A DNA stretch of 64,000 bases from an uncultured Alphaproteobacteria bacterium (GTDB taxonomy: Bacteria; Pseudomonadota; Alphaproteobacteria; HIMB59; GCA-002718135). Shown here one piece after another: positions 1 through 64,000 of this stretch (the first letter of the stretch is position 1; each line of letters begins with the position of its first letter). The notes under the pieces were generated by a model. That model saw only the letters and a list, made by a program, of their open reading frames with translations, was not told where the DNA came from and searched no databases. Both the position numbers and the translations under genes were made by a program. The stretch covers positions 62,001-126,000 of the forward strand of contig CACJRY010000001.1 in assembly GCA_902595855.1 (NCBI GenBank), in the 5' to 3' direction.

Positions 1-863
1 TAAATTTCTTTCATTGCGTTTTCAAATTTTATTAAATTCTCATTAGTGTAAGTTTTGTAATCAAAATCTATGTTTGAAGTTATTTCAGATACCATGCTCC
101 ACATAGTCTCTCTTAGTAAAGAAGCACATTTTACAGCCCGATATTTTTCACTTAATTCTGCAGATATTTTTTTTTCAAAGTAATGTTCTAGTAAATGTGT
201 TTCTTCATTTTCATCAAACTCATTATTTGATGCTAGTCCACCAAGATCAAATAGTGGGGTATTAAAACCAGCATATTCCCAATCTATCAACCATATTTGT
301 TTGTCGTTTTTTATGAAATTGGCAGGAAGGAGGTCATTATGACCAAATACAATTTCAAAAGGTGAAGATTTTTTCTCAAGTTTTTTTGATTTTCTTAAAA
401 GGTCAGGTAAAATTTTAATATATCCACTTGAATTTTCATCTAAAAATTTTTTATAATTTCTGATCACATGGAAAACCCAAAAAATTACTGATTGGCCAAT
501 TAATTTTTCAGGTATTGAGTTATGTACTTTTTTTAAAAGTTTAATAATTTCATCTAGATTTTTTTTAATATCATCAGAATTTAAAGTTAGTCCTTCAATG
601 TATTTAAAAATTTGTATTGATTTATTATGAAACAGTAATTCTGGAGAAACCCCAATTGTTGATGCAGCAGTACTAGCCTGAACTTCATTAGCTCTAAAAA
701 CTAAATGCTCTGGAATATCATCTCCAATTCTTACGAAATATTTATTTAAATTATCTTTTACTAGAAAATTTTGATTTGTTATTCCACCTTTAATGGGAGT
801 AATATCAATTTTATTTTGCCAAAAATTTAGCGATGATATTAATTCTAAGCTATTTTTATCCAT
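1..863 (-). CDS. Choline/ethanolamine kinase-like phosphotransferase (left-edge partial)
   Basis: Reading from the ATG at 863 towards base 1 gives 287 open codons; the last bases (TA) may be the start of a stop codon or of another residue, so the 3' end is cut or nearly complete. The kinase catalytic loop HNDLLPAN lies at residues 175-182 and the metal-binding segment IDWEYAG at 193-199, followed by a conserved FDLGG. This is the arrangement of the aminoglycoside phosphotransferase/choline kinase fold, and the IDWEYAG form is most like choline/ethanolamine kinases. The family transfers phosphate from ATP to a small alcohol such as choline. It diverges from the IclR gene with 74 bases between. 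The substrate is inferred; thiamine or another alcohol is possible. Confidence 0.75.
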   Translation of the reverse strand, partial: MDKNSLELISSLNFWQNKIDITPIKGGITNQNFLVKDNLNKYFVRIGDDIPEHLVFRANEVQASTAASTIGVSPELLFHNKSIQIFKYIEGLTLNSDDIKKNLDEIIKLLKKVHNSIPEKLIGQSVIFWVFHVIRNYKKFLDENSSGYIKILPDLLRKSKKLEKKSSPFEIVFGHNDLLPANFIKNDKQIWLIDWEYAGFNTPLFDLGGLASNNEFDENEETHLLEHYFEKKISAELSEKYRAVKCASLLRETMWSMVSEITSNIDFDYKTYTNENLIKFENAMKEI

Positions 864-937
864 ACATATTTAAATATATTTTATTTTATAATAAATTATT
901 TTCAATTAATCATATATATTTTACTTATAAATTTATT

Positions 938-1699
938 ATGACACGTAACTATTTAAGTGGATCGATCAAAAAAGCTCTTGCAATAATTGAATGTGTGGGA
1001 AAATCACCAAAACCACTTAAAGCTAGTCAGGTATCGTTAATTACAAAATTAGATAGAGCTACAGCATTTAGAATTCTGACTTATTTAACAAGTCTTGGAT
1101 ATGTTTTTAAAGACACCTCTAATAATTTGTATTCTTTAGGGCATAAAATTTTTGAATTTGGAGATAAATCAGATTTTCTTAAAACTTTAACCACATTGTG
1201 CTTTGATTACATAAAAAAGTTATCTTATGATACAAATCATATTACTTATTTGGCTGTATTAGAAGGCCCTCATATTGTGTATTGTGATAAAGTTGACCCT
1301 TTAGGCGAAAATGCCCCAAGAGCCTTCCGCATGAGATTAGATGCACATAGTTGTGCATTAGGTAAGGCTATTCTTGCCTTTAAATCAAGAGATGAACTAA
1401 AAGAAATATACAAAAGCTACACACTTCATAAACATACTGCAAATACAATTACATCCCTAGATAAATTATATGGGAATCTCGATAAAGTTAGAAAGAATGG
1501 TTTTAGTGTAAATGAAGCAGAGACATTTGATTATGTTTATGGAATCGGTGCGCCTATTATGGATATTCAAAATAGAGCTATTGCAGGTATTGCAATTTCA
1601 GGAACAAAAGGGAGCATTAATGTGAAATCAATTCCTCAATTAGCAGAAAAGGTAAGAGAAACTGCAAAATTAATATCAAATAAGCTTAAAGAAAATTAG
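938..1699 (+). CDS. IclR-family transcriptional regulator
   Basis: 253 residues from the ATG at 938. An upstream in-frame start at 833 would overlap the divergent kinase and add a hydrophobic, low-complexity tail, so I reject it. The N-terminal winged helix-turn-helix covers about residues 10-60 (ending in TAFRILTYLTSLGYV) and the IclR effector domain about 75-250, including AHSCALGKAILAF and a closing GIAISG segment typical of the family. IclR proteins are dimeric DNA-binding regulators of small-molecule catabolism. It sits 85 bases before the FAD-oxidoreductase/glutamate-synthase operon on the same strand, so it may control that operon, the divergent kinase, or both. The ligand is unknown. 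Confidence 0.88.
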   Translation: MTRNYLSGSIKKALAIIECVGKSPKPLKASQVSLITKLDRATAFRILTYLTSLGYVFKDTSNNLYSLGHKIFEFGDKSDFLKTLTTLCFDYIKKLSYDTNHITYLAVLEGPHIVYCDKVDPLGENAPRAFRMRLDAHSCALGKAILAFKSRDELKEIYKSYTLHKHTANTITSLDKLYGNLDKVRKNGFSVNEAETFDYVYGIGAPIMDIQNRAIAGIAISGTKGSINVKSIPQLAEKVRETAKLISNKLKEN

Positions 1700-1784
1700 T
1701 ATGTTTCAAGCTTTGAAACACTTACTTTAAGCAAATATTAGTTTAAAATAAACATTTTTTAAAATTTTTTATAAAGGATTATTT

Positions 1785-3131
1785 ATGGCTTTTCCGGAAA
1801 AAGTTGATTACGTAATTGTTGGCGCTGGTATTCATGGTCTAAGCACTGCTTGGCATTTAGCTGCAAAACTTAAAGCTAAAGGTAAGGGTGATGGTTCTAA
1901 AATAGTTGTTATTGATAAAGATAGTATTGCTGCTGGAGCAAGTGGGATTGCTTGTGGTGTTGTAAGAAATAATTACTACCAACCTGCTATGAGAGAATTA
2001 ATGGCAATGTGTGTTGAAGTATGGGAGAGCGATGCCAAAAATTTTCACTACCATGATGTTGGTTACATGCAAATTAGCCCAGAGTGTATGGAAAGTGATG
2101 TTGCAGAAATTTACGCACAACAAAAAAATATTGGATATGATTCAGTTTTTATTCAGGGAAAAAAAGACTCTGAAAATTATATGAAAAAAATGTTTGGAGA
2201 TTGGCAGGCTCAAGGCATTACAAGTGTTTTACACGAAAAAAGAGGTGGTTATGCTAACAATACATCTGCTATTTACGGACTTGCTGATAAAGCTGAAGCA
2301 TTAGGTGTAAAAATATTAACCGGCACAACCGTAACAGGTTTTGAATTCGGTTCCAATTCCAATGCTGTAACTGGAGTTCAAACTGACAAAGGTACCATTA
2401 AATGTGAACAAGTGATTGTTGGTGCAGGACCTTGGATTAAATCATTCTGGGATATGTTAGATCTTCCGAATAAAATTTCTATTAAGGGCGATGATGGAAA
2501 ATTGCATAATGATGTTCCAATGTGGTACTATTGGTTTTTAACTGAAGGTGTTTTAAGAGTAGAGCCTGATTTTTTAAAAACTGAAGAAGGAAATATGCCT
2601 CCAGTAATTCATGTTGATACAGATGCTCCTCTATATTCAGATGTAGATAAATCTCTAATTACCGATAAATTATGGGGAATATACTACAAACCAGATTTTC
2701 ACTTTAATGGGATACAAGGAGGAGCTTCACCGTATAAAGTTGGAGAACCTGGAGGAGAGGGAGTAAAAGTTGATCCATATGGACCAAAATCAAGCGAATT
2801 TATTATTGATGATAATTTTGCACATATGTGGACTTCGGCACTAGCTTTTTGCCATAAAAGATTTGAGGGTAAATCACATTTATTTAAAAAGGGTGCAACA
2901 GGTGGTCTTGGATGTTTCACACCAGACTCTTTTCCAATATTTGATCAATTTAATGAAAATGTTTACTTGATAGCTGACTCTAATCATGGTTATAAAATGA
3001 TTGGTGTTGGTAAATTAGTTGCTGATGAAGTTTTAGGAGAAAAAAGCTCACTTTTAGAGCCTTTTAGATTTTCTAGATACGAAAAAGGTAAATTACATCC
3101 TACCTCTAATAGCCCATTTCCATGGAGTTAA
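1785..3131 (+). CDS. FAD-dependent oxidoreductase, SoxB/DAO family
   Basis: 448 residues with a good ribosome site (AAGGA at 1774-1778). The N-terminal dinucleotide fold GAGIHG is at residues 13-18, and the FAD-closing C-terminal segment is GGLGCFTPDSFPIF followed by YLIADSNHGYKMIGVG. The overall pattern is that of the D-amino-acid oxidase/sarcosine oxidase beta (SoxB) family, which oxidises C-N bonds of N-substituted amino acids. In methylotrophs the related MgdA is one of four subunits of N-methylglutamate dehydrogenase; no gene for the other three lies in this window. It is the first gene of the operon with the ligase and Mgs-type proteins. Oxidation of an N-alkylglutamate formed by the downstream enzymes is inferred. 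Confidence 0.85.
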   Translation: MAFPEKVDYVIVGAGIHGLSTAWHLAAKLKAKGKGDGSKIVVIDKDSIAAGASGIACGVVRNNYYQPAMRELMAMCVEVWESDAKNFHYHDVGYMQISPECMESDVAEIYAQQKNIGYDSVFIQGKKDSENYMKKMFGDWQAQGITSVLHEKRGGYANNTSAIYGLADKAEALGVKILTGTTVTGFEFGSNSNAVTGVQTDKGTIKCEQVIVGAGPWIKSFWDMLDLPNKISIKGDDGKLHNDVPMWYYWFLTEGVLRVEPDFLKTEEGNMPPVIHVDTDAPLYSDVDKSLITDKLWGIYYKPDFHFNGIQGGASPYKVGEPGGEGVKVDPYGPKSSEFIIDDNFAHMWTSALAFCHKRFEGKSHLFKKGATGGLGCFTPDSFPIFDQFNENVYLIADSNHGYKMIGVGKLVADEVLGEKSSLLEPFRFSRYEKGKLHPTSNSPFPWS

Positions 3132-3157
3132 TTTAGGTAGATTTATTGGGAGGAAAA

Positions 3158-4630
3158 ATGACAGACTTAGAAAATTTCGTGAACCAACCTGGTCGCGATA
3201 AACTAGTTAAAGATGTTAGAAAGAAAATAAAAGATTTAGGAATAGAATACATCTATTATCAATTTGTTTCTGTTACTGGAAGAATAGTTGGTAAGGGCGT
3301 TCCCGCAGATCATTGGGAGTCACTAGCTGCAAAAGGTTTCCAGCTTGTTTATGGAGCAACTGCTAACTTATTTGTTGATAGGCATGGGGAGTATATCGGA
3401 TATGGCCCAGAGTCTTCTGAGTTAGTAGGTATACCTGAGCCTGATACATTTGTTCAACTGCCATGGGACAAGAGAGTCGCGCGCGTTTGGTGTACTTGTT
3501 TTAGAAATAGAGAAGAAGAAGAAAATCCTGGCGGTCATTTAACTTCTGATTGTCGAGGAAATTTAAAAATTTTCCAAGATCAGTTTCAAGAAAAATTTGG
3601 CATGAACATGCGAGCTGGTACTGAACCTGAAATGATGTGGTTGACTAAAAAAGATAACGGTGAGCCAACAGGAGATGGTTTTTCTAGACCTTATTGTTAT
3701 CACATAGATCAGTTTGAGTCTTTAAGACCAGTTTATATGAAGGTTATAGAATATTGCCGAGCTATGGGACTAGATGTAATTCAAGGTGATCATGAAGATG
3801 CGCCTGGGCAACTAGAATTGAACTTCATGTATGATGATGTTCTAAGAAATGCAGATAGACTAACTACATATCGTCAAATTTGTGCACAAGTTGCAAGAGA
3901 GTTTAATCTTATTGCATGTTTCATGAGCAAACCATTTATGGGAGTATCAGCTAATGGATGTCATACAAATGTGTCATTATGGAAAGGTGGAGAACTTAAA
4001 TCAACACCTATCGGTAACGATCCTCTTCCTGGCATGGAGCAAGTTTTCACTCATATTTCTGGAGGAGAAAATATGTTTATGCCCGATCCAAAAATCGATG
4101 AGGTAAAACCTGGTCCTGTTGGATTAAATAGCATAGCAGGCTTGTTAAAGCACCTACCAGCTTTAACTTGTTTAGGATCTCCAACAGTGAATTCATACAG
4201 AAGATTGTGGGATACAGGTTTCTGGGCTCCAGTTTATGCTGATTGGGGATATCAAAATAGAACATGCAGTGTGCGTGTATCTGCGCCAGGCCGTGTTGAA
4301 TACAGGTCTGTTGATTCATCTCATAACCCTTACTTAATGGGAGCTGGAATACTGAAAGCTTTTGAAGATGGGTTAGATAATAAAATGGATCCTGGCGAAC
4401 CAGAGAAAAAGAATATTTATGATGCGATGAAAGAAGGAAAAGAAGTTGATAAACTTCCTTTAACTTTAGGAGAGGCTATTCAAAGATTGGAAAGTGATGA
4501 TATTGTAAGATCTGCACTACCAGAAGATATGCTTCGTGTATTTATGCACTATAAAAAAGATGAATGGGAAAAATTCTTATCTGCTGTAACGCAGTGGGAT
4601 GTTGATACCTATTTAGACGTATTACCATAA
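3158..4630 (+). CDS. Glutamine-synthetase-like gamma-glutamyl-amine ligase
   Basis: 490 residues from ATG 3158, which is preceded by GGGAGG at 3148-3153; an in-frame TTG at 3146 overlaps that ribosome site and is unlikely. An N-terminal beta-grasp domain (about 1-115) is followed by the catalytic domain with the metal-ligand segments TEPEMMW and GDHEDAPGQLELNF, the nucleotide-side NGCHTNVSLW, and NSYRRL. These are glutamine synthetase family motifs, but the sequence differs clearly from housekeeping GlnA and from the second ligase at 8761-10080. Family members join glutamate to ammonia or an amine with ATP. Location between a SoxB-like enzyme and MgsABC suggests an amine substrate. The exact amine cannot be read from sequence. 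Confidence 0.82.
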   Translation: MTDLENFVNQPGRDKLVKDVRKKIKDLGIEYIYYQFVSVTGRIVGKGVPADHWESLAAKGFQLVYGATANLFVDRHGEYIGYGPESSELVGIPEPDTFVQLPWDKRVARVWCTCFRNREEEENPGGHLTSDCRGNLKIFQDQFQEKFGMNMRAGTEPEMMWLTKKDNGEPTGDGFSRPYCYHIDQFESLRPVYMKVIEYCRAMGLDVIQGDHEDAPGQLELNFMYDDVLRNADRLTTYRQICAQVAREFNLIACFMSKPFMGVSANGCHTNVSLWKGGELKSTPIGNDPLPGMEQVFTHISGGENMFMPDPKIDEVKPGPVGLNSIAGLLKHLPALTCLGSPTVNSYRRLWDTGFWAPVYADWGYQNRTCSVRVSAPGRVEYRSVDSSHNPYLMGAGILKAFEDGLDNKMDPGEPEKKNIYDAMKEGKEVDKLPLTLGEAIQRLESDDIVRSALPEDMLRVFMHYKKDEWEKFLSAVTQWDVDTYLDVLP

Positions 4631-4650
4631 ATTTAGGAAGGAAAAAAATT

Positions 4651-5595
4651 ATGTGCGGAATTGCTGGAATTATACATAAAGGTAAATCAACAAATGTTGG
4701 TGGAGAAATGCAAAAAATGTTGCAATCTCTTAAACACAGAGGACCTGACTCAACTGGCTATGCTTTGTATGGTGATGGTGAATCTAACAACTATATTTTA
4801 AGATTTAAAGTTGGTGAAAATGTAAAAGAAGGCAGTTCCGCTATAATGGAAGATGCTAGTATTTATGAAGCTAGAAAAGATGAAGTTAATAAAAAAATAG
4901 AAGAAGCTGGGGCAAAAATTCACAAACAAGCTCAAATAACACCATACTCTTTTAGGTATGTTATTTCCTATAAGGGGGGTGATCTTTTAGATTTGGCTAA
5001 ACTCATTGAGTCAGTAGAAATGACTGAAATATTATCACTTGGTAAGTCACTAGAGTTAATAAAAGATATTGGTGATGCAACGGTAGTTGCTGATAATTAT
5101 GGGTTAAATAAGTTTAACGGAACTCATGGTATTGGGCACACGCGAATGGCTACCGAGTCTGGTGTAGATATTCGTTCAGCACATCCTTATTGGGCTTACC
5201 CATTCAGTGATGTATCTGTTGTTCATAACGGACAGCTAACTAATTATTGGAATAATAGACGTACACTTGAAAAAAAAGGAATGCGATTTATGTCATCCTG
5301 TGATTCCGAATTAATTGCAGTTTATTTGGCTGATAAAATAAGAAGCGGGGTTGAATTAAAGGATGCAATGAGAGGTTCTTTAGAGGATCTTGATGGTGTT
5401 TTTACTTACTTGGTTGCAACAAAAGACAAATTAGGAATGGCAAAAGATCATATGGCTGCAAAACCCATGGTTTTATATGAAAGCAAAGATTTGGTTGCCT
5501 TGGCATCAGAGGAGGTAGCAATCAGAACAGTATTACCTAAAGAAATAGACACATATGATCCGTATGAAGGGGAGGTAAAAGTATGGCAAGCTTAA
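4651..5595 (+). CDS. mgsA: Class II glutamine amidotransferase, MgsA/GlxB type
   Basis: 314 residues starting MCGIAGI, so Cys2 is the N-terminal nucleophile after methionine removal. Class II amidotransferase signatures GHTRMATES, VHNGQLTN and SCDSELIA are all present, while no synthase domain follows. This is the stand-alone amidotransferase part of a split glutamate synthase, as in N-methylglutamate synthase MgsA and rhizobial GlxB. It would release ammonia or an amine from glutamine or a gamma-glutamylamide. Its stop overlaps the next start by 13 bases (5583-5595), so translation is probably coupled. A ribosome site AGGAAGG precedes the start. Confidence 0.85.
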   Translation: MCGIAGIIHKGKSTNVGGEMQKMLQSLKHRGPDSTGYALYGDGESNNYILRFKVGENVKEGSSAIMEDASIYEARKDEVNKKIEEAGAKIHKQAQITPYSFRYVISYKGGDLLDLAKLIESVEMTEILSLGKSLELIKDIGDATVVADNYGLNKFNGTHGIGHTRMATESGVDIRSAHPYWAYPFSDVSVVHNGQLTNYWNNRRTLEKKGMRFMSSCDSELIAVYLADKIRSGVELKDAMRGSLEDLDGVFTYLVATKDKLGMAKDHMAAKPMVLYESKDLVALASEEVAIRTVLPKEIDTYDPYEGEVKVWQA

Positions 5596-6425
5596 AAAAA
5601 CATAAATCACAAGAAATGGGGCTTCATGATGAAGTACTAACCGGCCGTACTCAGCAAGTATTTTTTAATCCTGAAGAAAGTGAAAATTTTTTCTATCATG
5701 ATGCTTATGATGTTGATTTTAATAAGAGAACTGAGATTGATGCCAACAATTTAGATTGTAGAGAAATTAATGATAAAATTAAAAACATGATGTCTAAAGG
5801 TTACGGCACAATTGTAATAAAAAATCCAGGATCAAAGCACAGTGTTGGTGTTGGAATATTAAATAAACTAAATTTAATTGTAGACGGCAGTCTTGGATAT
5901 TTTGGTATTGGCTCAGTTGATGGTCCAACTGTAAGAATATCTGGAAGAGTAGGTTGGTCGTGCGCTGAAAATATGATGGCTGGCAAAGTTGTCGTTGAAA
6001 AAAACGCTGGTTCTTGCTTTGGTGCTGCAATTAGAGGTGGAGATCTTATTTGTAAAGGTAGTGTTGGTGCTCGATCGGGCATTGATATGAAAGGTGGAAC
6101 TATAATTGTTGGAGGGGACGCAGGTGCATTTACAGGCTTCATGATGCAAAGAGGAAGAATTGTAATCCTTGGAGATGTTGGCCCTAACCTTGGAGACTCA
6201 TTATATGATGGTACTATTTTCGTAGGTGGTGATATCAAATCCCTCGGCGCAGATGCTGTTGAGGCTGAGATGACTGATTTAGATGTTGCTTGGCTTAAAA
6301 GAAAACTAAAAGTTTCTGAAATAGATAAAAAAGTTGATTTTAAAAAAATGACTAAAATTGTATCAGGAAAAAAATTATGGAACTACGACAACTTAGAACC
6401 GACTGAGAGAAAAGGTGCAATCTAG
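5583..6425 (+). CDS. mgsB: Glutamate synthase GXGXG-domain subunit, MgsB/GlxC type
   Basis: 280 residues; ATG at 5583 with GGGGAGG just upstream. The middle of the protein is a run of beta-helix turns with glycine spacing (GSLGYFGIGSVDG, GGTIIVGGDAGAFTG, GTIFVGG) typical of the GXGXG domain at the C-terminus of glutamate synthase large subunits. Here it stands alone, as in MgsB of N-methylglutamate synthase and GlxC of rhizobia. It is expected to be a structural partner linking the amidotransferase and FMN subunits. About 20 bases separate it from the FMN subunit gene. Family assignment is firm; the physiological substrate is inferred from context. Confidence 0.85.
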   Translation: MASLKKHKSQEMGLHDEVLTGRTQQVFFNPEESENFFYHDAYDVDFNKRTEIDANNLDCREINDKIKNMMSKGYGTIVIKNPGSKHSVGVGILNKLNLIVDGSLGYFGIGSVDGPTVRISGRVGWSCAENMMAGKVVVEKNAGSCFGAAIRGGDLICKGSVGARSGIDMKGGTIIVGGDAGAFTGFMMQRGRIVILGDVGPNLGDSLYDGTIFVGGDIKSLGADAVEAEMTDLDVAWLKRKLKVSEIDKKVDFKKMTKIVSGKKLWNYDNLEPTERKGAI

Positions 6426-6446
6426 TATTAAAAGAAGAGGAAACAT

Positions 6447-7796
6447 ATGGCTAAAAAAATAAAAAAGAAAGATGATAAAAGTTTACTAGGGCGTAATGCA
6501 ATTTTTACACCTGATGTAATAAATGATATTCACATAAAATCTCAATTAGGTCGATATCGTATGAGAGGTATGGCACTAATGAAAAAAATCCCTCACTGGG
6601 ATGATTTAACATTTCTCCCTGGAACTCTTACAAGATTTGTTATCGAAGGTTACAGAGAAAAATGTGAAACCAAAACAGTAATTGGTCCTAGATGTAAAAA
6701 TCCAATTGAGTTGGATATACCCGTATATATAACCTCAATGAGTTTTGGTGCACTTTCTTACGAAGCAAAAACTGCCCTTGCTAGAGGTGCTACTATGGCT
6801 GGAAGTGCTACTTGTTCTGGTGAAGGTGGTATGATACCAGATGAGAGAAGATATTCTCATAAATGGTATTATCAATGTATACAATCTAGATATGGTTTTA
6901 ATCCTCATCATGCTCAACTTGCAGATGGTATTGAAGTTTTTATAGGTCAAGGTCAAAAAGTTGGTATGGGCGGACATTTAATGGGTCAAAAGGTTACTGA
7001 CCAAGTTGCAGAAATGAGATCATTACCTGCAGGAATTGATCAACGTTCACCTGCAAGGCATCCAGATTGGTTAGGACCTGATGATTTAGCTCTAAAAGTA
7101 CAAGAGTTAAGAGAGTTGACTGATAACCAAGTTCCAATTCAGCTAAAGTTAGGCGCAGCAAAAGTTTATGACGATGTTCGAATGGCAGCAAAATGTGATC
7201 CAGACTCAATTTATTTAGATTGTATGGAAGGTTCAACAGGTGCTGGACCTCACATTGCGGCAGCTAATACAGGTATACCAGGAATAGCAGCCGTACGAGA
7301 AGCAAGAAGAGCTCTTGATGATGTAGGAAAATCTGGAGATGTTACGCTAATTTTTGCAGGAGGATTAAGAGATGGTGCTGATATGGCAAAGGCACTTGCA
7401 CTTGGCGCTGACTGTATTTCTGTTGGTACTGGTGCTTTAGTTGCTTTAAATTGCAACAAAGATATTCCAGAGGCAGACTTTGAAAAAGAATTAGGTGTGG
7501 AAGCAGGATATTGTTATCACTGCCACACTGGAAGATGTCCGGTAGGTGTTGCAACACAGGATCCGAAGTTAAGAAAGAGACTTAATCCTGATGATGCTGC
7601 ACTTAGAGTTTATAATTATCTTCATGCAATGACATTAGAAGCTCAATTGTTAGCCAGAGCATGTGGTAAGACAAATATACACTCTCTAGAACCTGAAGAT
7701 CTTGCAGCTTTAACAATGGAAGCTTCCGCTCTAGCAAAAGTACCTCTTGCAGGTACTGATTATACTGTGGGCGTAGATAACTTCCATTCAATTTAG
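6447..7796 (+). CDS. mgsC: FMN/Fe-S glutamate synthase domain subunit, MgsC/GlxD type
   Basis: 449 residues with AAGAAGAGG ahead of the ATG. The TIM-barrel FMN-binding part carries SMSFGALSYEAK and GEGGMIPDERR near the N-terminus, GSTGAGPHIAA and FAGGLRDGADMAKALALGAD further on, then the cysteine set CYHCHTGRCPVG near residues 355-366, which matches the [3Fe-4S] cluster site of glutamate synthases. It corresponds to MgsC/GlxD. With the two upstream subunits it would move nitrogen, or a methylamine group, onto 2-oxoglutarate or glutamate. Whether the product is glutamate or an N-alkylglutamate cannot be told from sequence; the adjacent SoxB-like oxidoreductase favours the latter. Confidence 0.87.
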   Translation: MAKKIKKKDDKSLLGRNAIFTPDVINDIHIKSQLGRYRMRGMALMKKIPHWDDLTFLPGTLTRFVIEGYREKCETKTVIGPRCKNPIELDIPVYITSMSFGALSYEAKTALARGATMAGSATCSGEGGMIPDERRYSHKWYYQCIQSRYGFNPHHAQLADGIEVFIGQGQKVGMGGHLMGQKVTDQVAEMRSLPAGIDQRSPARHPDWLGPDDLALKVQELRELTDNQVPIQLKLGAAKVYDDVRMAAKCDPDSIYLDCMEGSTGAGPHIAAANTGIPGIAAVREARRALDDVGKSGDVTLIFAGGLRDGADMAKALALGADCISVGTGALVALNCNKDIPEADFEKELGVEAGYCYHCHTGRCPVGVATQDPKLRKRLNPDDAALRVYNYLHAMTLEAQLLARACGKTNIHSLEPEDLAALTMEASALAKVPLAGTDYTVGVDNFHSI

Positions 7797-7805
7797 GAGT
7801 AAATA

Positions 7806-8216
7806 ATGGCTAAGAAAAAAACAAAAAAAGTTGTTAAAAAAAGAAAGTCTAATTCTTCTAAAGATAAAGGCATTAAGACGGCAAGAGAAAAAATGATTGG
7901 TCAACATATTGGTTACCGATATGATGTAAACTTATTACCAGACTATAAGAGACTAACTCCATTTTTAAAAAAATACATAGAACATATGGGTTGGGATGAT
8001 CTTAATTGGTTAGAAGATGTTCATATGGGATATGAAGATGGTAAACCTGCAGTATTTGATCGAAATATCAATGGATGGGTGACCACACCACCAAAATTAA
8101 AATTACCAAAAGATCAACAAGATAGAGACATGATAGCTAGGGAACTATTAATCAAGTTCCAAATGTCTTCAAATCATCCACTCGTTACTCTTAAAAAGGC
8201 TTATAGAAAAAATTAA
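7806..8216 (+). CDS. Unknown Lys-rich 136-residue protein of the Mgs operon
   Basis: 136 residues, starting 9 bases after mgsC with GGAG just before the start. The first 30 residues are extremely basic (repeated Lys/Arg), and the remainder is a soluble domain with WDDLNWLEDVHMGYEDGKPAVFD followed by a C-terminal helix-rich part. No transmembrane segment or signal peptide is visible. I do not recognise the family. Its position as the last gene of the operon suggests a role tied to the amine/glutamate synthase enzymes, for example an accessory subunit, but nothing in the sequence proves this. Its stop overlaps the convergent gene by four bases. Confidence 0.75.
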   Translation: MAKKKTKKVVKKRKSNSSKDKGIKTAREKMIGQHIGYRYDVNLLPDYKRLTPFLKKYIEHMGWDDLNWLEDVHMGYEDGKPAVFDRNINGWVTTPPKLKLPKDQQDRDMIARELLIKFQMSSNHPLVTLKKAYRKN

Positions 8217-8758
8217 GTTAGATTTTTTAGCCCAGATTTATCTGGGCTAAATAAAAATATTTCTACATTTTCATTAAGAGAAGGGTTAAATAAAAAGTTA
8301 TGCCAAAAAGTGAACTTCCACTCATTCCTTGTCTTTGATAGTTTTTGTACTTTTAAAGGAAAGTCAAAACCTGTTTCTCTCTCAAAAAACTGAGCCTGAA
8401 AAGATTTTTTCGAACTTAATAATTTTAATGAGGGATCATCTTGACTAAATGTAGCTGTAAATCTTCCATCAAATTTATCAGGCTGATTAAAGTATTCATC
8501 ACTAAAAAGTTTAACAGCTTTTAAATATCTATCCTCAGGATCATGAGTTCTTTTATGCATAAACTCAAACATTCTTGATGAGTCTTCAACGTTTTTTTCT
8601 AACAAAACAGAAATAAATTGTTTTACTTCCTGATTAGTTTTTTTTTCATACAAATTACAAATTAAACCTTCAGATGGTTTACCTTTGTGTAATCTAAAAT
8701 TTCTTTGACGTATACTACACTGCCAAACTATGAAATCTTTCCAACCAACTCTCGCCAT
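8213..8758 (-). CDS. Conserved-looking hypothetical protein beside the ligase
   Basis: 181 residues; the start follows the ligase stop by two bases, so both lie in one transcription unit. It is a soluble, aromatic- and charge-rich protein (WKDFIVWQCSIRQRNFRLH near the start, WKFTFWHNFLFNP near the end) with no membrane segment. I do not recognise a family. The last dozen residues are encoded by a perfect 11-base hairpin (8226-8251), so the natural stop may have been extended through a terminator. The two-base link to a GmaS/GlnT-type ligase suggests a role in amine or ammonium assimilation, which is an inference. Confidence 0.7.
   Translation of the reverse strand: MARVGWKDFIVWQCSIRQRNFRLHKGKPSEGLICNLYEKKTNQEVKQFISVLLEKNVEDSSRMFEFMHKRTHDPEDRYLKAVKLFSDEYFNQPDKFDGRFTATFSQDDPSLKLLSSKKSFQAQFFERETGFDFPLKVQKLSKTRNEWKFTFWHNFLFNPSLNENVEIFLFSPDKSGLKNLT
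8226..8251. terminator. Hairpin between convergent amine-island operons
   Basis: Perfect 11-base stem (TTTAGCCCAGA paired with TCTGGGCTAAA) with a 4-base loop, ten bases after the stop at 8216. It is the obvious candidate end for the forward operon. It lies inside the end of the reverse gene at 8213-8758. No classical T-run follows on the forward strand. Confidence 0.65.
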
Positions 8759-8760
8759 AT

Positions 8761-10080
8761 TTAACAGTCAAGAGTGTTAAGTTTTTCCCACTCTGTAATA
8801 CCTTTTTTCTTAGAGTCTTTTGATTTTTTAAAATCTTTAATATCTAAAGAACGAAGTTTCACATATGAATTAATTGTTTCTTTAGAAAAGGCTTTATTCA
8901 TAACTTTACTTTTTGATAAATGAGATAAAGCAGTTTCTAAATTCTTAGGCAATTTTTTTGCACTCTTTGCTTTATGAGCTTCCGCGTACATATTTAGAAA
9001 ACTTGGCTTTCCTGGATTTCTATTATTTTCTATTCCATCGATACCTGCGGCAATAATACCTGCCTGAAGAAGATATGGATTAGTTGCACCGTCCATAAGT
9101 CTCAATTCAAATCTTCCAGAACCAGGAACTCTAATCATATGAGTTCTGTTGTTGTCAGAATATGTGATAGTATTTGGTGACCAAGTTGCCCCTGAATCAG
9201 TAACTGGTGCGTTAATACGCTTATAACTGTTTACAGTTGGGTTAAACCAAGCAGTAAGCGCTTCTGCTGAGTGCATAATACCGCCCATAAATTTATAAGC
9301 AGTTTTTGACAAACCTAGTTTATCTTTTTTATCGAGGAATAAGTTTTTTCCATTTTTATCCCAAACGGATAAATGCGCATGACAACCATTTCCTGTTTTA
9401 TTTTCAAAAGGTTTTGGCATGAAAGTTGCTCGAAGACCTTTTTGTTCAGCTAATGACTTAACCATAAATTTAAAGAAAACATGTCTGTCAGCTGTTTGCA
9501 AACAGTTAGAAAAGTCCCAATTCATTTCAAATTGCCCATTAGCATCTTCATGATCATTTTGATAAGGCCCCCAACCAAGCTTAATCATTGCATCACATAT
9601 TTCACTTATTAAATCATATTGGCGCATCAGTGCTGATTGGTCGTAACAGGGCTTAGATGCTTGATCGCGTTCATCTGCAATTGAATTTCCATCAGGCGAA
9701 ATGAGAAAATATTCACATTCAACACCAGATTTTAAATTCATATTTTTCTTCTTTAATTTTTCTATTTGATTTCTTAACATAACCCTTGGTGAAGATTTTA
9801 CGGGCTCACCATTCATCCATAAGTCTCCAGCCAGCCAACCAACCTCTGGCTTCCAGGGAAGTTGAATTAAACTTGAAGGATCAGGAATCGAAGCCATGTC
9901 TGCATCAGCTGGTGACATATCTAAGTAAGTTGAAAAGCCAGCAAATCCAGCTCCCTCTTTTTGCATCTGATCAATTACCTGAGCAGGAACCAATTTTGAT
10001 CTTACAACTCCAAAAAAATCTACGTAACATATTAAAAAATATTTGATTTTTCTTTTTTTTGCTTCTTTTTTTAAATCCAT
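8761..10080 (-). CDS. Type III GlnT / gamma-glutamylmethylamide synthetase-like ligase
   Basis: 439 residues with AGGGGGG ahead of the ATG. The opening (KYFLICYVDFFGVVRSKLVP) and the signatures GFAGFSTYLDMSP, YQNDHEDANGQFEMNW, NGCHAHLSVW, NPTVNSYKRI and SDNNRTHMIRVPG, ending in ENTLDC-like KLNTLDC, are characteristic of the GlnT family that travels with glxBCD and includes methylotroph GmaS. The reaction would be ATP-dependent joining of glutamate to methylamine (or ammonia). It diverges from amt across a 227-base gap, which fits nitrogen-regulated expression. GmaS activity is probable from family and context but not provable here, so I give no symbol. Confidence 0.87.
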   Translation of the reverse strand: MDLKKEAKKRKIKYFLICYVDFFGVVRSKLVPAQVIDQMQKEGAGFAGFSTYLDMSPADADMASIPDPSSLIQLPWKPEVGWLAGDLWMNGEPVKSSPRVMLRNQIEKLKKKNMNLKSGVECEYFLISPDGNSIADERDQASKPCYDQSALMRQYDLISEICDAMIKLGWGPYQNDHEDANGQFEMNWDFSNCLQTADRHVFFKFMVKSLAEQKGLRATFMPKPFENKTGNGCHAHLSVWDKNGKNLFLDKKDKLGLSKTAYKFMGGIMHSAEALTAWFNPTVNSYKRINAPVTDSGATWSPNTITYSDNNRTHMIRVPGSGRFELRLMDGATNPYLLQAGIIAAGIDGIENNRNPGKPSFLNMYAEAHKAKSAKKLPKNLETALSHLSKSKVMNKAFSKETINSYVKLRSLDIKDFKKSKDSKKKGITEWEKLNTLDC

Positions 10081-10307
10081 GTTCCCCCCTATAAAATTAA
10101 AGAATTATAATTGAATAATTTAAAGTTAATTTTAAAACAAGAATAATGTCATATGTTTCACATTATAAAACTTCTTTATAATTATTGTTATTTAATACAT
10201 AAAAAATCAAGGTTTTGAGCCAAAAAGAAGCATAATTTTCTTAGAATCTTTATAAATATAATTTATAAATACTTTAAATTTAATTATTTTTCTCGAAAGG
10301 AGGTAAC
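10081..10307. promoter_or_regulatory. Divergent ligase/amt control region
   Basis: 227 bases, one of the largest gaps in the window, between two divergent nitrogen genes, so it must hold both promoters. A 9-base inverted repeat (TTTATAAAT at 10249-10257, ATTTATAAA at 10261-10269) lies about 40 bases before amt, and a strong ribosome site AAAGGAGG precedes the amt start. I found no convincing sigma-54 -24/-12 pair. The function of the repeat is unknown. Confidence 0.4.
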
Positions 10308-11591
10308 ATGACTTTAGAGGAATTAAATACCTTTGTCACCACCCAAGCTAACGTTGGGATGGAAGCTTATTATTGGTGGTGTACAGGGTTTATGATTATC
10401 ATTCATGTTGGTTTTTTAATGTATGAAGTCGGTGCTACAAGAATGAAGAACGCTGTTTCTTCAGGTGTTAAAAACTTACTTGCATTTGCTTTTATGATTC
10501 CAACATTTTGGTTATTTGGATGGTATATATATTTAGCATTTCCTGGTGGTTTTGTACCAATAGATCTTGAAGGATATGGTACTCCGTGGAATGTATCTAT
10601 GGGTCCAATGTTAAGCGACCAAGCTACTGGAGTTTTCTGGGCAGCTTTTACTTTATTTGCTTGTACAACTGCTTCAATTTTCTCAGGAGCTGTAATTGAG
10701 CGTATAAGAATAAGCGCCTTTACATTTCTAGCAGTCATTTTAGGTTCTGTAGTATGGATTCTTGGTGCTGCGTGGGGATGGCATCCAGATGGATGGTTAG
10801 TAACAGGATGGGGATACCATGATGTAGCCGCAGCAGGCGTTGTTCATACTATTGCTGGTTGGTTTGCTTTTGGCGTACTTCTTAATCTTGGACCACGTAT
10901 TGGAAAATATAATGAAGATGGTAGTGCAAATGAAATTGAAGGACATAGTTTAGTCTCATCATTCATTGGTCTCTTAATGCTTATAGTTGGGTTCTTTGGT
11001 TTCCTTGGAGCTTGTCTAATTTGGGCTGGAGCAGATTTTGGTGGATGGGTGAACATTTACGGTGCGCCTGCTACTTTATCTTCATTTGTATTCAATACAT
11101 TGATGGGATTAGCTGGAGGCATGATCGGTGCTTTCTGGTGGAGTAAAGGAAATCCATTCTGGATGATGTCTGGAGGACTTGCAGGTATATTTATATGTGC
11201 TGGTGGTTTAGACATTTGGTATCCAGGTTTTGCTTTTGTACTTGGTATAATTGCAGGATGTGTGATTATTCCAGCTAACAATTGGCTTCACAATACTTTT
11301 AAAATTGATGACTGCGTAGGAGCGGTTTCAATTCACGGAGTAGCGGGTGTTTTAGGAGTATTAGCAGTAGGTATATTTGCCGCTGGATACCCTTCAACAG
11401 GAGATATTCCTCCAACCTCTTTTGTAGGTCAGTTAGTTGGTTGTATTGTAATGGTATTAACAGGACTTATTCCAGGTTATGTTATATCTTTTATAATGAA
11501 ATCAATGGGTTGGTTAAGAGTTCCTGATGAGGTTCAAGCTGCTGGAATTGATAGCGCTGAACTAAATTTAAGAGCTTACGCCGATAAATAA
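10308..11591 (+). CDS. amt: Ammonium/methylammonium transporter Amt
   Basis: 427 residues with about eleven membrane segments. Family landmarks include GFMIIIHVGFLMYEVGATR early, the AVIERIRI turn, GVVHTIAGWFAFGVLL (conserved pore histidine), the late IHGVAGVLGVLAVGIF (second pore histidine), and a short C-terminal tail. Amt proteins carry ammonium, and often methylammonium, across the inner membrane. It diverges from a GlnT/GmaS-like ligase and is followed by a small one-span protein. No GlnK/PII gene is adjacent, unlike the common glnK-amtB pair. Substrate preference between ammonium and methylamine cannot be read from the sequence. Confidence 0.95.
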   Translation: MTLEELNTFVTTQANVGMEAYYWWCTGFMIIIHVGFLMYEVGATRMKNAVSSGVKNLLAFAFMIPTFWLFGWYIYLAFPGGFVPIDLEGYGTPWNVSMGPMLSDQATGVFWAAFTLFACTTASIFSGAVIERIRISAFTFLAVILGSVVWILGAAWGWHPDGWLVTGWGYHDVAAAGVVHTIAGWFAFGVLLNLGPRIGKYNEDGSANEIEGHSLVSSFIGLLMLIVGFFGFLGACLIWAGADFGGWVNIYGAPATLSSFVFNTLMGLAGGMIGAFWWSKGNPFWMMSGGLAGIFICAGGLDIWYPGFAFVLGIIAGCVIIPANNWLHNTFKIDDCVGAVSIHGVAGVLGVLAVGIFAAGYPSTGDIPPTSFVGQLVGCIVMVLTGLIPGYVISFIMKSMGWLRVPDEVQAAGIDSAELNLRAYADK

Positions 11592-11610
11592 GTAAAGAAA
11601 GGAATTTGTT

Positions 11611-11784
11611 ATGAATTCATGGCCAGGACCTGAAAATAGTTGGGAAGGTGTTGATGCTTATTTTACATGGGCTGACTCTCCCGGAATGCTTGTTTTTATT
11701 GTTCTTGTAATGATCGCTATAATGATTGGTATCATTTGGTCTGCAGCAAGACATGAAAGCGATGTTGCTGATAAGCATAAATAA
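11611..11784 (+). CDS. 57-residue single-span membrane protein linked to amt
   Basis: Starts 19 bases after the amt stop with AAAGGAA upstream. The 57 residues have a tryptophan-rich N-terminus (NSWPGPENSWEGVDAYFTW), one membrane helix (about 29-45, MLVFIVLVMIAIMIGIIW) and a short charged tail. A terminator hairpin follows directly, so amt and this gene form a closed two-gene unit. I do not recognise a family. The pairing suggests a transporter accessory subunit, by analogy with small subunits of other carriers; that is an inference. Confidence 0.7.
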   Translation: MNSWPGPENSWEGVDAYFTWADSPGMLVFIVLVMIAIMIGIIWSAARHESDVADKHK

Positions 11785-11793
11785 ATATTAAAA

Positions 11794-11819
11794 TTAAGGG
11801 CAGGTTCACCTGCCCTTAA
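11794..11819 (+). terminator. Terminator after amt unit
   Basis: A perfect 12-base stem (TTAAGGGCAGGT with ACCTGCCCTTAA) and minimal loop, starting ten bases after the stop of the small amt-linked gene. The following bases are only moderately T-rich. Confidence 0.8.
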
Positions 11820-11825
11820 GCTCTT

Positions 11826-11993
11826 ATGAATTATTTAGTAGTACAATCTTTTTTTGATAATATTTTTTCTTTAGTTTTAGAACACAGAATAACTTTGGGC
11901 ATATTCTGGTTTTTACTTTTTGGATATTTTTTATGGAGACTTTCAAAAAAAGATAATGATTTTGTTTTAAAAAATTTTTTCAAAAAAAAATAA
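11826..11993 (+). CDS. Small membrane protein, 55 residues
   Basis: An open frame of 55 residues beginning at the edge of the amt terminator. It has one hydrophobic stretch (about 23-38, TLGIFWFLLFGYFLWR) and a very basic, Phe/Lys-rich tail. No strong ribosome site is visible because the hairpin lies just upstream. It could be a real small membrane protein or a chance frame in AT-rich DNA. It ends two bases before the convergent gene at 11996-12241. Confidence 0.4.
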   Translation: MNYLVVQSFFDNIFSLVLEHRITLGIFWFLLFGYFLWRLSKKDNDFVLKNFFKKK

Positions 11994-11995
11994 AT

Positions 11996-12241
11996 TTATT
12001 TTTTACTTAGCAAAGAGATTATTAGTAAATAAATCAAACTTAACAAACCACAAAAAATAGCTGCAAAAAAAATTGTGCTAATAGTAAAAATTAATACTGA
12101 TAAATTATTAACTTTAGAAAAAAATATAGGTGTGTTTAAGGTCTGATCAACAACACACATAAATGTTAGCACAAAGAAGGCTACCAAAAAACCTCTTTTA
12201 TAATATTTTGACCAGTTATCTCCAAATAACCTTAAATTCAT
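11996..12241 (-). CDS. Hypothetical two-span membrane protein
   Basis: 81 residues with two predicted membrane helices (about 17-33 and 48-77) and a basic amphipathic start (NLRLFGDNWSKYYKRG). No family recognised. It fills the space between the amt unit and the EamA transporters, facing the 55-residue frame tail to tail. Composition is biased to Phe/Ile/Leu, as expected for a membrane protein in this genome. It is probably real because the frame is open and bounded precisely, but support is limited. Confidence 0.45.
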   Translation of the reverse strand: MNLRLFGDNWSKYYKRGFLVAFFVLTFMCVVDQTLNTPIFFSKVNNLSVLIFTISTIFFAAIFCGLLSLIYLLIISLLSKK

Positions 12242-12355
12242 AAATTTATAATATATTAATTACAAAAGTCTTAAAATCATTTAACAAAATAAACATATTT
12301 TCTTGTTATAAACTTTATTCATTAAACTTGTTTATAATTTAAAAATTATTAAAAA

Positions 12356-13213
12356 ATGAAAGCAATTCTATTAAATATTTCAGCTTGGATGCTCCTTCCG
12401 TTTATGGATGGTTTGGCTAAATTTCTAAGTCAAGAAATACATTTTCTTCAAGTTGTTTGGGGAAGATATTTTTTTATGGCTCTGTTTAGCATTTTAATTG
12501 CTTCTCTTTTTTTTAGAAAGCATCTTCGTTTTCCAAAAGGAATAAAAATTCAAGTTTTAAGAAGTTTATTTTTATTTCTATCAACAATATTTTTTTTCTA
12601 TGCAATTTCTGTAATTTCTTTGGCTGAAGCTCTAACTTTAGCTTTTATTTCTCCTATAATTGCAACAATTTTATCATTTGTTATTTTAAAAGAGAGAGTT
12701 GGTCCAAGAAGATGGATAGCAGTCATAATGGGCTTTATTGGAGTTCTTTTTGTTATAAGACCAGGCTTTAATGAAGTTAATATGGCAACGGTTGGCGCTG
12801 TATGTGCAGGGGTTTGTTATGCTTTCTATATTATTAGCACTAGAAAATTATCTTCCATTGATAGTCCTTTGATGACTTTAATTTTTACAGGATTGTCAGG
12901 TGCAATTGTTATAAGTTTAATAGTTCCCTTTTATTGGAGCTATCTAAATTTTAATGGCTGGTTGATTTTGATATCTCTAGCAGCCATAGGCACATTAGCC
13001 CATTTTTTACTCATTTTATCTTTAAATTATGCTGAAGCATCAAAGTTAGCACCATTGTCTTATTCTGAGATTATAATGAATGTAATAATTGGGTATTACT
13101 TTTTTGGAGATTTTCCAAATCAATGGATTTGGATTGGTCTTATTATAATCATTGCCAGTGGCGTCTATATTTCTTTAAGAGAGAAAAAAAACAAAAATCA
13201 ATTTAAGATTTAA
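12356..13213 (+). CDS. EamA/DMT-family transporter (first of pair)
   Basis: 285 residues with about ten membrane helices in two repeated EamA halves. Typical landmarks are the SLAEALTLAFISPIIATILSF loop-helix, LKERVGPRRWIAVIMGFIGVLFVIRPG at the end of the first half and a matching basic tail after the last helix. The family exports or imports amino acids, nucleosides and other small metabolites across the inner membrane. It is separated by one base from a second EamA gene, so the two are co-transcribed and may form a heterodimer or serve separate substrates. Substrate unknown. Confidence 0.88.
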   Translation: MKAILLNISAWMLLPFMDGLAKFLSQEIHFLQVVWGRYFFMALFSILIASLFFRKHLRFPKGIKIQVLRSLFLFLSTIFFFYAISVISLAEALTLAFISPIIATILSFVILKERVGPRRWIAVIMGFIGVLFVIRPGFNEVNMATVGAVCAGVCYAFYIISTRKLSSIDSPLMTLIFTGLSGAIVISLIVPFYWSYLNFNGWLILISLAAIGTLAHFLLILSLNYAEASKLAPLSYSEIIMNVIIGYYFFGDFPNQWIWIGLIIIIASGVYISLREKKNKNQFKI

Positions 13214-13214
13214 T

Positions 13215-14063
13215 ATGAGTAAAAGTTCACAATGGTTATTATTAACAGGCTTAGGAGTATTAATCATAAGCCCAGATAGTTTACTTATACGTTTAGTAAA
13301 CATATCTGATTTTAGTTTAATTTTTTATAGAAGTTATTTACAAGCAGTGCCATTATTTCTGTTTTGTTTATTTATTTATAGAAGAAATACTCTCAGTGCA
13401 TTTTTAGCTATTGGTATCCCAGGGATAGTTTATGCTTTACTGTTTGCCACAACTCATATTGCTTTTGTTTACTCAATACAACATACGGCAGTATCTAATA
13501 CTTTGGTAATAATTGCTGGAGCTCCGATATTTTCAGCTATTTTCTCAATAATTTTTTTAAATGAAAAACCATCATTCTTTACATGGTTAATTATTTTTAT
13601 AGCTTTAGCAAGTATGTTTATTATTGGTTGGGGTAGCTACACAACATCAGGTATTTTTGGAGATTTTATGGCTATTATTTGTGCCATTGCCATGGGTTCA
13701 GGTGTTGTTTTAGCACGTTATTTTAAAAAAATTGATCTCGTACCAGCTTGCTTTGTTGGCTGTATTATTGCAGGGTTGTTTACTCTTCCATTTGAGATAG
13801 ATTTTAACCTAAACTTTAATCAAATTATTTATTTGTCTTTAATGTGCTTTATTCTATTGCCAATCCCTTTTATAATTATGACAATTGCCCCAAAGTACAC
13901 ACCTGCTTACCAAGTATCTCTTGTTTTTCTTCTTGAGAGTGTTTTTGGAACTGCTTGGGTATGGTTCATTATCAATGAAGGCCCATCATTAAATACCATT
14001 CTAGGAGGTACAATGCTGCTTTCTTCGGTATTAATTTACATGATTTTAGAGACAAGGAAGTAA
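13215..14063 (+). CDS. EamA/DMT-family transporter (second of pair)
   Basis: 282 residues, about ten membrane helices, starting one base after the previous EamA gene. The first half ends with FLNEKPSFFTWLIIFIALAS and the second with FGTAWVWFIINEGPS followed by an LGG-containing last helix, the usual DMT layout. It differs substantially from its neighbour, so this is not a recent duplication. It is followed, 41 bases later, by a TauD/GBBH-like dioxygenase; the transporters may supply that enzyme's quaternary-amine substrate, though this is only a positional inference. Confidence 0.87.
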   Translation: MSKSSQWLLLTGLGVLIISPDSLLIRLVNISDFSLIFYRSYLQAVPLFLFCLFIYRRNTLSAFLAIGIPGIVYALLFATTHIAFVYSIQHTAVSNTLVIIAGAPIFSAIFSIIFLNEKPSFFTWLIIFIALASMFIIGWGSYTTSGIFGDFMAIICAIAMGSGVVLARYFKKIDLVPACFVGCIIAGLFTLPFEIDFNLNFNQIIYLSLMCFILLPIPFIIMTIAPKYTPAYQVSLVFLLESVFGTAWVWFIINEGPSLNTILGGTMLLSSVLIYMILETRK

Positions 14064-14104
14064 ATAATAATTGCAGAATTAGAATTTTTTAATATATTTT
14101 TTTT

Positions 14105-15196
14105 ATGAAAATTTCTTTGGATGAAAAAGGTTGTTTAAACATAGATCATAGTGATTTAAAAAACTTTAGCATCCACCCGCTTTGGTTGAGAGAAAGATTA
14201 AACACTGAAAAATATTTAGATCAAAATAATTATCAAAGATTATATGAGCCCTCACTCTTGGATCCTGAAATTAAATTTCAAAAATATTTTATTGAAGATA
14301 ATATTTTAAAAGTTGAGTTTACTGATAATTCAAATGGAAATTTTTCATTAGATAAATTAAATGAAGAATTAACGTCCAAAGATATTATTCCTCAGAAAAA
14401 ATCTTGGAAAAATGAATTTAAAGAATTACCTATTTATGATTTTAATTATCTAAGTGAAGAAAAATATATTTCAAAATTACTGATTGATTTTCAAGAACTC
14501 GGTTTTGTTATTGTTAAAAATACCTCTGCCGAAGAGGGAACAGTAATTAAATTTGCTGAAATGTTTGGTCCTGTAAGAACAACTAATTTTGGAAAGCATT
14601 TTGACGTTGTGTCAAAACCAAAAGCTAATGATTTGGCATATACAAGTCTTGGGATTAAAGCTCATACTGATAATCCATACAGAAAACCTATGCCAGGAAT
14701 TCAAATATTACATTGTATAGCTAATGAGGCGAAGGGAGGGGATTCTTCTCTAGTAGATGGATATGCTGTGGCTGAACATCTAAGAAAAGAAGAGCCTGAG
14801 ATGTATGAAATTCTTACAACTACAAATGTATTATTTAAGTTTGTAGATCAGGATATTATTCTTGAAAATTATGGTAAGTTAATTGAATTAGATGATAGTG
14901 GTAATTATGTACAAAGTAGATTTAGTGGTCGTTTAGATTATGTTCCTTACTTAGAACCAGAGAAATTAGAAAGTTTTTATGCCGCAAGAAAAAAATTATA
15001 TTATTTATATGAGTCAGAAGAGTTTGAGTTAAATTTTCGTTTGGAGAGTGGGATGTTAATGATGTTTGATAATATCAGAGTTTTACATGGCAGAACTGAG
15101 TATGATGTTAATACAGGATTTAGGCACTTACAGGGTTGTTATATTGATCATGACTCAACTGAAGGAAAATTAAGAAGATTAAAATCAAATTTATAA
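14105..15196 (+). CDS. TauD/gamma-butyrobetaine-dioxygenase-like Fe(II)/2-oxoglutarate oxygenase
   Basis: 363 residues. The N-terminal segment contains HPLWLRERL, the counterpart of the HxxWLRDNC segment of gamma-butyrobetaine and trimethyllysine hydroxylases, but the zinc-binding cysteines are missing. The C-terminal jelly roll has the iron site H-T-D in LGIKAHTDNP and the distal histidine in RVLHGR, with a following Arg for 2-oxoglutarate. The family hydroxylates small quaternary amines (carnitine synthesis) or related acids such as taurine. The N-terminal domain makes the GBBH branch more likely than TauD. It faces the M24/ALDH genes tail to tail with two bases between. Confidence 0.85.
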   Translation: MKISLDEKGCLNIDHSDLKNFSIHPLWLRERLNTEKYLDQNNYQRLYEPSLLDPEIKFQKYFIEDNILKVEFTDNSNGNFSLDKLNEELTSKDIIPQKKSWKNEFKELPIYDFNYLSEEKYISKLLIDFQELGFVIVKNTSAEEGTVIKFAEMFGPVRTTNFGKHFDVVSKPKANDLAYTSLGIKAHTDNPYRKPMPGIQILHCIANEAKGGDSSLVDGYAVAEHLRKEEPEMYEILTTTNVLFKFVDQDIILENYGKLIELDDSGNYVQSRFSGRLDYVPYLEPEKLESFYAARKKLYYLYESEEFELNFRLESGMLMMFDNIRVLHGRTEYDVNTGFRHLQGCYIDHDSTEGKLRRLKSNL

Positions 15197-15198
15197 GT

Positions 15199-16371
15199 TT
15201 ATTTGATCACTGGGATTTCTTTAGGCGCTCTTTTGGTAATTAATTCAGCACCATCTTGTTGGATTATTATATTCTCTTCATGAACAATCATTTTGCCTGG
15301 AGCATATTCCATAGCAGGCTCAATAGTTAAAACCATATTCTCTTTTATTACTGTTTTTTCCCCTAATCGATGTGAAGGCGGCTCCGTAAGTTGTAGGCCA
15401 AGACCATGACCTAATCTTCCAACATTATTTCCTATTGTCCCACTATCTTGAATCACTTTATTCATCGCATTGAAAATGTCATTCGTAGTAGCTCCTGGAA
15501 TTGCCGTTTTAATACCTATTTCCGTAGCTTGCCATAAAATCTGATATACTTTTTCAACATCACTAGCTACTCTCCCGAACGCATAATTTCTATCAAAATC
15601 GCAAAAATATCCATCAAAAGTAGACCCTGTATCTATAAAAAGAATATCACCATCGTCTAGTATGCGATCGGTAGGTCCGCAGACAATTTGTGAAACACCT
15701 CCTTGACCAGAAATTCCAGGCATGAAGGGCACGCTGTCAGCACCTCTGTTTAGAATATCTATTTTTAATTTGTGAACTGCCTCTTTCTCCGTATTTCCAA
15801 TAGAGAGAGTTGATGGTAATGCATTATATGCATCACTTGCTATTGAGCAGACAAATTTTATTTTTTTTAATTCTTCATTTGTTTTAATCATGCGCATATT
15901 CCAAATAGCATTTGATCCATCCACTAAATTAGTGCCAACAACTTCTTTTAATTTCAAGAAGTCACTAACCGGCATTCTTAGAGCCATTTCACTCCCCAAT
16001 TCTAACCCAATTTGTCCAAAAGTTTTTTTTACATTTTCTAGATTTGATTTTAATAAACTAACTCCTTCATCTTCAGGTCTGGGCGATGGCCAAGTTTTAA
16101 TTTCATCTAACCAAGTTTTCTTAAATTCAGACTCACCAATTTCTGGAACAATGGCAATTGGCTTTCCTGATAATGGCACAATAACAAACCAAGGACGTGT
16201 AGGACTCTCCCAGAATTGAGAATCATATCCAGTAAAGTATCTAATATTTTGTGGGGTGGTTAATAAAATACCATCTAATTCGTACTCATGCATAATTTCT
16301 TGAGCACGAAGGGTTCGATTTTCAAATTCTTCATCTGCAAAACCTTTTTTGATATTAGTTTCAGAATTCAT
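15199..16371 (-). CDS. M24-family peptidase (Xaa-Pro aminopeptidase/creatinase fold)
   Basis: 390 residues with the two-domain layout of M24 enzymes: an N-terminal creatinase-like domain (about 1-160, with NIRYFTGYD) and the pita-bread domain. The five metal ligands can be seen: DTGSTFDGYFCDFDRN (two Asp), LGHGLGL (His), TIEPAM (Glu) and VHEENI (Glu). Family members include prolidases and also hydrolases of creatine and ectoine derivatives. It is the last gene of a reverse unit after an aldehyde dehydrogenase, three bases away, which fits a catabolic hydrolase better than general peptide turnover. The substrate is not determinable here. Confidence 0.88.
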   Translation of the reverse strand: MNSETNIKKGFADEEFENRTLRAQEIMHEYELDGILLTTPQNIRYFTGYDSQFWESPTRPWFVIVPLSGKPIAIVPEIGESEFKKTWLDEIKTWPSPRPEDEGVSLLKSNLENVKKTFGQIGLELGSEMALRMPVSDFLKLKEVVGTNLVDGSNAIWNMRMIKTNEELKKIKFVCSIASDAYNALPSTLSIGNTEKEAVHKLKIDILNRGADSVPFMPGISGQGGVSQIVCGPTDRILDDGDILFIDTGSTFDGYFCDFDRNYAFGRVASDVEKVYQILWQATEIGIKTAIPGATTNDIFNAMNKVIQDSGTIGNNVGRLGHGLGLQLTEPPSHRLGEKTVIKENMVLTIEPAMEYAPGKMIVHEENIIIQQDGAELITKRAPKEIPVIK

Positions 16372-16374
16372 TTA

Positions 16375-17847
16375 TCAACGCAAATTGAAGGGATCACTTA
16401 AAGGCTCTTTTGAAGTACTAATCCAAGTAGTTTTAATATTAGAATAATCTTTCATCACTTCAATTCCTGACTCTCTCCCATACCCACTATTTTTAAAGCC
16501 ACCAAAAGGGGCCATGGGCGAAATTAATCTGTAAGTATTCACAAAAACAACTCCTGCTTGAACAGCTTTAGACACTCTCATTGCAATCCCATTGTTTTCA
16601 GTAAAGATTCCTGCTGCTAAGCCAAAAGTATTATCATTCATCAACTTAATTGCTTCATCTTCATCGGTAAATTTCATTACTGATAAAACAGGACCGAACA
16701 ACTCATTCTCTGCTGCAGGCAAACTATGATGATCACATGCTATGATAGTAGGCTCAAAATAAAAACCATTTTTAAAATCATTTACTCTATTCCCGCCAGT
16801 TATTATTCTACCCCCTTGTTCTAAGGTTTGTTTGATTTTATCTTCTATGTTTTGTAATTGATTTAAAGTAGCTAAAGGCCCTAATTGCGTTGTAGTGGAC
16901 ATGGGATCACCTATTTTAATTGCTTCGGCTTTAGTTTTTAACTCTTCAATATATTCTTCGTATATATTTTTTTGCAAATAAAGTCTTGAGCCCGCAATGC
17001 AGCTTTGGCCACCAGCACCAAAAATACTTGCCATAATTCCATTTATCGCATTGTCTTTACGCGCATCATTAAAGACAACTACTGGACTTTTCCCTCCAAG
17101 CTCAAGAGACACTTGGGATAAATTTTCTGCAGAATTTCTTACAATATGTTTTGCTGTATGAACGCCACCTGTAAAAGCAATTTTATTAATTTTAGGATGT
17201 GAAGTAAGTATTTTACTGCACGTATCTGCATAACCAGTTATTATATTTACAACCCCTTTTGGCAGTCCAACTTTGTCAATTAATTTGGAAAATTCTAATA
17301 ATGGAGTAGGGGCAATTTCTGATGCTTTAATTACTATGGTGTTGCCCATTGCTAAAGCTGGTGCAAGTTTAACTGCAGTTAGAAACATTTGAGAATTCCA
17401 GGGTATGATTGCAGCAATAACACCAACAGGTACTCTTGTAGTAAAAACATGCATATCTTCCTTGTCTATTGGAAGTGTTGCGCCTTCTATTTTATCAACT
17501 AAACCTGCATAGTAGTAATAATACTCAGCTATGTAATTTGCTTGAAACTTTGTTTCTTTAAATAATTTACCAGTATCTTTTGTTTCAATCGTTCCTAGCA
17601 GTTCAGCTTTATCTTTTAACTGATCACCAATTGCTCTTAAATACTTAGCTCTTTTTGATGGTAGAATTTTTGACCATTCTCCATGAAATGCTTTGTAAGC
17701 TGCTTCAACAGCTGAATTTACTTCAAACTCTTCAGCTAGACTAATTTCTGCAAATTCTTTTTCATTTGATGGATCAATTGATGTAAATGATTTACCTGAC
17801 TTTGAATTTACAAAATCCCCATTGATATAATTTTTAAATTTCTGCAT
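16375..17847 (-). CDS. NAD(P)-dependent aldehyde dehydrogenase
   Basis: 490 residues, normal length for the family. The catalytic glutamate lies in SLELGGKSP and the catalytic cysteine in GAGGQSCIAGSRL; IIPWNSQMF and FTGGVHTAKH mark the NAD-binding region, and PFGGFKNSGYGRESG the C-terminal signature. Such enzymes oxidise betaine aldehyde, 4-trimethylaminobutyraldehyde, gamma-glutamyl aldehydes and others. It overlaps the galactokinase-like gene by one base and precedes the M24 gene by three, so the three are one unit. A role in quaternary amine breakdown with the facing GBBH-like dioxygenase is possible but not shown. Confidence 0.93.
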   Translation of the reverse strand: MQKFKNYINGDFVNSKSGKSFTSIDPSNEKEFAEISLAEEFEVNSAVEAAYKAFHGEWSKILPSKRAKYLRAIGDQLKDKAELLGTIETKDTGKLFKETKFQANYIAEYYYYYAGLVDKIEGATLPIDKEDMHVFTTRVPVGVIAAIIPWNSQMFLTAVKLAPALAMGNTIVIKASEIAPTPLLEFSKLIDKVGLPKGVVNIITGYADTCSKILTSHPKINKIAFTGGVHTAKHIVRNSAENLSQVSLELGGKSPVVVFNDARKDNAINGIMASIFGAGGQSCIAGSRLYLQKNIYEEYIEELKTKAEAIKIGDPMSTTTQLGPLATLNQLQNIEDKIKQTLEQGGRIITGGNRVNDFKNGFYFEPTIIACDHHSLPAAENELFGPVLSVMKFTDEDEAIKLMNDNTFGLAAGIFTENNGIAMRVSKAVQAGVVFVNTYRLISPMAPFGGFKNSGYGRESGIEVMKDYSNIKTTWISTSKEPLSDPFNLR

Positions 17848-18914
17848 TATGTTTCAAATATATTTTCATCATCATAAAATTCTTTCATATTTTTTTTCCA
17901 TGTAGCAAAATTATTTTTTTGTATTAATGATACTGTAAAACCTCCAAACCCCCCACCAGTCAGTCTAGCTCCCTCTGCTCCAGATCTTAATGATCTTTCA
18001 ACTATCATATCAACATCTTCAGTTGATGCCTCAAAATCTTTTGCATATGATTGATGACTTTCATTCATTAATTTTCCAAATGATTTAATATTGCCATTTA
18101 TTATGCATTCCTTTGCATCAAGCACCCTAGCATTTTCAGTTATGACATGTCTTGCTCTTTTTAATATTAATTCATCGTTTATTTTATTTTCATTGAATTG
18201 CTCAGGTTTAATTGATCCTAAATATTCTGCTTCAAGATATTGCTCAGCTTGTTTTAGCTGATTGTATCGCTCATTATATGCGCTATCTCTTAAGTTGCGT
18301 TGAACTGCTGAGTCAACTAAGCAAAAAACCCAATCACTAGGCAAGTCTATTAATTCAAATTTTAAACTTAAGCAGTCCAAGAAAAATGCTTTACGGTGTA
18401 TACCTATTGAGGATACCATTTGATCCATTATTCCGCCTGAAACACCTATATAATTTCGCTCAACTTTTTGTGCTAAAATAGCAATATGTTTATCAGAATA
18501 ACTTGTATTAAAAAAAATATTTAATGATTTTAAAACACCAACACAAAGTGCCGAAGATGAAGAAATGCCTCTTCCCATTGGAATATTTGAAGATATAAAA
18601 ATATTTAAATGTGTATTTGGGATTTGTTTATTTTCATCATAGAATACAAATAAACATCCTTTAATGTAATCAATCCAATCGTTGTTTTTTGATTTAATAA
18701 AATCAGAGAAAATTTTTTTTTCATCAAAATTTTCAGAATATACTTGGTACTTTTTTTCATTATTTTTAGAAATTTGAACAGTCGTATGAAATTTTAATAA
18801 TGAAGGTAATACATACCCTCCAGTATAGTCAGTATGTTCACCAATCAAATTTACTCTTGCATGCGCACTACTAGAAGCTGAAAAATCTCCATTAAATAGT
18901 TCTTTAAAACCCAT
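17847..18914 (-). CDS. galK: Galactokinase-like GHMP sugar kinase
   Basis: 355 residues with all GHMP kinase signatures: the sugar-binding RVNLIGEHTDYTGGYVLP near residue 20, the phosphate-binding PMGRGISSSSALCVG near residue 112, and TGGGFGGFTV near the C-terminus. The length and first motif match galactokinase, which makes galactose-1-phosphate. No galT or galE is nearby, and the gene lies directly divergent from an amino-sugar operon, so N-acetylgalactosamine or another hexose could be the true substrate. It would not replace the missing 6-kinase needed by NagA, because GHMP kinases of this type phosphorylate C1. Confidence 0.85.
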   Translation of the reverse strand: MGFKELFNGDFSASSSAHARVNLIGEHTDYTGGYVLPSLLKFHTTVQISKNNEKKYQVYSENFDEKKIFSDFIKSKNNDWIDYIKGCLFVFYDENKQIPNTHLNIFISSNIPMGRGISSSSALCVGVLKSLNIFFNTSYSDKHIAILAQKVERNYIGVSGGIMDQMVSSIGIHRKAFFLDCLSLKFELIDLPSDWVFCLVDSAVQRNLRDSAYNERYNQLKQAEQYLEAEYLGSIKPEQFNENKINDELILKRARHVITENARVLDAKECIINGNIKSFGKLMNESHQSYAKDFEASTEDVDMIVERSLRSGAEGARLTGGGFGGFTVSLIQKNNFATWKKNMKEFYDDENIFET

Positions 18915-18942
18915 GGCAATCTCAATATATAAATTATTGATT

Positions 18943-20805
18943 ATGGAAATACAGTTAATTTTTACTCAAAATAATAAATTAAAAATAAATATTATTAACG
19001 ATCAATATTTACACGGTGATTTTAAAATCTGTTTTTCTTTAGTTTATTCTATTCAAGACATAAGTGGTGCAACTATATCTAAGAAAGTTGGTCGTTATTA
19101 TGAAATTCATTCCCAGCAAGATGAAATATTTTTAACTTTGCAAGAACCAAGAATTGGTTCCTATAATCTTTCTTGTGGTCCTGAAGGTTTATTTGTTCTT
19201 GATAAAAATGATAACAATATTGAATGCAAAATTATTCCTCTTAAATTTGAAAATCCAATTGACCCAATAGTCTATAAAGACGAAAAAGATAAAATATTTG
19301 ATCCAGTAATTCCATTACCTAATTTATTAAAATTAGATGAAGAAACTATTCCAATCAAAGATTTAACTTTTAAAATTCCTACAGATGAAAAAAATTTTTT
19401 TGATAACTTAAAAAATATATTTTATGCATCTAATATAAAATTTAATACATCATCAGGTTGTTCTATTGTTTTTAAAAGACAAGATTTAAAATCTGAAGAA
19501 TATAAAATTAATATTAAAAAAGAATTTATTTCAATTGAGTATTCTGATTATGGAGGGAAATTATATTCTATTATTACTCTTATTCAGCTAATTAATTTTT
19601 ATAAAACATATCTCCCAATTTGTTCAATAGAGGACAAACCCTCTTTAAATTGGAGAGGAATGCATTTGGATTGCGCAAGGCAATTTTACACAATTGATGA
19701 AATAAAAAGACTTATGGATTACATGTGCTTTTTCAAATTAAATCGTTTTCATTGGCATCTAACTGACAATGAAGCTTGGAGAGTTGAGTTAGAATGTTAT
19801 CCAAACTTAACAAAAGTTGGAGCATATAGAGGATATAATGAAATAATTCCTCCATTCTATGGAACTGGATATAATAAAACCGGAGGTTATTATTCTCGAA
19901 GTCAAATCTTAGAATTAATCGAATATGCAAGAGGTAGAAATATTGAAATAATGCCTGAAATAGATTTGCCAGCACACTCATGGACATTGCTTCAAGTGAT
20001 GCCTGAGCTTAGAGACTCAAGCTCTAATATAGTTTCAGAAGATGTTGGCAATTATCAAAATAATACAATCAATCCTGCTGTGGAAGAGACTCATAGATTT
20101 TTAAAAAATATTTTAGAGGAATTAAGTGAAATTTTTTCATTTAATATTATTCATGTTGGTGTCGATGAGAGACCTAAGGAGTCTTGGGAAGGGTCTCCCA
20201 AGGTTATTGAATATATGAAAAAAAACGGCATTGGTTCTTTTGATGAATTGCAAGATGAATACATGAATAATATTATTAATATTTTAAAAAAATCAAATAA
20301 ACTAACAGCAGCTTGGAATGAAGCAGCTCTACCTCCTCACAATGATATAGGCTCTGCTGGTAGTGCAGGTAAAATTGATAAATCTTGTATTATTTTTGCT
20401 TGGGAACATCCAGATGTTGGGATAATGTCTGCAAAAAAAGGATTTAAAACAGTTCTGTGCCCTGGGCATAAAACATATTTTGATATGGCTCATAATAATT
20501 CTACGTATGAAAGAGGAATTTGTTGGGCAGCCACTATAGAGGTTAAGCAAGTTTTTGATTGGGAGCCTCTGAAAGATTTCGCAACTAAAGATTTAGATAA
20601 TGTGTTAGGTATTCAGGGTCAGCTTTGGTCAGAAACAATCACAGATAAAGATTATTTTGATAAAATGATTAATCCTCGGCTTGCAACTCTTGCTGAAATT
20701 GCATGGTGTTCAAAAGCAAAAAGACCATGGGCTCAATTTAGGTCATCATTGCTTCATAATTTAGATTATTTATCAAAATTGGGCTGGAACTTTCATAATT
20801 TTTAG
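18943..20805 (+). CDS. GH20 beta-N-acetylhexosaminidase, apparently cytoplasmic
   Basis: 620 residues from ATG 18943; an ATG at 18913 is in frame but overlaps the galK start. The GH20 barrel begins at SLNWRGMHLDCARQFY (about residue 236) with KLNRFHWHLTDNEAWR, EIDLPAHS and the catalytic Asp-Glu pair in IIHVGVDERP, then QGQLWSE. The enzyme removes terminal GlcNAc or GalNAc by substrate-assisted catalysis. No signal peptide is seen, so it probably acts inside the cell on imported chitobiose-like sugars. The N-terminal 230 residues are a beta-rich domain, partly the usual GH20b domain. It heads the amino-sugar operon. Confidence 0.92.
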   Translation: MEIQLIFTQNNKLKINIINDQYLHGDFKICFSLVYSIQDISGATISKKVGRYYEIHSQQDEIFLTLQEPRIGSYNLSCGPEGLFVLDKNDNNIECKIIPLKFENPIDPIVYKDEKDKIFDPVIPLPNLLKLDEETIPIKDLTFKIPTDEKNFFDNLKNIFYASNIKFNTSSGCSIVFKRQDLKSEEYKINIKKEFISIEYSDYGGKLYSIITLIQLINFYKTYLPICSIEDKPSLNWRGMHLDCARQFYTIDEIKRLMDYMCFFKLNRFHWHLTDNEAWRVELECYPNLTKVGAYRGYNEIIPPFYGTGYNKTGGYYSRSQILELIEYARGRNIEIMPEIDLPAHSWTLLQVMPELRDSSSNIVSEDVGNYQNNTINPAVEETHRFLKNILEELSEIFSFNIIHVGVDERPKESWEGSPKVIEYMKKNGIGSFDELQDEYMNNIINILKKSNKLTAAWNEAALPPHNDIGSAGSAGKIDKSCIIFAWEHPDVGIMSAKKGFKTVLCPGHKTYFDMAHNNSTYERGICWAATIEVKQVFDWEPLKDFATKDLDNVLGIQGQLWSETITDKDYFDKMINPRLATLAEIAWCSKAKRPWAQFRSSLLHNLDYLSKLGWNFHNF

Positions 20806-20834
20806 TATTATGATTATTTTTTTAAGGCGATAAA

Positions 20835-21980
20835 ATGAAAATTGGTGCAGTAGGTTTTGGAAGTAGAACGGCAGGTGTCTATAATGAGTTTTCTAAAATT
20901 AATCCAAATTTTGAAATGATTGCTTATGTAGATCCACAGCCAATAGGCAAAGACTTTGCGCAGAAACATAATTTTTTCCCTAAAAAAGCGTATTCAAGTT
21001 TAAATGAAATGTTAGATCAAGAAAAACTAGATATGCTAATGATTGGATCTCCAAACCACTTACATTTAGATCATATTAAAGTTGGATTAAAAGCTGGATT
21101 ACAAATATTTGTTGAAAAACCTATAGTAATAACTGAGCAAGAAACTTTTGAGTTAGCAAAACTAATAAAAGAATATGGAAAAGAACGAATTATTGTTGGT
21201 CTGGTTCTAAGATATTCGCAACAAGCAAGATCTGTAAGAAAATTGTTAGATCAAAACGCTATTGGAAAGATTATATCAATTGAAGCATCAGAACATATTG
21301 TACCTTCGCATGGTGCTTTTTTTATGAGAAATTGGAGAAGAAAGCAAAAATATTCTGGAGGCTTTATGCTTGAAAAATGCTGTCATGATATTGATTTTTA
21401 TTCAATGATTACAGCAAGTAGACCTATTAAAGTTGCTAGTTTTGGGTCAAGAAGATCTTTTATTCCTGATAATCTGCCAACAGGTTCCCACGAACAATAT
21501 ACAAAAGATAGACTGAAAGGTTGGGAGTCGAAATCAAATGTTTTTGATAGTGACGCTGATATTGTCGATCATCAAGTAGCAATAATAGAATATGAAAATA
21601 AAGCTGTATTATCTTTTCACACCAATATGAAAGTTCCAGACGAATTTAGAAGATTTGCAGTAATGGGATCTTCAGGAATGATCGAGGGAGATTTTGTTAG
21701 GGGGTTTATGAAAGCTCATGATGAAAATAATAATGTACTTATTGATGAAGATTATGGAGCAGCATTTGGAAAAGAAATAAAAGGTCACTATGGCGCAGAC
21801 AGTTTAATGGCTAAAGACATTAATAATTATTTGTTAAAAAATAATAAAGAATTACCAGTTGGTGTAATAGAGTGTATGGAGGCAGGAATTGTTGCTATGA
21901 AAATTGATGAAGCTAGAAATACTGGTAAAGTAATTGACTTAACAAGCACTTGGGATAAATTCGACTCTTTATTACATTAG
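20835..21980 (+). CDS. Gfo/Idh/MocA-family oxidoreductase
   Basis: 381 residues with an N-terminal NAD(P)-binding fold (KIGAVGFGSRTAG), the strand-end motif FVEKPIVI containing the EKP lysine, and the C-terminal alpha/beta domain with GGFMLEKCCHDIDFY that supplies the catalytic His/Asp pair. The family oxidises or epimerises sugars; a subset (GH109) uses the same fold to hydrolyse N-acetylgalactosaminides. Position between GH20 and the importer genes suggests it acts on the imported amino sugar. Which reaction it performs cannot be told from sequence. Confidence 0.9.
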   Translation: MKIGAVGFGSRTAGVYNEFSKINPNFEMIAYVDPQPIGKDFAQKHNFFPKKAYSSLNEMLDQEKLDMLMIGSPNHLHLDHIKVGLKAGLQIFVEKPIVITEQETFELAKLIKEYGKERIIVGLVLRYSQQARSVRKLLDQNAIGKIISIEASEHIVPSHGAFFMRNWRRKQKYSGGFMLEKCCHDIDFYSMITASRPIKVASFGSRRSFIPDNLPTGSHEQYTKDRLKGWESKSNVFDSDADIVDHQVAIIEYENKAVLSFHTNMKVPDEFRRFAVMGSSGMIEGDFVRGFMKAHDENNNVLIDEDYGAAFGKEIKGHYGADSLMAKDINNYLLKNNKELPVGVIECMEAGIVAMKIDEARNTGKVIDLTSTWDKFDSLLH

Positions 21981-21985
21981 TAATT

Positions 21986-22885
21986 ATGAAACAAAAATTA
22001 AAATCATATAATGCCCAAACATATATAGCATATGCACTAATTGCGCCTGCTGCTATTTATATAATTCTTATTGTTGCTTGGCCATTATTAGAAACAATTA
22101 GATTATCTTTCACAAATTCTAGCTTAGCAGGCGAAGATTATGTTGGTTTAGAAAATTATCAAAAAATGTTTTCTAGTAAAAAATTTAATGGAATAGTTTC
22201 CAGAACATTTATTTGGATGTTTTTTTCAGTCTCTTTAAAACTTATTATTGGTTTAATTGGAGCTGTTTTACTTAATGCTAATTTAAAAGGAAGATCAATT
22301 TTTAGAGTACTTGTAATGCCTCCTTGGGTAGTTCCGATTGCAATTGGGATGCTCGGCTGGTTATGGTTATATAACGGATATTTTGGAATTATAGCAGGCG
22401 TAGGTATGCGAACTGGTATTTTGGATGGTCCTTTTGGATTTCTTGCTTACAAACAAAGTGCCTTTATTTCTACAATAATTGCAGATGTATGGGTTGGAAC
22501 ACCAATGGTAACAGTTTTCTTTTTAGCTGCAATGCAAGGTGTTCCAAGGGATTTATATGAAGCTGCTTATTGTGATGGTGCTTCAAGATGGGATAGGTTT
22601 TTTAAAATTACGTTACCTCAAATCACCCCTGTAATTATTACAATGTCATTGCTATCTGCTATTTGGACATTCAACTCATTTGAAATAATCTGGATACTAA
22701 CTGAAGGTGGACCAAGAGGGGCTACAACTACATTAATTATCGATACCTATAAACAAGCATTAGGAAATTATAAATTTGGAAGAGGGGCTGCTAGAGCCGT
22801 GGTTGTAATGATTTTATTAATGTTATTTGCAGGTTTTTATCTAGCTTTACTTGCTAGAATTAATAGGAAAATTTCTCATGGATAA
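21986..22885 (+). CDS. Sugar ABC importer permease, MalF/LacF type
   Basis: 299 residues with six membrane helices. The cytoplasmic EAA loop is DLYEAAYCDGASRWDRFFKITLPQI near residue 190, which contacts the ATPase. The N-terminus (AYALIAPAAIYIILIVAWPLLETIRLSF) is that of CUT1-family permeases. It starts five bases after the Gfo/Idh gene and overlaps the next permease by eight bases (ATGGATAA), so translation is coupled. It would form the importer with one of the two following MalG-type proteins; an ATPase gene is not present in this operon. Confidence 0.93.
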   Translation: MKQKLKSYNAQTYIAYALIAPAAIYIILIVAWPLLETIRLSFTNSSLAGEDYVGLENYQKMFSSKKFNGIVSRTFIWMFFSVSLKLIIGLIGAVLLNANLKGRSIFRVLVMPPWVVPIAIGMLGWLWLYNGYFGIIAGVGMRTGILDGPFGFLAYKQSAFISTIIADVWVGTPMVTVFFLAAMQGVPRDLYEAAYCDGASRWDRFFKITLPQITPVIITMSLLSAIWTFNSFEIIWILTEGGPRGATTTLIIDTYKQALGNYKFGRGAARAVVVMILLMLFAGFYLALLARINRKISHG

Positions 22886-23717
22886 ATATAATCCTTTTGA
22901 AAAAATATTAATTTATTCTGGCATATTGGTCTTCATGACTTTTATTCTTTTGCCTTTTGTCGAAATGTTTTATGCATCACTTCGTCCTTTAGATCATTTA
23001 TTTCGTTCACCATATCAATTTTATTCTGATGATTTATCTTTTTGGGCTTATCGAGAAATGTGGAATACTGTGCCAATGCTTGGAAGATATATCTTTAATA
23101 GTTTTTTTCTGGCTTCTTGCGTTGCAATACTAACTCTTCTTTTTGTTATTCCAGCAGCTTACGCTTACGCACGTTTTAAATTTCCTGCTAAGAATACTAG
23201 CTTATACTTACTTCTGGCAATTAATATGTTTTCTGGTGCAGTAATTTTAATACCACTATACAAACTCTTAAGGACTTTAGGTTTATTAAATAGTTATCAA
23301 TCTATGATTATTCCGGGAGTGGCTTTTTTAATTCCAACATCAATATGGTTACTTAAGTCTTACTTTGAAAAAATACCAATAGATTTGGAGGAAGCAGCTT
23401 TTGTAGATGGTGCATCAAGAGTACAAATACTCAGGCATATCATAGCTCCTCTAAGCACACCTGGATTAGTTGTAGTTGGTATTTATGCTTTCATCGGTGC
23501 GTACGCTCAACAGTTTTTATTTGCGATTACATTTAACCAGAAGAAAGAATATATGCCAATTCCAACAGGGTTATATGAATTTATAGGATATCAAAGTGTT
23601 AAATGGAATGAAATGATGGCAGCTGCCTTAGTAGGAATGTTACCTGTGTTATTATTATTTATTTTTTTACAAAAATATATTGTAGAGGGACTCACTGCGG
23701 GTGCAGTAAAAAACTAA
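22878..23717 (+). CDS. Sugar ABC importer permease, MalG type, copy 1
   Basis: 279 residues from ATG 22878, inside the end of the previous gene (8-base overlap). Six membrane helices, with the EAA loop DLEEAAFVDGASRVQILRHI near residue 168. It is followed after one base by a near copy of itself. About 30 of 279 residues differ between the two proteins, concentrated in helices rather than in the EAA loop. Nucleotides 22940-23071 are identical to 23781-23912. It should pair with the MalF-type protein encoded just upstream. Confidence 0.93.
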   Translation: MDKYNPFEKILIYSGILVFMTFILLPFVEMFYASLRPLDHLFRSPYQFYSDDLSFWAYREMWNTVPMLGRYIFNSFFLASCVAILTLLFVIPAAYAYARFKFPAKNTSLYLLLAINMFSGAVILIPLYKLLRTLGLLNSYQSMIIPGVAFLIPTSIWLLKSYFEKIPIDLEEAAFVDGASRVQILRHIIAPLSTPGLVVVGIYAFIGAYAQQFLFAITFNQKKEYMPIPTGLYEFIGYQSVKWNEMMAAALVGMLPVLLLFIFLQKYIVEGLTAGAVKN

Positions 23718-23718
23718 A

Positions 23719-24558
23719 TTGGATAAATATAATATATACGAAAAGATATTATTATATTCAGGAATATTAGTCTTTATGATTTTTATTCTTTTGCCTTTTG
23801 TCGAAATGTTTTATGCATCACTTCGTCCTTTAGATCATTTATTTCGTTCACCATATCAATTTTATTCTGATGATTTATCTTTTTGGGCTTATCGAGAAAT
23901 GTGGAATACTGTACCTATGCTTCCAAGATATATTTTTAACAGTTTTTTTCTGGCCTCAGTAACTTCTATAATTACTTTGCTTTTTGTAATTCCTGCAGCT
24001 TACGCTTACGCACGATTTAAATTTCCTTTTAAAAATTCTTCACTCTATATTTTATTAGCAATTAATATGTTTTCAGGTGCGGTTTTATTAATTCCTCTTT
24101 ATAAAGTATTAAGAACATTTGGTTTGCTAAATACATATCAAGCTATGATTGTTCCAGGAGTTGCTTTTCTAATTCCAACATCAATATGGTTACTGAAATC
24201 TTATTTTGCTAAAATACCAATAGATTTGGAGGAAGCAGCTTTTGTAGATGGTGCATCAAGAGTACAAATTTTAAGACATATAATCGCACCTCTTAGTACA
24301 CCTGGTCTGGTAGTTGTTGGGATATATGCTTTTATAGGATCTTATGCTCAACAATTCTTATTTGCGATTACATTTAACCAGAAAAAAGAATATATGCCTA
24401 TCCCTTCGGGACTCTATGAATTTATAGGATACACAACAGTCAAATGGAATGAAATGATGGCCGCTTCTCTTGTTGGGATAGCACCTGTCTTGATTATTTT
24501 TCTTTTTTTGCAGAAATATATTGTTGCTGGATTGACTTCTGGAGCGGTAAAAAACTAG
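23719..24558 (+). CDS. Sugar ABC importer permease, MalG type, copy 2
   Basis: 279 residues from a TTG start at 23719, placed exactly as the ATG of copy 1 (both proteins begin M-DKYN). It has the same length, six helices and an identical EAA segment. Differences to copy 1 are spread over the membrane helices (for example helix 2 and the last helix). Both copies are intact, so neither looks like a decaying pseudogene. Two alternatives for the second half-transporter may give two importers with different sugar preference. No ribosome site is visible upstream because it begins one base after copy 1. Confidence 0.9.
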   Translation: MDKYNIYEKILLYSGILVFMIFILLPFVEMFYASLRPLDHLFRSPYQFYSDDLSFWAYREMWNTVPMLPRYIFNSFFLASVTSIITLLFVIPAAYAYARFKFPFKNSSLYILLAINMFSGAVLLIPLYKVLRTFGLLNTYQAMIVPGVAFLIPTSIWLLKSYFAKIPIDLEEAAFVDGASRVQILRHIIAPLSTPGLVVVGIYAFIGSYAQQFLFAITFNQKKEYMPIPSGLYEFIGYTTVKWNEMMAASLVGIAPVLIIFLFLQKYIVAGLTSGAVKN

Positions 24559-24571
24559 AGAATTACTAAAA

Positions 24572-24597
24572 AACTAACTTGCTTCATAGAGCTAGTT
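24572..24597 (+). terminator. Hairpin between permease copy 2 and binding protein
   Basis: Imperfect 8-base stem (AACTAACT at 24572-24579 with AGCTAGTT at 24590-24597, one mismatch) in the short gap before the solute-binding protein. It may slow transcription or stabilise an mRNA end. Weak evidence. Confidence 0.35.
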
Positions 24598-24634
24598 AAT
24601 GTTATCTCTTTTCTATAATTTAAATGGAGGAAAT

Positions 24635-25846
24635 ATGAATTTCAAAAAACTATCTTCATTTCTTACAATTGCTATACTTTCACTAGTTGGTTTTAAAGCT
24701 TATGCTGCTGACGTTCACGGTGTATTCTGTGGTGGTGAACTTCGACCTAATTATGTTGAAATAGCTGATAAGTACATGGAAGACAATCCTGGAGTAAACG
24801 TAACTCTAGAGGCTGTTCCTTGGGGAACATGTCAGGACAAAGTAATAAATCTTGCTATCGCAGGTGATCCTGTTGCATTTTCATATGTTGGATCTAGAAC
24901 TTTAAAAGGTCTTGCAGAAAACGGACATATTTTAGAAACAAATATTCCTGCTTCACAAAAAGCAATGTATCAGCCAGGTATCTTAAATACAGTTACTCAC
25001 ATGGGCAAAACTTGGGGTTTCCCTCATGCATTTTCTACAAAAGCACTCTTTATGAATTGTGGTCTTTTAGAAAAAGCAGGTGTTGCATGTGAAGGCCCTC
25101 AAACTTGGGATGAGTTATATTCAATGGCTGAAGCCGTAACAAATAATGTTGATGGTGCGTCAGGAATTGGACTAGCTGGTAAAGATTTTGATAACACAAT
25201 GCACCAATTTTTAAACTATCTTTATAGTAATGGTGGACAAGTTATTGATCCTCTTACAAATGAAATAACTTTAGATTCTTCAAACACAGTAGAAACTTTA
25301 GAGTTTTATGGAAAGTTAGCAAATGTTTCTCAGGAAGGTCCTTTAGCTTGGGAGAGATCTCAACTTACTGAACTATTCAATGATGAAAAAATTGCTATGT
25401 ACATTAACGGACCATGGGGTAGAGGTCAGCATAAGGAAGGCTTAGATGTTAAAACAGTTAGAATTCCTGCTGGACCTCAAGGTAGCCAAGGTACTCTTTT
25501 GATCACTGATAGTATTGCAGTTTTCAATAATACAGGTGTTGAAGAGCATGCAATGGCATTGGCTAGTATTATTTCATCTGGTGACTCTCAATACAGCTTA
25601 GATACTGACTGGGGATTAACTCCAATCATGAAGTATCCACAAATTGGTTCAGTAGCACCATACAATGAAGATTATTGGATGATGTTTATTGATGCAATTG
25701 GTGATGGTGGACCAGAACCATTATTTGTTGATTATAAAGCTTTTCAATCTGTTATGAACTCAATGATACAAGGAGCTATTCTTGGAGAAGGAGATGCTGC
25801 AGATTTAGTTGCTGAAGCAGCTGAAGAGTTGGAAGAATACAAGTAA
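24635..25846 (+). CDS. Amino-sugar ABC importer solute-binding protein
   Basis: 403 residues from ATG 24635, preceded by TGGAGG; a frame extension to 24599 lacks such a site. A signal peptide ends in KAYA|AD near residue 24, so the mature protein is periplasmic. It has the type of extracellular solute-binding protein family 1, with YINGPWGRG and the acidic C-terminal helix AADLVAEAAEELEEYK. It is expected to bind N-acetylglucosamine or a chitin oligomer for the neighbouring permeases. Unlike the other two sugar operons in the window, here it follows the permease genes. Confidence 0.92.
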   Translation: MNFKKLSSFLTIAILSLVGFKAYAADVHGVFCGGELRPNYVEIADKYMEDNPGVNVTLEAVPWGTCQDKVINLAIAGDPVAFSYVGSRTLKGLAENGHILETNIPASQKAMYQPGILNTVTHMGKTWGFPHAFSTKALFMNCGLLEKAGVACEGPQTWDELYSMAEAVTNNVDGASGIGLAGKDFDNTMHQFLNYLYSNGGQVIDPLTNEITLDSSNTVETLEFYGKLANVSQEGPLAWERSQLTELFNDEKIAMYINGPWGRGQHKEGLDVKTVRIPAGPQGSQGTLLITDSIAVFNNTGVEEHAMALASIISSGDSQYSLDTDWGLTPIMKYPQIGSVAPYNEDYWMMFIDAIGDGGPEPLFVDYKAFQSVMNSMIQGAILGEGDAADLVAEAAEELEEYK

Positions 25847-25857
25847 ATTATAAAAAT

Positions 25858-25879
25858 GCTGGGGCGATAAAGCCCCGGC
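25858..25879 (+). terminator. Hairpin after the amino-sugar binding protein
   Basis: GCTGGGGC (25858-25865) pairs with GCCCCGGC (25872-25879) around a 6-base loop, including one G-T pair. It sits between the binding protein and the SIS gene and probably lets the binding protein be made in excess over downstream enzymes. Confidence 0.65.
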
Positions 25880-25894
25880 AAACTCTCCTATTTT

Positions 25895-26623
25895 ATGAGT
25901 AGATTAACTAAAAATTATTTAACTAAAATCAACTCATTATTAGAGAAAATATTAAAAGAAGAAAAAAACAAAATTTTAAGCAGTGCTAAACTAATTAGAG
26001 ATTCTTACAAAAGAGGAGGTCAATTATATATTTTTGGCACTGGACACTCTAGACTTTTGGGTGAAGAAGCATTTCATCGAGCTGGAGGGTTTGCTGCAGC
26101 GTGCCCAATAAGAGATGATAATCTTACTTTTAAAAAAGGAGCTAAAAAAGCTACATCATTAGAAAGAACTCCAAATATTGCGAAAAAAGCACTTAGTAAA
26201 TATAAAATCACTGACAAAGATATATTAATGATTGTTTCAAATTCAGGTGTAAATCATGCGCCTGTAGAGGCAGCAATGATAGCTAAACAAAAAAAAATTA
26301 AAAGTATTGCTCTAACTTCTGTAAAATATTCAAAAAAAGCACCTCTCTCAGAGTTAAATAAAAGATTATACGAAATAGTAGACGTGTATATTGATAATAA
26401 AATACCCCCTGGTGACTCAATTATAAATATAAATAAATTTAGTGTTGGGCCTGTATCAACTATTACTGGTTCATTTATTTTAAATTCAATATTAATAGAG
26501 GTAGCTGATATGTTAAAATTAGAAAAAATATTTCCTTTTTACATAAGTTCAAATATGCCAAATGCAGATAAAAACAATAATAAACTTGAAAATAAATTTA
26601 GAAAAAATAATCCTCATTTATAA
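25895..26623 (+). CDS. SIS-domain phosphosugar-binding protein
   Basis: 242 residues with a single SIS domain: GGQLYIFGTGHSRLLGEEAFHRAGGFAA near residue 40 and ILMIVSNSGVNHAPVEAA near residue 108 are the sugar-phosphate binding loops. Such proteins are isomerases, deaminases or regulators acting on phosphosugars; MurQ-type etherases and UPF0309 proteins share this layout. No helix-turn-helix is present, so it is not an RpiR regulator. It lies directly before nagA in the amino-sugar operon. The reaction is not determinable. Confidence 0.82.
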   Translation: MSRLTKNYLTKINSLLEKILKEEKNKILSSAKLIRDSYKRGGQLYIFGTGHSRLLGEEAFHRAGGFAAACPIRDDNLTFKKGAKKATSLERTPNIAKKALSKYKITDKDILMIVSNSGVNHAPVEAAMIAKQKKIKSIALTSVKYSKKAPLSELNKRLYEIVDVYIDNKIPPGDSIININKFSVGPVSTITGSFILNSILIEVADMLKLEKIFPFYISSNMPNADKNNNKLENKFRKNNPHL

Positions 26624-26646
26624 ATTAATTAGAATAGAGTAAAAAA

Positions 26647-27726
26647 TTGATATCATTACAAGGAAATATAATTAATTTTGATGAGTCATTTAGTGGTGAA
26701 ATTATATTTGATGAAAAAATCAATAAAGTTAACAAATTAAATATCCAAACAGATAATTTTATAATTCCTGGCTTTATAGATCTTCACTGTCATGGAGCTA
26801 ATGGTTTTGATACTATGGATGGTTGGGACTCTATAAAAAAAATGACTGATTATCATTTGCAAAAAGGAACTACATCAATTTTACCCACTACTTGGACTAG
26901 TACTTTTGAACATACTTTTAATGCACTCAAAGGATTTGAAAATTATAAAAAAGAAAATTCTAATATCTTAGGTGTGCATCTTGAAGGGCCATTTATTAAT
27001 CCTAATAAACTAGGAGCTCAACCACCCCTAGCTATAAATCCTTCTGTTGATTTTGTAAAAAAATTACAAGACCTAGCCCTAATAAAAGTTATTACACTTG
27101 CGCCAGAACTAAACGGCATGGATTTTTTTATAGAGGAAGTAAATAAACTTGGAATAAAAATTCAGTTTGGTCATTCGCTTGCGGATTATAATTGTTGTGC
27201 AAGGTTTATGAGTAATTATAATATAGGCTTTACTCATCTTTATAATGCAATGTCTGGAAATCACCATAGAAGTTCAGGCGTTCTAACTGCCGCATTAGAT
27301 TTAGGATCATTTGCTGAAATTATATGTGATTTTAATCATGTTAGCAAAGAGTCAATTAAGATTGCAAAAAAATGTATTGAAAATTTATATGCAGTTACAG
27401 ACGCTATGGGAGCAACAGGATTAGAAAATGGTGTTTATAATTTTTTTAATACTAAGATTGAAAAAAAAGATAAAATTGCTGTTTTAGAAGGTACAAATTC
27501 GCTAGCAGGAAGTATAATTAATATGCACGATACTTTTTTAAATCTAAAACAATTAAACTTTTCATTAAATGATATAGTTAAAATGACAAGTTTCAATGCA
27601 GCAAAATACTTAGGTATAGATAATTTGGGATATTTGGGTAAAAATAAAATTTCAAATATTTTAGTTCTTGATAAAAATTTTAATTTAAAAGAAATATATT
27701 TAAATGGAATTAAAATTAATGAGTAA
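26647..27726 (+). CDS. nagA: N-acetylglucosamine-6-phosphate deacetylase
   Basis: 359 residues from a TTG start at 26647. The amidohydrolase metal and substrate motifs are present in order: GFIDLHCHGANGFD near residue 40, GVHLEGPFINPNKLGA near 110 (metal Glu), FGHSLAD and GFTHLYNAMSG (metal His residues), and AVTDAMGATG (catalytic Asp). The protein removes acetate from GlcNAc-6-phosphate, feeding the downstream deaminase. The kinase making GlcNAc-6-phosphate is not in the operon. It overlaps the next gene by eight bases (ATGAGTAA). A GalNAc-6-phosphate deacetylase (AgaA) cannot be excluded. Confidence 0.9.
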   Translation: MISLQGNIINFDESFSGEIIFDEKINKVNKLNIQTDNFIIPGFIDLHCHGANGFDTMDGWDSIKKMTDYHLQKGTTSILPTTWTSTFEHTFNALKGFENYKKENSNILGVHLEGPFINPNKLGAQPPLAINPSVDFVKKLQDLALIKVITLAPELNGMDFFIEEVNKLGIKIQFGHSLADYNCCARFMSNYNIGFTHLYNAMSGNHHRSSGVLTAALDLGSFAEIICDFNHVSKESIKIAKKCIENLYAVTDAMGATGLENGVYNFFNTKIEKKDKIAVLEGTNSLAGSIINMHDTFLNLKQLNFSLNDIVKMTSFNAAKYLGIDNLGYLGKNKISNILVLDKNFNLKEIYLNGIKINE

Positions 27727-28741
27727 ATCTTTGGTATTAAATGAGGCTTTAAGCATTCCATCAGTTATTGAAAATTTTTCTAATGTAGATAATAATCCAT
27801 ATTTAGAAATATCAAATTTAATTAATCAGAAAAAAATTAAATATGTAGTTACTATCGCAAGGGGCACTTCTGATTGTGCTGCTTTATACAGTTCATATAT
27901 TTTTGCTAAGTATCTAGGCTTGCCATCTTATAGTATGCCACCTTCTATAATTACCCTTGAAAATTCTACGTTTGATTTTACTGATGCTTTAGTTATAGTA
28001 ATATCTCAGTCAGGAAAAAGCAAAGATTTAATAGAATGTGAAAAACAATGCAGATCTATGGGTGCAAAAACTATTTTAATTTCTAACAATGAAAAAAGCC
28101 CGATTGTAAATGAAACAAATTATTTTTTTAATATGTTTGCTGGTGAAGAAAAAAGTGTTGCAGCAACTAAATCATTTGTACAAACATTATTAATTTTAAT
28201 CAAACTTGTATTTTTTATTAAAGGCAAGAAAGATATTAATGATAGTATTAAGGAATTAGGGCAAATGCTTATTCAAGACTCTGATAATCAGTGGGATCCC
28301 AATATCGTTAACAATCAGATCAATACAGGCTTTATAATTGGTAGAGGTGTTGGCTTTGCATTATCAAATGAAATTTCTCTTAAGTTTAAAGAGTTATGTC
28401 AAGAAATGATAGAACCTTTTAGTAGTGCAGAAGTAATGCATGGTCCTAAAAGTCTTATACAAGATTCGTTTAAATTGTTTATATTGAGCATGAATGATAA
28501 AAGTGGCAAAACTGTAGAAAAAGACAGTGAGGAAATAGCAAATTACACAAATTTAATTTTCAAAATATCTTCAAAAAATAACTCTGATAAAAGTTTTTAC
28601 TATCAACCTTCCGATGTATCTGAATTTGACTCAATTGTAATTATGACGAAGTTTTACCCTTGGATTGTAAAATACGCTCAATTAAAAGGACTTGATCCTG
28701 ACAATCCTAGATATTTAACAAAAGTTACCCAAACTTATTAA
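27719..28741 (+). CDS. Glucosamine-6-phosphate deaminase-like double-SIS protein (NagB-II/AgaS type)
   Basis: 340 residues from ATG 27719, which overlaps the nagA stop; an ATG at 27704 would overlap more and lacks support. Two SIS domains without an amidotransferase domain: VVTIARGTSDCAALYS, VIVISQSGKSKDLI, EEKSVAATKSF, and in the second half FIIGRGVGFALSNEISLKFKELCQEMIEPF followed by HGPKSL. This is the isomerase half of glucosamine synthase used alone, as in NagB-II and AgaS, which convert amino-sugar-6-phosphates to fructose- or tagatose-6-phosphate plus ammonia. Together with NagA it gives the core amino-sugar pathway. Confidence 0.87.
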   Translation: MSKSLVLNEALSIPSVIENFSNVDNNPYLEISNLINQKKIKYVVTIARGTSDCAALYSSYIFAKYLGLPSYSMPPSIITLENSTFDFTDALVIVISQSGKSKDLIECEKQCRSMGAKTILISNNEKSPIVNETNYFFNMFAGEEKSVAATKSFVQTLLILIKLVFFIKGKKDINDSIKELGQMLIQDSDNQWDPNIVNNQINTGFIIGRGVGFALSNEISLKFKELCQEMIEPFSSAEVMHGPKSLIQDSFKLFILSMNDKSGKTVEKDSEEIANYTNLIFKISSKNNSDKSFYYQPSDVSEFDSIVIMTKFYPWIVKYAQLKGLDPDNPRYLTKVTQTY

Positions 28742-28745
28742 GATT

Positions 28746-30365
28746 TTGAAAAATTTTGACATAGTTATAGTTGGTGCTGGTTCAGCTGGATGTATTGTAA
28801 CTAATCAAATAATAAATAATACTAATTTAAAAGTTCTCTTAATAGAGGCAGGTCCTAGTGATAATCACCCTGTTATTCAAATTCCACTTGGTTATGGAAT
28901 GACTTTTTTTCATAAAAAAATGAATTGGAATTTTTATTCTGAAAAACAAAAAAAATTAAATGATAGGGAAATATACTATCCACGAGGCAAAGTAATTGGA
29001 GGTTCTGGATCAATTAATGCAATGATATATGCTCGTGGCTTAAAAACTGATTTTGAAAACTGGAACCTAAATAAAAGTTGGTCTTGGGAAAATATCAAAG
29101 ATACATATGAAAAAATTGAAGTACCAATCAAAGGTAAATCAAAAAAAATCCCTATAAATAAAATACCTGTTAATGATGTAAGCAATGAGCATCATTCAAT
29201 TTTAAAAAATTATTTTAATGCAGCAAATGATTTTCATTTTCAATTTAATCATCAATTAAATAGCTCTATTGAAGATCAAGTAGGTAATTATAATGTTAAT
29301 ATTATTAATGGTTTTAGAGCCTCTTCAGCAAAAATTTTTCTAAAACCAATTAAAAATCATCCAAATCTTACTATTTTAACCAACACTGAAGTTTTAAAAT
29401 TAAATTATGAAAATAGAAAAATATCAAGCTTAAAAATTAAACACAAAAAAAAAATAATAGTCATTAAGCCCAACATAGGCACAATATTATCTACTGGGTC
29501 TATAATGACTCCATATCTTTTACTTAAATCTGGGATTGGGAAAGCAGATGAATTACGTCAATACAATATACCTGTTCAATTTAACAGTCCTCATGTAGGT
29601 AAAAACTTTCAGGATCATTTAGGTTTAGACTATTTATATAAAACTTACATGCCAACATTAAATGACGAATTAGGCACTTGGACTGGCAGAATTAAAACAG
29701 TTTTAAGATACTTTTATAATAGAAGAGGACCCCTATCTTTAAGTCTAAATCAAGGAGGTGGATATATTAATTGGAAATCTCTTGATCCTTTCCCAAATAT
29801 TCAATTATATTTTAATCCACTGACTTATTCAGTGACTTATAAAAATAAAAGACCATTACTTAAGACTGATAAATTTAGTGGTTTTATTATAGGCTTTAAT
29901 TCTTGCAGACCTAAAAGTTTAGGGGAAGTTAAGCTAAGACTTGAAAATGAAGAATATTATCCAAGTATAAACCCAAATTATTTGAGCGATGAAAGAGATA
30001 TTCATGATTTATATTCAGCATTTGATTTTGTACGAAAATTTTCATCTAATAAGCACATTAAAAATATTATTAAAGCACCTATAAATATAGATCCAATCAA
30101 AGCAAGTGATAAGGAATTGCTTGATCATTTTAAGTCTATGGCAACTACTATTTATCATCCATGTGGTACTTGCCGTATGAGTAAAGACATTAACTCAGGC
30201 GTTGTTTCTGATAAATTAAAAGTTCATGGTGTAGAAAATTTATGGATAGTTGATGCATCCATTATGCCTAATATAACTTCAGGTAATATCAATGCTCCAG
30301 TTATGATGTTATCATATTTATCTAGTAAATTAATTTTAGAAGAACTAAAACAATACAATAAATGA
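28746..30365 (+). CDS. GMC-family FAD oxidoreductase (choline dehydrogenase-like)
   Basis: 539 residues from a TTG start five bases after the deaminase gene. FAD-binding VIVGAGSAGCIV at residues 6-17, the GMC signature YPRGKVIGGSGSINAMIYARG near residue 78, and the C-terminal HPCGTCRMS and NINAPVMM containing the catalytic His region. The family oxidises alcohols, choline or sugars; the electron acceptor is usually quinone in bacteria. In this operon a sugar or sugar-derived alcohol is a likely substrate. It overlaps the next gene by four bases. Confidence 0.9.
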   Translation: MKNFDIVIVGAGSAGCIVTNQIINNTNLKVLLIEAGPSDNHPVIQIPLGYGMTFFHKKMNWNFYSEKQKKLNDREIYYPRGKVIGGSGSINAMIYARGLKTDFENWNLNKSWSWENIKDTYEKIEVPIKGKSKKIPINKIPVNDVSNEHHSILKNYFNAANDFHFQFNHQLNSSIEDQVGNYNVNIINGFRASSAKIFLKPIKNHPNLTILTNTEVLKLNYENRKISSLKIKHKKKIIVIKPNIGTILSTGSIMTPYLLLKSGIGKADELRQYNIPVQFNSPHVGKNFQDHLGLDYLYKTYMPTLNDELGTWTGRIKTVLRYFYNRRGPLSLSLNQGGGYINWKSLDPFPNIQLYFNPLTYSVTYKNKRPLLKTDKFSGFIIGFNSCRPKSLGEVKLRLENEEYYPSINPNYLSDERDIHDLYSAFDFVRKFSSNKHIKNIIKAPINIDPIKASDKELLDHFKSMATTIYHPCGTCRMSKDINSGVVSDKLKVHGVENLWIVDASIMPNITSGNINAPVMMLSYLSSKLILEELKQYNK

Positions 30366-31465
30366 AAATTAAAAAATTAGAAACTTTTACAAAGCCATTT
30401 GTTAGTTTTGTTAAAACTACATTAGAAGACGGCTCAGTTGGTTTTGGACAAATGTCAACTTATTATGCAGATATTACTGTACAAATATTTCATAAACAGG
30501 TTGCACCTTGGGTTTTGAACAAATCATGGGAAAATTTTAATGATATTGAAAACTTAGTATTAGAGAAAGAACATAAATTTCCAGGATCATACTTATTAAG
30601 AGCGATTGCAGGTTTAGATACATCTTTGTGGGATTTAAAAGGCAAAATACAAAACCAACCAGTTACTTCACTAATAGGAGGAAAGCCCGGAGCCTTGAAA
30701 GTTTATGGCTCATCTATGAAGAGAGATATCTCAGCGCTTGATGAAGCAGATAGATTTAAGAAACTTTATCAAAAAAAAGGTATTGATGCCTTTAAATTTA
30801 GAATAGGCGCTGAATGCGGAAGAGGCCTTGATGAGTGGGAAGGCAGAACACAAGATATTGTACAGACAATTAATAAATCACTAGATAAATCAGTTAAAAA
30901 ACTGGTTGATGCAAATAGTTGCTATTCATCAGATCAGGCAATTGAAATTGGAAAACTTTTAGAAGATAATAATGTTTCTCATTTTGAGGAGCCCTGCCCC
31001 TATTGGGAGCCAGAGCAAACAAAAAAAGTTACTGATGCTTTATCGATTGATGTTACAGGCGGTGAACAAGATTGTGATTTACGTATTTGGAAAGATATGG
31101 TTGATAGAAGAATAGTAAACATCTTTCAACCTGATGTAATGTATTTAGGAGGTTTAACTAGAACTCTTCAAGTCGCAAAAATAATTGAGGAGGGCGGATA
31201 TATTTGTACACCACATGCAGCTAATTTGTCTCTAGTTACAATTTGCACAATGCATTTACTGAAAGCTATACCGAACGCAGGGCCATATTTAGAACTATCT
31301 ATTGAGGGTGAAGATTATTATCCATGGCAGCAGCAATTATTTCTAGATCATCCTTTTGAAGTAAAAAATGGCTGTGTTAATATAACTGATAAACCTGGAT
31401 GGGGAGTTGAGATTAATCCAAATTGGCTAGAAACATCAGAATACAGAGTTTCTGAGATTAATTAA
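30362..31465 (+). CDS. Enolase-superfamily enzyme, mandelate racemase type
   Basis: 367 residues; the start overlaps the GMC gene by four bases. The capping domain is followed by the barrel with a likely base lysine in FKFRIG near residue 145, metal ligands in LVDANSCY, HFEEPCPYW and TGGEQD, and the histidine base in CTPHAANLS near residue 308. This is the acid-sugar dehydratase/mandelate racemase arrangement, which takes a proton next to a carboxylate. With the GMC oxidoreductase it suggests an oxidative branch: sugar to acid, then dehydration. The substrate is unknown. Confidence 0.9.
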   Translation: MKIKKLETFTKPFVSFVKTTLEDGSVGFGQMSTYYADITVQIFHKQVAPWVLNKSWENFNDIENLVLEKEHKFPGSYLLRAIAGLDTSLWDLKGKIQNQPVTSLIGGKPGALKVYGSSMKRDISALDEADRFKKLYQKKGIDAFKFRIGAECGRGLDEWEGRTQDIVQTINKSLDKSVKKLVDANSCYSSDQAIEIGKLLEDNNVSHFEEPCPYWEPEQTKKVTDALSIDVTGGEQDCDLRIWKDMVDRRIVNIFQPDVMYLGGLTRTLQVAKIIEEGGYICTPHAANLSLVTICTMHLLKAIPNAGPYLELSIEGEDYYPWQQQLFLDHPFEVKNGCVNITDKPGWGVEINPNWLETSEYRVSEIN

Positions 31466-31514
31466 CTATTTACTTTAATTAAAACTAAAAATATAATTTC
31501 AAAAAGGAGATAGT

Positions 31515-31709
31515 ATGGCAACTTATGAATGTAAAACTTGTGGTATGTCAGTCAATGCAACATGTGGAAAGTGCAATGAACCTCTTGAAAATGATGTATT
31601 AAAAAAAGATGATGGATCTGAAGTGCAAATTTCTAAATGTCCTGTAGGGCATGGAAAAATTAAATCACCAATGTGTTGTGGAGCCGACATGGCATGCACA
31701 TTAAGTTAA
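31515..31709 (+). CDS. Cys-rich small protein, probable zinc ribbon
   Basis: 64 residues with AAGGAGA ahead of the ATG. Eight cysteines occur as CKTC, CGKC, C at residue 42, CC and a final C, with H45 nearby, so one or two metal sites are likely. No membrane segment. It could be a metal-binding accessory protein or regulator. It closes the amino-sugar region and overlaps the convergent alpha/beta hydrolase by four bases. No specific function is recognised. Confidence 0.75.
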   Translation: MATYECKTCGMSVNATCGKCNEPLENDVLKKDDGSEVQISKCPVGHGKIKSPMCCGADMACTLS

Positions 31710-32488
31710 TATAAAAAATTATTTAATTTTTGATTAACAGCCTCAGCTTGCTCAATAGTTGCGCCATGCTTTGCGTTTTTAATAATATATAATTCACTAT
31801 TATTAATTTCTTTTGAAACGCCCTCACTCATTAAAGGTGTCGAGCCGACTTCATTTTCACCAGTCATAATTAAAGTAGGCATTTTAAAGTTTAAGTAACT
31901 TATATTATATTGATCAGATTCAACAAAAACTTTGTAGGCAGATAAAAAATCTTCATTATTTTTTTTCTCTAAAAGATTGTAAAAAAATTTATAAACTTCA
32001 GGATTATTTTTTAAAAAATCATCTGAAAACCAACGTTTAATAGAATCTACAGTTATACTAGTTCCACTTAAGGCAGTACTATAACGATCTTGAATAATTT
32101 TAATTTGTTCTTTTGATCTTTTAAATACGCTTGCAATCAAAACTAATTTATTTACTCTCTGATAAAATTTCTCTGTAAAATGTTGTGCAATTAGTGCTCC
32201 AATTGAAAATCCAACAATATTAATTTTATCTGTTTTTATTTCATTGATTAAATTTAATAATTGATTACTAAAAATTTCAAAATTTAGTTTTTTATAACCA
32301 CCAGTAGATTGGCCATGATTGATTAAATCGTAGAACAAAACTGGTTTAGAGGAAAAAAAATTTTTTTGTGGATACCACATTGTATTATCCAAACCAACTC
32401 CATGAATAAAAATAGTAATAGGTTTATCCTTAATATTATTTAATTGATAATAGCTGCCATGGGAGTCTTTAAATTCTTGTAAACTCAT
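31706..32488 (-). CDS. Alpha/beta-hydrolase
   Basis: 260 residues with an alpha/beta-hydrolase fold: oxyanion segment TIFIHGVGLDNTMW, the nucleophile elbow IVGFSIGALIAQH with Ser in G-F-S-I-G, the acid in LIMTGENEVGSTP, and the catalytic His in NAKHGATIEQ. The closest style is 3-oxoadipate enol-lactonase-like hydrolases, but the substrate is unknown. It is the last gene of a three-gene reverse operon and overlaps the ThDP enzyme by four bases, so it probably hydrolyses a product of that pathway. Confidence 0.87.
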   Translation of the reverse strand: MSLQEFKDSHGSYYQLNNIKDKPITIFIHGVGLDNTMWYPQKNFFSSKPVLFYDLINHGQSTGGYKKLNFEIFSNQLLNLINEIKTDKINIVGFSIGALIAQHFTEKFYQRVNKLVLIASVFKRSKEQIKIIQDRYSTALSGTSITVDSIKRWFSDDFLKNNPEVYKFFYNLLEKKNNEDFLSAYKVFVESDQYNISYLNFKMPTLIMTGENEVGSTPLMSEGVSKEINNSELYIIKNAKHGATIEQAEAVNQKLNNFLY

Positions 32489-34179
32489 TGCTCTCTATGT
32501 TTAAAAGAGTCTTTTCTGAAACTGTATAGAGCTTTTGGGTCAACTTCTACGTTAATTACAGATGGCATGTTACACACTAAAGCATCAGAAACAGCATTTT
32601 TGAAGTCTTTAAGCTGAGTTATATGATACCCTTTTGCACCGTATAATTCGGCTAGTTTATGAAATGGTGGACTTGAAATATCAGCCCCAATATATCTTTT
32701 TTTATAATAATCTCTTTGATATGCTTTTTCTGCTCCCCATGATTTATTGTTCATAACGATTGTAATGGTATTTATGTTGTGTTGAACGGCAGTTGATAGC
32801 TCTGATACCGTCATTCCAAAACCACCATCACCCATCAAACTAAATACCGGTGAATTAGGTTTTGCTAGTTTTACTCCTAGCCCTGCAGCAAATGAGAATC
32901 CTACTAACCCAAAATCTAGAGGTGTAAACAATGATTTCGACTCAGCAAAATTAAATTGATCAGTTGCTTGAAGGCACAATGTACCTGCATCTAATGTAAC
33001 TGATGAATTTTTTGGCATAATATCTCTTAACTCTTTGAAAAGGCCAGAAGGTTGAATTGTTTCTGATCCTACATCCGCTTCACTATCTCTTTTTTTATAA
33101 TAATTATTTCTTTCATTTATAAAACTGTTTACCCAAACGCTATTATTATACTTTAATTTTTTTAGACTTAATAAATTAAGTAAATTTTCTAAAAATTTTT
33201 TTGCATCGTTATTTATCCCTAACTCAATAGGAAAATATCTACCTAAAGCAATTGGATCAATATCTATCTGTACTATTTTTGCAGATTTAGAGATATTGTC
33301 GTAAGAATAAAAAGTTGAGTTAAAGCCAAGTCTTGTTCCAATGGCAATAATAAGGTCTGCATTATTTACTAATTGTGAAGCAATTTTATTACCTCTAGGA
33401 CCCATTTGACCCGCATATAGATTGCAGTCAAAAGGAATAACATCGCCATGACCTGCAGATGATACAAGTGGTATATTTAAATGTTTTGAGAGAGAGATTA
33501 CTTCTTTTTGAGAATTTGAATTTTTAATACCTGCGCCACAAATTATTATTGGCTTTTCAGCTTCTTTGATTAATGCAATGATTTTCTCTAAATCATTGTT
33601 GTCAATTTGTTTGTCTTCTATTTTATTTTTAAATACAAAACTTTTAAAACTTTCATTTCCTGACAAGACATCTCGAGGAATATTTACATGTACAGGTCCC
33701 CATTTACCATTTTTTGCTAATCTCATAGCCTCATTTAAATCAACTGCTATGTTTTTTGTTTCTTCTATAGAAAATGTCTTTTTTGTTATTGGTTCAAAGA
33801 GTTTTTGTTGATCAACTTCTTGGAAGGCATCCTTTCCTTGATGTTCAGTTGCTATTGCTCCGGCTATCGATAAAAGTGGTGAAAAAGCTGCTTTAGCTTG
33901 AGCAACGCCCGTAACTAAGTTTGTAGCACCAGGACCATTCTGACCTGCAATCATCACACCATGATTGCCTGAAGCTCTTGCATATGCATCAGCCATATGA
34001 GCACCAGTGCGCTCATCTCTTACATCTATAAATTTAATACTCTGTTCATCATATAATGCATCAAAAAGTTCCATTGTGGCAGAACCTATTAGTCCAAAAA
34101 CGTACTTTACATTATTCGCTTTTAAGCATTCAACAACTGCTTTACCCCCTGAGATAGGTGGGTTTTTTTTATTAATCAT
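32485..34179 (-). CDS. ThDP-dependent enzyme of the acetolactate synthase/Xsc-like family
   Basis: 564 residues with the three ThDP domains. The N-terminal domain has FGLIGSATMELFDAL, the conserved Glu in VRDERTGAHMADAYARASG, and GQNGPGATNLVTG; the C-terminal ThDP site is FSLMGDGGFGMT to VMNNKSWG. IGSA, QNGPG and FQEVDQ resemble sulfoacetaldehyde acetyltransferase, but the resemblance is by eye, and acetolactate synthase-like decarboxylases are close. It overlaps the LLM gene by one base and the hydrolase gene by four, so the three are tightly coupled. Substrate unknown. Confidence 0.85.
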   Translation of the reverse strand: MINKKNPPISGGKAVVECLKANNVKYVFGLIGSATMELFDALYDEQSIKFIDVRDERTGAHMADAYARASGNHGVMIAGQNGPGATNLVTGVAQAKAAFSPLLSIAGAIATEHQGKDAFQEVDQQKLFEPITKKTFSIEETKNIAVDLNEAMRLAKNGKWGPVHVNIPRDVLSGNESFKSFVFKNKIEDKQIDNNDLEKIIALIKEAEKPIIICGAGIKNSNSQKEVISLSKHLNIPLVSSAGHGDVIPFDCNLYAGQMGPRGNKIASQLVNNADLIIAIGTRLGFNSTFYSYDNISKSAKIVQIDIDPIALGRYFPIELGINNDAKKFLENLLNLLSLKKLKYNNSVWVNSFINERNNYYKKRDSEADVGSETIQPSGLFKELRDIMPKNSSVTLDAGTLCLQATDQFNFAESKSLFTPLDFGLVGFSFAAGLGVKLAKPNSPVFSLMGDGGFGMTVSELSTAVQHNINTITIVMNNKSWGAEKAYQRDYYKKRYIGADISSPPFHKLAELYGAKGYHITQLKDFKNAVSDALVCNMPSVINVEVDPKALYSFRKDSFKHREQ

Positions 34180-35351
34180 TAGGAAGCAGCTTTAACTTTT
34201 CTTTTTGATTTACTTTTAAAATGTGGAATTATTTTTTCGGTAAATAATTTAATACTTTTCATGCAATCTTCATGTTTTACTTCAGGAAAATTTGACCAAA
34301 CTTTTAAATTTTGTAAGTTTAGTTCTCTTTGCATTTCCTCTATTTTAGCTATAATGTAATCTACCGTACCAAAAAGCATGTTTCTTTCATGCAAAAATTC
34401 ATATGATAGTAAATCTAATTTATGATCTGTTTTAGGTAATTCCTCTCCTGGATTCATGTGAGTGCCCAGACCTCTCCAGTGACATACCCATCGCATATAA
34501 TTAACCATTTGCTCTCCAGCTTTGTCTTTTGCTTCTTCCATACTGTCAGCAACAAACATATCTCTTACAACACTAATACCTTCACCTAATTCAACATGAC
34601 GTTTTTCTTTTTCAGCTTTAGCCTTTTGATAAATTTCAAAACGCTTTTTTAGTGATTGGACTGGAGGTATCCACATAATAATACTAATATCATTTTTTGC
34701 TGCCCATTCTATTGAGCTTGGACTATCTACTACTTGCCATAATGGTGGGTGTGGTTTTTGAACTGGCTGAGGTACAACACTTATTTTTTCTAAAATTTTA
34801 CTGTCTATATTCATGAATTCAGAATTTGGTGGACTCATGTCATGTTCCCATTCAAAATTAGGAGCTGGATAGGTATAAAATTCACCTTCATGGTTAAAAA
34901 ATTTTTCAGTCCAAGCTTTTTTAATGATAGTAAGAGTTTCCTCAAATAATCTGAAGTTTTTTGCTTGGTCTTTCATATCAGCATCTGCATTCATGTTTAG
35001 AGCTTCTCTTCCATAAATACCTCTGCCCACACCAGCTTCAACTCTCCCATTAGACAACTGATCTAATAATGCGATATCTTCAGCAGCACGTATAGGATTC
35101 CAAAATGTTATTATTGATGCAGCTTGACCAATTCTAATTTTGTTTGTTCTAGCTGCTATATCAGAACTTAAAAGAATAGGATTGGGGCAAATCTCCATAC
35201 CTTCATGACTAAAGTGATGTTCCGAAAACCAAATTGAGTCCCAATCATTTTGATCACAATAAGTAGCAATCTCTCTTATTTCGTTAAGAATTTGATTATA
35301 AGTTTTTTTATTTCCCCAGTTAGTTGAATTGCAGAAATAGCCAATTTTCAT
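34179..35351 (-). CDS. LLM-class flavin-dependent monooxygenase
   Basis: 390 residues from the ATG at 35351; a TTG at 35363 is in frame but overlaps the ribosome site GGGAGG. The bacterial luciferase fold is clear: WDSIWFSEHHFSHEGMEICPNP near residue 40, RIGQAASIITFWNPIRAAEDIALLDQLSNGRVEAGVGRG, and a C-terminal helix bundle. LLM enzymes oxidise a small organic substrate with reduced flavin and oxygen, for example sulfonates or amines. It is first in the operon and likely produces the carbonyl compound used by the ThDP enzyme. The C-terminal tail is very basic (KSKSKRKVKAAS). Confidence 0.88.
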   Translation of the reverse strand: MKIGYFCNSTNWGNKKTYNQILNEIREIATYCDQNDWDSIWFSEHHFSHEGMEICPNPILLSSDIAARTNKIRIGQAASIITFWNPIRAAEDIALLDQLSNGRVEAGVGRGIYGREALNMNADADMKDQAKNFRLFEETLTIIKKAWTEKFFNHEGEFYTYPAPNFEWEHDMSPPNSEFMNIDSKILEKISVVPQPVQKPHPPLWQVVDSPSSIEWAAKNDISIIMWIPPVQSLKKRFEIYQKAKAEKEKRHVELGEGISVVRDMFVADSMEEAKDKAGEQMVNYMRWVCHWRGLGTHMNPGEELPKTDHKLDLLSYEFLHERNMLFGTVDYIIAKIEEMQRELNLQNLKVWSNFPEVKHEDCMKSIKLFTEKIIPHFKSKSKRKVKAAS

Positions 35352-35430
35352 TTTACCTCCCAATGTGAAGGCGACCTATCCCACTTCCGTATGACGACGA
35401 CGAGTTATGTATCGCTGTTCTATAGCGTAT
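35352..35430 (-). promoter_or_regulatory. GC-rich leader upstream of the LLM operon
   Basis: This block is much richer in G/C than the flanking 60-100 bases. On the reverse strand it contains a small hairpin (CGCT at 35424-35427 with AGCG at 35413-35416), a GCGA/TCGC pairing across about 45 bases, and a TATAAT-like box just before it at about 35429-35434, then GGGAGG and the start. It could be a structured 5' leader of about 70 bases. I could not match it to a known riboswitch class. Confidence 0.4.
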
Positions 35431-35499
35431 TATAAATCCATAAAATTTCAATAAAAAAAATCCAAATCATCAAAAAATCTGTAAAAACATTGCGTATTT

Positions 35500-36159
35500 A
35501 TGATTAAAAATATAATTTTTGATTTTGATGGTGTTCTAGTTGATAGTGAAATTTTAGTTGCTAAAGCTTTTGCTAAATATATGCACAATTTTGGCATTAC
35601 TATAAATGATAGAGAATTTGCTGATTATGCAGGTAATAAAACAGTTCAAACAATAGCTCTGCTATCTGAAAAATACTCTATTAAAAATCAGCAAAAATTT
35701 TTTGATGATATAATGGACATTTCTTCTAACATTTATAAAAATGAATTAACTGTTGTGAATGGAGCTAATAAATTTTTAGAGGAAATATCACTAAATTTAT
35801 ACATTGGCTCAAACAGCACAAAAGAAAAAATAGTGGATGGATTAAATAGGGTAAAATTAGACAAATATTTCAAACCAAACCAGGTTTATTCATTTGATCT
35901 TGTAAAAAACCCAAAACCGTATCCAGATGTATATTTAAAAGCAATTGAGGACAACAAACTCAATAAAGATGAAACGATAATAATTGAAGATAGTGTTGTT
36001 GGTGTAAAAGCTGGCTATAGTGCAAATGTCAAGGTTATTGGCTTAACTGCTGGTGGTCACTGGCATGAGAATAGAGATGAAAAAGATCTACTTGAAGCTG
36101 GGGCAATAGCTGTTACAAATAATTATAAAAAAATTAAAGAGATAATTGAAAGTTACTAA
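35500..36159 (+). CDS. HAD-family phosphatase/phosphoglucomutase-like
   Basis: 219 residues with HAD motif I FDFDGVLVDSE (residues 7-17), motif II in YIGSNSTKEK, motif III lysine in KNPKPYPDVYLKA, and motif IV IIEDSVVGVKAG. The helical cap between motifs I and II marks the beta-phosphoglucomutase/phosphoglycolate phosphatase subgroup. It acts on a small phosphorylated metabolite in the cytoplasm. The following gene begins two bases after its stop. The substrate cannot be stated. Confidence 0.87.
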   Translation: MIKNIIFDFDGVLVDSEILVAKAFAKYMHNFGITINDREFADYAGNKTVQTIALLSEKYSIKNQQKFFDDIMDISSNIYKNELTVVNGANKFLEEISLNLYIGSNSTKEKIVDGLNRVKLDKYFKPNQVYSFDLVKNPKPYPDVYLKAIEDNKLNKDETIIIEDSVVGVKAGYSANVKVIGLTAGGHWHENRDEKDLLEAGAIAVTNNYKKIKEIIESY

Positions 36160-36160
36160 A

Positions 36161-36619
36161 ATGGGTCCAGCAATAAAAGGAAATCCTCTAGAAATATTTG
36201 GGTACTTATTGATAATTTCATATATTGTAGGAGAATTTTTGATACCTAAGTATAATTTATTTACTTTACTAAATTTATTAGGAGTTATTGGTTTAGTGCT
36301 GAGTTTAGCACTTTTTTTTTCATCATTAAATATATTTAATTCATACAAAGAAAATCCAAAACCTCAAACTCATACAAAAAGAATTATTAAAACTGGTATT
36401 TTTGCTTACTGCAGAAACCCAATGTATATGGCATTCATTCTTTTTCAATTCAGTATGTTTTTAATATTTGAGAATGTGGCTTATTTTTTAAGCTCTTTAG
36501 GTTTATTTTTCTGGATAAATAGCTTCGTTATTCCTAAGGAAGAAAAGTATCTCCTCGAAACTTTTGGGGATGAGTATGATCGGTATCTAATAGCTGTAAA
36601 AAAATGGATGTTTTTTTAG
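36161..36619 (+). CDS. Isoprenylcysteine carboxyl methyltransferase/PEMT-type membrane protein
   Basis: 152 residues from ATG 36161, two bases after the HAD stop. Four membrane helices, then the conserved C-terminal SAM-binding pattern GIFAYCRNPMYMAFI and FVIPKEEKYLLETFGDEYDRYLIAVKKWMFF. This is the integral membrane methyltransferase fold shared by ICMT and phospholipid methyltransferases. The substrate in bacteria of this subgroup is usually unknown. Functional coupling with the HAD gene is suggested only by the tight spacing. Confidence 0.82.
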   Translation: MGPAIKGNPLEIFGYLLIISYIVGEFLIPKYNLFTLLNLLGVIGLVLSLALFFSSLNIFNSYKENPKPQTHTKRIIKTGIFAYCRNPMYMAFILFQFSMFLIFENVAYFLSSLGLFFWINSFVIPKEEKYLLETFGDEYDRYLIAVKKWMFF

Positions 36620-36657
36620 ACTATTGAAATCTAAAATTACTGAAATATATCCCTAAA

Positions 36658-37128
36658 ATGAAAAAACTATTAATATTACTTATGCTAACTTCATTTAATG
36701 TTAGTGGCGCTGGTACAGAGTCGAGCAATAGTGACTCTTCGACAACACCTGACCAAATTAACAGTTTATATGAGTTAGCTGAAAAACACATCTATAACAA
36801 AAAATATGACAAATCTCTTAAGTTACTTAAAAAACTTACAAAAAGAGAGGATTTAGGTACAAGGAGAGCAGATATTTATAATCTTCTTGGTTTTAGTTAT
36901 AGAAAATTAGAAAATCCTGAACTCGATAAGTCTTTTGCTGCTTATATGATGGCTTTAGAAATAGATCCAGAGCATGCAGGTGCTCATGAATATTTGGGTG
37001 AACTATACTTGATGCGAGATCAAAAAAATCAAGCTATGAGAATGTTAAGCAAATTGGAAAACCTAGTTGGGAAAAATGCTGAGGAGTATAAAGACCTTCT
37101 TAAAGCTATTGAAAATTATCAATCATAA
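36658..37128 (+). CDS. Secreted TPR-repeat protein
   Basis: 156 residues with a signal peptide (basic KK, hydrophobic LLILLMLTSF, cleavage near SGA|GT at about residue 19). After a Ser/Thr-rich linker come two or three tetratricopeptide-like units (LYELAEKHIYNKKYDKSLKLLKKL, ADIYNLLGFSYRKLE, and the AGAHEYLGELYLMR unit). TPR proteins mediate protein contacts; this one would be periplasmic. It overlaps the convergent kinase by ten bases. Function unknown. Confidence 0.82.
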   Translation: MKKLLILLMLTSFNVSGAGTESSNSDSSTTPDQINSLYELAEKHIYNKKYDKSLKLLKKLTKREDLGTRRADIYNLLGFSYRKLENPELDKSFAAYMMALEIDPEHAGAHEYLGELYLMRDQKNQAMRMLSKLENLVGKNAEEYKDLLKAIENYQS

Positions 37129-37982
37129 TACATAATTTTCTTAATTTTCTGTTCCTTATCAATTTTAATTAACATGTCTGCTTTGTCAGGCATGTTTTTA
37201 ATCATCCATTTTGTTAATTTTTCATAGTAAAGAATAAAATTTTTTATTGTATTTTTATCCATGAAATTTTTAGTTTTCGCTTTTTTGGCATTATTTTTTT
37301 CTTGTGCATACCTCCATTTTAGAACAAAGTTAAATGATGGGGGTTGAAGATAAATTATTCTGTCAAAAGTCTTAAATATTTGTTGATATTCATTTTTTAA
37401 TTTCGAATTATAATATTCTCTCCATTTAAAATCTTTGTCTAACTCCTGTTCAACTTTGTTTAAATTTATCTTAAGAAACTTATTTTCAATAGGTTTTGAC
37501 CCACAGCACCAGCCTTCTAAAATTAAAATATCAGCTTTATTAAAAACTTTAGTTTTTTTTGAAATATCATCTTTTAGTTTATTAAAAGTTGGAGTTATAA
37601 TTGGGAACTGTTTTTTTTTAAATTGTCCTAAATGCTCTTTTAGTTTTTTTATATTGTGAGTACCTGGAACACCTCTAGTTATTAGAAGAGGATGGATTTG
37701 CTGTGAAATATTATATCTATCTGTTTTAGATAAGTAGTAATCATCAATACTAAGAAGCATTACTTTTTTTGATGAAGTTTTTTCAATAACAATTTTTATT
37801 AACTTTGATAAAGTTGATTTACCAGAACCTTGGGAGCCAGAAATTATAAATTTCTTATCATTAGTTTTATCAATATACTGAATAATTGGTAATATATATT
37901 TACAAATATAACTTTTAGAAAATTTTTTTCCTGTTAAATTATTTAATTCTTTTTGAATAATGAAATCAATTTTTTTTTTCAT
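37119..37982 (-). CDS. D-glycerate 3-kinase-like P-loop kinase
   Basis: 287 residues with a P-loop ISGSQGSGKSTLSK near residue 47, LLSIDDYYLSKTDRY near 77, RGVPGTHNI near 101, and LILEGWCCGSKP near 155. This matches the eukaryote/plant-type glycerate 3-kinase (GLYK) family, distantly related to uridine kinase and pantothenate kinase. It would make 3-phosphoglycerate from D-glycerate, which fits the nearby glycerol-3-phosphate use genes. It lies head to head with the next HAD gene with only about 50 bases between. Confidence 0.8.
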   Translation of the reverse strand: MKKKIDFIIQKELNNLTGKKFSKSYICKYILPIIQYIDKTNDKKFIISGSQGSGKSTLSKLIKIVIEKTSSKKVMLLSIDDYYLSKTDRYNISQQIHPLLITRGVPGTHNIKKLKEHLGQFKKKQFPIITPTFNKLKDDISKKTKVFNKADILILEGWCCGSKPIENKFLKINLNKVEQELDKDFKWREYYNSKLKNEYQQIFKTFDRIIYLQPPSFNFVLKWRYAQEKNNAKKAKTKNFMDKNTIKNFILYYEKLTKWMIKNMPDKADMLIKIDKEQKIKKIMYYD

Positions 37983-38032
37983 AAATATAATGAATTTTGA
38001 TAGTAATTAAATTATACAACAAAATAGATTTT

Positions 38033-38626
38033 ATGAAATTTCTTTTTGATTTAGGTGGTGTATTTTTTGATTGGGATCCTAATCACTTTTATAAGAATGT
38101 ATTTGAAAATATTGAAGAGAGAGAATTCTTCTTAGCTGAAGTTTGTAATGATTATTGGAACGTTCAACAAGATGCAGGAAGATCTATTGCTGAAGCTGAG
38201 TTAGAGCTTATTCCTAAATTTCCTCATTATGAAAAAGAAATTAAGATGTATTACAAAAATCATCGTAAAATGATCAGAGGCATTTTTGAGGAGTCAGTAG
38301 ATATCTTAAAAAAACTTAAAAATAAAAATTACGAGTGCTACGTATTATCTAATTGGTCAGCAGAAACTTTTGCTGGGATGATTGATGATTATCCTTTTTT
38401 AAAATTATTTGACGGACTTCTTATTTCTGGTGAGGATAAACTTATTAAACCTGATCATGCTATTTATCAATTAGCAAGAGATCGTTTTAATTTAAATCCG
38501 GAAGAGACTGTTTTTATTGATGATAAGCGAGAAAATATAGAGGCAGCTAAAGGATTAGATTTTAAAACTATTCATTTAACAGATCCAAATATTATTAAGA
38601 CAGAAATTAAAAAATTTTTAGTTTAA
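38033..38626 (+). CDS. HAD-family hydrolase
   Basis: 197 residues from ATG 38033; an in-frame TTG at 37997 would add a less conserved tail. Motif I is FLFDLGGVFFDWD, which has the DxG form rather than DxDG, as in the YihX/haloacid dehalogenase-like phosphatases; YVLSNWSAETF is motif II and FIDDKRENIEAAKGLDFKTIHL motif IV. It is probably a sugar-phosphate phosphatase of the YihX type. Its end overlaps the convergent ugpC gene by nine bases. Confidence 0.85.
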   Translation: MKFLFDLGGVFFDWDPNHFYKNVFENIEEREFFLAEVCNDYWNVQQDAGRSIAEAELELIPKFPHYEKEIKMYYKNHRKMIRGIFEESVDILKKLKNKNYECYVLSNWSAETFAGMIDDYPFLKLFDGLLISGEDKLIKPDHAIYQLARDRFNLNPEETVFIDDKRENIEAAKGLDFKTIHLTDPNIIKTEIKKFLV

Positions 38627-39670
38627 TCTTTTTTTTGTCTCTTGATCAAACAAGTGATAATTTTCATCTTCAATTTCTAATGAAATTTCTTCATTCGCTT
38701 TTATTTTAGTATTACCATTTTCTCTATAACATAAATAATTGTTTGATTTATCATAACCATAGATAATACTGTCAGCGCCAAGCTTTTCTATGAGATCTAC
38801 TTTAATCTTTATACTGCCATTTGCGCTCACTTTTAGGTTTTCTGGTCTAATACCAAAAATTACTTCTTGATCCTTTACATCTTTATTTATTGAACATTCA
38901 AATTCATCTGAAATAAATTTATTTGCATGAATTTTACCATTAATAAAATTCATTTGTGGTGTTCCTATAAATTCTGCTACAAAATATGTTGCTGGCTTTT
39001 CATAAACCTCAATGGGTGAGCCTACTTGCTCAATAACCCCTTCATTTATTACAGCTAATCGATCTCCTAATGTCATAGCTTCTACTTGATCATGTGTAAC
39101 AAATACACTTGTAACACCCATTTGCTTTTGCAATTTTTTAATTTCAATTCTAACTTGTCCTCTTAATTTTGCATCTAGGTTAGATAAAGGCTCATCAAAT
39201 AAAAAGGCTTTTGGATTTCTGACTATAGCTCTGCCCATCGCAACACGTTGTCTTTGTCCACCTGAAAGTTGACCCGGTTTTCTTAATAGAAATTCTTTGA
39301 TTTCTAAAAGTTCAGCTACTTCATTTACTTTTTTTTCTATCTCTTCCTTTGATTCTCCTTTATTTTTTAATCCATATGCTAAATTCTTGTAAACATTCAT
39401 GTGCGGGTAAAGAGCATAATTTTGAAAAACCATTGCAACATCTCTTTCAGAAGGGTCAACTTTATTAATTACTCTATTATCTAATTTAATTTCTCCACCA
39501 GTAATATCTTCTAAACCAGCTATCATTCTTAATAAAGTTGATTTGCCACATCCACTTGGTCCAACAAATACCATTAGTTCTCCCTCACTAATACTTAGAG
39601 AAGTTTCATTTACAGCTTTTGTTCCATTTGGATAAATTTTAGTTACATTGTCTAACTCTAAATAACTCAT
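38618..39670 (-). CDS. ugpC: sn-glycerol-3-phosphate ABC importer ATPase UgpC-like
   Basis: 350 residues: Walker A GPSGCGKSTLLRM near residue 35, signature LSGGQRQRVAMGRAIVRNP near 135, Walker B FLFDEPLSNLDA, switch His in VFVTHDQVEAM, then the C-terminal regulatory beta domain of MalK/UgpC-type ATPases. It drives the Ugp importer and may also serve the amino-sugar permeases, which have no ATPase gene of their own. It starts directly after the upstream permease stop (39671). Confidence 0.92.
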   Translation of the reverse strand: MSYLELDNVTKIYPNGTKAVNETSLSISEGELMVFVGPSGCGKSTLLRMIAGLEDITGGEIKLDNRVINKVDPSERDVAMVFQNYALYPHMNVYKNLAYGLKNKGESKEEIEKKVNEVAELLEIKEFLLRKPGQLSGGQRQRVAMGRAIVRNPKAFLFDEPLSNLDAKLRGQVRIEIKKLQKQMGVTSVFVTHDQVEAMTLGDRLAVINEGVIEQVGSPIEVYEKPATYFVAEFIGTPQMNFINGKIHANKFISDEFECSINKDVKDQEVIFGIRPENLKVSANGSIKIKVDLIEKLGADSIIYGYDKSNNYLCYRENGNTKIKANEEISLEIEDENYHLFDQETKKRLN

Positions 39671-40522
39671 TTATTTCTCCGTTTGTATTAGGCCCTTAAT
39701 AAACCATCGTTGTAAAAAGATTACCACCAACACTGGAGGTATCATTGATAAAATTATATATGAAAATCTCTCAGCAACTCTTGGGAGATTTCCACCCTCG
39801 TAAGACTCTTGAAATATAATCTTCATTCCCATTACGACTGTCCAATATTTCTCATCTGTAGTCATAATTAATGGCCATAAATATTGGCTATAACCATAAA
39901 CGAACATGAAAATAAACATAGCTGCTATCATTGTTTTGGACAAAGGTAGAAGAAAATCAATAAAGAATTTCCAACTATTTGCCCCATCTAATTTTGCAGC
40001 TTCCAAAAGTTCATCTGGAACAGATTTATAAAATTGCCTAAAGAAAAATGTTGCTGTAGCAGAAGCTACAAGAGGTAGTACTAACCCTGTATATGAATTT
40101 GTTAAATTTAAATCTGACACTATTTGATAGCTTGGCAATATTCTTACCTCAAGAGGCACAAGAAGAGTGATAAAGATTAACCAAAAAATTGGTGTAGCTA
40201 GTCTAAATCTAAAGTAAACAATAGCATAAGCAGACATAGCTGATATTATTACTTTTACAGTAGCAATACCAAAAGCCATAATGAAGCTATTTATAAACAT
40301 ACTCGTAGCTGTTATTTCTTGTGAGAAACCGCCTTTTCGATTTAGTACTTCATTGTAGTTATCAAAAAACTTATCACCTAATCCCCATTTCATCCCCTCA
40401 GTAATTATGTCAACATTTTCGTGAGTTGAGCTTGCAAAAGCAATCCAAATTGGTACGACCATAACCAAGACACCAAGCCATAAAATAAAATGTGCAGTAA
40501 ATTGAAGGGTTCTAGAGCTCAT
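39671..40522 (-). CDS. ugpE: Glycerol-3-phosphate ABC permease UgpE-like, copy 1
   Basis: 283 residues, six membrane helices, EAA loop ELLEAAKLDGANSWKFFIDFLLP near residue 178. It is a MalG-type permease with the long periplasmic first loop of UgpE. Its start overlaps the preceding permease stop by four bases (ATGA). Copy 1 and copy 2 share the layout but differ at many positions outside the EAA region; the DNA at 39960-40012 is identical to 40781-40833, and it covers this EAA segment. With UgpA it should form the transmembrane core. Confidence 0.9.
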   Translation of the reverse strand: MSSRTLQFTAHFILWLGVLVMVVPIWIAFASSTHENVDIITEGMKWGLGDKFFDNYNEVLNRKGGFSQEITATSMFINSFIMAFGIATVKVIISAMSAYAIVYFRFRLATPIFWLIFITLLVPLEVRILPSYQIVSDLNLTNSYTGLVLPLVASATATFFFRQFYKSVPDELLEAAKLDGANSWKFFIDFLLPLSKTMIAAMFIFMFVYGYSQYLWPLIMTTDEKYWTVVMGMKIIFQESYEGGNLPRVAERFSYIILSMIPPVLVVIFLQRWFIKGLIQTEK

Positions 40523-41343
40523 TTTGACTGAAATAATCCTTGAATAAAAAGTCTTTGCAAAAATACAATTATTATCACTGGTGGTATCAATGATAATATT
40601 ACATAGGTATATCTATCAACACTGTTACCGCCGTAAATCATTTTTAGCCCCATAACTACTGTCCAGTACTTTTCAGAAGTTGTCATTATCAGTGGCCAAA
40701 GATATTGATTGTACCCGTACACAAACATAAAGATAAACATTGCAGCTATCATCGTTTTAGATAGTGGAACTAAAAAATCGATAAAGAATTTCCAACTATT
40801 TGCCCCATCTAATTTTGCAGCTTCCAAAAGTTCTTCAGGAATAGATCGGTAATATTGACGAAAGAAAAATGTAGCAATAGCTGATGCAGATAAAGGCAGT
40901 ATTAAACCTGCATAAGAATTTAATAAATTTAAATCAGAAACAATTTGATAGCTAGGCAAAATACGAAGTTCTAAAGGAACAAGTAGTGTTACAAATATTA
41001 ACCAAAAAAATAATGTTGAAAAACGTGTTTTAAAATACACAAGAGAGTAAGCAGCCATCATAGAAACAAATACAGATAGGCTTGCGATACCAAAAGCCAT
41101 GATAAAACTATTATAAAAAATTCCACTTGCGGTAATTTCTTTTGTAAAACCGCCTTTTCTATTTAGTACTCTATCGTAATTATCAAAAAACTCTCCTCCA
41201 ATCTTCCATTGCATGCCTTCATTATAAATAAAATTATTACTGTGTGTTGAACTTGCAAATACCAACCAAAGAGGAACAATCATAAGAAGCACACCGCAAA
41301 TTAAGATTGAGTGAGATACAGTTATTCTAAATATTCTGCTCAT
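40519..41343 (-). CDS. Glycerol-3-phosphate ABC permease UgpE-like, copy 2
   Basis: 274 residues from ATG 41343, one base after the ugpA stop; a TTG at 41370 is in frame but overlaps ugpA by 26 bases. Same six-helix MalG-type layout, with EAA loop ELLEAAKLDGANSWKFFIDFLVP. It lacks the insertion near residue 240 (IIFQESYEGGNLP in copy 1), so the copies diverged in a membrane/periplasm-facing part. Both copies are intact. One may serve a different phosphodiester or sugar phosphate, which is only an inference. Confidence 0.9.
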   Translation of the reverse strand: MSRIFRITVSHSILICGVLLMIVPLWLVFASSTHSNNFIYNEGMQWKIGGEFFDNYDRVLNRKGGFTKEITASGIFYNSFIMAFGIASLSVFVSMMAAYSLVYFKTRFSTLFFWLIFVTLLVPLELRILPSYQIVSDLNLLNSYAGLILPLSASAIATFFFRQYYRSIPEELLEAAKLDGANSWKFFIDFLVPLSKTMIAAMFIFMFVYGYNQYLWPLIMTTSEKYWTVVMGLKMIYGGNSVDRYTYVILSLIPPVIIIVFLQRLFIQGLFQSK

Positions 41344-41344
41344 A

Positions 41345-42223
41345 TTAATTGTAATGAATTTTTCCTTCAATAAATCTAAATTGAAATACAGTAATGACTA
41401 ACACAATTAGCATCATTATTATGGATTGTGCGCCAGCACTTCCAAGGTCTAAACCTTTAAATCCATCAATATAAGCTTTATAAACAAGTGTTTTTGTTTC
41501 TCCACTTGGAGCACCAATAGTAGTTGTGTCTATAATCCCTAAAGTATCAAAAAATGAATAAGTTATATTTATAATTATGAGAAAGAATGTTGTTGGCATG
41601 AGAAGAGGGAAGGTTATTGTCCAAAATCTTCTAAAACTACTTTTACAATCAATAATCGATGCTTCAATTATTGATTTTTGAATATTTTGTAGGCCTGCCA
41701 AAAAGAAAATAAAATTTGCACTGATTTGTTTCCACGAGGCTGCAATGAACACATAAATATAAGCATCGTATACATTGTCATACCAATCAAATCCCCAAAG
41801 TCCGTTAAAAAAATTATAGAGTATTCCAAGTCTTTCACTAAAAAAGTAATTAGCAGTTACTCCAACAACAGCCGGTGCAATTGCATAAGGCCAAATTAAG
41901 AGTGTTTTATATGCGCTTTTACCATGAATGACATTGTTTGCTTGAACAGCCAATAGTAATCCAATTGAGCAAGAGAAGAATGTGATAACAACAATAAAAA
42001 TCAAAGTAAATTTTAATGCAGTAATATAATTAGGATCAGATAAGACAAAAGTAAAATTATCAAGACCAGAAAAATATCGTCCAAAGCCAAATGCATCTTG
42101 TATTGTAAATGCATCTCTAAATGTTTGAACAATAGGCAAATATAAAAAAATTAATATTATTGCAAGTTGAGGAGCAATAAAAAAATATTGTGTAAAATAA
42201 GAACTAAATTGGACTCTTTTCAT
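41345..42223 (-). CDS. ugpA: Glycerol-3-phosphate ABC permease UgpA-like
   Basis: 292 residues with six membrane helices and a MalF-type N-terminus (YFFIAPQLAIILIFLYLPIVQTFRDAF). The EAA loop is SIIEASIIDCKSSFRRFWTITFPLL near residue 193, with an unusual CKS in place of the common GAS. Located between the ugpB gene and the duplicated ugpE genes. The protein pairs with UgpE in the inner membrane for uptake of sn-glycerol-3-phosphate. Confidence 0.9.
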   Translation of the reverse strand: MKRVQFSSYFTQYFFIAPQLAIILIFLYLPIVQTFRDAFTIQDAFGFGRYFSGLDNFTFVLSDPNYITALKFTLIFIVVITFFSCSIGLLLAVQANNVIHGKSAYKTLLIWPYAIAPAVVGVTANYFFSERLGILYNFFNGLWGFDWYDNVYDAYIYVFIAASWKQISANFIFFLAGLQNIQKSIIEASIIDCKSSFRRFWTITFPLLMPTTFFLIIINITYSFFDTLGIIDTTTIGAPSGETKTLVYKAYIDGFKGLDLGSAGAQSIIMMLIVLVITVFQFRFIEGKIHYN

Positions 42224-42237
42224 AATTTAATTTAATA

Positions 42238-42257
42238 GGAGGGCCTTAAAGCCCTCC
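42238..42257 (-). terminator. Hairpin between ugpB and ugpA
   Basis: GGAGGGC (42238-42244) pairs perfectly with GCCCTCC (42251-42257) around six bases. It lies between the binding-protein stop and the first permease start, likely limiting permease expression relative to the binding protein. Confidence 0.65.
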
Positions 42258-42273
42258 ATATATTGTATTGATG

Positions 42274-43584
42274 TTATAAAGTTTTAGCGAACTGAGCAAG
42301 CAATTTAGAAGCTCCTTCATCCATTCTTTTCATGCCTTCCTCTATACTTATTTCCCCATTCAACATTTTAGGGTAATTCTCATATAGGACTTCACGAATT
42401 TGCGGCCAGTTTCCAGCTCTATATCCACCAGGAATAGTTGAACCAGTTAAACTTAGCTGTTCACCAACAGCTTTATGATAAGGAGAAGCTTCGTAGAAGC
42501 CAATCTCATTAGCTAGATCTGTTGCTGAGTACGTAACAGCAGCATAACCTGACATGTTATGATAGAACAATTGTTGTTCAGGAGATGTCATGAATTCAGC
42601 TAATTTCATTAGTGCAGCGTATTCTTCATCAGATTTACCTGATAAAATCCAGTTTGCAGCACCACCAATAAATGTTGGATATTCCTTACCTCCAGTAATT
42701 GAATCCCAATAAGGGATGTGATTAACAGTGAAGTTTGGAACAACACCTTTCATACCACTAAATGAGGCAGCAGATCCAAGCCAGAAAGCAGCTTCACCAG
42801 CAATAAATGGTGCTTGGTTATCTCCCCATGCACGGCCTTTATAATCGTACCATCCTTTATCTTTCCACTCTTTTACTTTAGTCCAGTGAGTAATAAATTC
42901 TGGAGTATCAGCAAATAAAGTAGTCGTTGGTACATCATCATAACCATTGTTACCATCAGTCATAAGTAGATTATGTCTTGAAAAGAAATTTTCAGTCCAA
43001 ATCCAAGGGCTGTGACTTTGTAATAATGGCGTATAACCAGCTTCTAGAATTTTAGGTGCAATTTGTTCAAATTCCTCATAAGTTTTTGGAACTTCAACTC
43101 CAGCAGCTTCGAGGATATCCATGTTGGCATACATCAAACAAGTTGAACTATTAAAAGGTATACCAATCATTTTTCCATCTGAGTCAGCATAGAAATTTCT
43201 AATACCAGGAATGTAGTCATCCTTATTAAAGTCTACACCATATTCAGCTGCCATGTCTTCAAATGGGTATACAACACCATTTTTAACTTGAGCTACCATT
43301 ATTGCAGCACCTGCATCATATACTTGAACCATGTGTGGATGTTCACCAGCTCTGTAAGCAGCAATAAATGCAGCTAGGATGTCCTCATAACTACCTTTAC
43401 TGGTTGGAATTAAAACTGACTCATCTTGACTCGCATTCCATCTGTCTGCAATTTCATTAATAATAGCTTCAAGTTTTCCTGTATGACCATGCCAATAATG
43501 AAGCTCTATAGGCTTTGCAATTGTTGGTAATGATAAAAAGGAAGCAGTTACTAAAGCTATAAAAAATTTAAATAAATTTTTCAT
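42274..43584 (-). CDS. ugpB: Glycerol-3-phosphate ABC binding protein UgpB
   Basis: 436 residues, about the length of E. coli UgpB (438). Signal peptide near residues 1-23 (FFIALVTASFLSLPTIA|KP). Mature start IELHYWHGHTGKLEAI, then VQVYDAGAAIMVA, IPFNSSTCLMYAN, FIGGAANWI and a late RAGNWPQIREVL agree closely with UgpB. It binds sn-glycerol-3-phosphate or glycerophosphodiesters in the periplasm. First gene of a B-A-E-E-C operon, with a ribosome site AGGAGG just upstream. Confidence 0.93.
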   Translation of the reverse strand: MKNLFKFFIALVTASFLSLPTIAKPIELHYWHGHTGKLEAIINEIADRWNASQDESVLIPTSKGSYEDILAAFIAAYRAGEHPHMVQVYDAGAAIMVAQVKNGVVYPFEDMAAEYGVDFNKDDYIPGIRNFYADSDGKMIGIPFNSSTCLMYANMDILEAAGVEVPKTYEEFEQIAPKILEAGYTPLLQSHSPWIWTENFFSRHNLLMTDGNNGYDDVPTTTLFADTPEFITHWTKVKEWKDKGWYDYKGRAWGDNQAPFIAGEAAFWLGSAASFSGMKGVVPNFTVNHIPYWDSITGGKEYPTFIGGAANWILSGKSDEEYAALMKLAEFMTSPEQQLFYHNMSGYAAVTYSATDLANEIGFYEASPYHKAVGEQLSLTGSTIPGGYRAGNWPQIREVLYENYPKMLNGEISIEEGMKRMDEGASKLLAQFAKTL

Positions 43585-43785
43585 TTATCCTCCTAAAAAA
43601 AAGATTTATAATTCTAAAAACATAATTTTTATAAATAAAAATATTACATTTTTATAATAAAATACTTAAACAAATATGATATCAAGTAAAGCGTTTTACC
43701 TAAATTTTTTAATTAAATTTTTTATAATTATTATAAAATTAATAAATATAAAAATTATAAAAAAAATAAAAAAAATAAAAAATAT
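43585..43785. promoter_or_regulatory. Divergent ugp/glpD control region with a LacI-type operator
   Basis: 201 bases, almost only A and T, between the divergent ugpB and glpD genes. Within it, 43686-43699 reads GTAAAGCGTTTTAC, a 14-base near palindrome (one mismatch) with the central CG typical of LacI-family operators. No LacI gene is adjacent. The T/A-rich runs hold both promoters. Confidence 0.5.
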
Positions 43786-44949
43786 ATGATGGAAACACAA
43801 AATATTAAATATGATATTTTTATAATAGGTGGTGGGATAAATGGCGCTGGAATCGCAAGAGATGCCAGTGGTAGAGGCTTAAAAGTCTATTTGGCAGAAA
43901 AGGGAAAGGTAGGTTCTGCAACATCTTCTTGGTCATCTAAGCTAATACATGGCGGTTTAAGATATTTAGAAAATTATGAGTTCAAACTTGTTGCTGAGTC
44001 TCTTAGAGAAAGAGAAGTAATTACTAAAATTGCTCCATCAATTACTAAGCCTTTGCCATTTGTCATTCCGCATACTAAAAAATTAAGATCAAAATTTTTA
44101 ATTAGACTCGGATTATTTTTATATGATAATCTTGGTGGTAAATCAAAAATACCTAAATCATCTAAAATTAATTTTAATAAAAAGTATCAAAATATATTAC
44201 AATCAAAGTTTTCAGATGGTTTCCAGTATTATGATGTCCAAGTTGATGACAAGAAATTAGTAGAAATGAATATAGATGATGCAAAAAAAATGGGCGCCAT
44301 TATTGCAGAAGATACAAAAGTAATAAATGCAAATAGAATAGACAATTATTGGGAAATAACTCTTAATAATAAAAATAAAATAAAATCAAAAATTTTAATA
44401 AATGCAGCAGGTCCGTGGATTAATGAAACCGTCAATAATGTCCTCAAAATTAATGCAAAAAAATCAATTAGGCTTGTAAGAGGAAGTCACATCATTACAA
44501 AAAAATTATATGAAGAGGAAGTAGCGTTTACTTTACAAAATGATGATAATAGAATTGTTTTTGTAATTCCGTATAAAGACGAGTACTCTCTCATTGGGAC
44601 AACGGAAGTTGATGTTAATTCACCAAATAACCCGTCAATTTCTGATGAAGAGAAAATTTATTTAATTAATACAATTAATAAACATTTTATTAGGCAAATT
44701 TCTCAAGAGGATATTGTTGATACGTACTCAGGTATACGTCCTTTGATTGAAGATTTTAAAGAAGCTTCAAAAGTAACAAGAGATTATGTTTTTGATTTAA
44801 ACTGTGAGAATAATAATTTACCTTTATTAAATATTTATGGTGGCAAACTTACCACCTACAGAAAGCTATCAGAAAAGGTAATGGAGGAATTATCTCCTTA
44901 TTTACCTGATACAAAAATAAAAAATTGGACGAGTTCTAAACCACTATAA
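43786..44949 (+). CDS. glpD: Glycerol-3-phosphate dehydrogenase GlpD, C-terminal domain missing
   Basis: 387 residues. FAD-binding FIIGGGINGAGIARDASGRGL near residue 12, then KLIHGGLRYLENYEFKLV, NAAGPWIN, VRGSHII, FVIPYKDEYSLIGTTEVD and GGKLTTYRKLSEKVM are typical of GlpD. The protein stops at the point where GlpD proteins continue into a C-terminal helical domain of about 110 residues (E. coli GlpD has 501). The domain is not found in other frames downstream, so it has been lost cleanly. The reaction is oxidation of glycerol-3-phosphate to dihydroxyacetone phosphate. It faces away from ugp and matches its substrate. Confidence 0.88.
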   Translation: MMETQNIKYDIFIIGGGINGAGIARDASGRGLKVYLAEKGKVGSATSSWSSKLIHGGLRYLENYEFKLVAESLREREVITKIAPSITKPLPFVIPHTKKLRSKFLIRLGLFLYDNLGGKSKIPKSSKINFNKKYQNILQSKFSDGFQYYDVQVDDKKLVEMNIDDAKKMGAIIAEDTKVINANRIDNYWEITLNNKNKIKSKILINAAGPWINETVNNVLKINAKKSIRLVRGSHIITKKLYEEEVAFTLQNDDNRIVFVIPYKDEYSLIGTTEVDVNSPNNPSISDEEKIYLINTINKHFIRQISQEDIVDTYSGIRPLIEDFKEASKVTRDYVFDLNCENNNLPLLNIYGGKLTTYRKLSEKVMEELSPYLPDTKIKNWTSSKPL

Positions 44950-44950
44950 A

Positions 44951-45006
44951 AAGCATTCCTCGTGCACGATCTTCTCATCTTGAAGAGCAGAGAAGTTTAC
45001 AAGAGG
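44951..45006 (+). ncRNA. Candidate structured leader RNA
   Basis: Just after the glpD stop, CATTCCTC near 44954 can pair with GAGGAATA near 45003, enclosing a hairpin whose stem is CTTCTC with GAGAAG. A long-range partner also exists: GAGCAGAG (about 44990) complements CTCTGCTC (about 45043), spanning a ribosome site. The overall shape is that of a riboswitch or attenuator leader, but it precedes only a nine-codon frame. I could not assign a known class. Confidence 0.4.
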
Positions 45007-45031
45007 AATACTTCTTATAGGAGGAAATAAT

Positions 45032-45061
45032 ATGAAACCCTCTGCTCAAAAATTAATATAA
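45032..45061 (+). other. Nine-codon frame with strong ribosome site
   Basis: TATAGGAGGAAATAATATG leads into ATG-AAA-CCC-TCT-GCT and stops after nine codons (MKPSAQKLI). AGGAGG is placed ideally for the ATG. It may be a leader peptide, or the head of a gene whose body has been deleted. No coding sequence follows before the terminator at 45105. Confidence 0.4.
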
Positions 45062-45089
45062 ATTAGTAGTATTTTATGGCTATATATAT

Positions 45090-45103
45090 CCAAAACGCTT
45101 TGG
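45090..45103. promoter_or_regulatory. Third LacI-type operator near the end of the agl operon
   Basis: CCAAAACGCTTTGG differs by one base from the perfect operators beside the LacI gene (CCAAAACGTTTTGG). It lies outside any gene, about 40 bases beyond the stop of aglK and 6 kb from the other two sites. It could be an auxiliary operator for looping, or control the short transcript through 44951-45061. Confidence 0.5.
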
Positions 45104-45104
45104 A

Positions 45105-45127
45105 AATGCCCCTTAATACGGGGCATT
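45105..45127. terminator. Terminator between glpD region and agl operon
   Basis: AATGCCCC (45105-45112) pairs perfectly with GGGGCATT (45120-45127) around a 7-base loop. It lies between converging transcription units and can act on the agl operon and on the forward transcript. Confidence 0.75.
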
Positions 45128-45144
45128 AAAAAATATCGATTCTG

Positions 45145-46224
45145 TTATTTGAAGGCTTGTTTTGAGCTATCAAATAGGTGACAGCGTGTAGCGTCAAATC
45201 CTACTTTTACTGTGTCACCAACTTTAATATTTGAGTCACCATCAGTTTCTACAACTAATGGTTCACCTTCTTTTTCAAGGTATAGGAAAGTTCCTGAACC
45301 TAGTTTTTCTACTACAAACACTTTGCTTTCCCAGCTTGCATCACCACTCTGGTTAACAGTTAAGTGTTCGGGTCTAATGCCTAATTCAACTGAGTCACCT
45401 TCGGAAGCTGAAGCAGACGTTTTTGGAATACTAATTTTAGAAGATCCCATTATATCAACCTCAGTCTTATCGCCACTTTTGCTTAAAATTTTAGTTGAGA
45501 TAAAATTCATTTTTGGTGAACCAATAAAACCACCTACAAATAAGTTATTGGGAGTGTTGTAGAGATCCATCGGTGAACCTTTTTGAGATACTATACCCTC
45601 ATCTAATACCACAATATCATTCGCAAGAGTCATTGCTTCAGTTTGATCGTGTGTAACATAAATCATGGTTGCATTTAGTTGATCATGTAATTTTGCTAGC
45701 TCAACACGCATCTGAACACGTAGTGCTGCATCTAAGTTCGATAACGGCTCATCAAATAAAAAAACTTTAGGTTTTCGAGTAATGGCTCTACCAATTGCAA
45801 CCCTCTGTCTTTGACCACCAGATAGTTGTTTTGGTTTTCTGTGAAGATAGTCTTCTATTTGAAGAATTCTTGCTGCCTCTTGAACTCTTTCATTAATTTC
45901 ATCTTTAGATCTTTTCTCTAACTTTAATCCAAATGCCATATTGTCAAAAACTGTCATATGCGGATATAATGCGTACGATTGGAAAACCATTGCTATATTT
46001 CTTTGTTTTGGTGGTAGGTCGTTAACAACCTGTCCATCAATTGAGATAGTTCCAGAATTTATATCTTCTAAACCTGCAATCATTCTGAGCATTGTTGATT
46101 TACCACATCCTGATGGTCCAACTAGAACTGTAAAAGATTGACTTTTAATATCAAGAGATACGTCCTTTATGACGTGTACATCTCCATAGTACTTATTAAC
46201 TGTATTTATATTAATATCTGCCAC
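45145..46224 (-). CDS. aglK: Alpha-glucoside ABC importer ATPase AglK-like
   Basis: 359 residues from a GTG start at 46224, preceded by AAAGGAGG at the right distance; a TTG at 46251 would put that site inside the gene. Walker A GPSGCGKSTMLRM, signature LSGGQRQRVAIGRAITRKP, Walker B VFLFDEPLSNLDA, switch His YVTHDQTEAM, and the C-terminal MalK-type regulatory domain are all seen. Last gene of an aglE-F-G-(GH4)-K order that matches Sinorhizobium. Could also power the amino-sugar permeases, which lack an ATPase gene. Confidence 0.9.
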   Translation of the reverse strand: MADININTVNKYYGDVHVIKDVSLDIKSQSFTVLVGPSGCGKSTMLRMIAGLEDINSGTISIDGQVVNDLPPKQRNIAMVFQSYALYPHMTVFDNMAFGLKLEKRSKDEINERVQEAARILQIEDYLHRKPKQLSGGQRQRVAIGRAITRKPKVFLFDEPLSNLDAALRVQMRVELAKLHDQLNATMIYVTHDQTEAMTLANDIVVLDEGIVSQKGSPMDLYNTPNNLFVGGFIGSPKMNFISTKILSKSGDKTEVDIMGSSKISIPKTSASASEGDSVELGIRPEHLTVNQSGDASWESKVFVVEKLGSGTFLYLEKEGEPLVVETDGDSNIKVGDTVKVGFDATRCHLFDSSKQAFK

Positions 46225-46296
46225 TTCATCCTCCTTTGAGCGATCTTTCAAGCGTTGATATTATTTTTTAGGGCAATAAGGTATTTTTTGCAAGTT

Positions 46297-47613
46297 CTAT
46301 TTTAAATATCCAAGATATTCATTTTGAAACTCAATAATTGTATCTAACAACTTTTCAGCTGACCTAGCATTATCCACAACTGGATCCGCTAACATAGCTA
46401 AATAAGCACTATGCTTTGATTTATTCAGAACGGCATCAGTTGTTAATTGTATTGTACCTGATTGATTATTTAGCAAAGTACCAAAAGAGGACGGATAATG
46501 ATCAAGCTTAAGACCTGTTACTCCTTTTTTATTTAATATTCCTGGCACTTCAACAACTATACCATTTGGCACTTGTGGAATAAAATTGTTGTTTGGAATA
46601 TTAACAGCAGACTCTTCAATATTAGCATCATTTAAAATAGCTTCTATAATTGGCACTATTCTTTCTTGATTTTTTGACTCTTTTGTATCAAAAAATTTAC
46701 TATAAGAATTTTCATCATCATAAAATGACAAACAACGTTTTTTATAATTGTCATAAAAATCCATAATACCCTCATGATCAGCAACACTATAAGCCCATTG
46801 CAAATATTCACCAAGATGACTATCTGTTGTGATCGGCAGATATCCATATTGTTTATATAATTCAAAAAACACACCTCTTTCTGCACCAGGTTCTGATGGG
46901 TGCCCTTCATGTTCGTTAATTAGCTTTGAATAATAATTATAAAATTTTTCTTTAATCATTGGATACCCATCTTTTCCAGTATCTTTATATTTTGCTTCTA
47001 AAAGAATACTAAAATGATTTAAACCTCCAGCCTTTATCTCAATGTTTGAAAATTCTGTTTCCATTAAAGTTGGCAATTGCCTCTCCATAGAAGCAATTTC
47101 ATGACACAGACCTGTAAATTTTAAATTTGGATGTTTTGTTGTAACTGCATGACAAATTCTTTGCATAGGATTCGAATAGTTAAATACGAATGCTTCAGGA
47201 CAAATTTTCATAATATCATCACAAATCTCAACAATCACTGGAGCTATTCTTAAAGAATGGAAAAGTCCTCCTGGACCTCCATTTTCACCATAAATTTGTT
47301 TAATTCCATATTGAAGTGGAAGTTTCCAATCTTGATCCCATAATTCAAATCTTTTTCCAATTTCAATTGAAATTATACAAAAGTTTGCATCTTTTAGCGC
47401 TTCTTCTCTGTTCGTAGTGGCAGTTATAGTGAAGTCTGCGTTAAGCTTATCTTTGTATTTATCAGCAATTTCTTTTGTTTTTGCAAGGGTCGCCGGATTA
47501 ATATCATGTAATACGATTGTTGAGCCATTTAATTGTTTAGATTTAAAAATATCACTTACTGTACCAAGTCCAAAGTTAGTACTGCCTGCACCTATTAAAA
47601 CAATTTTATTCAT
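46297..47613 (-). CDS. GH4 alpha-glycosidase (AglA position)
   Basis: 438 residues of glycoside hydrolase family 4: N-terminal NAD-binding VLIGAGSTNFGLG, then NYSNPMQRICHA, the metal-binding cysteine in TGLCHE and the metal-binding histidine in GGLNHFS. Family 4 enzymes use NAD+, a divalent metal and a redox elimination mechanism, and act on alpha-glucosides, alpha-galactosides, alpha-glucuronides or their 6-phosphates. It lies in the operon slot occupied by the GH13 enzyme AglA in Sinorhizobium meliloti. Because uptake is by ABC importer rather than PTS, an unphosphorylated substrate is likely. Confidence 0.9.
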   Translation of the reverse strand: MNKIVLIGAGSTNFGLGTVSDIFKSKQLNGSTIVLHDINPATLAKTKEIADKYKDKLNADFTITATTNREEALKDANFCIISIEIGKRFELWDQDWKLPLQYGIKQIYGENGGPGGLFHSLRIAPVIVEICDDIMKICPEAFVFNYSNPMQRICHAVTTKHPNLKFTGLCHEIASMERQLPTLMETEFSNIEIKAGGLNHFSILLEAKYKDTGKDGYPMIKEKFYNYYSKLINEHEGHPSEPGAERGVFFELYKQYGYLPITTDSHLGEYLQWAYSVADHEGIMDFYDNYKKRCLSFYDDENSYSKFFDTKESKNQERIVPIIEAILNDANIEESAVNIPNNNFIPQVPNGIVVEVPGILNKKGVTGLKLDHYPSSFGTLLNNQSGTIQLTTDAVLNKSKHSAYLAMLADPVVDNARSAEKLLDTIIEFQNEYLGYLK

Positions 47614-47616
47614 TCA

Positions 47617-48753
47617 TTATCCTTTCACTGAACCTGCAACTAAACCTCTGATGAAATATTTCTGTAAAGAGAAAAATATCAATAAAGGAATTGTCATAGA
47701 AATAAAAGCGCCAGTTGTTAAAATTTCCCAGTTTTCCCCTCTGGACCCTAAAAGCTCTCTTAGTTTTGCACTTAAAATAATTTCACTTGGCACCTGGTCA
47801 AGAAACACTAAACCAACTAGCAGATCATTCCAGACCCATAAAAATTGAAGAATAAAAATTGACGCAAAAGCAGGGATAGATAAAGGTAATATAATTCTTA
47901 AAAAAGTATCATAATGGGAAGCTCCATCAACTTTTGCAGCTTCAATCATTTCTTTTGGTAAGGATTTAAGAAAGTTTCGAAGTAGGAAGGTGGTTGAAGC
48001 TAAACCAAAGCCTGTGTGCGCCATCCATACCCCAGGATATGATTTAGCACCAACTCCCATAATAGACCCTATGTCATTATAAATGCTTAATAATGGAATT
48101 AATGACATCTGTAATGGAACAACGAGTGATGCTATAACAAGCGCAAGTAAAGTATCTCTGCCAAAGAAATTCATCCAAGTTAAAGCGTAAGCAAAAAAAG
48201 AACATATAACTAGAGGTATGATTGCAGATGGTATTGCAACTGCGAGGGTATTGATGAAAGCTTGTCCTAATCCTTCATTGAAAAGAACCTCTCTATAATT
48301 GTCTAATGTAAATTTAGGAGGGCTTAAAGACGTTACAAAAATCCTTTTTCCTTTTTTTTTGAATTCCTTTGAAGAAGTAAGAATATAATTTCCATTTTCA
48401 AACAATTGAATTTTTGTTCCATCTTTAAATACTCCTACTTGCTCAATATCAAATTCGTTAATATTTTTAGAGGTAACTCCATAACTTAAAATTTTTTTAT
48501 TTGAGTCATCTTCAAATATATTCCCTTTAATTAGAAATAGGTCATTTTCCTGAATCTGCTCTTTACTTCCTTCAGATCTGTAGATTTCATTAACTTGTGT
48601 TGTCTTTAACGAGGTCCACCATCCACTAATAGCTAGCAGATCTTTGTCTCTAAGAGAACTTATAAAAAGACCAAAAGTAGGGATGATCCATATGACAACA
48701 AAAAACAAAAGCAATAGTTGCGACAATAAAGAAGATAAAGTAAATTTTTTCAT
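47617..48753 (-). CDS. aglG: Alpha-glucoside ABC permease AglG-like
   Basis: 378 residues, longer than ordinary MalG because of a periplasmic insertion between the first and second helices (about residues 38-135, including GDGTKIQLF-like beta segments), a known AglG feature. EAA loop EMIEAAKVDGASHYDTFLRIILPL near residue 268. Ends in FIRGLVAGSVKG. Its start overlaps aglF by one base. It forms the inner-membrane core with AglF. Only one MalG-type copy is present here, unlike the other two sugar operons. Confidence 0.9.
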   Translation of the reverse strand: MKKFTLSSLLSQLLLLFFVVIWIIPTFGLFISSLRDKDLLAISGWWTSLKTTQVNEIYRSEGSKEQIQENDLFLIKGNIFEDDSNKKILSYGVTSKNINEFDIEQVGVFKDGTKIQLFENGNYILTSSKEFKKKGKRIFVTSLSPPKFTLDNYREVLFNEGLGQAFINTLAVAIPSAIIPLVICSFFAYALTWMNFFGRDTLLALVIASLVVPLQMSLIPLLSIYNDIGSIMGVGAKSYPGVWMAHTGFGLASTTFLLRNFLKSLPKEMIEAAKVDGASHYDTFLRIILPLSIPAFASIFILQFLWVWNDLLVGLVFLDQVPSEIILSAKLRELLGSRGENWEILTTGAFISMTIPLLIFFSLQKYFIRGLVAGSVKG

Positions 48754-49736
48754 TAAATTTTTTGCTCTTGTTTGTGTTTGTAAATATTTAAAGCCATTAT
48801 TGGTATTACTCCTATCATTATGAATAAGGCTAAAACACTTCCTCTGCCCGAGTCTCCGCCACCTCTAAACATCCAATCAAACATTAAGTTAGCTAGAACT
48901 TCTGTTTGCCATTGGCCATTAGTCATGGCCAGAACAATGTCGAATATTTTTAATACTACAATAGTTATGATAGTCCAAATTACTAAAATTGTTGGACCTA
49001 GATAGGGCACAATAATTGATGTAAATGTTTTGAATTCACTCGCTCCATCAATTTTTGCAGCTTCTAGAGTTTCCTTAGGAATTCCTCTCAAAGCAGCACT
49101 AAAAATGACCAAAGCAAGACCTGTTTGTATCCAAATCATTATGGCCATTAAAAAAAGATTATTCCATATAGGTATAGTTATCCATGCTTGAGGTTCATAG
49201 CCAAATGAAACTACTATTGCATTAAGCAGGCCAATTTGTTCATCACCAGGACCTCGGTAATCATATATAAACTTCCAAATGACACCTGCGCCGACAAATG
49301 AAATAGCCATTGGCATAAAAATAATAGATTTTGCAATAGTTCCCCACCAAATTCTATCTGCAAGATTTGCAATTATCAATCCAAATGCAGTGCTTAAAGT
49401 AGGCACGACAATTAACCATCCTAGATTGTTTAATAATCCTCTTCTTAATTCTGGGTCTTTAAAAGCCCATAAATAATTATTTATTCCAACAAAATCTCTC
49501 CCATATTTATCATAGAAACTTAGTCTAAAAGTTTCCAATACAGGATATATAATAAAAATTACAAATACTATTAGTGCTGGAGCTACAAAAATAAATGCTC
49601 TTAAGTTAAGATTATGAGATTTAATTTTTCCTTTTTTTGTATCTATTTTATCTAAAAAAAAATTAGAAAAATGAAAATAACATAGAAAAAATAATATACC
49701 CAAGCATACATATAATAATGGAGATATATCTAGCAC
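48753..49736 (-). CDS. aglF: Alpha-glucoside ABC permease AglF-like
   Basis: 327 residues from a GTG start at 49736. Eight hydrophobic segments: two N-terminal ones (YVCLGILFFLCYFHF and the ARA-like AFIFVAPALIVFVIFIIYP) plus six of the permease core. EAA loop ETLEAAKIDGASEFKTFTSIIVPYL near residue 230. The ending KHKQEQKI and the SFYDKYGRDFVGINNY segment are typical of AglF. Located between the binding protein and aglG. Confidence 0.9.
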   Translation of the reverse strand: MLDISPLLYVCLGILFFLCYFHFSNFFLDKIDTKKGKIKSHNLNLRAFIFVAPALIVFVIFIIYPVLETFRLSFYDKYGRDFVGINNYLWAFKDPELRRGLLNNLGWLIVVPTLSTAFGLIIANLADRIWWGTIAKSIIFMPMAISFVGAGVIWKFIYDYRGPGDEQIGLLNAIVVSFGYEPQAWITIPIWNNLFLMAIMIWIQTGLALVIFSAALRGIPKETLEAAKIDGASEFKTFTSIIVPYLGPTILVIWTIITIVVLKIFDIVLAMTNGQWQTEVLANLMFDWMFRGGGDSGRGSVLALFIMIGVIPIMALNIYKHKQEQKI

Positions 49737-49758
49737 TATGTATTTTTATTGGAAATAT

Positions 49759-49789
49759 TTCAGGCGAACAAGAAATTTGTTCGCCTGAA
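49759..49789 (-). terminator. Hairpin between aglE and aglF
   Basis: A perfect 12-base stem (TTCAGGCGAACA at 49759-49770, TGTTCGCCTGAA at 49778-49789) and 7-base loop directly after the binding-protein stop. On the reverse strand AAATATTT follows. It should make part of the transcripts stop after aglE, giving more binding protein than permease. Confidence 0.75.
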
Positions 49790-49798
49790 TTGGAGGTA

Positions 49799-51112
49799 TT
49801 ATTTTATAGCATCCCAGCTTGCTTGTATTGCATCAGCAACATCTTTAGCAGATTTTCCATTGGTATAGTCAACCATGCCAGTCCAGAAACTACCAGCACC
49901 TATCGCACCCGGCATAAGATCTGAACCATCAAATCTAAATGTTGTTGCATTAGTAAGTACTTCACCTAACTTTCTAAAAGTGTCACTTGAATACTTACTT
50001 AAATCAGCATTTTTATTTGGAGTTAAGAAACCACCTTTTGCCATCCACCACTCATTTGGTTCAGGATGAAGTAAAAATTTAAGGAATTCCATAGTAGCTT
50101 CATTATCATTTGTTGCTGCAAATAATGTTCCACCACCAAGAACTGGCTTACCTAAATCCTTTGTAGAATAAGCTGGGAAATAGAAGAAATCATAATCTAC
50201 ACCAGCTTCAACTCCTTCAGGGAAGAAAGCAGGGATAAAGCTTGCCTGACGATGCATCATACATTCAGCAGGTGAAGTAAATAGACCGTTTGGTGCATCT
50301 CTAAAATCAGTAGTTGCTACTGCTTTAGAACCACCATTCACATATTTGTCATTTAAAGCAAATGATCCAAAGAAATCCATCGCTTCTAAGACTCTTGGGT
50401 CATTAAAAGGCATTTCATTTGAAACCCACATGTCATACACTGAAGGTTCATGTGTTCTTAGCATGATATCTTCCATCCAGTCTGTAGCAGGCCAACCAGT
50501 AGCATCTCCAGAACCAAGACCAATACACCAAGGTGTATTCCCATCATTAGCCATTTGTTCGGTTAGGGCAATAAGTTCTTCCATAGTTCCAGGAACCTCA
50601 TAACCATTGTCTTCAAAGTTGTCTGGTGAATACCAAACTAAACTTTTTACATTAACTTTGTAAAAAATAGCATAAAATTGATCGTTACCATTTTCATCAG
50701 CATAAGTTGCAAGATCAACCCAAGATTGTCCAGCAGCGTAATTATCAAGAACGGCTTGTTTAACATCAGCACTTAAAGGTGTTAAGCCACCTATTGCTGC
50801 CATGTTAGCTGCTAAACCTGGTTGAGGGAAAATAGCGATATCCGCAGGACTTCCTGCCTTTATATCAATCACTATTTGTTGCTCAAAACTATCAGATCCT
50901 CCATATTCTACTTCAGCACCTGTTGCTTTTTCAAAAATTGAAGCAATTTCTCTCATATATCCATCTTCAGGAGCTAGCCAAGGACCAGAAATAACAACTT
51001 TCTGACCACTCAAATCAGGACCTGAATATTTATGACCATCCGCGAATGCAGTTGAATTGAATAATACAAAAGAAACTAATGAAACAAAAAAGTATTTAAC
51101 AAAATTTTTCAT
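49799..51112 (-). CDS. aglE: Alpha-glucoside ABC binding protein AglE-like
   Basis: 437 residues from ATG 51112 with GGGAGA upstream; extension to 51184 would run through the operators and is rejected. Signal peptide KNFVKYFFVSLVSFVLFNSTAFA|DG (about 24 residues). Mature protein has KVVISGPWLAPEDGYMREIASIFEKATGAEVEYGGSDSFEQQ and a C-terminal NGKSAKDVADAIQASWDAIK; both are typical of AglE, whose family length is about 455. Periplasmic; presumably binds trehalose, sucrose, maltose or another alpha-glucoside. Confidence 0.9.
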   Translation of the reverse strand: MKNFVKYFFVSLVSFVLFNSTAFADGHKYSGPDLSGQKVVISGPWLAPEDGYMREIASIFEKATGAEVEYGGSDSFEQQIVIDIKAGSPADIAIFPQPGLAANMAAIGGLTPLSADVKQAVLDNYAAGQSWVDLATYADENGNDQFYAIFYKVNVKSLVWYSPDNFEDNGYEVPGTMEELIALTEQMANDGNTPWCIGLGSGDATGWPATDWMEDIMLRTHEPSVYDMWVSNEMPFNDPRVLEAMDFFGSFALNDKYVNGGSKAVATTDFRDAPNGLFTSPAECMMHRQASFIPAFFPEGVEAGVDYDFFYFPAYSTKDLGKPVLGGGTLFAATNDNEATMEFLKFLLHPEPNEWWMAKGGFLTPNKNADLSKYSSDTFRKLGEVLTNATTFRFDGSDLMPGAIGAGSFWTGMVDYTNGKSAKDVADAIQASWDAIK

Positions 51113-51136
51113 AAATTTCTCCCAATTAAATATTGT

Positions 51137-51156
51137 TTTCCAAAACGTTTTGGAAA
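51137..51156. promoter_or_regulatory. LacI-family operator 1
   Basis: A perfect 20-base palindrome around central CG, core CCAAAACGTTTTGG (51140-51153), 25 bases before the aglE start. A second perfect site lies 24 bases away, centre to centre. It is placed to block both the agl promoter and the divergent regulator gene. Confidence 0.85.
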
Positions 51157-51161
51157 TTAAA

Positions 51162-51179
51162 TACCAAAACGTTTTGGTA
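51162..51179. promoter_or_regulatory. LacI-family operator 2
   Basis: A perfect 18-base palindrome TACCAAAACGTTTTGGTA, sharing its 14-base core with operator 1 and ending 56 bases before the LacI gene start. Together the two sites suggest binding by two dimers or one tetramer. Confidence 0.85.
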
Positions 51180-51235
51180 GTCAAATATAAATAGTGTTTT
51201 TTTTTTAAAAAAGTTAGGTATATGTTGATAATTTT

Positions 51236-52255
51236 ATGAATATTAAGAAGTTAGCAGAGAAATTACAACTTTCAATTACTACTGTTTCTAGAGGATTGGG
51301 TGGATATTCTGATGTAAGTGAAGCTACCAGAAAAAAAATTATCAAATTTGCAAAAAAATACAATTATTCCCCTAACCCTAATGCCAGTAATTTAGCCTCT
51401 CGTAAAACTAACACTCTTGGATTTGTAATTCCTTTGTATGGCTTAAATTCTAATACATTAAACCAAGCTTCATTTTTTGAATTTATTTCAGGAATGTCAA
51501 ATAAAATTAATTCAGAAAATATTCAATTTATAATGAAATTTGCAAACACAATTGATGAGGAAAAAAAAGCATATGACAATTTAATTAAAGTTGAAAAGGT
51601 TAATAAAGTAATTTTACATAATTTAAAAAAAAATGATCCAAGAATTAAATTTTTACAAAAAAATAAAATAAATTTTGTTGGTTGGGGAAGAACACAAGGT
51701 AGAATCAATTATCCCTGGGTAGATTTAGATAACGAAACCAGTACTAATTTAATAATGCAATACTTGTATGATAGAAATCATAGAAATATTGCATTCATTA
51801 ATGTTGATGACAAGTATAACTTTGCATATCAAAGAAAACAAGGTTACCTAAAGTTTTTAAAAAAAAATAAAATTAAATTTAAAAAAGAAAACTATATATC
51901 TGTTTCGTATGAAGATCCTGATCAAGTTGCTTTAGTAATTGAAAAAAAAATACTAAATAATTCAAAGATCACTGCAATTATTTGCTCAACTGAATATTCA
52001 GCTGCTGGAGCTATTAAAGCTTGTAATAAAGCAAATAAAAAGATTGGAATTGATATTTCTTTAATTACATTTGATGGAAATATTGTTAATTTTATTACAA
52101 GCCCATCTCTTACTGCAATCACTCATGATAGGAAAATATTAGGAAGTAAAGCAATAGAAATTTTAACTAGCGAGACAAAAATTAAAAATAATTCTCATTA
52201 TTTAGCTAAACCTGAGATTATAGAAAGAGGATCTGTGTTAACTCTAAAAAAGTGA
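51236..52255 (+). CDS. aglR: LacI-family repressor of the agl operon
   Basis: 339 residues. The N-terminal helix-turn-helix is NIKKLAEKLQLSITTVSRGLGGYSDVSEATRKKI and the hinge helix is NASNLASRK near residue 53; the periplasmic-binding-protein-like effector domain follows (about 60-335), with SVSYEDPDQ and ITFDGNIVNFI. The gene is divergent from aglE and two perfect operators lie between. It resembles AglR of Sinorhizobium in position. The inducer is likely an alpha-glucoside, which I infer from context. Confidence 0.92.
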   Translation: MNIKKLAEKLQLSITTVSRGLGGYSDVSEATRKKIIKFAKKYNYSPNPNASNLASRKTNTLGFVIPLYGLNSNTLNQASFFEFISGMSNKINSENIQFIMKFANTIDEEKKAYDNLIKVEKVNKVILHNLKKNDPRIKFLQKNKINFVGWGRTQGRINYPWVDLDNETSTNLIMQYLYDRNHRNIAFINVDDKYNFAYQRKQGYLKFLKKNKIKFKKENYISVSYEDPDQVALVIEKKILNNSKITAIICSTEYSAAGAIKACNKANKKIGIDISLITFDGNIVNFITSPSLTAITHDRKILGSKAIEILTSETKIKNNSHYLAKPEIIERGSVLTLKK

Positions 52256-52399
52256 TTAAAGTTTAGTATTTGTAAATTTTAATTTAAATTATAGGATATT
52301 GCTTATTAAATTAAATGATAAATTCATTATTATAATTGACTTCAAAATAATTGACTAAATTTGTTTTAACATCATCGATCTAAGTTTATAGAGGCTTAT
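52256..52399. other. AT-rich gap before UDP-glucose dehydrogenase
   Basis: 144 bases between the LacI gene and ugd, strongly A/T-rich. It holds a promoter presumably; I saw no hairpin or operator in it. Confidence 0.4.
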
Positions 52400-53701
52400 A
52401 TGAAATTAACAATTATAGGCACAGGTTATGTAGGTTTAATAACTGGAGCATGTTTTGCAGAATTTGGTTATGAAACTGTTTGCGTCGATAAGGATATAAA
52501 TAGAATTATTGAATTAAATCAATCTAAATGTCCTTTTTACGAGCCTGGTATTGAAGAACTTTTAAATAAACATTTAAATAAAACTAAATTGCTAAGTTTC
52601 TCTAACTCTCTTTCACAATCTGCTGAAAGTGCAGATATAATTTTTATTACGGTTGGCACTCCATCAAAAAGATTAGAGGATGATGCTGATTTGAGTTTTG
52701 TTTGGGATGTTGCTAGGGAGATTAGCAATAACATAAAAAAATATTGTCTTATAGTAACTAAATCAACTGTACCTGTAGGCACAACAAAGCAAGTAAAACA
52801 ATTAATTTTAGAAAAAATTGACGAAAATAATTTTGACGTTGTATCAAATCCAGAATTTTTACGTGAGGGTTCTGCAATAAATGATTTTATGCGACCTGAT
52901 AGAGTTGTAATTGGTTGTGAAAATCAAAAATCTGAAAATATAATGAGAGAATTATACAGGCCACTGAATTTAAATGAAACGCCTATAATATCAACTTCAA
53001 TTGAATCATCAGAAATTATTAAATATGCATCAAATAGTTTTTTAGCTACAAAAATTAGCTTTATCAATCAAGTAGCTAATCTTTGTGAGCAAGTTGGCGC
53101 TAATATTCAAGATGTAGCAAAGGGTATGGGTATTGATAAAAGAATAGGATCTAAATTTTTGCATGCGGGACCAGGCTACGGGGGATCATGCTTTCCTAAA
53201 GATGTAAAAGCTTTTATAAATACTGCAAATAAGCATAATGTAGATCTTTCTATTCTATCTGCCGTAAATAACTTTAATGATCAAAGAGTAAGTGAAATAA
53301 CAAATAAAATTATCGCTAAGTCTAATTTAAGTAAAGGAGACACTGCTGCAATTTTGGGTTTAAGTTTTAAACCAAATACTGATGATATAAGAGATTCTAC
53401 CTCTATTAAAATAGGAAAAATTTTAAATGAAAAAGGTATAAATGTTAAATCCTATGATCCTGTAGCAATGGACAATGCAAAAAAAGAAAATCCTTTTTTA
53501 ACTTTGTGTAAAAATGCTTATGAAGCATGTGAAGATGTAAAAACTATTATAATTGCAACAGAATGGAATGAGTTTCGTGCGCTTGATTTAAAAAAAATAG
53601 TCAATAATAAAAACAATTTATGTATTTTTGATTTAAGAAACATATATAAATCTGAAGAAATAAAAGAATTAGGATTTGATTATTTTGGAACAGGAAAATA
53701 A
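52400..53701 (+). CDS. ugd: UDP-glucose 6-dehydrogenase
   Basis: 433 residues, full length. N-terminal NAD fold LTIIGTGYVGLITGACFAEFG (residues 3-23), VTKSTVPVGTT, SNPEFLREGSAINDFMRPDRVVIG, and the catalytic cysteine in PGYGGSCFPKDVKAF near residue 260. The enzyme oxidises UDP-glucose to UDP-glucuronate with two NAD+, for polysaccharide or lipopolysaccharide sugars. A phosphomannomutase gene overlaps its end, so both belong to one nucleotide-sugar unit. Confidence 0.95.
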   Translation: MKLTIIGTGYVGLITGACFAEFGYETVCVDKDINRIIELNQSKCPFYEPGIEELLNKHLNKTKLLSFSNSLSQSAESADIIFITVGTPSKRLEDDADLSFVWDVAREISNNIKKYCLIVTKSTVPVGTTKQVKQLILEKIDENNFDVVSNPEFLREGSAINDFMRPDRVVIGCENQKSENIMRELYRPLNLNETPIISTSIESSEIIKYASNSFLATKISFINQVANLCEQVGANIQDVAKGMGIDKRIGSKFLHAGPGYGGSCFPKDVKAFINTANKHNVDLSILSAVNNFNDQRVSEITNKIIAKSNLSKGDTAAILGLSFKPNTDDIRDSTSIKIGKILNEKGINVKSYDPVAMDNAKKENPFLTLCKNAYEACEDVKTIIIATEWNEFRALDLKKIVNNKNNLCIFDLRNIYKSEEIKELGFDYFGTGK

Positions 53702-55091
53702 ATATTTAATTGAATATTTCGACCAAGAAGTTCTTCGCGAATATGACATTAGAGGTATTGTAGGTCAAAATATCAACGAAAATACCGCTTATACAATTGG
53801 GAGAACTTTTGGCCATACTGTAAAATCAAAACTAAGCTCAAATACAATAGTTACGGGTTGTGATGGAAGATTAACATCTCCACTATTACATAAAGCTTTA
53901 TGTTATGGCCTGAGAGACTCTGGTGCTAAAGTTATAAATATTGGTATGGGTCCAACTCCGATGACATATTTTGCTCATTATCACTTACACGCAGATGCAG
54001 CTGTGATGGTTACAGGGTCACACAATCCATCAGAGTATAATGGATTTAAAATGGTTTTTAATCAGCACTCTTTTTTTTCTGAGGATATTCAAAATCTTCA
54101 ACAGTTAATTAATGATAATGTTCTGGAAATTAAAGAGGGTGAAATTATTAACAAAGATATCACTGAAGATTATATTAACAGAAATCTTCTTAACATTAAT
54201 TTAAAAAATAGACTTAAGATTGCATGGGACCCTGGAAATGGAGCTATGGGAACAGTAATAAAACAGATTACAAAAAAATTGGATAATTCTGAAAATATTA
54301 TAATTAATGAAGAAGTTGATGGAAGGTTTCCCAATCATCATCCCGATCCAACAGTGCCAAAAAATATGAAACAATTAATTGAAACTGTAATCAATAATAA
54401 CTGTGATATCGGTTTAGCATTTGACGGTGATGGAGATCGACTAGGTGTGATCGATAATCTTGGTAATTTAGTTTGGGCAGATCAATATATGCTTTTACTT
54501 TGCAGGGAAATTGCAAATTTGTATGATAATCCTAAAATTATTATGGATGTAAAATGTAGTAAAGTCTTTTTTGATGAGGCAAAAAAAATGGGTTGTGAGC
54601 CTGTAATGTCAAGAACTGGTCATTCTCCTATCAAAGAAAAAATGAAAGAATTACAATCGCCCTTATCTGGAGAAATGAGTGGTCACGTATGCTACGGGGA
54701 TGACTTTTATGGTTATGATGATGCCATGTATGTCGGTTTAAGATTACTTAGAATTTTATCAAATGAAAATATTTCAATAAGCGAGTTGATAAGCGCCTAT
54801 CCAAATACATTTTCAACGCCTGAAACTAGATTTGATGTAGATGAATCAAAAAAATTTACCATTATTGATGAGGTGAAAGATAGAATACAAAAAACAGACC
54901 AAAAAATCATAGATATAGATGGCGTAAGAGTTGAAAATGAACATGGATGGTTTTTAATGAGAGCAAGTAATACTCAAAATCAACTTACGTGTAGAGCAGA
55001 GTCAACTACAAAAGCTGGCTTACAAAAACTAGTTAAAATTATTGAAGATCAATTATCTTTGAGTGGAGTCAATTATAAATTTACAATCTAA
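53685..55091 (+). CDS. Phosphomannomutase/phosphoglucomutase
   Basis: 468 residues from a TTG at 53685, with AGGA ten bases upstream; another TTG at 53676 is too close to that site. The start region lies within the end of ugd. Active-site serine loop MVTGSHNPSEYNGFK near residue 108, metal loop AFDGDGDRLGV near 245, sugar-binding GEMSGH, and phosphate-binding RASNTQNQLTCRAE near the C-terminus. It interconverts mannose/glucose-1- and 6-phosphates for nucleotide sugars. ManB/AlgC-like. Confidence 0.92.
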   Translation: MEQENKYLIEYFDQEVLREYDIRGIVGQNINENTAYTIGRTFGHTVKSKLSSNTIVTGCDGRLTSPLLHKALCYGLRDSGAKVINIGMGPTPMTYFAHYHLHADAAVMVTGSHNPSEYNGFKMVFNQHSFFSEDIQNLQQLINDNVLEIKEGEIINKDITEDYINRNLLNINLKNRLKIAWDPGNGAMGTVIKQITKKLDNSENIIINEEVDGRFPNHHPDPTVPKNMKQLIETVINNNCDIGLAFDGDGDRLGVIDNLGNLVWADQYMLLLCREIANLYDNPKIIMDVKCSKVFFDEAKKMGCEPVMSRTGHSPIKEKMKELQSPLSGEMSGHVCYGDDFYGYDDAMYVGLRLLRILSNENISISELISAYPNTFSTPETRFDVDESKKFTIIDEVKDRIQKTDQKIIDIDGVRVENEHGWFLMRASNTQNQLTCRAESTTKAGLQKLVKIIEDQLSLSGVNYKFTI

Positions 55092-56175
55092 CAAAACAAT
55101 CTCTATTATATTTTTTTAATCTTTTACAAGCTGTGTAAGCTTCTTTTTTTGAAAAATTTTCAAACCTTGATTCATACAATTGTTTTCCACTTACTTTAAT
55201 AAGAACAATATTTGCTTTTTTGGCTGTCGTTGTTTTTGGATACTTACTTTTTATTAACTTAAGCTGTTTTTCTGCATTGTTTCGATATTTAAAGGTTCCT
55301 ACAACTATTGAATAAGAATTAGTTTTAGTTTTTTTTGTTTCTTTTTTTACAATTGTTAATTTTTTTTCTATTTTATTTATCCCTAACTCAGCAAATTCTT
55401 TATCCATAATGATTTTAAGAGACCTATCGCGTTGCTTGCCTGTATCGCCTCCAAATATTACACCTACTAATCTTTTATTATTTCTTACAGCAGAAAAAGC
55501 TAATTGAAATCCAGAGGCTTTTATATATCCAGTTTTAATTCCATCAGCACCCTCATAACTAAGCATTAACTTGTTATGTGTTTTGTAGGTCTTTCCGTTG
55601 TAGGTAAAATTTTGTTTGCTAAATAATTTATATTCCTCTGGAAAATTAGAAATTAGCGCGTGCGATAGAATAGAAATATCTCTTGCTGTAGTAAGTTGAG
55701 CTCTATTTGGGAGCCCAGAAGCATTTTGGAAAGTTGTGTTAGCCATGCCTAAGTTTCTTGCATAACTGGTCATGAGTTTTGCAAACTCTTTTTCTGTTCC
55801 AGAAATATTTTCTGCAACAACTGTAGCTACATCATTTGCAGATTTAATTATTAGAGCCATAATTGCGTCCTTAACTCTTATATAGGAGCCAGCTTCAAGG
55901 TATAATTTACTTGGAGATCGAGAAGATGCAATTTTTGAAACTTTTAATTTAGTGTCATAAGTCAATAATCCTTTTTCAATTTGATCAAATAAGATGTAAA
56001 GCGTCATAATCTTGGTTAGTGATGCTGGATAATTTTTTGTATTTGCATTGACTTCAAAAAGAACTTCTTTGGTATCAAAGTCTATTACAATTGCTGCCTT
56101 TTTTGCGAATGTTACTGAGCTAGAAAGTATAAAAAATACAAAAATAGGAATTAAAATACACCTATGAAAATTCAT
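55081..56175 (-). CDS. dacF: D-alanyl-D-alanine carboxypeptidase with SPOR domain
   Basis: 364 residues. Signal peptide about residues 1-24, then penicillin-binding motifs SLTK (Ser nucleophile, near residue 52), SAN in KSANDV near 112, and KTG in GIKTGYI near 215. A linker and a C-terminal SPOR domain (about 285-364, SYSIVVGTFKYRNNAEKQL) follow, which binds denuded septal peptidoglycan. It trims pentapeptides in the periplasm. Overlaps the phosphomannomutase end by 11 bases, convergent. The symbol follows the low-molecular-mass PBP5/6-like family. Confidence 0.9.
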   Translation of the reverse strand: MNFHRCILIPIFVFFILSSSVTFAKKAAIVIDFDTKEVLFEVNANTKNYPASLTKIMTLYILFDQIEKGLLTYDTKLKVSKIASSRSPSKLYLEAGSYIRVKDAIMALIIKSANDVATVVAENISGTEKEFAKLMTSYARNLGMANTTFQNASGLPNRAQLTTARDISILSHALISNFPEEYKLFSKQNFTYNGKTYKTHNKLMLSYEGADGIKTGYIKASGFQLAFSAVRNNKRLVGVIFGGDTGKQRDRSLKIIMDKEFAELGINKIEKKLTIVKKETKKTKTNSYSIVVGTFKYRNNAEKQLKLIKSKYPKTTTAKKANIVLIKVSGKQLYESRFENFSKKEAYTACKRLKKYNRDCFVRL

Positions 56176-56263
56176 GAATAAACTTCCTTAACATATAGAA
56201 TTCGATCTTAACAATCTAAAAAAACCTCTTTAATTTCTTATAAAAGTGCTTATCTATGAATCT

Positions 56264-56599
56264 ATGAAATTAAGTGATGAAGATAATAACAATTTTAACA
56301 ACGATTTAGATAAAGGTGTTCTTTTAGAAGCTAAACCTAAAGTTAAGAAGCCTTCAATGTATAATGTCTTACTACTTAATGATGATTATACACCAATGGA
56401 ATTTGTTGTTTTGGTACTGGAGAGTGTTTTCAACAAGAAACAAGAAGAGGCCACACAAATCATGTTGCATGTTCACAAAAATGGAATTGGTGTTTGCGGT
56501 ACTTTTACATACGAAGTAGCAGAGAGCAAATGCAAGTCAGTTATGGATTTGGCAAAAAAACATGAACATCCTCTTCAATGTACAATGGAAAAAAATTAA
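56264..56599 (+). CDS. clpS: ClpS adaptor
   Basis: 111 residues from ATG 56264; an in-frame GTG at 56246 is less likely. The conserved core is [26 protein letters not shown] and [23 protein letters not shown]. This adaptor delivers N-end-rule proteins to ClpA(P). The clpA gene starts directly after its stop, as usual in alphaproteobacteria. The disordered N-terminus is long (about 35 residues). Confidence 0.95.
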
Positions 56600-58873
56600 A
56601 TGCTTTCATCAAACTTAGAAAAAACACTAAGAAATGCTTATCAGTTGGCAACCAATAGTAAGCATGAATTTGTAACACTTGAACATTTATTAAAATCTCT
56701 AACAGAAGATAAGGATGCTTTAAGCGTTTTAAAGGCTTGTGGTGTTGAAATTGAAGAACTCAAAAATAACTTAGAAGAATTTATTAAGAATGATTTGTCT
56801 AACTTAACAGATAATTTTTCTGGAGAACCAAAGTTAACAAACAGTTTCCAAAGAGTTCTTCAGCGAGCAGCTATACATGTTCAATCTAGTGGAAGAGAGA
56901 GTGTTACGGGTGCAAATATGATCGTGGCACTATTTTCAGAAAAAGAAAGTCATGCAGTATATTTTTTACACCAGCAGAACATGACAAGATTAGATGCAGT
57001 TCAATATATTTCCCATGGAATTTCAAAAGTGCAAGAAGATGAAGACGGGGAAGAGATTGTTGAAGAAACAGTCGATGGTCAGCAACAAAAAAAATCATCT
57101 AAAAAAGCTCTTGATCAATTTTGCATAAACTTAAATAAAAAATCTCAAGATGGAAAGATTGACCCTTTAATAGGAAGAAAGCTTGAGGTTGAAAGAACTA
57201 TACAAATTTTATGTAGAAGACAAAAAAATAATCCGATATTTGTTGGAGATCCAGGTGTAGGTAAAACAGCAATTGCTGAAGGTTTAGCAAAGCGAATTGT
57301 TGAAAAAAATGTACCTGATGTGATACTAGATGCCGTAATTTACTCTTTGGATATGGGTGCTTTACTTGCAGGAACTAGATATCGAGGTGATTTCGAAGAA
57401 AGATTAAAAGAAATTCTAAAAGATTTACAAAAAGAAAAAAAATCAATTTTATTTATTGATGAGATTCACACTGTGATCGGGGCAGGAGCAACAAGTGGCG
57501 GATCTATGGATGCTAGTAACTTACTAAAGCCTTCTTTAAGTAATGGATCATTGAGATGTATAGGTTCTACGACATATAAAGAATTTAATAACTATTTTGA
57601 AAAAGATAGAGCCCTTGTAAGAAGGTTTCAGAAAATTGATATTAAAGAACCAACAAAAGAAGAAACGATAAAAATTTTAAATGGCTTAAAAAACTATTAT
57701 GAGGAACATCATCAGATAAAATATTCTTCAGATGCAATTATTAGCTCAGTAGAGCTATCAAATAAATATATTGGTGATCGCAAATTACCAGATAAAGCAA
57801 TTGACGTTTTGGATGAAGCTGGTGCATCACAATATTTGTTACCTAAATCAAAAAGAAAAAAAACGATAACCTCTAAAGATGTAGAGGCAGTTGTGGCTAT
57901 CATGGCTAGAATTCCGCCAAAGTCAGTAAATAAAAACGATAAAGAAAATTTAAAAAATCTTGAGAGAGATCTCAAAAATTTTGTTTTTGGTCAAGACAGT
58001 GCGATAGAAGAGTTATCATCAGCAATTAAACTTGCAAGAGCAGGTCTGAGAGAGGATGGAAAACCTATTGGATCCTATTTATTCTCAGGGCCAACTGGAG
58101 TTGGGAAGACAGAAGTGGCAAGACAATTAAGCAATACTCTTGGCATCAAACTTTTAAGATTTGACATGTCTGAATATATGGAGAGACACACTGTTAGTCG
58201 TTTAATTGGAGCTCCTCCAGGGTACGTTGGCTTTGATCAGGGTGGTTTGCTTACTGATGGTGTTGATCAGAACCCACATTGTGTCTTGCTTTTAGATGAA
58301 ATTGAAAAAGCTCATTATGATTTATTTAATATCCTGCTTCAAGTAATGGACTACGGAAAATTAACAGATCATAACGGTAAGTCGGTTGATTTTAGAAATG
58401 TCATATTGATCATGACGTCTAATGCAGGCGCCATAGATTTATCAAAGAAAAGCATTGGTTTTAATTCTGCTCGCTCAAAAGATGATAACAATGATGCAAT
58501 TAATAAAATATTCTCACCTGAATTTAGAAATCGTATAGATGCAATTATTCATTTCAACCATTTAAATAGAGAAATTGTTTTATCAATTGTTGATAAATTT
58601 ATAATTCAAGTTGAAGCGCAACTAGAAGACAGAGGAGTATCTTTATCTATCGATAAGGCGGCAAAAGAGCATTTAGCTGATATTGGCTATGATGAAGTTT
58701 ACGGTGCAAGAGAACTAGGAAGAGCCATCCAAGAAAAAGTAAAAAAACCTATGGCGGAAGAATTGATCTTTGGAGCTTTATCTAAAGGTGGTCATGTAGC
58801 TATAACTTTAGATAAGGGTGAAATTTCATTTAAGTACTCTTCTAACCAAGATAAAAAGAAAGAATTGGTCTAA
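56600..58873 (+). CDS. clpA: ATP-dependent Clp protease ATPase ClpA
   Basis: 757 residues with the Clp N-domain (about 1-150), first AAA+ module with Walker A GDPGVGKTAIAEGL near residue 214 and Walker B FIDEIHTVIGAG, then a second module with Walker A GPTGVGKTEVARQL near 496 and Walker B LLLDEIEKAH. A C-terminal small domain ends the protein. It unfolds substrates for ClpP; the partner ClpS is encoded immediately upstream. Overlaps the convergent gene by four bases. Confidence 0.96.
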   Translation: MLSSNLEKTLRNAYQLATNSKHEFVTLEHLLKSLTEDKDALSVLKACGVEIEELKNNLEEFIKNDLSNLTDNFSGEPKLTNSFQRVLQRAAIHVQSSGRESVTGANMIVALFSEKESHAVYFLHQQNMTRLDAVQYISHGISKVQEDEDGEEIVEETVDGQQQKKSSKKALDQFCINLNKKSQDGKIDPLIGRKLEVERTIQILCRRQKNNPIFVGDPGVGKTAIAEGLAKRIVEKNVPDVILDAVIYSLDMGALLAGTRYRGDFEERLKEILKDLQKEKKSILFIDEIHTVIGAGATSGGSMDASNLLKPSLSNGSLRCIGSTTYKEFNNYFEKDRALVRRFQKIDIKEPTKEETIKILNGLKNYYEEHHQIKYSSDAIISSVELSNKYIGDRKLPDKAIDVLDEAGASQYLLPKSKRKKTITSKDVEAVVAIMARIPPKSVNKNDKENLKNLERDLKNFVFGQDSAIEELSSAIKLARAGLREDGKPIGSYLFSGPTGVGKTEVARQLSNTLGIKLLRFDMSEYMERHTVSRLIGAPPGYVGFDQGGLLTDGVDQNPHCVLLLDEIEKAHYDLFNILLQVMDYGKLTDHNGKSVDFRNVILIMTSNAGAIDLSKKSIGFNSARSKDDNNDAINKIFSPEFRNRIDAIIHFNHLNREIVLSIVDKFIIQVEAQLEDRGVSLSIDKAAKEHLADIGYDEVYGARELGRAIQEKVKKPMAEELIFGALSKGGHVAITLDKGEISFKYSSNQDKKKELV

Positions 58874-60015
58874 TTCTTATAAGGAGCCAAAGCTTCTAAA
58901 TCTTCTTTATGTATATTAATCATCCTAGTTTCTTGATCTAAAAATTTATTTATAGCACTTGAGAATTCTTTTTCTTTTATCCAATGAGCACTCCATGTTT
59001 TTTGAGGTAAATATCCTCTACTCAATTTATGTTCACCTTGTGCTCCAGCCTCAACATATTTAATTTGATGCTTGATCGCATAATCAATTGCTTGATAATA
59101 ACAGAGTTCAAAATGTAAATAAGGTACTTCAAACTTTGATCCCCATAGACGTCCATACAAATGAGTTTGACTCAAAAAATTCAGTGCAGATGCGATTTTT
59201 TGGTTATCTTGAAAAGCAATAATAAGCAGTATTTTTTCTTTAAAATTATGAAGTAGATTAGTGAAAAATTCTTTTTTTAAATAAGTAGAACCCCATTTTC
59301 TTCCAGTTGTATCTAAGTAACATTCATAAAAAAAATCTATGTGTTCATCTAAAATCTCTTCTCCTTTTAAAAGTTTTACTTCTAAATTATAATTTTTTAA
59401 ACATTGTCTTTCTTTTTTAATTTGTTTTCTTTTTCTGGAGGAAAGCGTTGATAAAAATTCCTCAAATGATTTAAAATTTTTATTTTCCCAATGGAATTGA
59501 ATACCTTCTCTAATCATGATTGCATCATTTCGCCATTCATTTGGATTTTTTATAAAATTAAAATGCGTTGAAGATACATTTAGTTTTTTTGCCTCATCAA
59601 TGATATTTTCAATGACTTGCTGCAATTTATTTTTTTTATTTTCAATTTTATTACTAATAATAATTCTTTCTCCGGTGACTGGGGTAAAAGGAATTGCCGA
59701 TTGAAGTTTAGGATAATAATTCAGTCCATGCCTATGATAAGCGTCTGCCCATGCATGATCAAATATATATTCTCCATACGAATGATTTTTTAAATAAAGA
59801 GGACAAGCTGCGATTATTTCTTTTTTATTATTTAATTCAATATAATGGTGCGGTTTCCATCCTGTCTGTTTGCAAGCACTTTTACTCTCTTCTAAGGCTA
59901 GTAAAAATTCATATTGTAAGAATGGATGATCATTATTTACACAATTATTCCAATTGTCTCTCTTAATTTTTTTCAGACTATCTATAAAAAAAAATTCACT
60001 CTTAGGTGAAGTCAT
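58870..60015 (-). CDS. FemAB/GNAT-like acyltransferase (DUF482 type)
   Basis: 381 residues. It shows the DUF482/peptidogalycan-type layout: an N-terminal NDHPFLQYEFLLALEESKSACKQTGWKPHHY, a middle helix-rich region, and the C-terminal GNAT-like half with LYGRLWGSKFEVPYLHFELCYYQAIDYAIKH and VEAGAQGEHKLSRGYLPQKTWSAHWI. The family is conserved in proteobacteria but its acceptor is not established; amino-acyl transfer is likely. It starts one base before the RidA stop, so they share a transcript. Confidence 0.85.
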   Translation of the reverse strand: MTSPKSEFFFIDSLKKIKRDNWNNCVNNDHPFLQYEFLLALEESKSACKQTGWKPHHYIELNNKKEIIAACPLYLKNHSYGEYIFDHAWADAYHRHGLNYYPKLQSAIPFTPVTGERIIISNKIENKKNKLQQVIENIIDEAKKLNVSSTHFNFIKNPNEWRNDAIMIREGIQFHWENKNFKSFEEFLSTLSSRKRKQIKKERQCLKNYNLEVKLLKGEEILDEHIDFFYECYLDTTGRKWGSTYLKKEFFTNLLHNFKEKILLIIAFQDNQKIASALNFLSQTHLYGRLWGSKFEVPYLHFELCYYQAIDYAIKHQIKYVEAGAQGEHKLSRGYLPQKTWSAHWIKEKEFSSAINKFLDQETRMINIHKEDLEALAPYKN

Positions 60016-60480
60016 CTATTTTAAATGTATTATAGCGTCTATTTCAACTGAGATACCTAATGGTAAGGCATTAGATCCAACAGCAGCTCTGGTGTGCCTT
60101 CCCTGATTTCCAAAGACTTCAACTAACATATCTGAGGCACCGTTAATAATTTTAGGTTGGTCTTTGAAATCATCTTTGCAATTTACATAGCCAGTCAATT
60201 TTACGAAACTATCTAGCTTATCCCAATCTTCATCTAACCCTTTTTTTACTGCCGCAATAATATTTATACAGCAGAGCTTGGCAGCTGCAATACCATCTTC
60301 AATTGTTACATCAGATCCAACTTTTCCTTGGTAAATTATTTCACCATTTTGAACAGGAGCTTGGCCAGAGATATACATACTTTTGCCAATAATTTTATAG
60401 GGCACGTAATTTGCTAGAGCTTTGGGCAGATCTGGAATATTTAAACCTAAGCTCTTGATATTTTCTTCAAACAAATGCAT
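60016..60480 (-). CDS. RidA-family (YjgF) protein
   Basis: 154 residues with YKIIGKSMYISGQAPVQNGEI, the DW-type GLDEDWDKLDSFVKLTGYVNC and the C-terminal GRHTRAAVGSNALPLGISVEIDAI containing the conserved arginine. RidA-type proteins hydrolyse reactive enamine/imine intermediates from PLP enzymes. The longer N-terminus and the GxGSxALPLG pattern put it in the RidA subgroup with LPLGxxVE. It is the first gene in the unit with the FemAB-like gene. Confidence 0.88.
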   Translation of the reverse strand: MHLFEENIKSLGLNIPDLPKALANYVPYKIIGKSMYISGQAPVQNGEIIYQGKVGSDVTIEDGIAAAKLCCINIIAAVKKGLDEDWDKLDSFVKLTGYVNCKDDFKDQPKIINGASDMLVEVFGNQGRHTRAAVGSNALPLGISVEIDAIIHLK

Positions 60481-60525
60481 TAGACACTATATAAAACTTT
60501 TTGAGTGAAGGTAAAGGGAACATAT

Positions 60526-61092
60526 ATGATTAAAATTTTAAAATCTTTATTTCTAAGCCTGGCAATCTCAACTTTAATTTATGGAGGATCAGTTATGGCA
60601 CAAGAAAGAGATATAATACATATGACGCTTAAAGATGGTGTGGTAAAAATGGAAACACGACCAGATTTAGCACCAAAGCATGTAGAGCAAATCAAACAGC
60701 TTATTAGTGAGGGACAATATGATGGAGTTGTTTTTCATAGAGTAATTGATGGTTTCATGGCTCAAACGGGGGATGTTGAATTTGGAAATTCTTCAAATGA
60801 CAAATTTAATATGTCCAGAGCTGGAACAGGAGGGTCAAGCTTACCAGATATTCCTGCTGAATTTTCTGAAGCAAATCATGGAAGAGGCGCTGTATCAATG
60901 GCTAGAGCACAAAATCCAAATAGTGCAAACAGTCAGTTTTTTATTGTCTTTAATGATGCTAGCTTTTTAGATGGTCAATATACAGTATGGGCACAAGTAA
61001 TAGACGGTATGGAACTAGTTGATAATATTACTAGAGGAGAACCACCTCAAGATCCTGACAAAATCATCAAAATGGAAATTATTTCGGAATAA
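60526..61092 (+). CDS. Periplasmic cyclophilin-type peptidyl-prolyl isomerase
   Basis: 188 residues from ATG 60526, preceded by AAAGGGAA; the in-frame GTG/ATG codons upstream are rejected. Signal peptide IKILKSLFLSLAISTLIYGGSVMA|QE. Cyclophilin core: FHRVIDGFMAQTGD, DIPAEFSEANHGRGAVSMARA, NSANSQFFIVF and LDGQYTVWAQVIDG. It accelerates proline isomerisation in exported proteins. The M19 dipeptidase frame begins two bases after its stop. Confidence 0.93.
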   Translation: MIKILKSLFLSLAISTLIYGGSVMAQERDIIHMTLKDGVVKMETRPDLAPKHVEQIKQLISEGQYDGVVFHRVIDGFMAQTGDVEFGNSSNDKFNMSRAGTGGSSLPDIPAEFSEANHGRGAVSMARAQNPNSANSQFFIVFNDASFLDGQYTVWAQVIDGMELVDNITRGEPPQDPDKIIKMEIISE

Positions 61093-61094
61093 TT

Positions 61095-62178
61095 ATGTTT
61101 GTTGCTGATTTGCATAATGATCTTGTGCAAAGAATGATGATTGGTGAGGATGTGACAAAGAACACATCCTCAGGTCATACAGACATTGAGAGACTAAAGT
61201 TATCCTCTATCGATTTGGAGGTGATGATTGTCTGGGCTTCAGAAAAAGAAGCCAATACAAGTTATTTTGATTTTGCATCTAAAATGTATGACAAGCTTAA
61301 AGCATTAAATGAAATTGAAGGAGTCACCGTTCCTAAAACACTTGACGATATTAAATCTACAAAAGAAAAGAATGAACTTTCTCTTCCAATTGGAATGGAA
61401 GGAGGGGAGGCCTTAGAAAATAAAATAGAAAATTTAGAATACTTTATTAATAAAGGTCTTTTTTATTTTGGCCCTACGTGGAATCATTCACTTGACTGGG
61501 TTAGCTCTGGGTACGGAGAAACTCATAAAAAAAACTCTTTAAAAACTTTTGGATTGAATAAATTTGGTGTTGAGGTCATTCATATATGTCAAGAAAACAA
61601 AGTACTAATTGATGTTTCTCATATTGGGGAGAAAAGTTTTTTGGGATATTAAAGAAAATTCAAAAAAACCATTTATTGCCTCTCATTCAAGTGTTCATAA
61701 CTTATGTCCACATTTTCGAAATTTAAAAGATGACCAAATTAAAGCCATTAAAGATTCAAAAGGATTAGTTGGTTTAAATCCATATCCTTTTTTTATTGAT
61801 CCAAAATTTAAAATCAGAGAAGAAAAAATAAGAAATCAATACAGAAAAAAGCTAAATGAAATTGCTAACAATCAAGAAACTACTGCGGGCAAATGGATAG
61901 CGAAACAACATTTTCTTCAAAAGAAATTATCAGAAGTTTGTCCAAGTATAAGTATCTTTGTTGATCACATTGAATACATTATAAAAATGATTGGTGATGA
62001 TTATGTAGGTATAGGAAGTGATTATGATGGTCTTGATTGTCTTCCTCAACATTGGAATGATTGTATGGACCATATGATTATAGCTGAGGAATTAGATAAA
62101 AGAGGTTACTCATCAGACTCGATTGAAAAAATTATGGGTAAAAATATTTTAAGAGTTCTAGAAGAAGTATGGGTTTAG
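61095..62178 (+). pseudogene. M19 membrane dipeptidase with a one-base frameshift
   Basis: Two overlapping frames together form one renal-dipeptidase-like protein. The first (61095-61652) has the metal site DLHNDLV and ends at IDVSHIGEKSFLGY; the second carries WDIKENSKKPFIASHSSVHNLC and GIGSDYDG. Reading five rather than six T in the run 61637-61642 joins them as SHIGEKSFWDIKENSKKP, the normal family sequence. M19 enzymes cleave dipeptides. Either the gene is broken, the T run is a sequencing error or within-population variant, or slippage restores the protein. Confidence 0.88.
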
Positions 62179-62781
62179 AGTCTTATACAAAATAAGTATT
62201 GATATGAATATTAATACAATGCCTGAAATCTTTTGAATAATATTTGCATTATTTTCTAGAAATTGCTTTAATCCGAACCCTGTAACTACAATTGTCAATA
62301 TGATGTACCACAACCCATCTATGGATGAAGCAATGAGTACCATGCCTAATTTGACAAAATTTGTAGAAGAAATTTCAATAAATTGTGAAAATATAGCAGC
62401 AAACCAAATTAAAATTTTGGGATTTAATATAGAGATTGCAAATCCTTGTATAAAAGAATTAACATTTTTTTGTTCACCTTCAATTGAAAGCTTATGCTCG
62501 GTGTCACGTAAAAAAAGGATGCCAAGAATTAATAAAAATACACTTCCACAAAATTGAATAGCATTAAATAAGAATATATTATTGATTAAGATGATTTGTA
62601 ATCCAGCTACCGATACTGTCGCATAAATTCCTATGCCTATCGCATGACCTAGTGAAAATAATACTCCTGATAGGCGGCCATACTTTATAGAATTTCTAAT
62701 AATTAAAGCCATAGATGGGCCTGGTGACATAGCACCAACTATACAGATTGCAGCAAATTGTACCCAAAATAAATTATTCAT
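62158..62781 (-). CDS. LysE/RhtB-family amino-acid exporter
   Basis: 207 residues with six membrane helices. The start FWVQFAAICIVGAMSPGPSMALIIRNSI includes the family signature SPGP; GRLSGVLFSLGHAIGIGIYA follows, then helices with GFAISILNPKILIWFAAIF (NPK motif). Such proteins export basic or neutral amino acids or homoserine. It overlaps the dipeptidase end by 21 bases, convergent, and is two bases from pdxJ in the same direction. Confidence 0.92.
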   Translation of the reverse strand: MNNLFWVQFAAICIVGAMSPGPSMALIIRNSIKYGRLSGVLFSLGHAIGIGIYATVSVAGLQIILINNIFLFNAIQFCGSVFLLILGILFLRDTEHKLSIEGEQKNVNSFIQGFAISILNPKILIWFAAIFSQFIEISSTNFVKLGMVLIASSIDGLWYIILTIVVTGFGLKQFLENNANIIQKISGIVLIFISILILYKTLNPYFF

Positions 62782-62782
62782 C

Positions 62783-63517
62783 TTATCTTTGGGCTATTTG
62801 TTTGTATCTATTAACTGTTTCTTTAAGTCCATAATCGATTGCATCACAAACCAGCGCATGACCAATCGATACCTCTTTTATTCTAGGAATATTTTTTAGC
62901 ATAAAGTCTAAATTACCCAGATTTAAATCATGCCCAGCATTAAATTCAATGTAGGGAAATTCTTTTTCTAAATATTTGGTTACTTCAACATAGGGCGCAA
63001 TTGCTAATATTTTGTCATTATGATAATTTTTTGCATAATCATAAGTGTATAATTCTACTCTATCTGGGTTAATAATTTCTAAGTTAGAGAGTGTATTAAT
63101 CGATGGATTGATGAAAATTGAAACACGGATATTGTTGTCTTTAAATTTCTTTATAACTTCTGTCAGAAAATCTTTATTTTTTTCACAATCCCAACCAAAT
63201 GATGATGTAAGTGCATCTGGAGGATCAGGGACTAACGTTACTTGATCTGGCTTTACTCTAATTACTTTTTGGATAAAATCATTTGAAGGATAGCCCTCAA
63301 TATTAAACTCAATATTTTCAAATTCACTGGTGAGATTTTTTAGTATTTCCAAATCTGAAAATTTTGCATGCCTTTCATCCGGTCTTGGGTGAACAGTTAT
63401 ACCGTCAGCACCAAATTCAATGCATTTTTTACTAATATTATGTAAGTTTGGAAGATCTGCTCCTCTTGCATTTCGTATTAAAGCAAACTTATTTACATTT
63501 ACACTAAGAGCAGTCAT
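62783..63517 (-). CDS. pdxJ: Pyridoxine 5'-phosphate synthase
   Basis: 244 residues from ATG 63517; a TTG at 63520 directly before it is less likely. TIM barrel with LSVNVNKFALIRNARG, ADGITVHPRPDERH, FNIEGYP, VTLVPDPPD and EFNAGHDLNLGNLDF; the last segment EVSIGHALVCDAI is the phosphate-binding end. The enzyme condenses 1-deoxyxylulose-5-phosphate with amino-acetone phosphate in vitamin B6 synthesis. Lies three bases after the glutathione transferase-like gene. Confidence 0.95.
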   Translation of the reverse strand: MTALSVNVNKFALIRNARGADLPNLHNISKKCIEFGADGITVHPRPDERHAKFSDLEILKNLTSEFENIEFNIEGYPSNDFIQKVIRVKPDQVTLVPDPPDALTSSFGWDCEKNKDFLTEVIKKFKDNNIRVSIFINPSINTLSNLEIINPDRVELYTYDYAKNYHNDKILAIAPYVEVTKYLEKEFPYIEFNAGHDLNLGNLDFMLKNIPRIKEVSIGHALVCDAIDYGLKETVNRYKQIAQR

Positions 63518-63520
63518 CAA

Positions 63521-64000
63521 TCAGATTTCTTTCCCATACGTTTTGAGCATCCAGTCTTCAACTTTTGGGTGATGATGAACTTTACTATGTATGTTTTTTA
63601 ATTTTGGATAGTCATCAACTATTGTGGTAGGTATACCATCAATTATTCCAGATGTAAGCCATCCAAGTAATCGCCACATAGCAATATCGGCAATAGTCAT
63701 TTTATTTTCAACAAACCAATCAGACGTGCTTTCTGATAAAATGTTTTCTAGATAAGTAAACCATCTTGGTAAAAGTTTATTTTTTAATAAAAGCCTATCT
63801 TCTACTTTTTTTTGCTCATCTTTTTCTCTTATCGTTGGACTTACTAAATTTGTAATATCTGTTGCGGCATCTATAATCTGATCAATTTTTGCAGCATTTA
63901 TATTATCGTTGGAATACAAATTAGAAATTTTACCACAATATCTTGCTATGGCACCTGTTTGACCAATAATCTCACCATCTACTTCTATTACAGGCAGTTG
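63521..64000 (-). CDS. Glutathione S-transferase-like protein (right-edge partial)
   Basis: 160 codons open to the window edge. The first visible residues QLPVIEVDGEIIGQTGAIARYCG are the glutathione-binding cis-Pro and SxAIxRYL-type segment (here QTGAIARY), and the helical C-terminal domain follows (WFVENKMTIADIAMWRLLGWL). The N-terminal thioredoxin-like strand with the catalytic Tyr/Ser is off the window. Function in detoxification is general; the substrate is unknown. It probably heads the unit with pdxJ and the exporter. Confidence 0.9.
   Translation of the reverse strand, partial: QLPVIEVDGEIIGQTGAIARYCGKISNLYSNDNINAAKIDQIIDAATDITNLVSPTIREKDEQKKVEDRLLLKNKLLPRWFTYLENILSESTSDWFVENKMTIADIAMWRLLGWLTSGIIDGIPTTIVDDYPKLKNIHSKVHHHPKVEDWMLKTYGKEI

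Follow-up and report, generated by a model that had tools for sequence, protein, structure and literature searches.

Two conserved and diverged UgpE permeases in the ugp operon of HIMB59 and SAR11 Alphaproteobacteria

Results

Operon organization and predicted substrate

In the stretch of DNA analyzed here (the window, 64,000 nucleotides from an uncultured alphaproteobacterium of the order HIMB59), we found an importer operon of the known UgpBAEC type whose variation is a twin, conserved UgpE. Where the usual, though not strictly defining, number of G-type permeases is one, two genes for this subunit, ugpE1 and ugpE2, lie between ugpA and ugpC. The operon occupies the reverse strand in the order ugpB (42274–43584, a substrate-binding protein of 436 aa), ugpA (41345–42223, an F-type permease of 292 aa), ugpE1 (40519–41343, 274 aa), ugpE2 (39671–40522, 283 aa), and ugpC (38618–39670, the shared ATPase, 350 aa). 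Alongside it, glpD, encoding glycerol-3-phosphate dehydrogenase, runs divergently on the forward strand (43786–44949; 520 bits for NCBIfam PRK12266, whose cut-off is 360). The initial annotation had described two UgpE-like proteins encoded side by side, as their best matches bear out, with neighbors overlapping by 4 bases or 1 base. The 4-nt overlap is there between ugpE1 and ugpE2 (40519–40522), but the 1-base overlap is not: ugpE2 abuts ugpC (39671/39670), and a single base (41344) separates ugpA from the ATG start of ugpE1. Elsewhere in the window, a P-loop kinase-like protein is encoded at 37119–37982 on the reverse strand, with subthreshold Pfam matches (PRK family, SWI2_SNF2).

Genes for all four UgpBAEC subunit types are present together, as judged by best NCBIfam matches to UgpB (PRK10974, E = 2e-71, 241 bits against an equivalog cut-off of 411), UgpA (PRK10561, E = 3e-73, 247 bits against 335), UgpE twice (PRK10973, 289 bits for UgpE2 and 259 bits for UgpE1 against 297), and UgpC (505 bits, above the cut-off of 432 of PRK11650, a subfamily model). 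Both permeases exceed the cut-off of Pfam PF00528 (BPD_transp_1), and both carry the EAA loop EAAKLDGANSW. Our search of the genome gave one UgpB, with the next match reaching 26% identity over 150 aa; at a completeness of about 84%, the assembly may lack a second one.

We infer glycerol-3-phosphate and glycerophosphodiesters as the substrates, and put it no more firmly because UgpE, UgpA, and UgpB all score below their equivalog cut-offs. The assignment is strengthened by the linkage to glpD, which is divergent in many SAR11 loci too, and by a glycerophosphodiesterase gene directly after ugpC in 74/74 SAR11 loci. Both pieces of the query were found in 73 of these loci, and in 65 of them the gene runs in frame from one piece to the other. 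In locus L123, we recognized it by eye from its HRG...ENTLESF motif (6908–7832); there it is split by a frameshift, and it is in frame in most other SAR11 loci. Also near the ugp operon of L123 is a gene for an aquaporin/glycerol-facilitator-like protein, judged by eye (8672–9349, reverse strand). The genome of the window encodes a glycerophosphodiesterase elsewhere, with none adjoining the ugp operon.

Distribution of the ugpE pair

The operon is patchy yet nearly always paired, as the counts in both orders show. Within the order of the window, UgpE of this kind was found in 49 of 162 genomes, 43 of them with both copies, and both families have the pair; in the second family, all 18 genomes matched in the relatives search carry both. 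The SAR11 order sample gave UgpE in 86 of 397 genomes, with two matches in 66 and one distant match in 20 (43–47% identical among the matches listed). At the level of loci, E1 is followed by E2 in 74/74 loci labeled Pelagibacteraceae (L122–L195; they make up 74 of the 80 retained loci on named genome contigs), matching at 81–82%, and ugpB or ugpA is absent solely where the locus begins late. Among the 77 UgpE-bearing genomes outside the order of the window in a class-wide sample, no linked E1/E2-like pair was seen; one of them (G416) has two UgpE, at 57% and 49%, that are not linked.

Six genomes of the window's order gave a single match. In four, the match is a fragment or lies near a contig start. 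The remaining two, G458 and G464, belong to the window's genus and have operons (L102 and L101, respectively) with ugpB, ugpA, ugpC, and a single ugpE of the E2 type. Because this gene sits within the E2 clade and directly after ugpA, E1 was most likely lost in these genomes; they manage with one E2-type copy, and E1 is therefore dispensable.

An assembly artifact was considered and rejected, since many independent single-cell genomes show the same gene order. One contig matching the window's operon at 98–100% (L116) is filed in a metagenome-assembled genome named Euryarchaeota archaeon ARS96; the archaeal label is probably a binning or naming error.

Origin of the duplication

Across 273 paired codons, identity between the two copies is 70.7% at the protein level and 70.1% at the DNA level. 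An indel follows residue ~236, close to residue 240 where the annotation had placed it. A protein tree built with IQ-TREE recovered an E1 clade (UFBoot 100), an E2 clade (94), and a joint clade (100) against 26 single-copy UgpE used as the outgroup, five of which were mistranslated from the wrong strand in that tree. With these corrected, FastTree gave 0.98 for E1, only 0.58 for E2, and 0.84 for the joint clade. Each of the E1 and E2 clades holds sequences from the family of the window, from the second family, and from SAR11. We therefore consider that the copies most likely stem from one old duplication that took place before these operons diverged. That one copy is instead an unrelated permease gained by transfer, the circumstance the annotation had named as fatal to its reading, is extremely improbable: E1 and E2 are sister clades, mutually closest against the 26 other UgpE, which refutes a single-gene transfer, and we found no support for one, even if transfer of the operon as a unit from one lineage to another is possible. 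Such a transfer is suggested by the patchy occurrence of the operon in the window's genus, together with the placement of the second family beside SAR11, and away from the window's own family, in both clades.

A comparable arrangement exists elsewhere in the window, where an amino-sugar importer (22851–24558, forward strand) likewise has a tandem duplicated G-type permease, with copies 89% identical. Within the window's genus, most genomes with the importer have both copies, and in the other genera of the family there is one. This is an independent duplication, probably younger, that affected the same type of subunit. The annotation was right that the ugp pair is the more diverged of the two (70.7% versus 89%) and that it arose independently. 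Its interpretation as a whole captured the duplication; it lacked the old age of the pair, its sharing with SAR11 and the second family, the gene conversion behind the identical EAA-loop segment, and the fixation in every examined E1 of the indel in the putative scoop loop, the last two of which are described below.

Divergence of the two copies

Strong purifying selection acts on both copies, and each has its EAA motif intact. Among near relatives, dN/dS was ~0.03–0.10 for E1 and ~0.01–0.04 for E2 where divergence permits a value; outliers were a near-identical pair at 0.27, resulting from almost no changes, and another pair at 0. A pseudogene was rejected on these low values. Lengths are stable as well (E2, 283 aa in 90/90; E1, 272–281 aa in 88/91, the other three being shorter), and the stop-start overlap between E1 and E2 is exactly 4 nt in 91/91 loci, a set in which some genomes are counted twice.

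We aligned 18 distinct E1, 19 E2-type, and 26 other UgpE sequences. Lys90 is present in 26/26 outgroups and in all E2; it is replaced by Ser in E1 and by Thr in the E1 of genome G508. Further changes in E1 affect sites that are nearly constant elsewhere (V126 to L, T156 to I, and E/D282 to K). By these characters, E1 is the derived copy and E2 the ancestral-like one. E1 has also evolved ~2.4-fold further than E2 (mean 0.68 versus 0.28). Across the three lineages, 27 aligned positions have no residue common to E1 (G508 aside) and E2, and the same separation holds for a deletion in the P3 loop.

This deletion removes 8–9 residues after residue ~239 in 18/18 distinct E1, that of G508 included; the longer loop is kept by all E2, and other UgpE have an intermediate or long one. 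In a distant sequence alignment, the indel coincides with the periplasmic loop P3 between the last two helices of MalG (2r6g_G), which places the short P3 loop of UgpE1, GGNSVDR, at 40612–40632 and the long P3 loop of UgpE2, residues 238–250, at 39773–39811, both on the reverse strand. The MalG loop is itself only a little longer than that of E1. In PotABC, P3 of PotC acts as a scoop loop and reaches into the binding protein, the PotC substitution K223A abolishes stimulation by PotD, and MalG and SugB are reported to have the same feature (PMC11414716). AlphaFold models of E1 and E2, made from 11 and 12 sequences and lacking the first residue, were poor (pLDDT 45 and 43; pTM 0.34 and 0.32, respectively).

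Gene conversion at the EAA segment

As the annotation had noted, 53 bases over the EAA loop are exactly identical between ugpE1 (40781–40833) and ugpE2 (39960–40012), both on the reverse strand. The next longest identical run is 14 nt, and 0/20,000 shuffles of codon columns reached 53. Long runs were also found in L098 (127 nt), in G508 (149 nt), and in L123 and its near-twin L139 (47 nt); all of these lie around the EAA segment, and the longest runs in other genomes are 14–33 nt. A silent-site test, which is stricter than the shuffle, gave p = 0.0012 for the window and p < 0.0001 for L098 and G508 (0/10,000); it was weak for L123 (p = 0.024). When E1 and E2 were compared across genomes, 0/15 silent-site tests were significant, with a lowest p of 0.08.

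Trees are consistent with these results. With the EAA segment only, E1 pairs with E2 within L098 (0.96) and within G508 (1.00), and the copies are mixed in SAR11; the remainder of the sequence splits by copy, with the exception of the G508 E1, which falls with E2. This E1 retains the short P3 loop between E2-like converted flanks. Together, the runs and the trees indicate that the EAA segment has been homogenized by gene conversion in several lineages and that the putative scoop loop has not. Read as a scar of gene conversion, the 53-nt identity gives no date for the duplication and is no mark of youth.

Discussion

The operon resembles E. coli-type UgpBAEC(Q) in its four subunit types, gene order, and linked glpD, and, in the SAR11 members, in the glycerophosphodiesterase gene after ugpC; it differs in having two ugpE, one with a short P3 loop, and, in the window, in the absence of an adjoining glycerophosphodiesterase gene. 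The marine alphaproteobacterium Phaeobacter sp. MED193 also has a UgpB-UgpA-UgpE-UgpC importer, whose UgpB binds G3P and G1P, but the paper names one UgpE, and its text does not mention SAR11, HIMB59, or a duplication (PMC12718374). In MalFGK2, SugABC, and PotABC, the scoop loop of MalG, SugB, and PotC connects TM5 with TM6, which in the alignment is the site of the difference between E1 and E2; unlike here, the well-studied cases have one such subunit per system. Our search covered the open literature and turned up no use of ugpE1, ugpE2, or similar names, so that earlier notice of the twin UgpE in subscription papers is possible. Neither the HIMB59 phosphate-island paper nor the AEGEAN-169 comparative paper mentions ugp.

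The ugpB-A-E1-E2-C operon arose when the G-type gene ugpE was duplicated in tandem long ago, and it descends with both copies in SAR11 and in the two families of the window's order. Judging from the sequences, UgpA and a UgpC dimer would probably pair with either UgpE1 or UgpE2 to form two versions of the importer, UgpA-E1-C2 and UgpA-E2-C2, both fed by the single UgpB. The EAA loop of Type I importers docks the ATPase. UgpE1 and UgpE2 would both use it to dock the same UgpC, in line with the gene conversion that keeps re-matching this part; two permeases served by one UgpC would accept, or benefit from, EAA segments that match. Divergence would lie on the periplasmic side, and the two forms, UgpE2 with its long putative scoop loop and UgpE1 with one 8–9 residues shorter, are expected to differ in how they take ligand from UgpB. 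Our guess is that the split is between small glycerol-3-phosphate and bulkier glycerophosphodiesters, without assigning either copy to either ligand. The full proposal, in which two specialized G-type permeases act as interchangeable channel halves that split ligands by size, with conversion concentrated on the ATPase-docking segment, is possible, and we hold it tentatively.

E1 and E2 might instead be interchangeable, with the second copy just raising the amount of G-type subunit for dosage or assembly in a transport-limited oligotroph. Repeated gene conversion between the copies fits such a role, as do the genomes that manage with one copy and the duplicated G-type permease of the amino-sugar importer encoded in the window. 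Interchangeable copies, however, should not retain differences such as the 27 positions and the P3 deletion that separate E1 (G508 aside) from E2 across three lineages, nor the ~2.4-fold further evolution of E1; this divergence therefore counts against dosage, which we regard as unlikely. A different role for E1, as a partner of E2 in a second transporter lacking UgpA (E1-E2-C2) or as a regulator on the complex, would be in keeping with three permeases sharing one operon and with the shortened putative scoop loop, which may keep E1 from extracting ligand in the normal manner. Nevertheless, E1 has a complete BPD_transp_1 domain and an EAA loop matched to that of E2, and the Type I importers known from this family pair an F-type with a G-type permease, so that we find this role quite improbable.

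SAR11 genomes are streamlined and paralogs are rare in them; a second UgpE kept over deep divergence therefore implies a real benefit. If the two complexes that we consider probable both form, they would constitute one importer with two channel variants and a single binding protein, and would offer a direct way to test the contribution of the scoop loop to ligand choice. They would also bear on the use of phosphorus and carbon from phospholipids by the dominant bacteria of the ocean.
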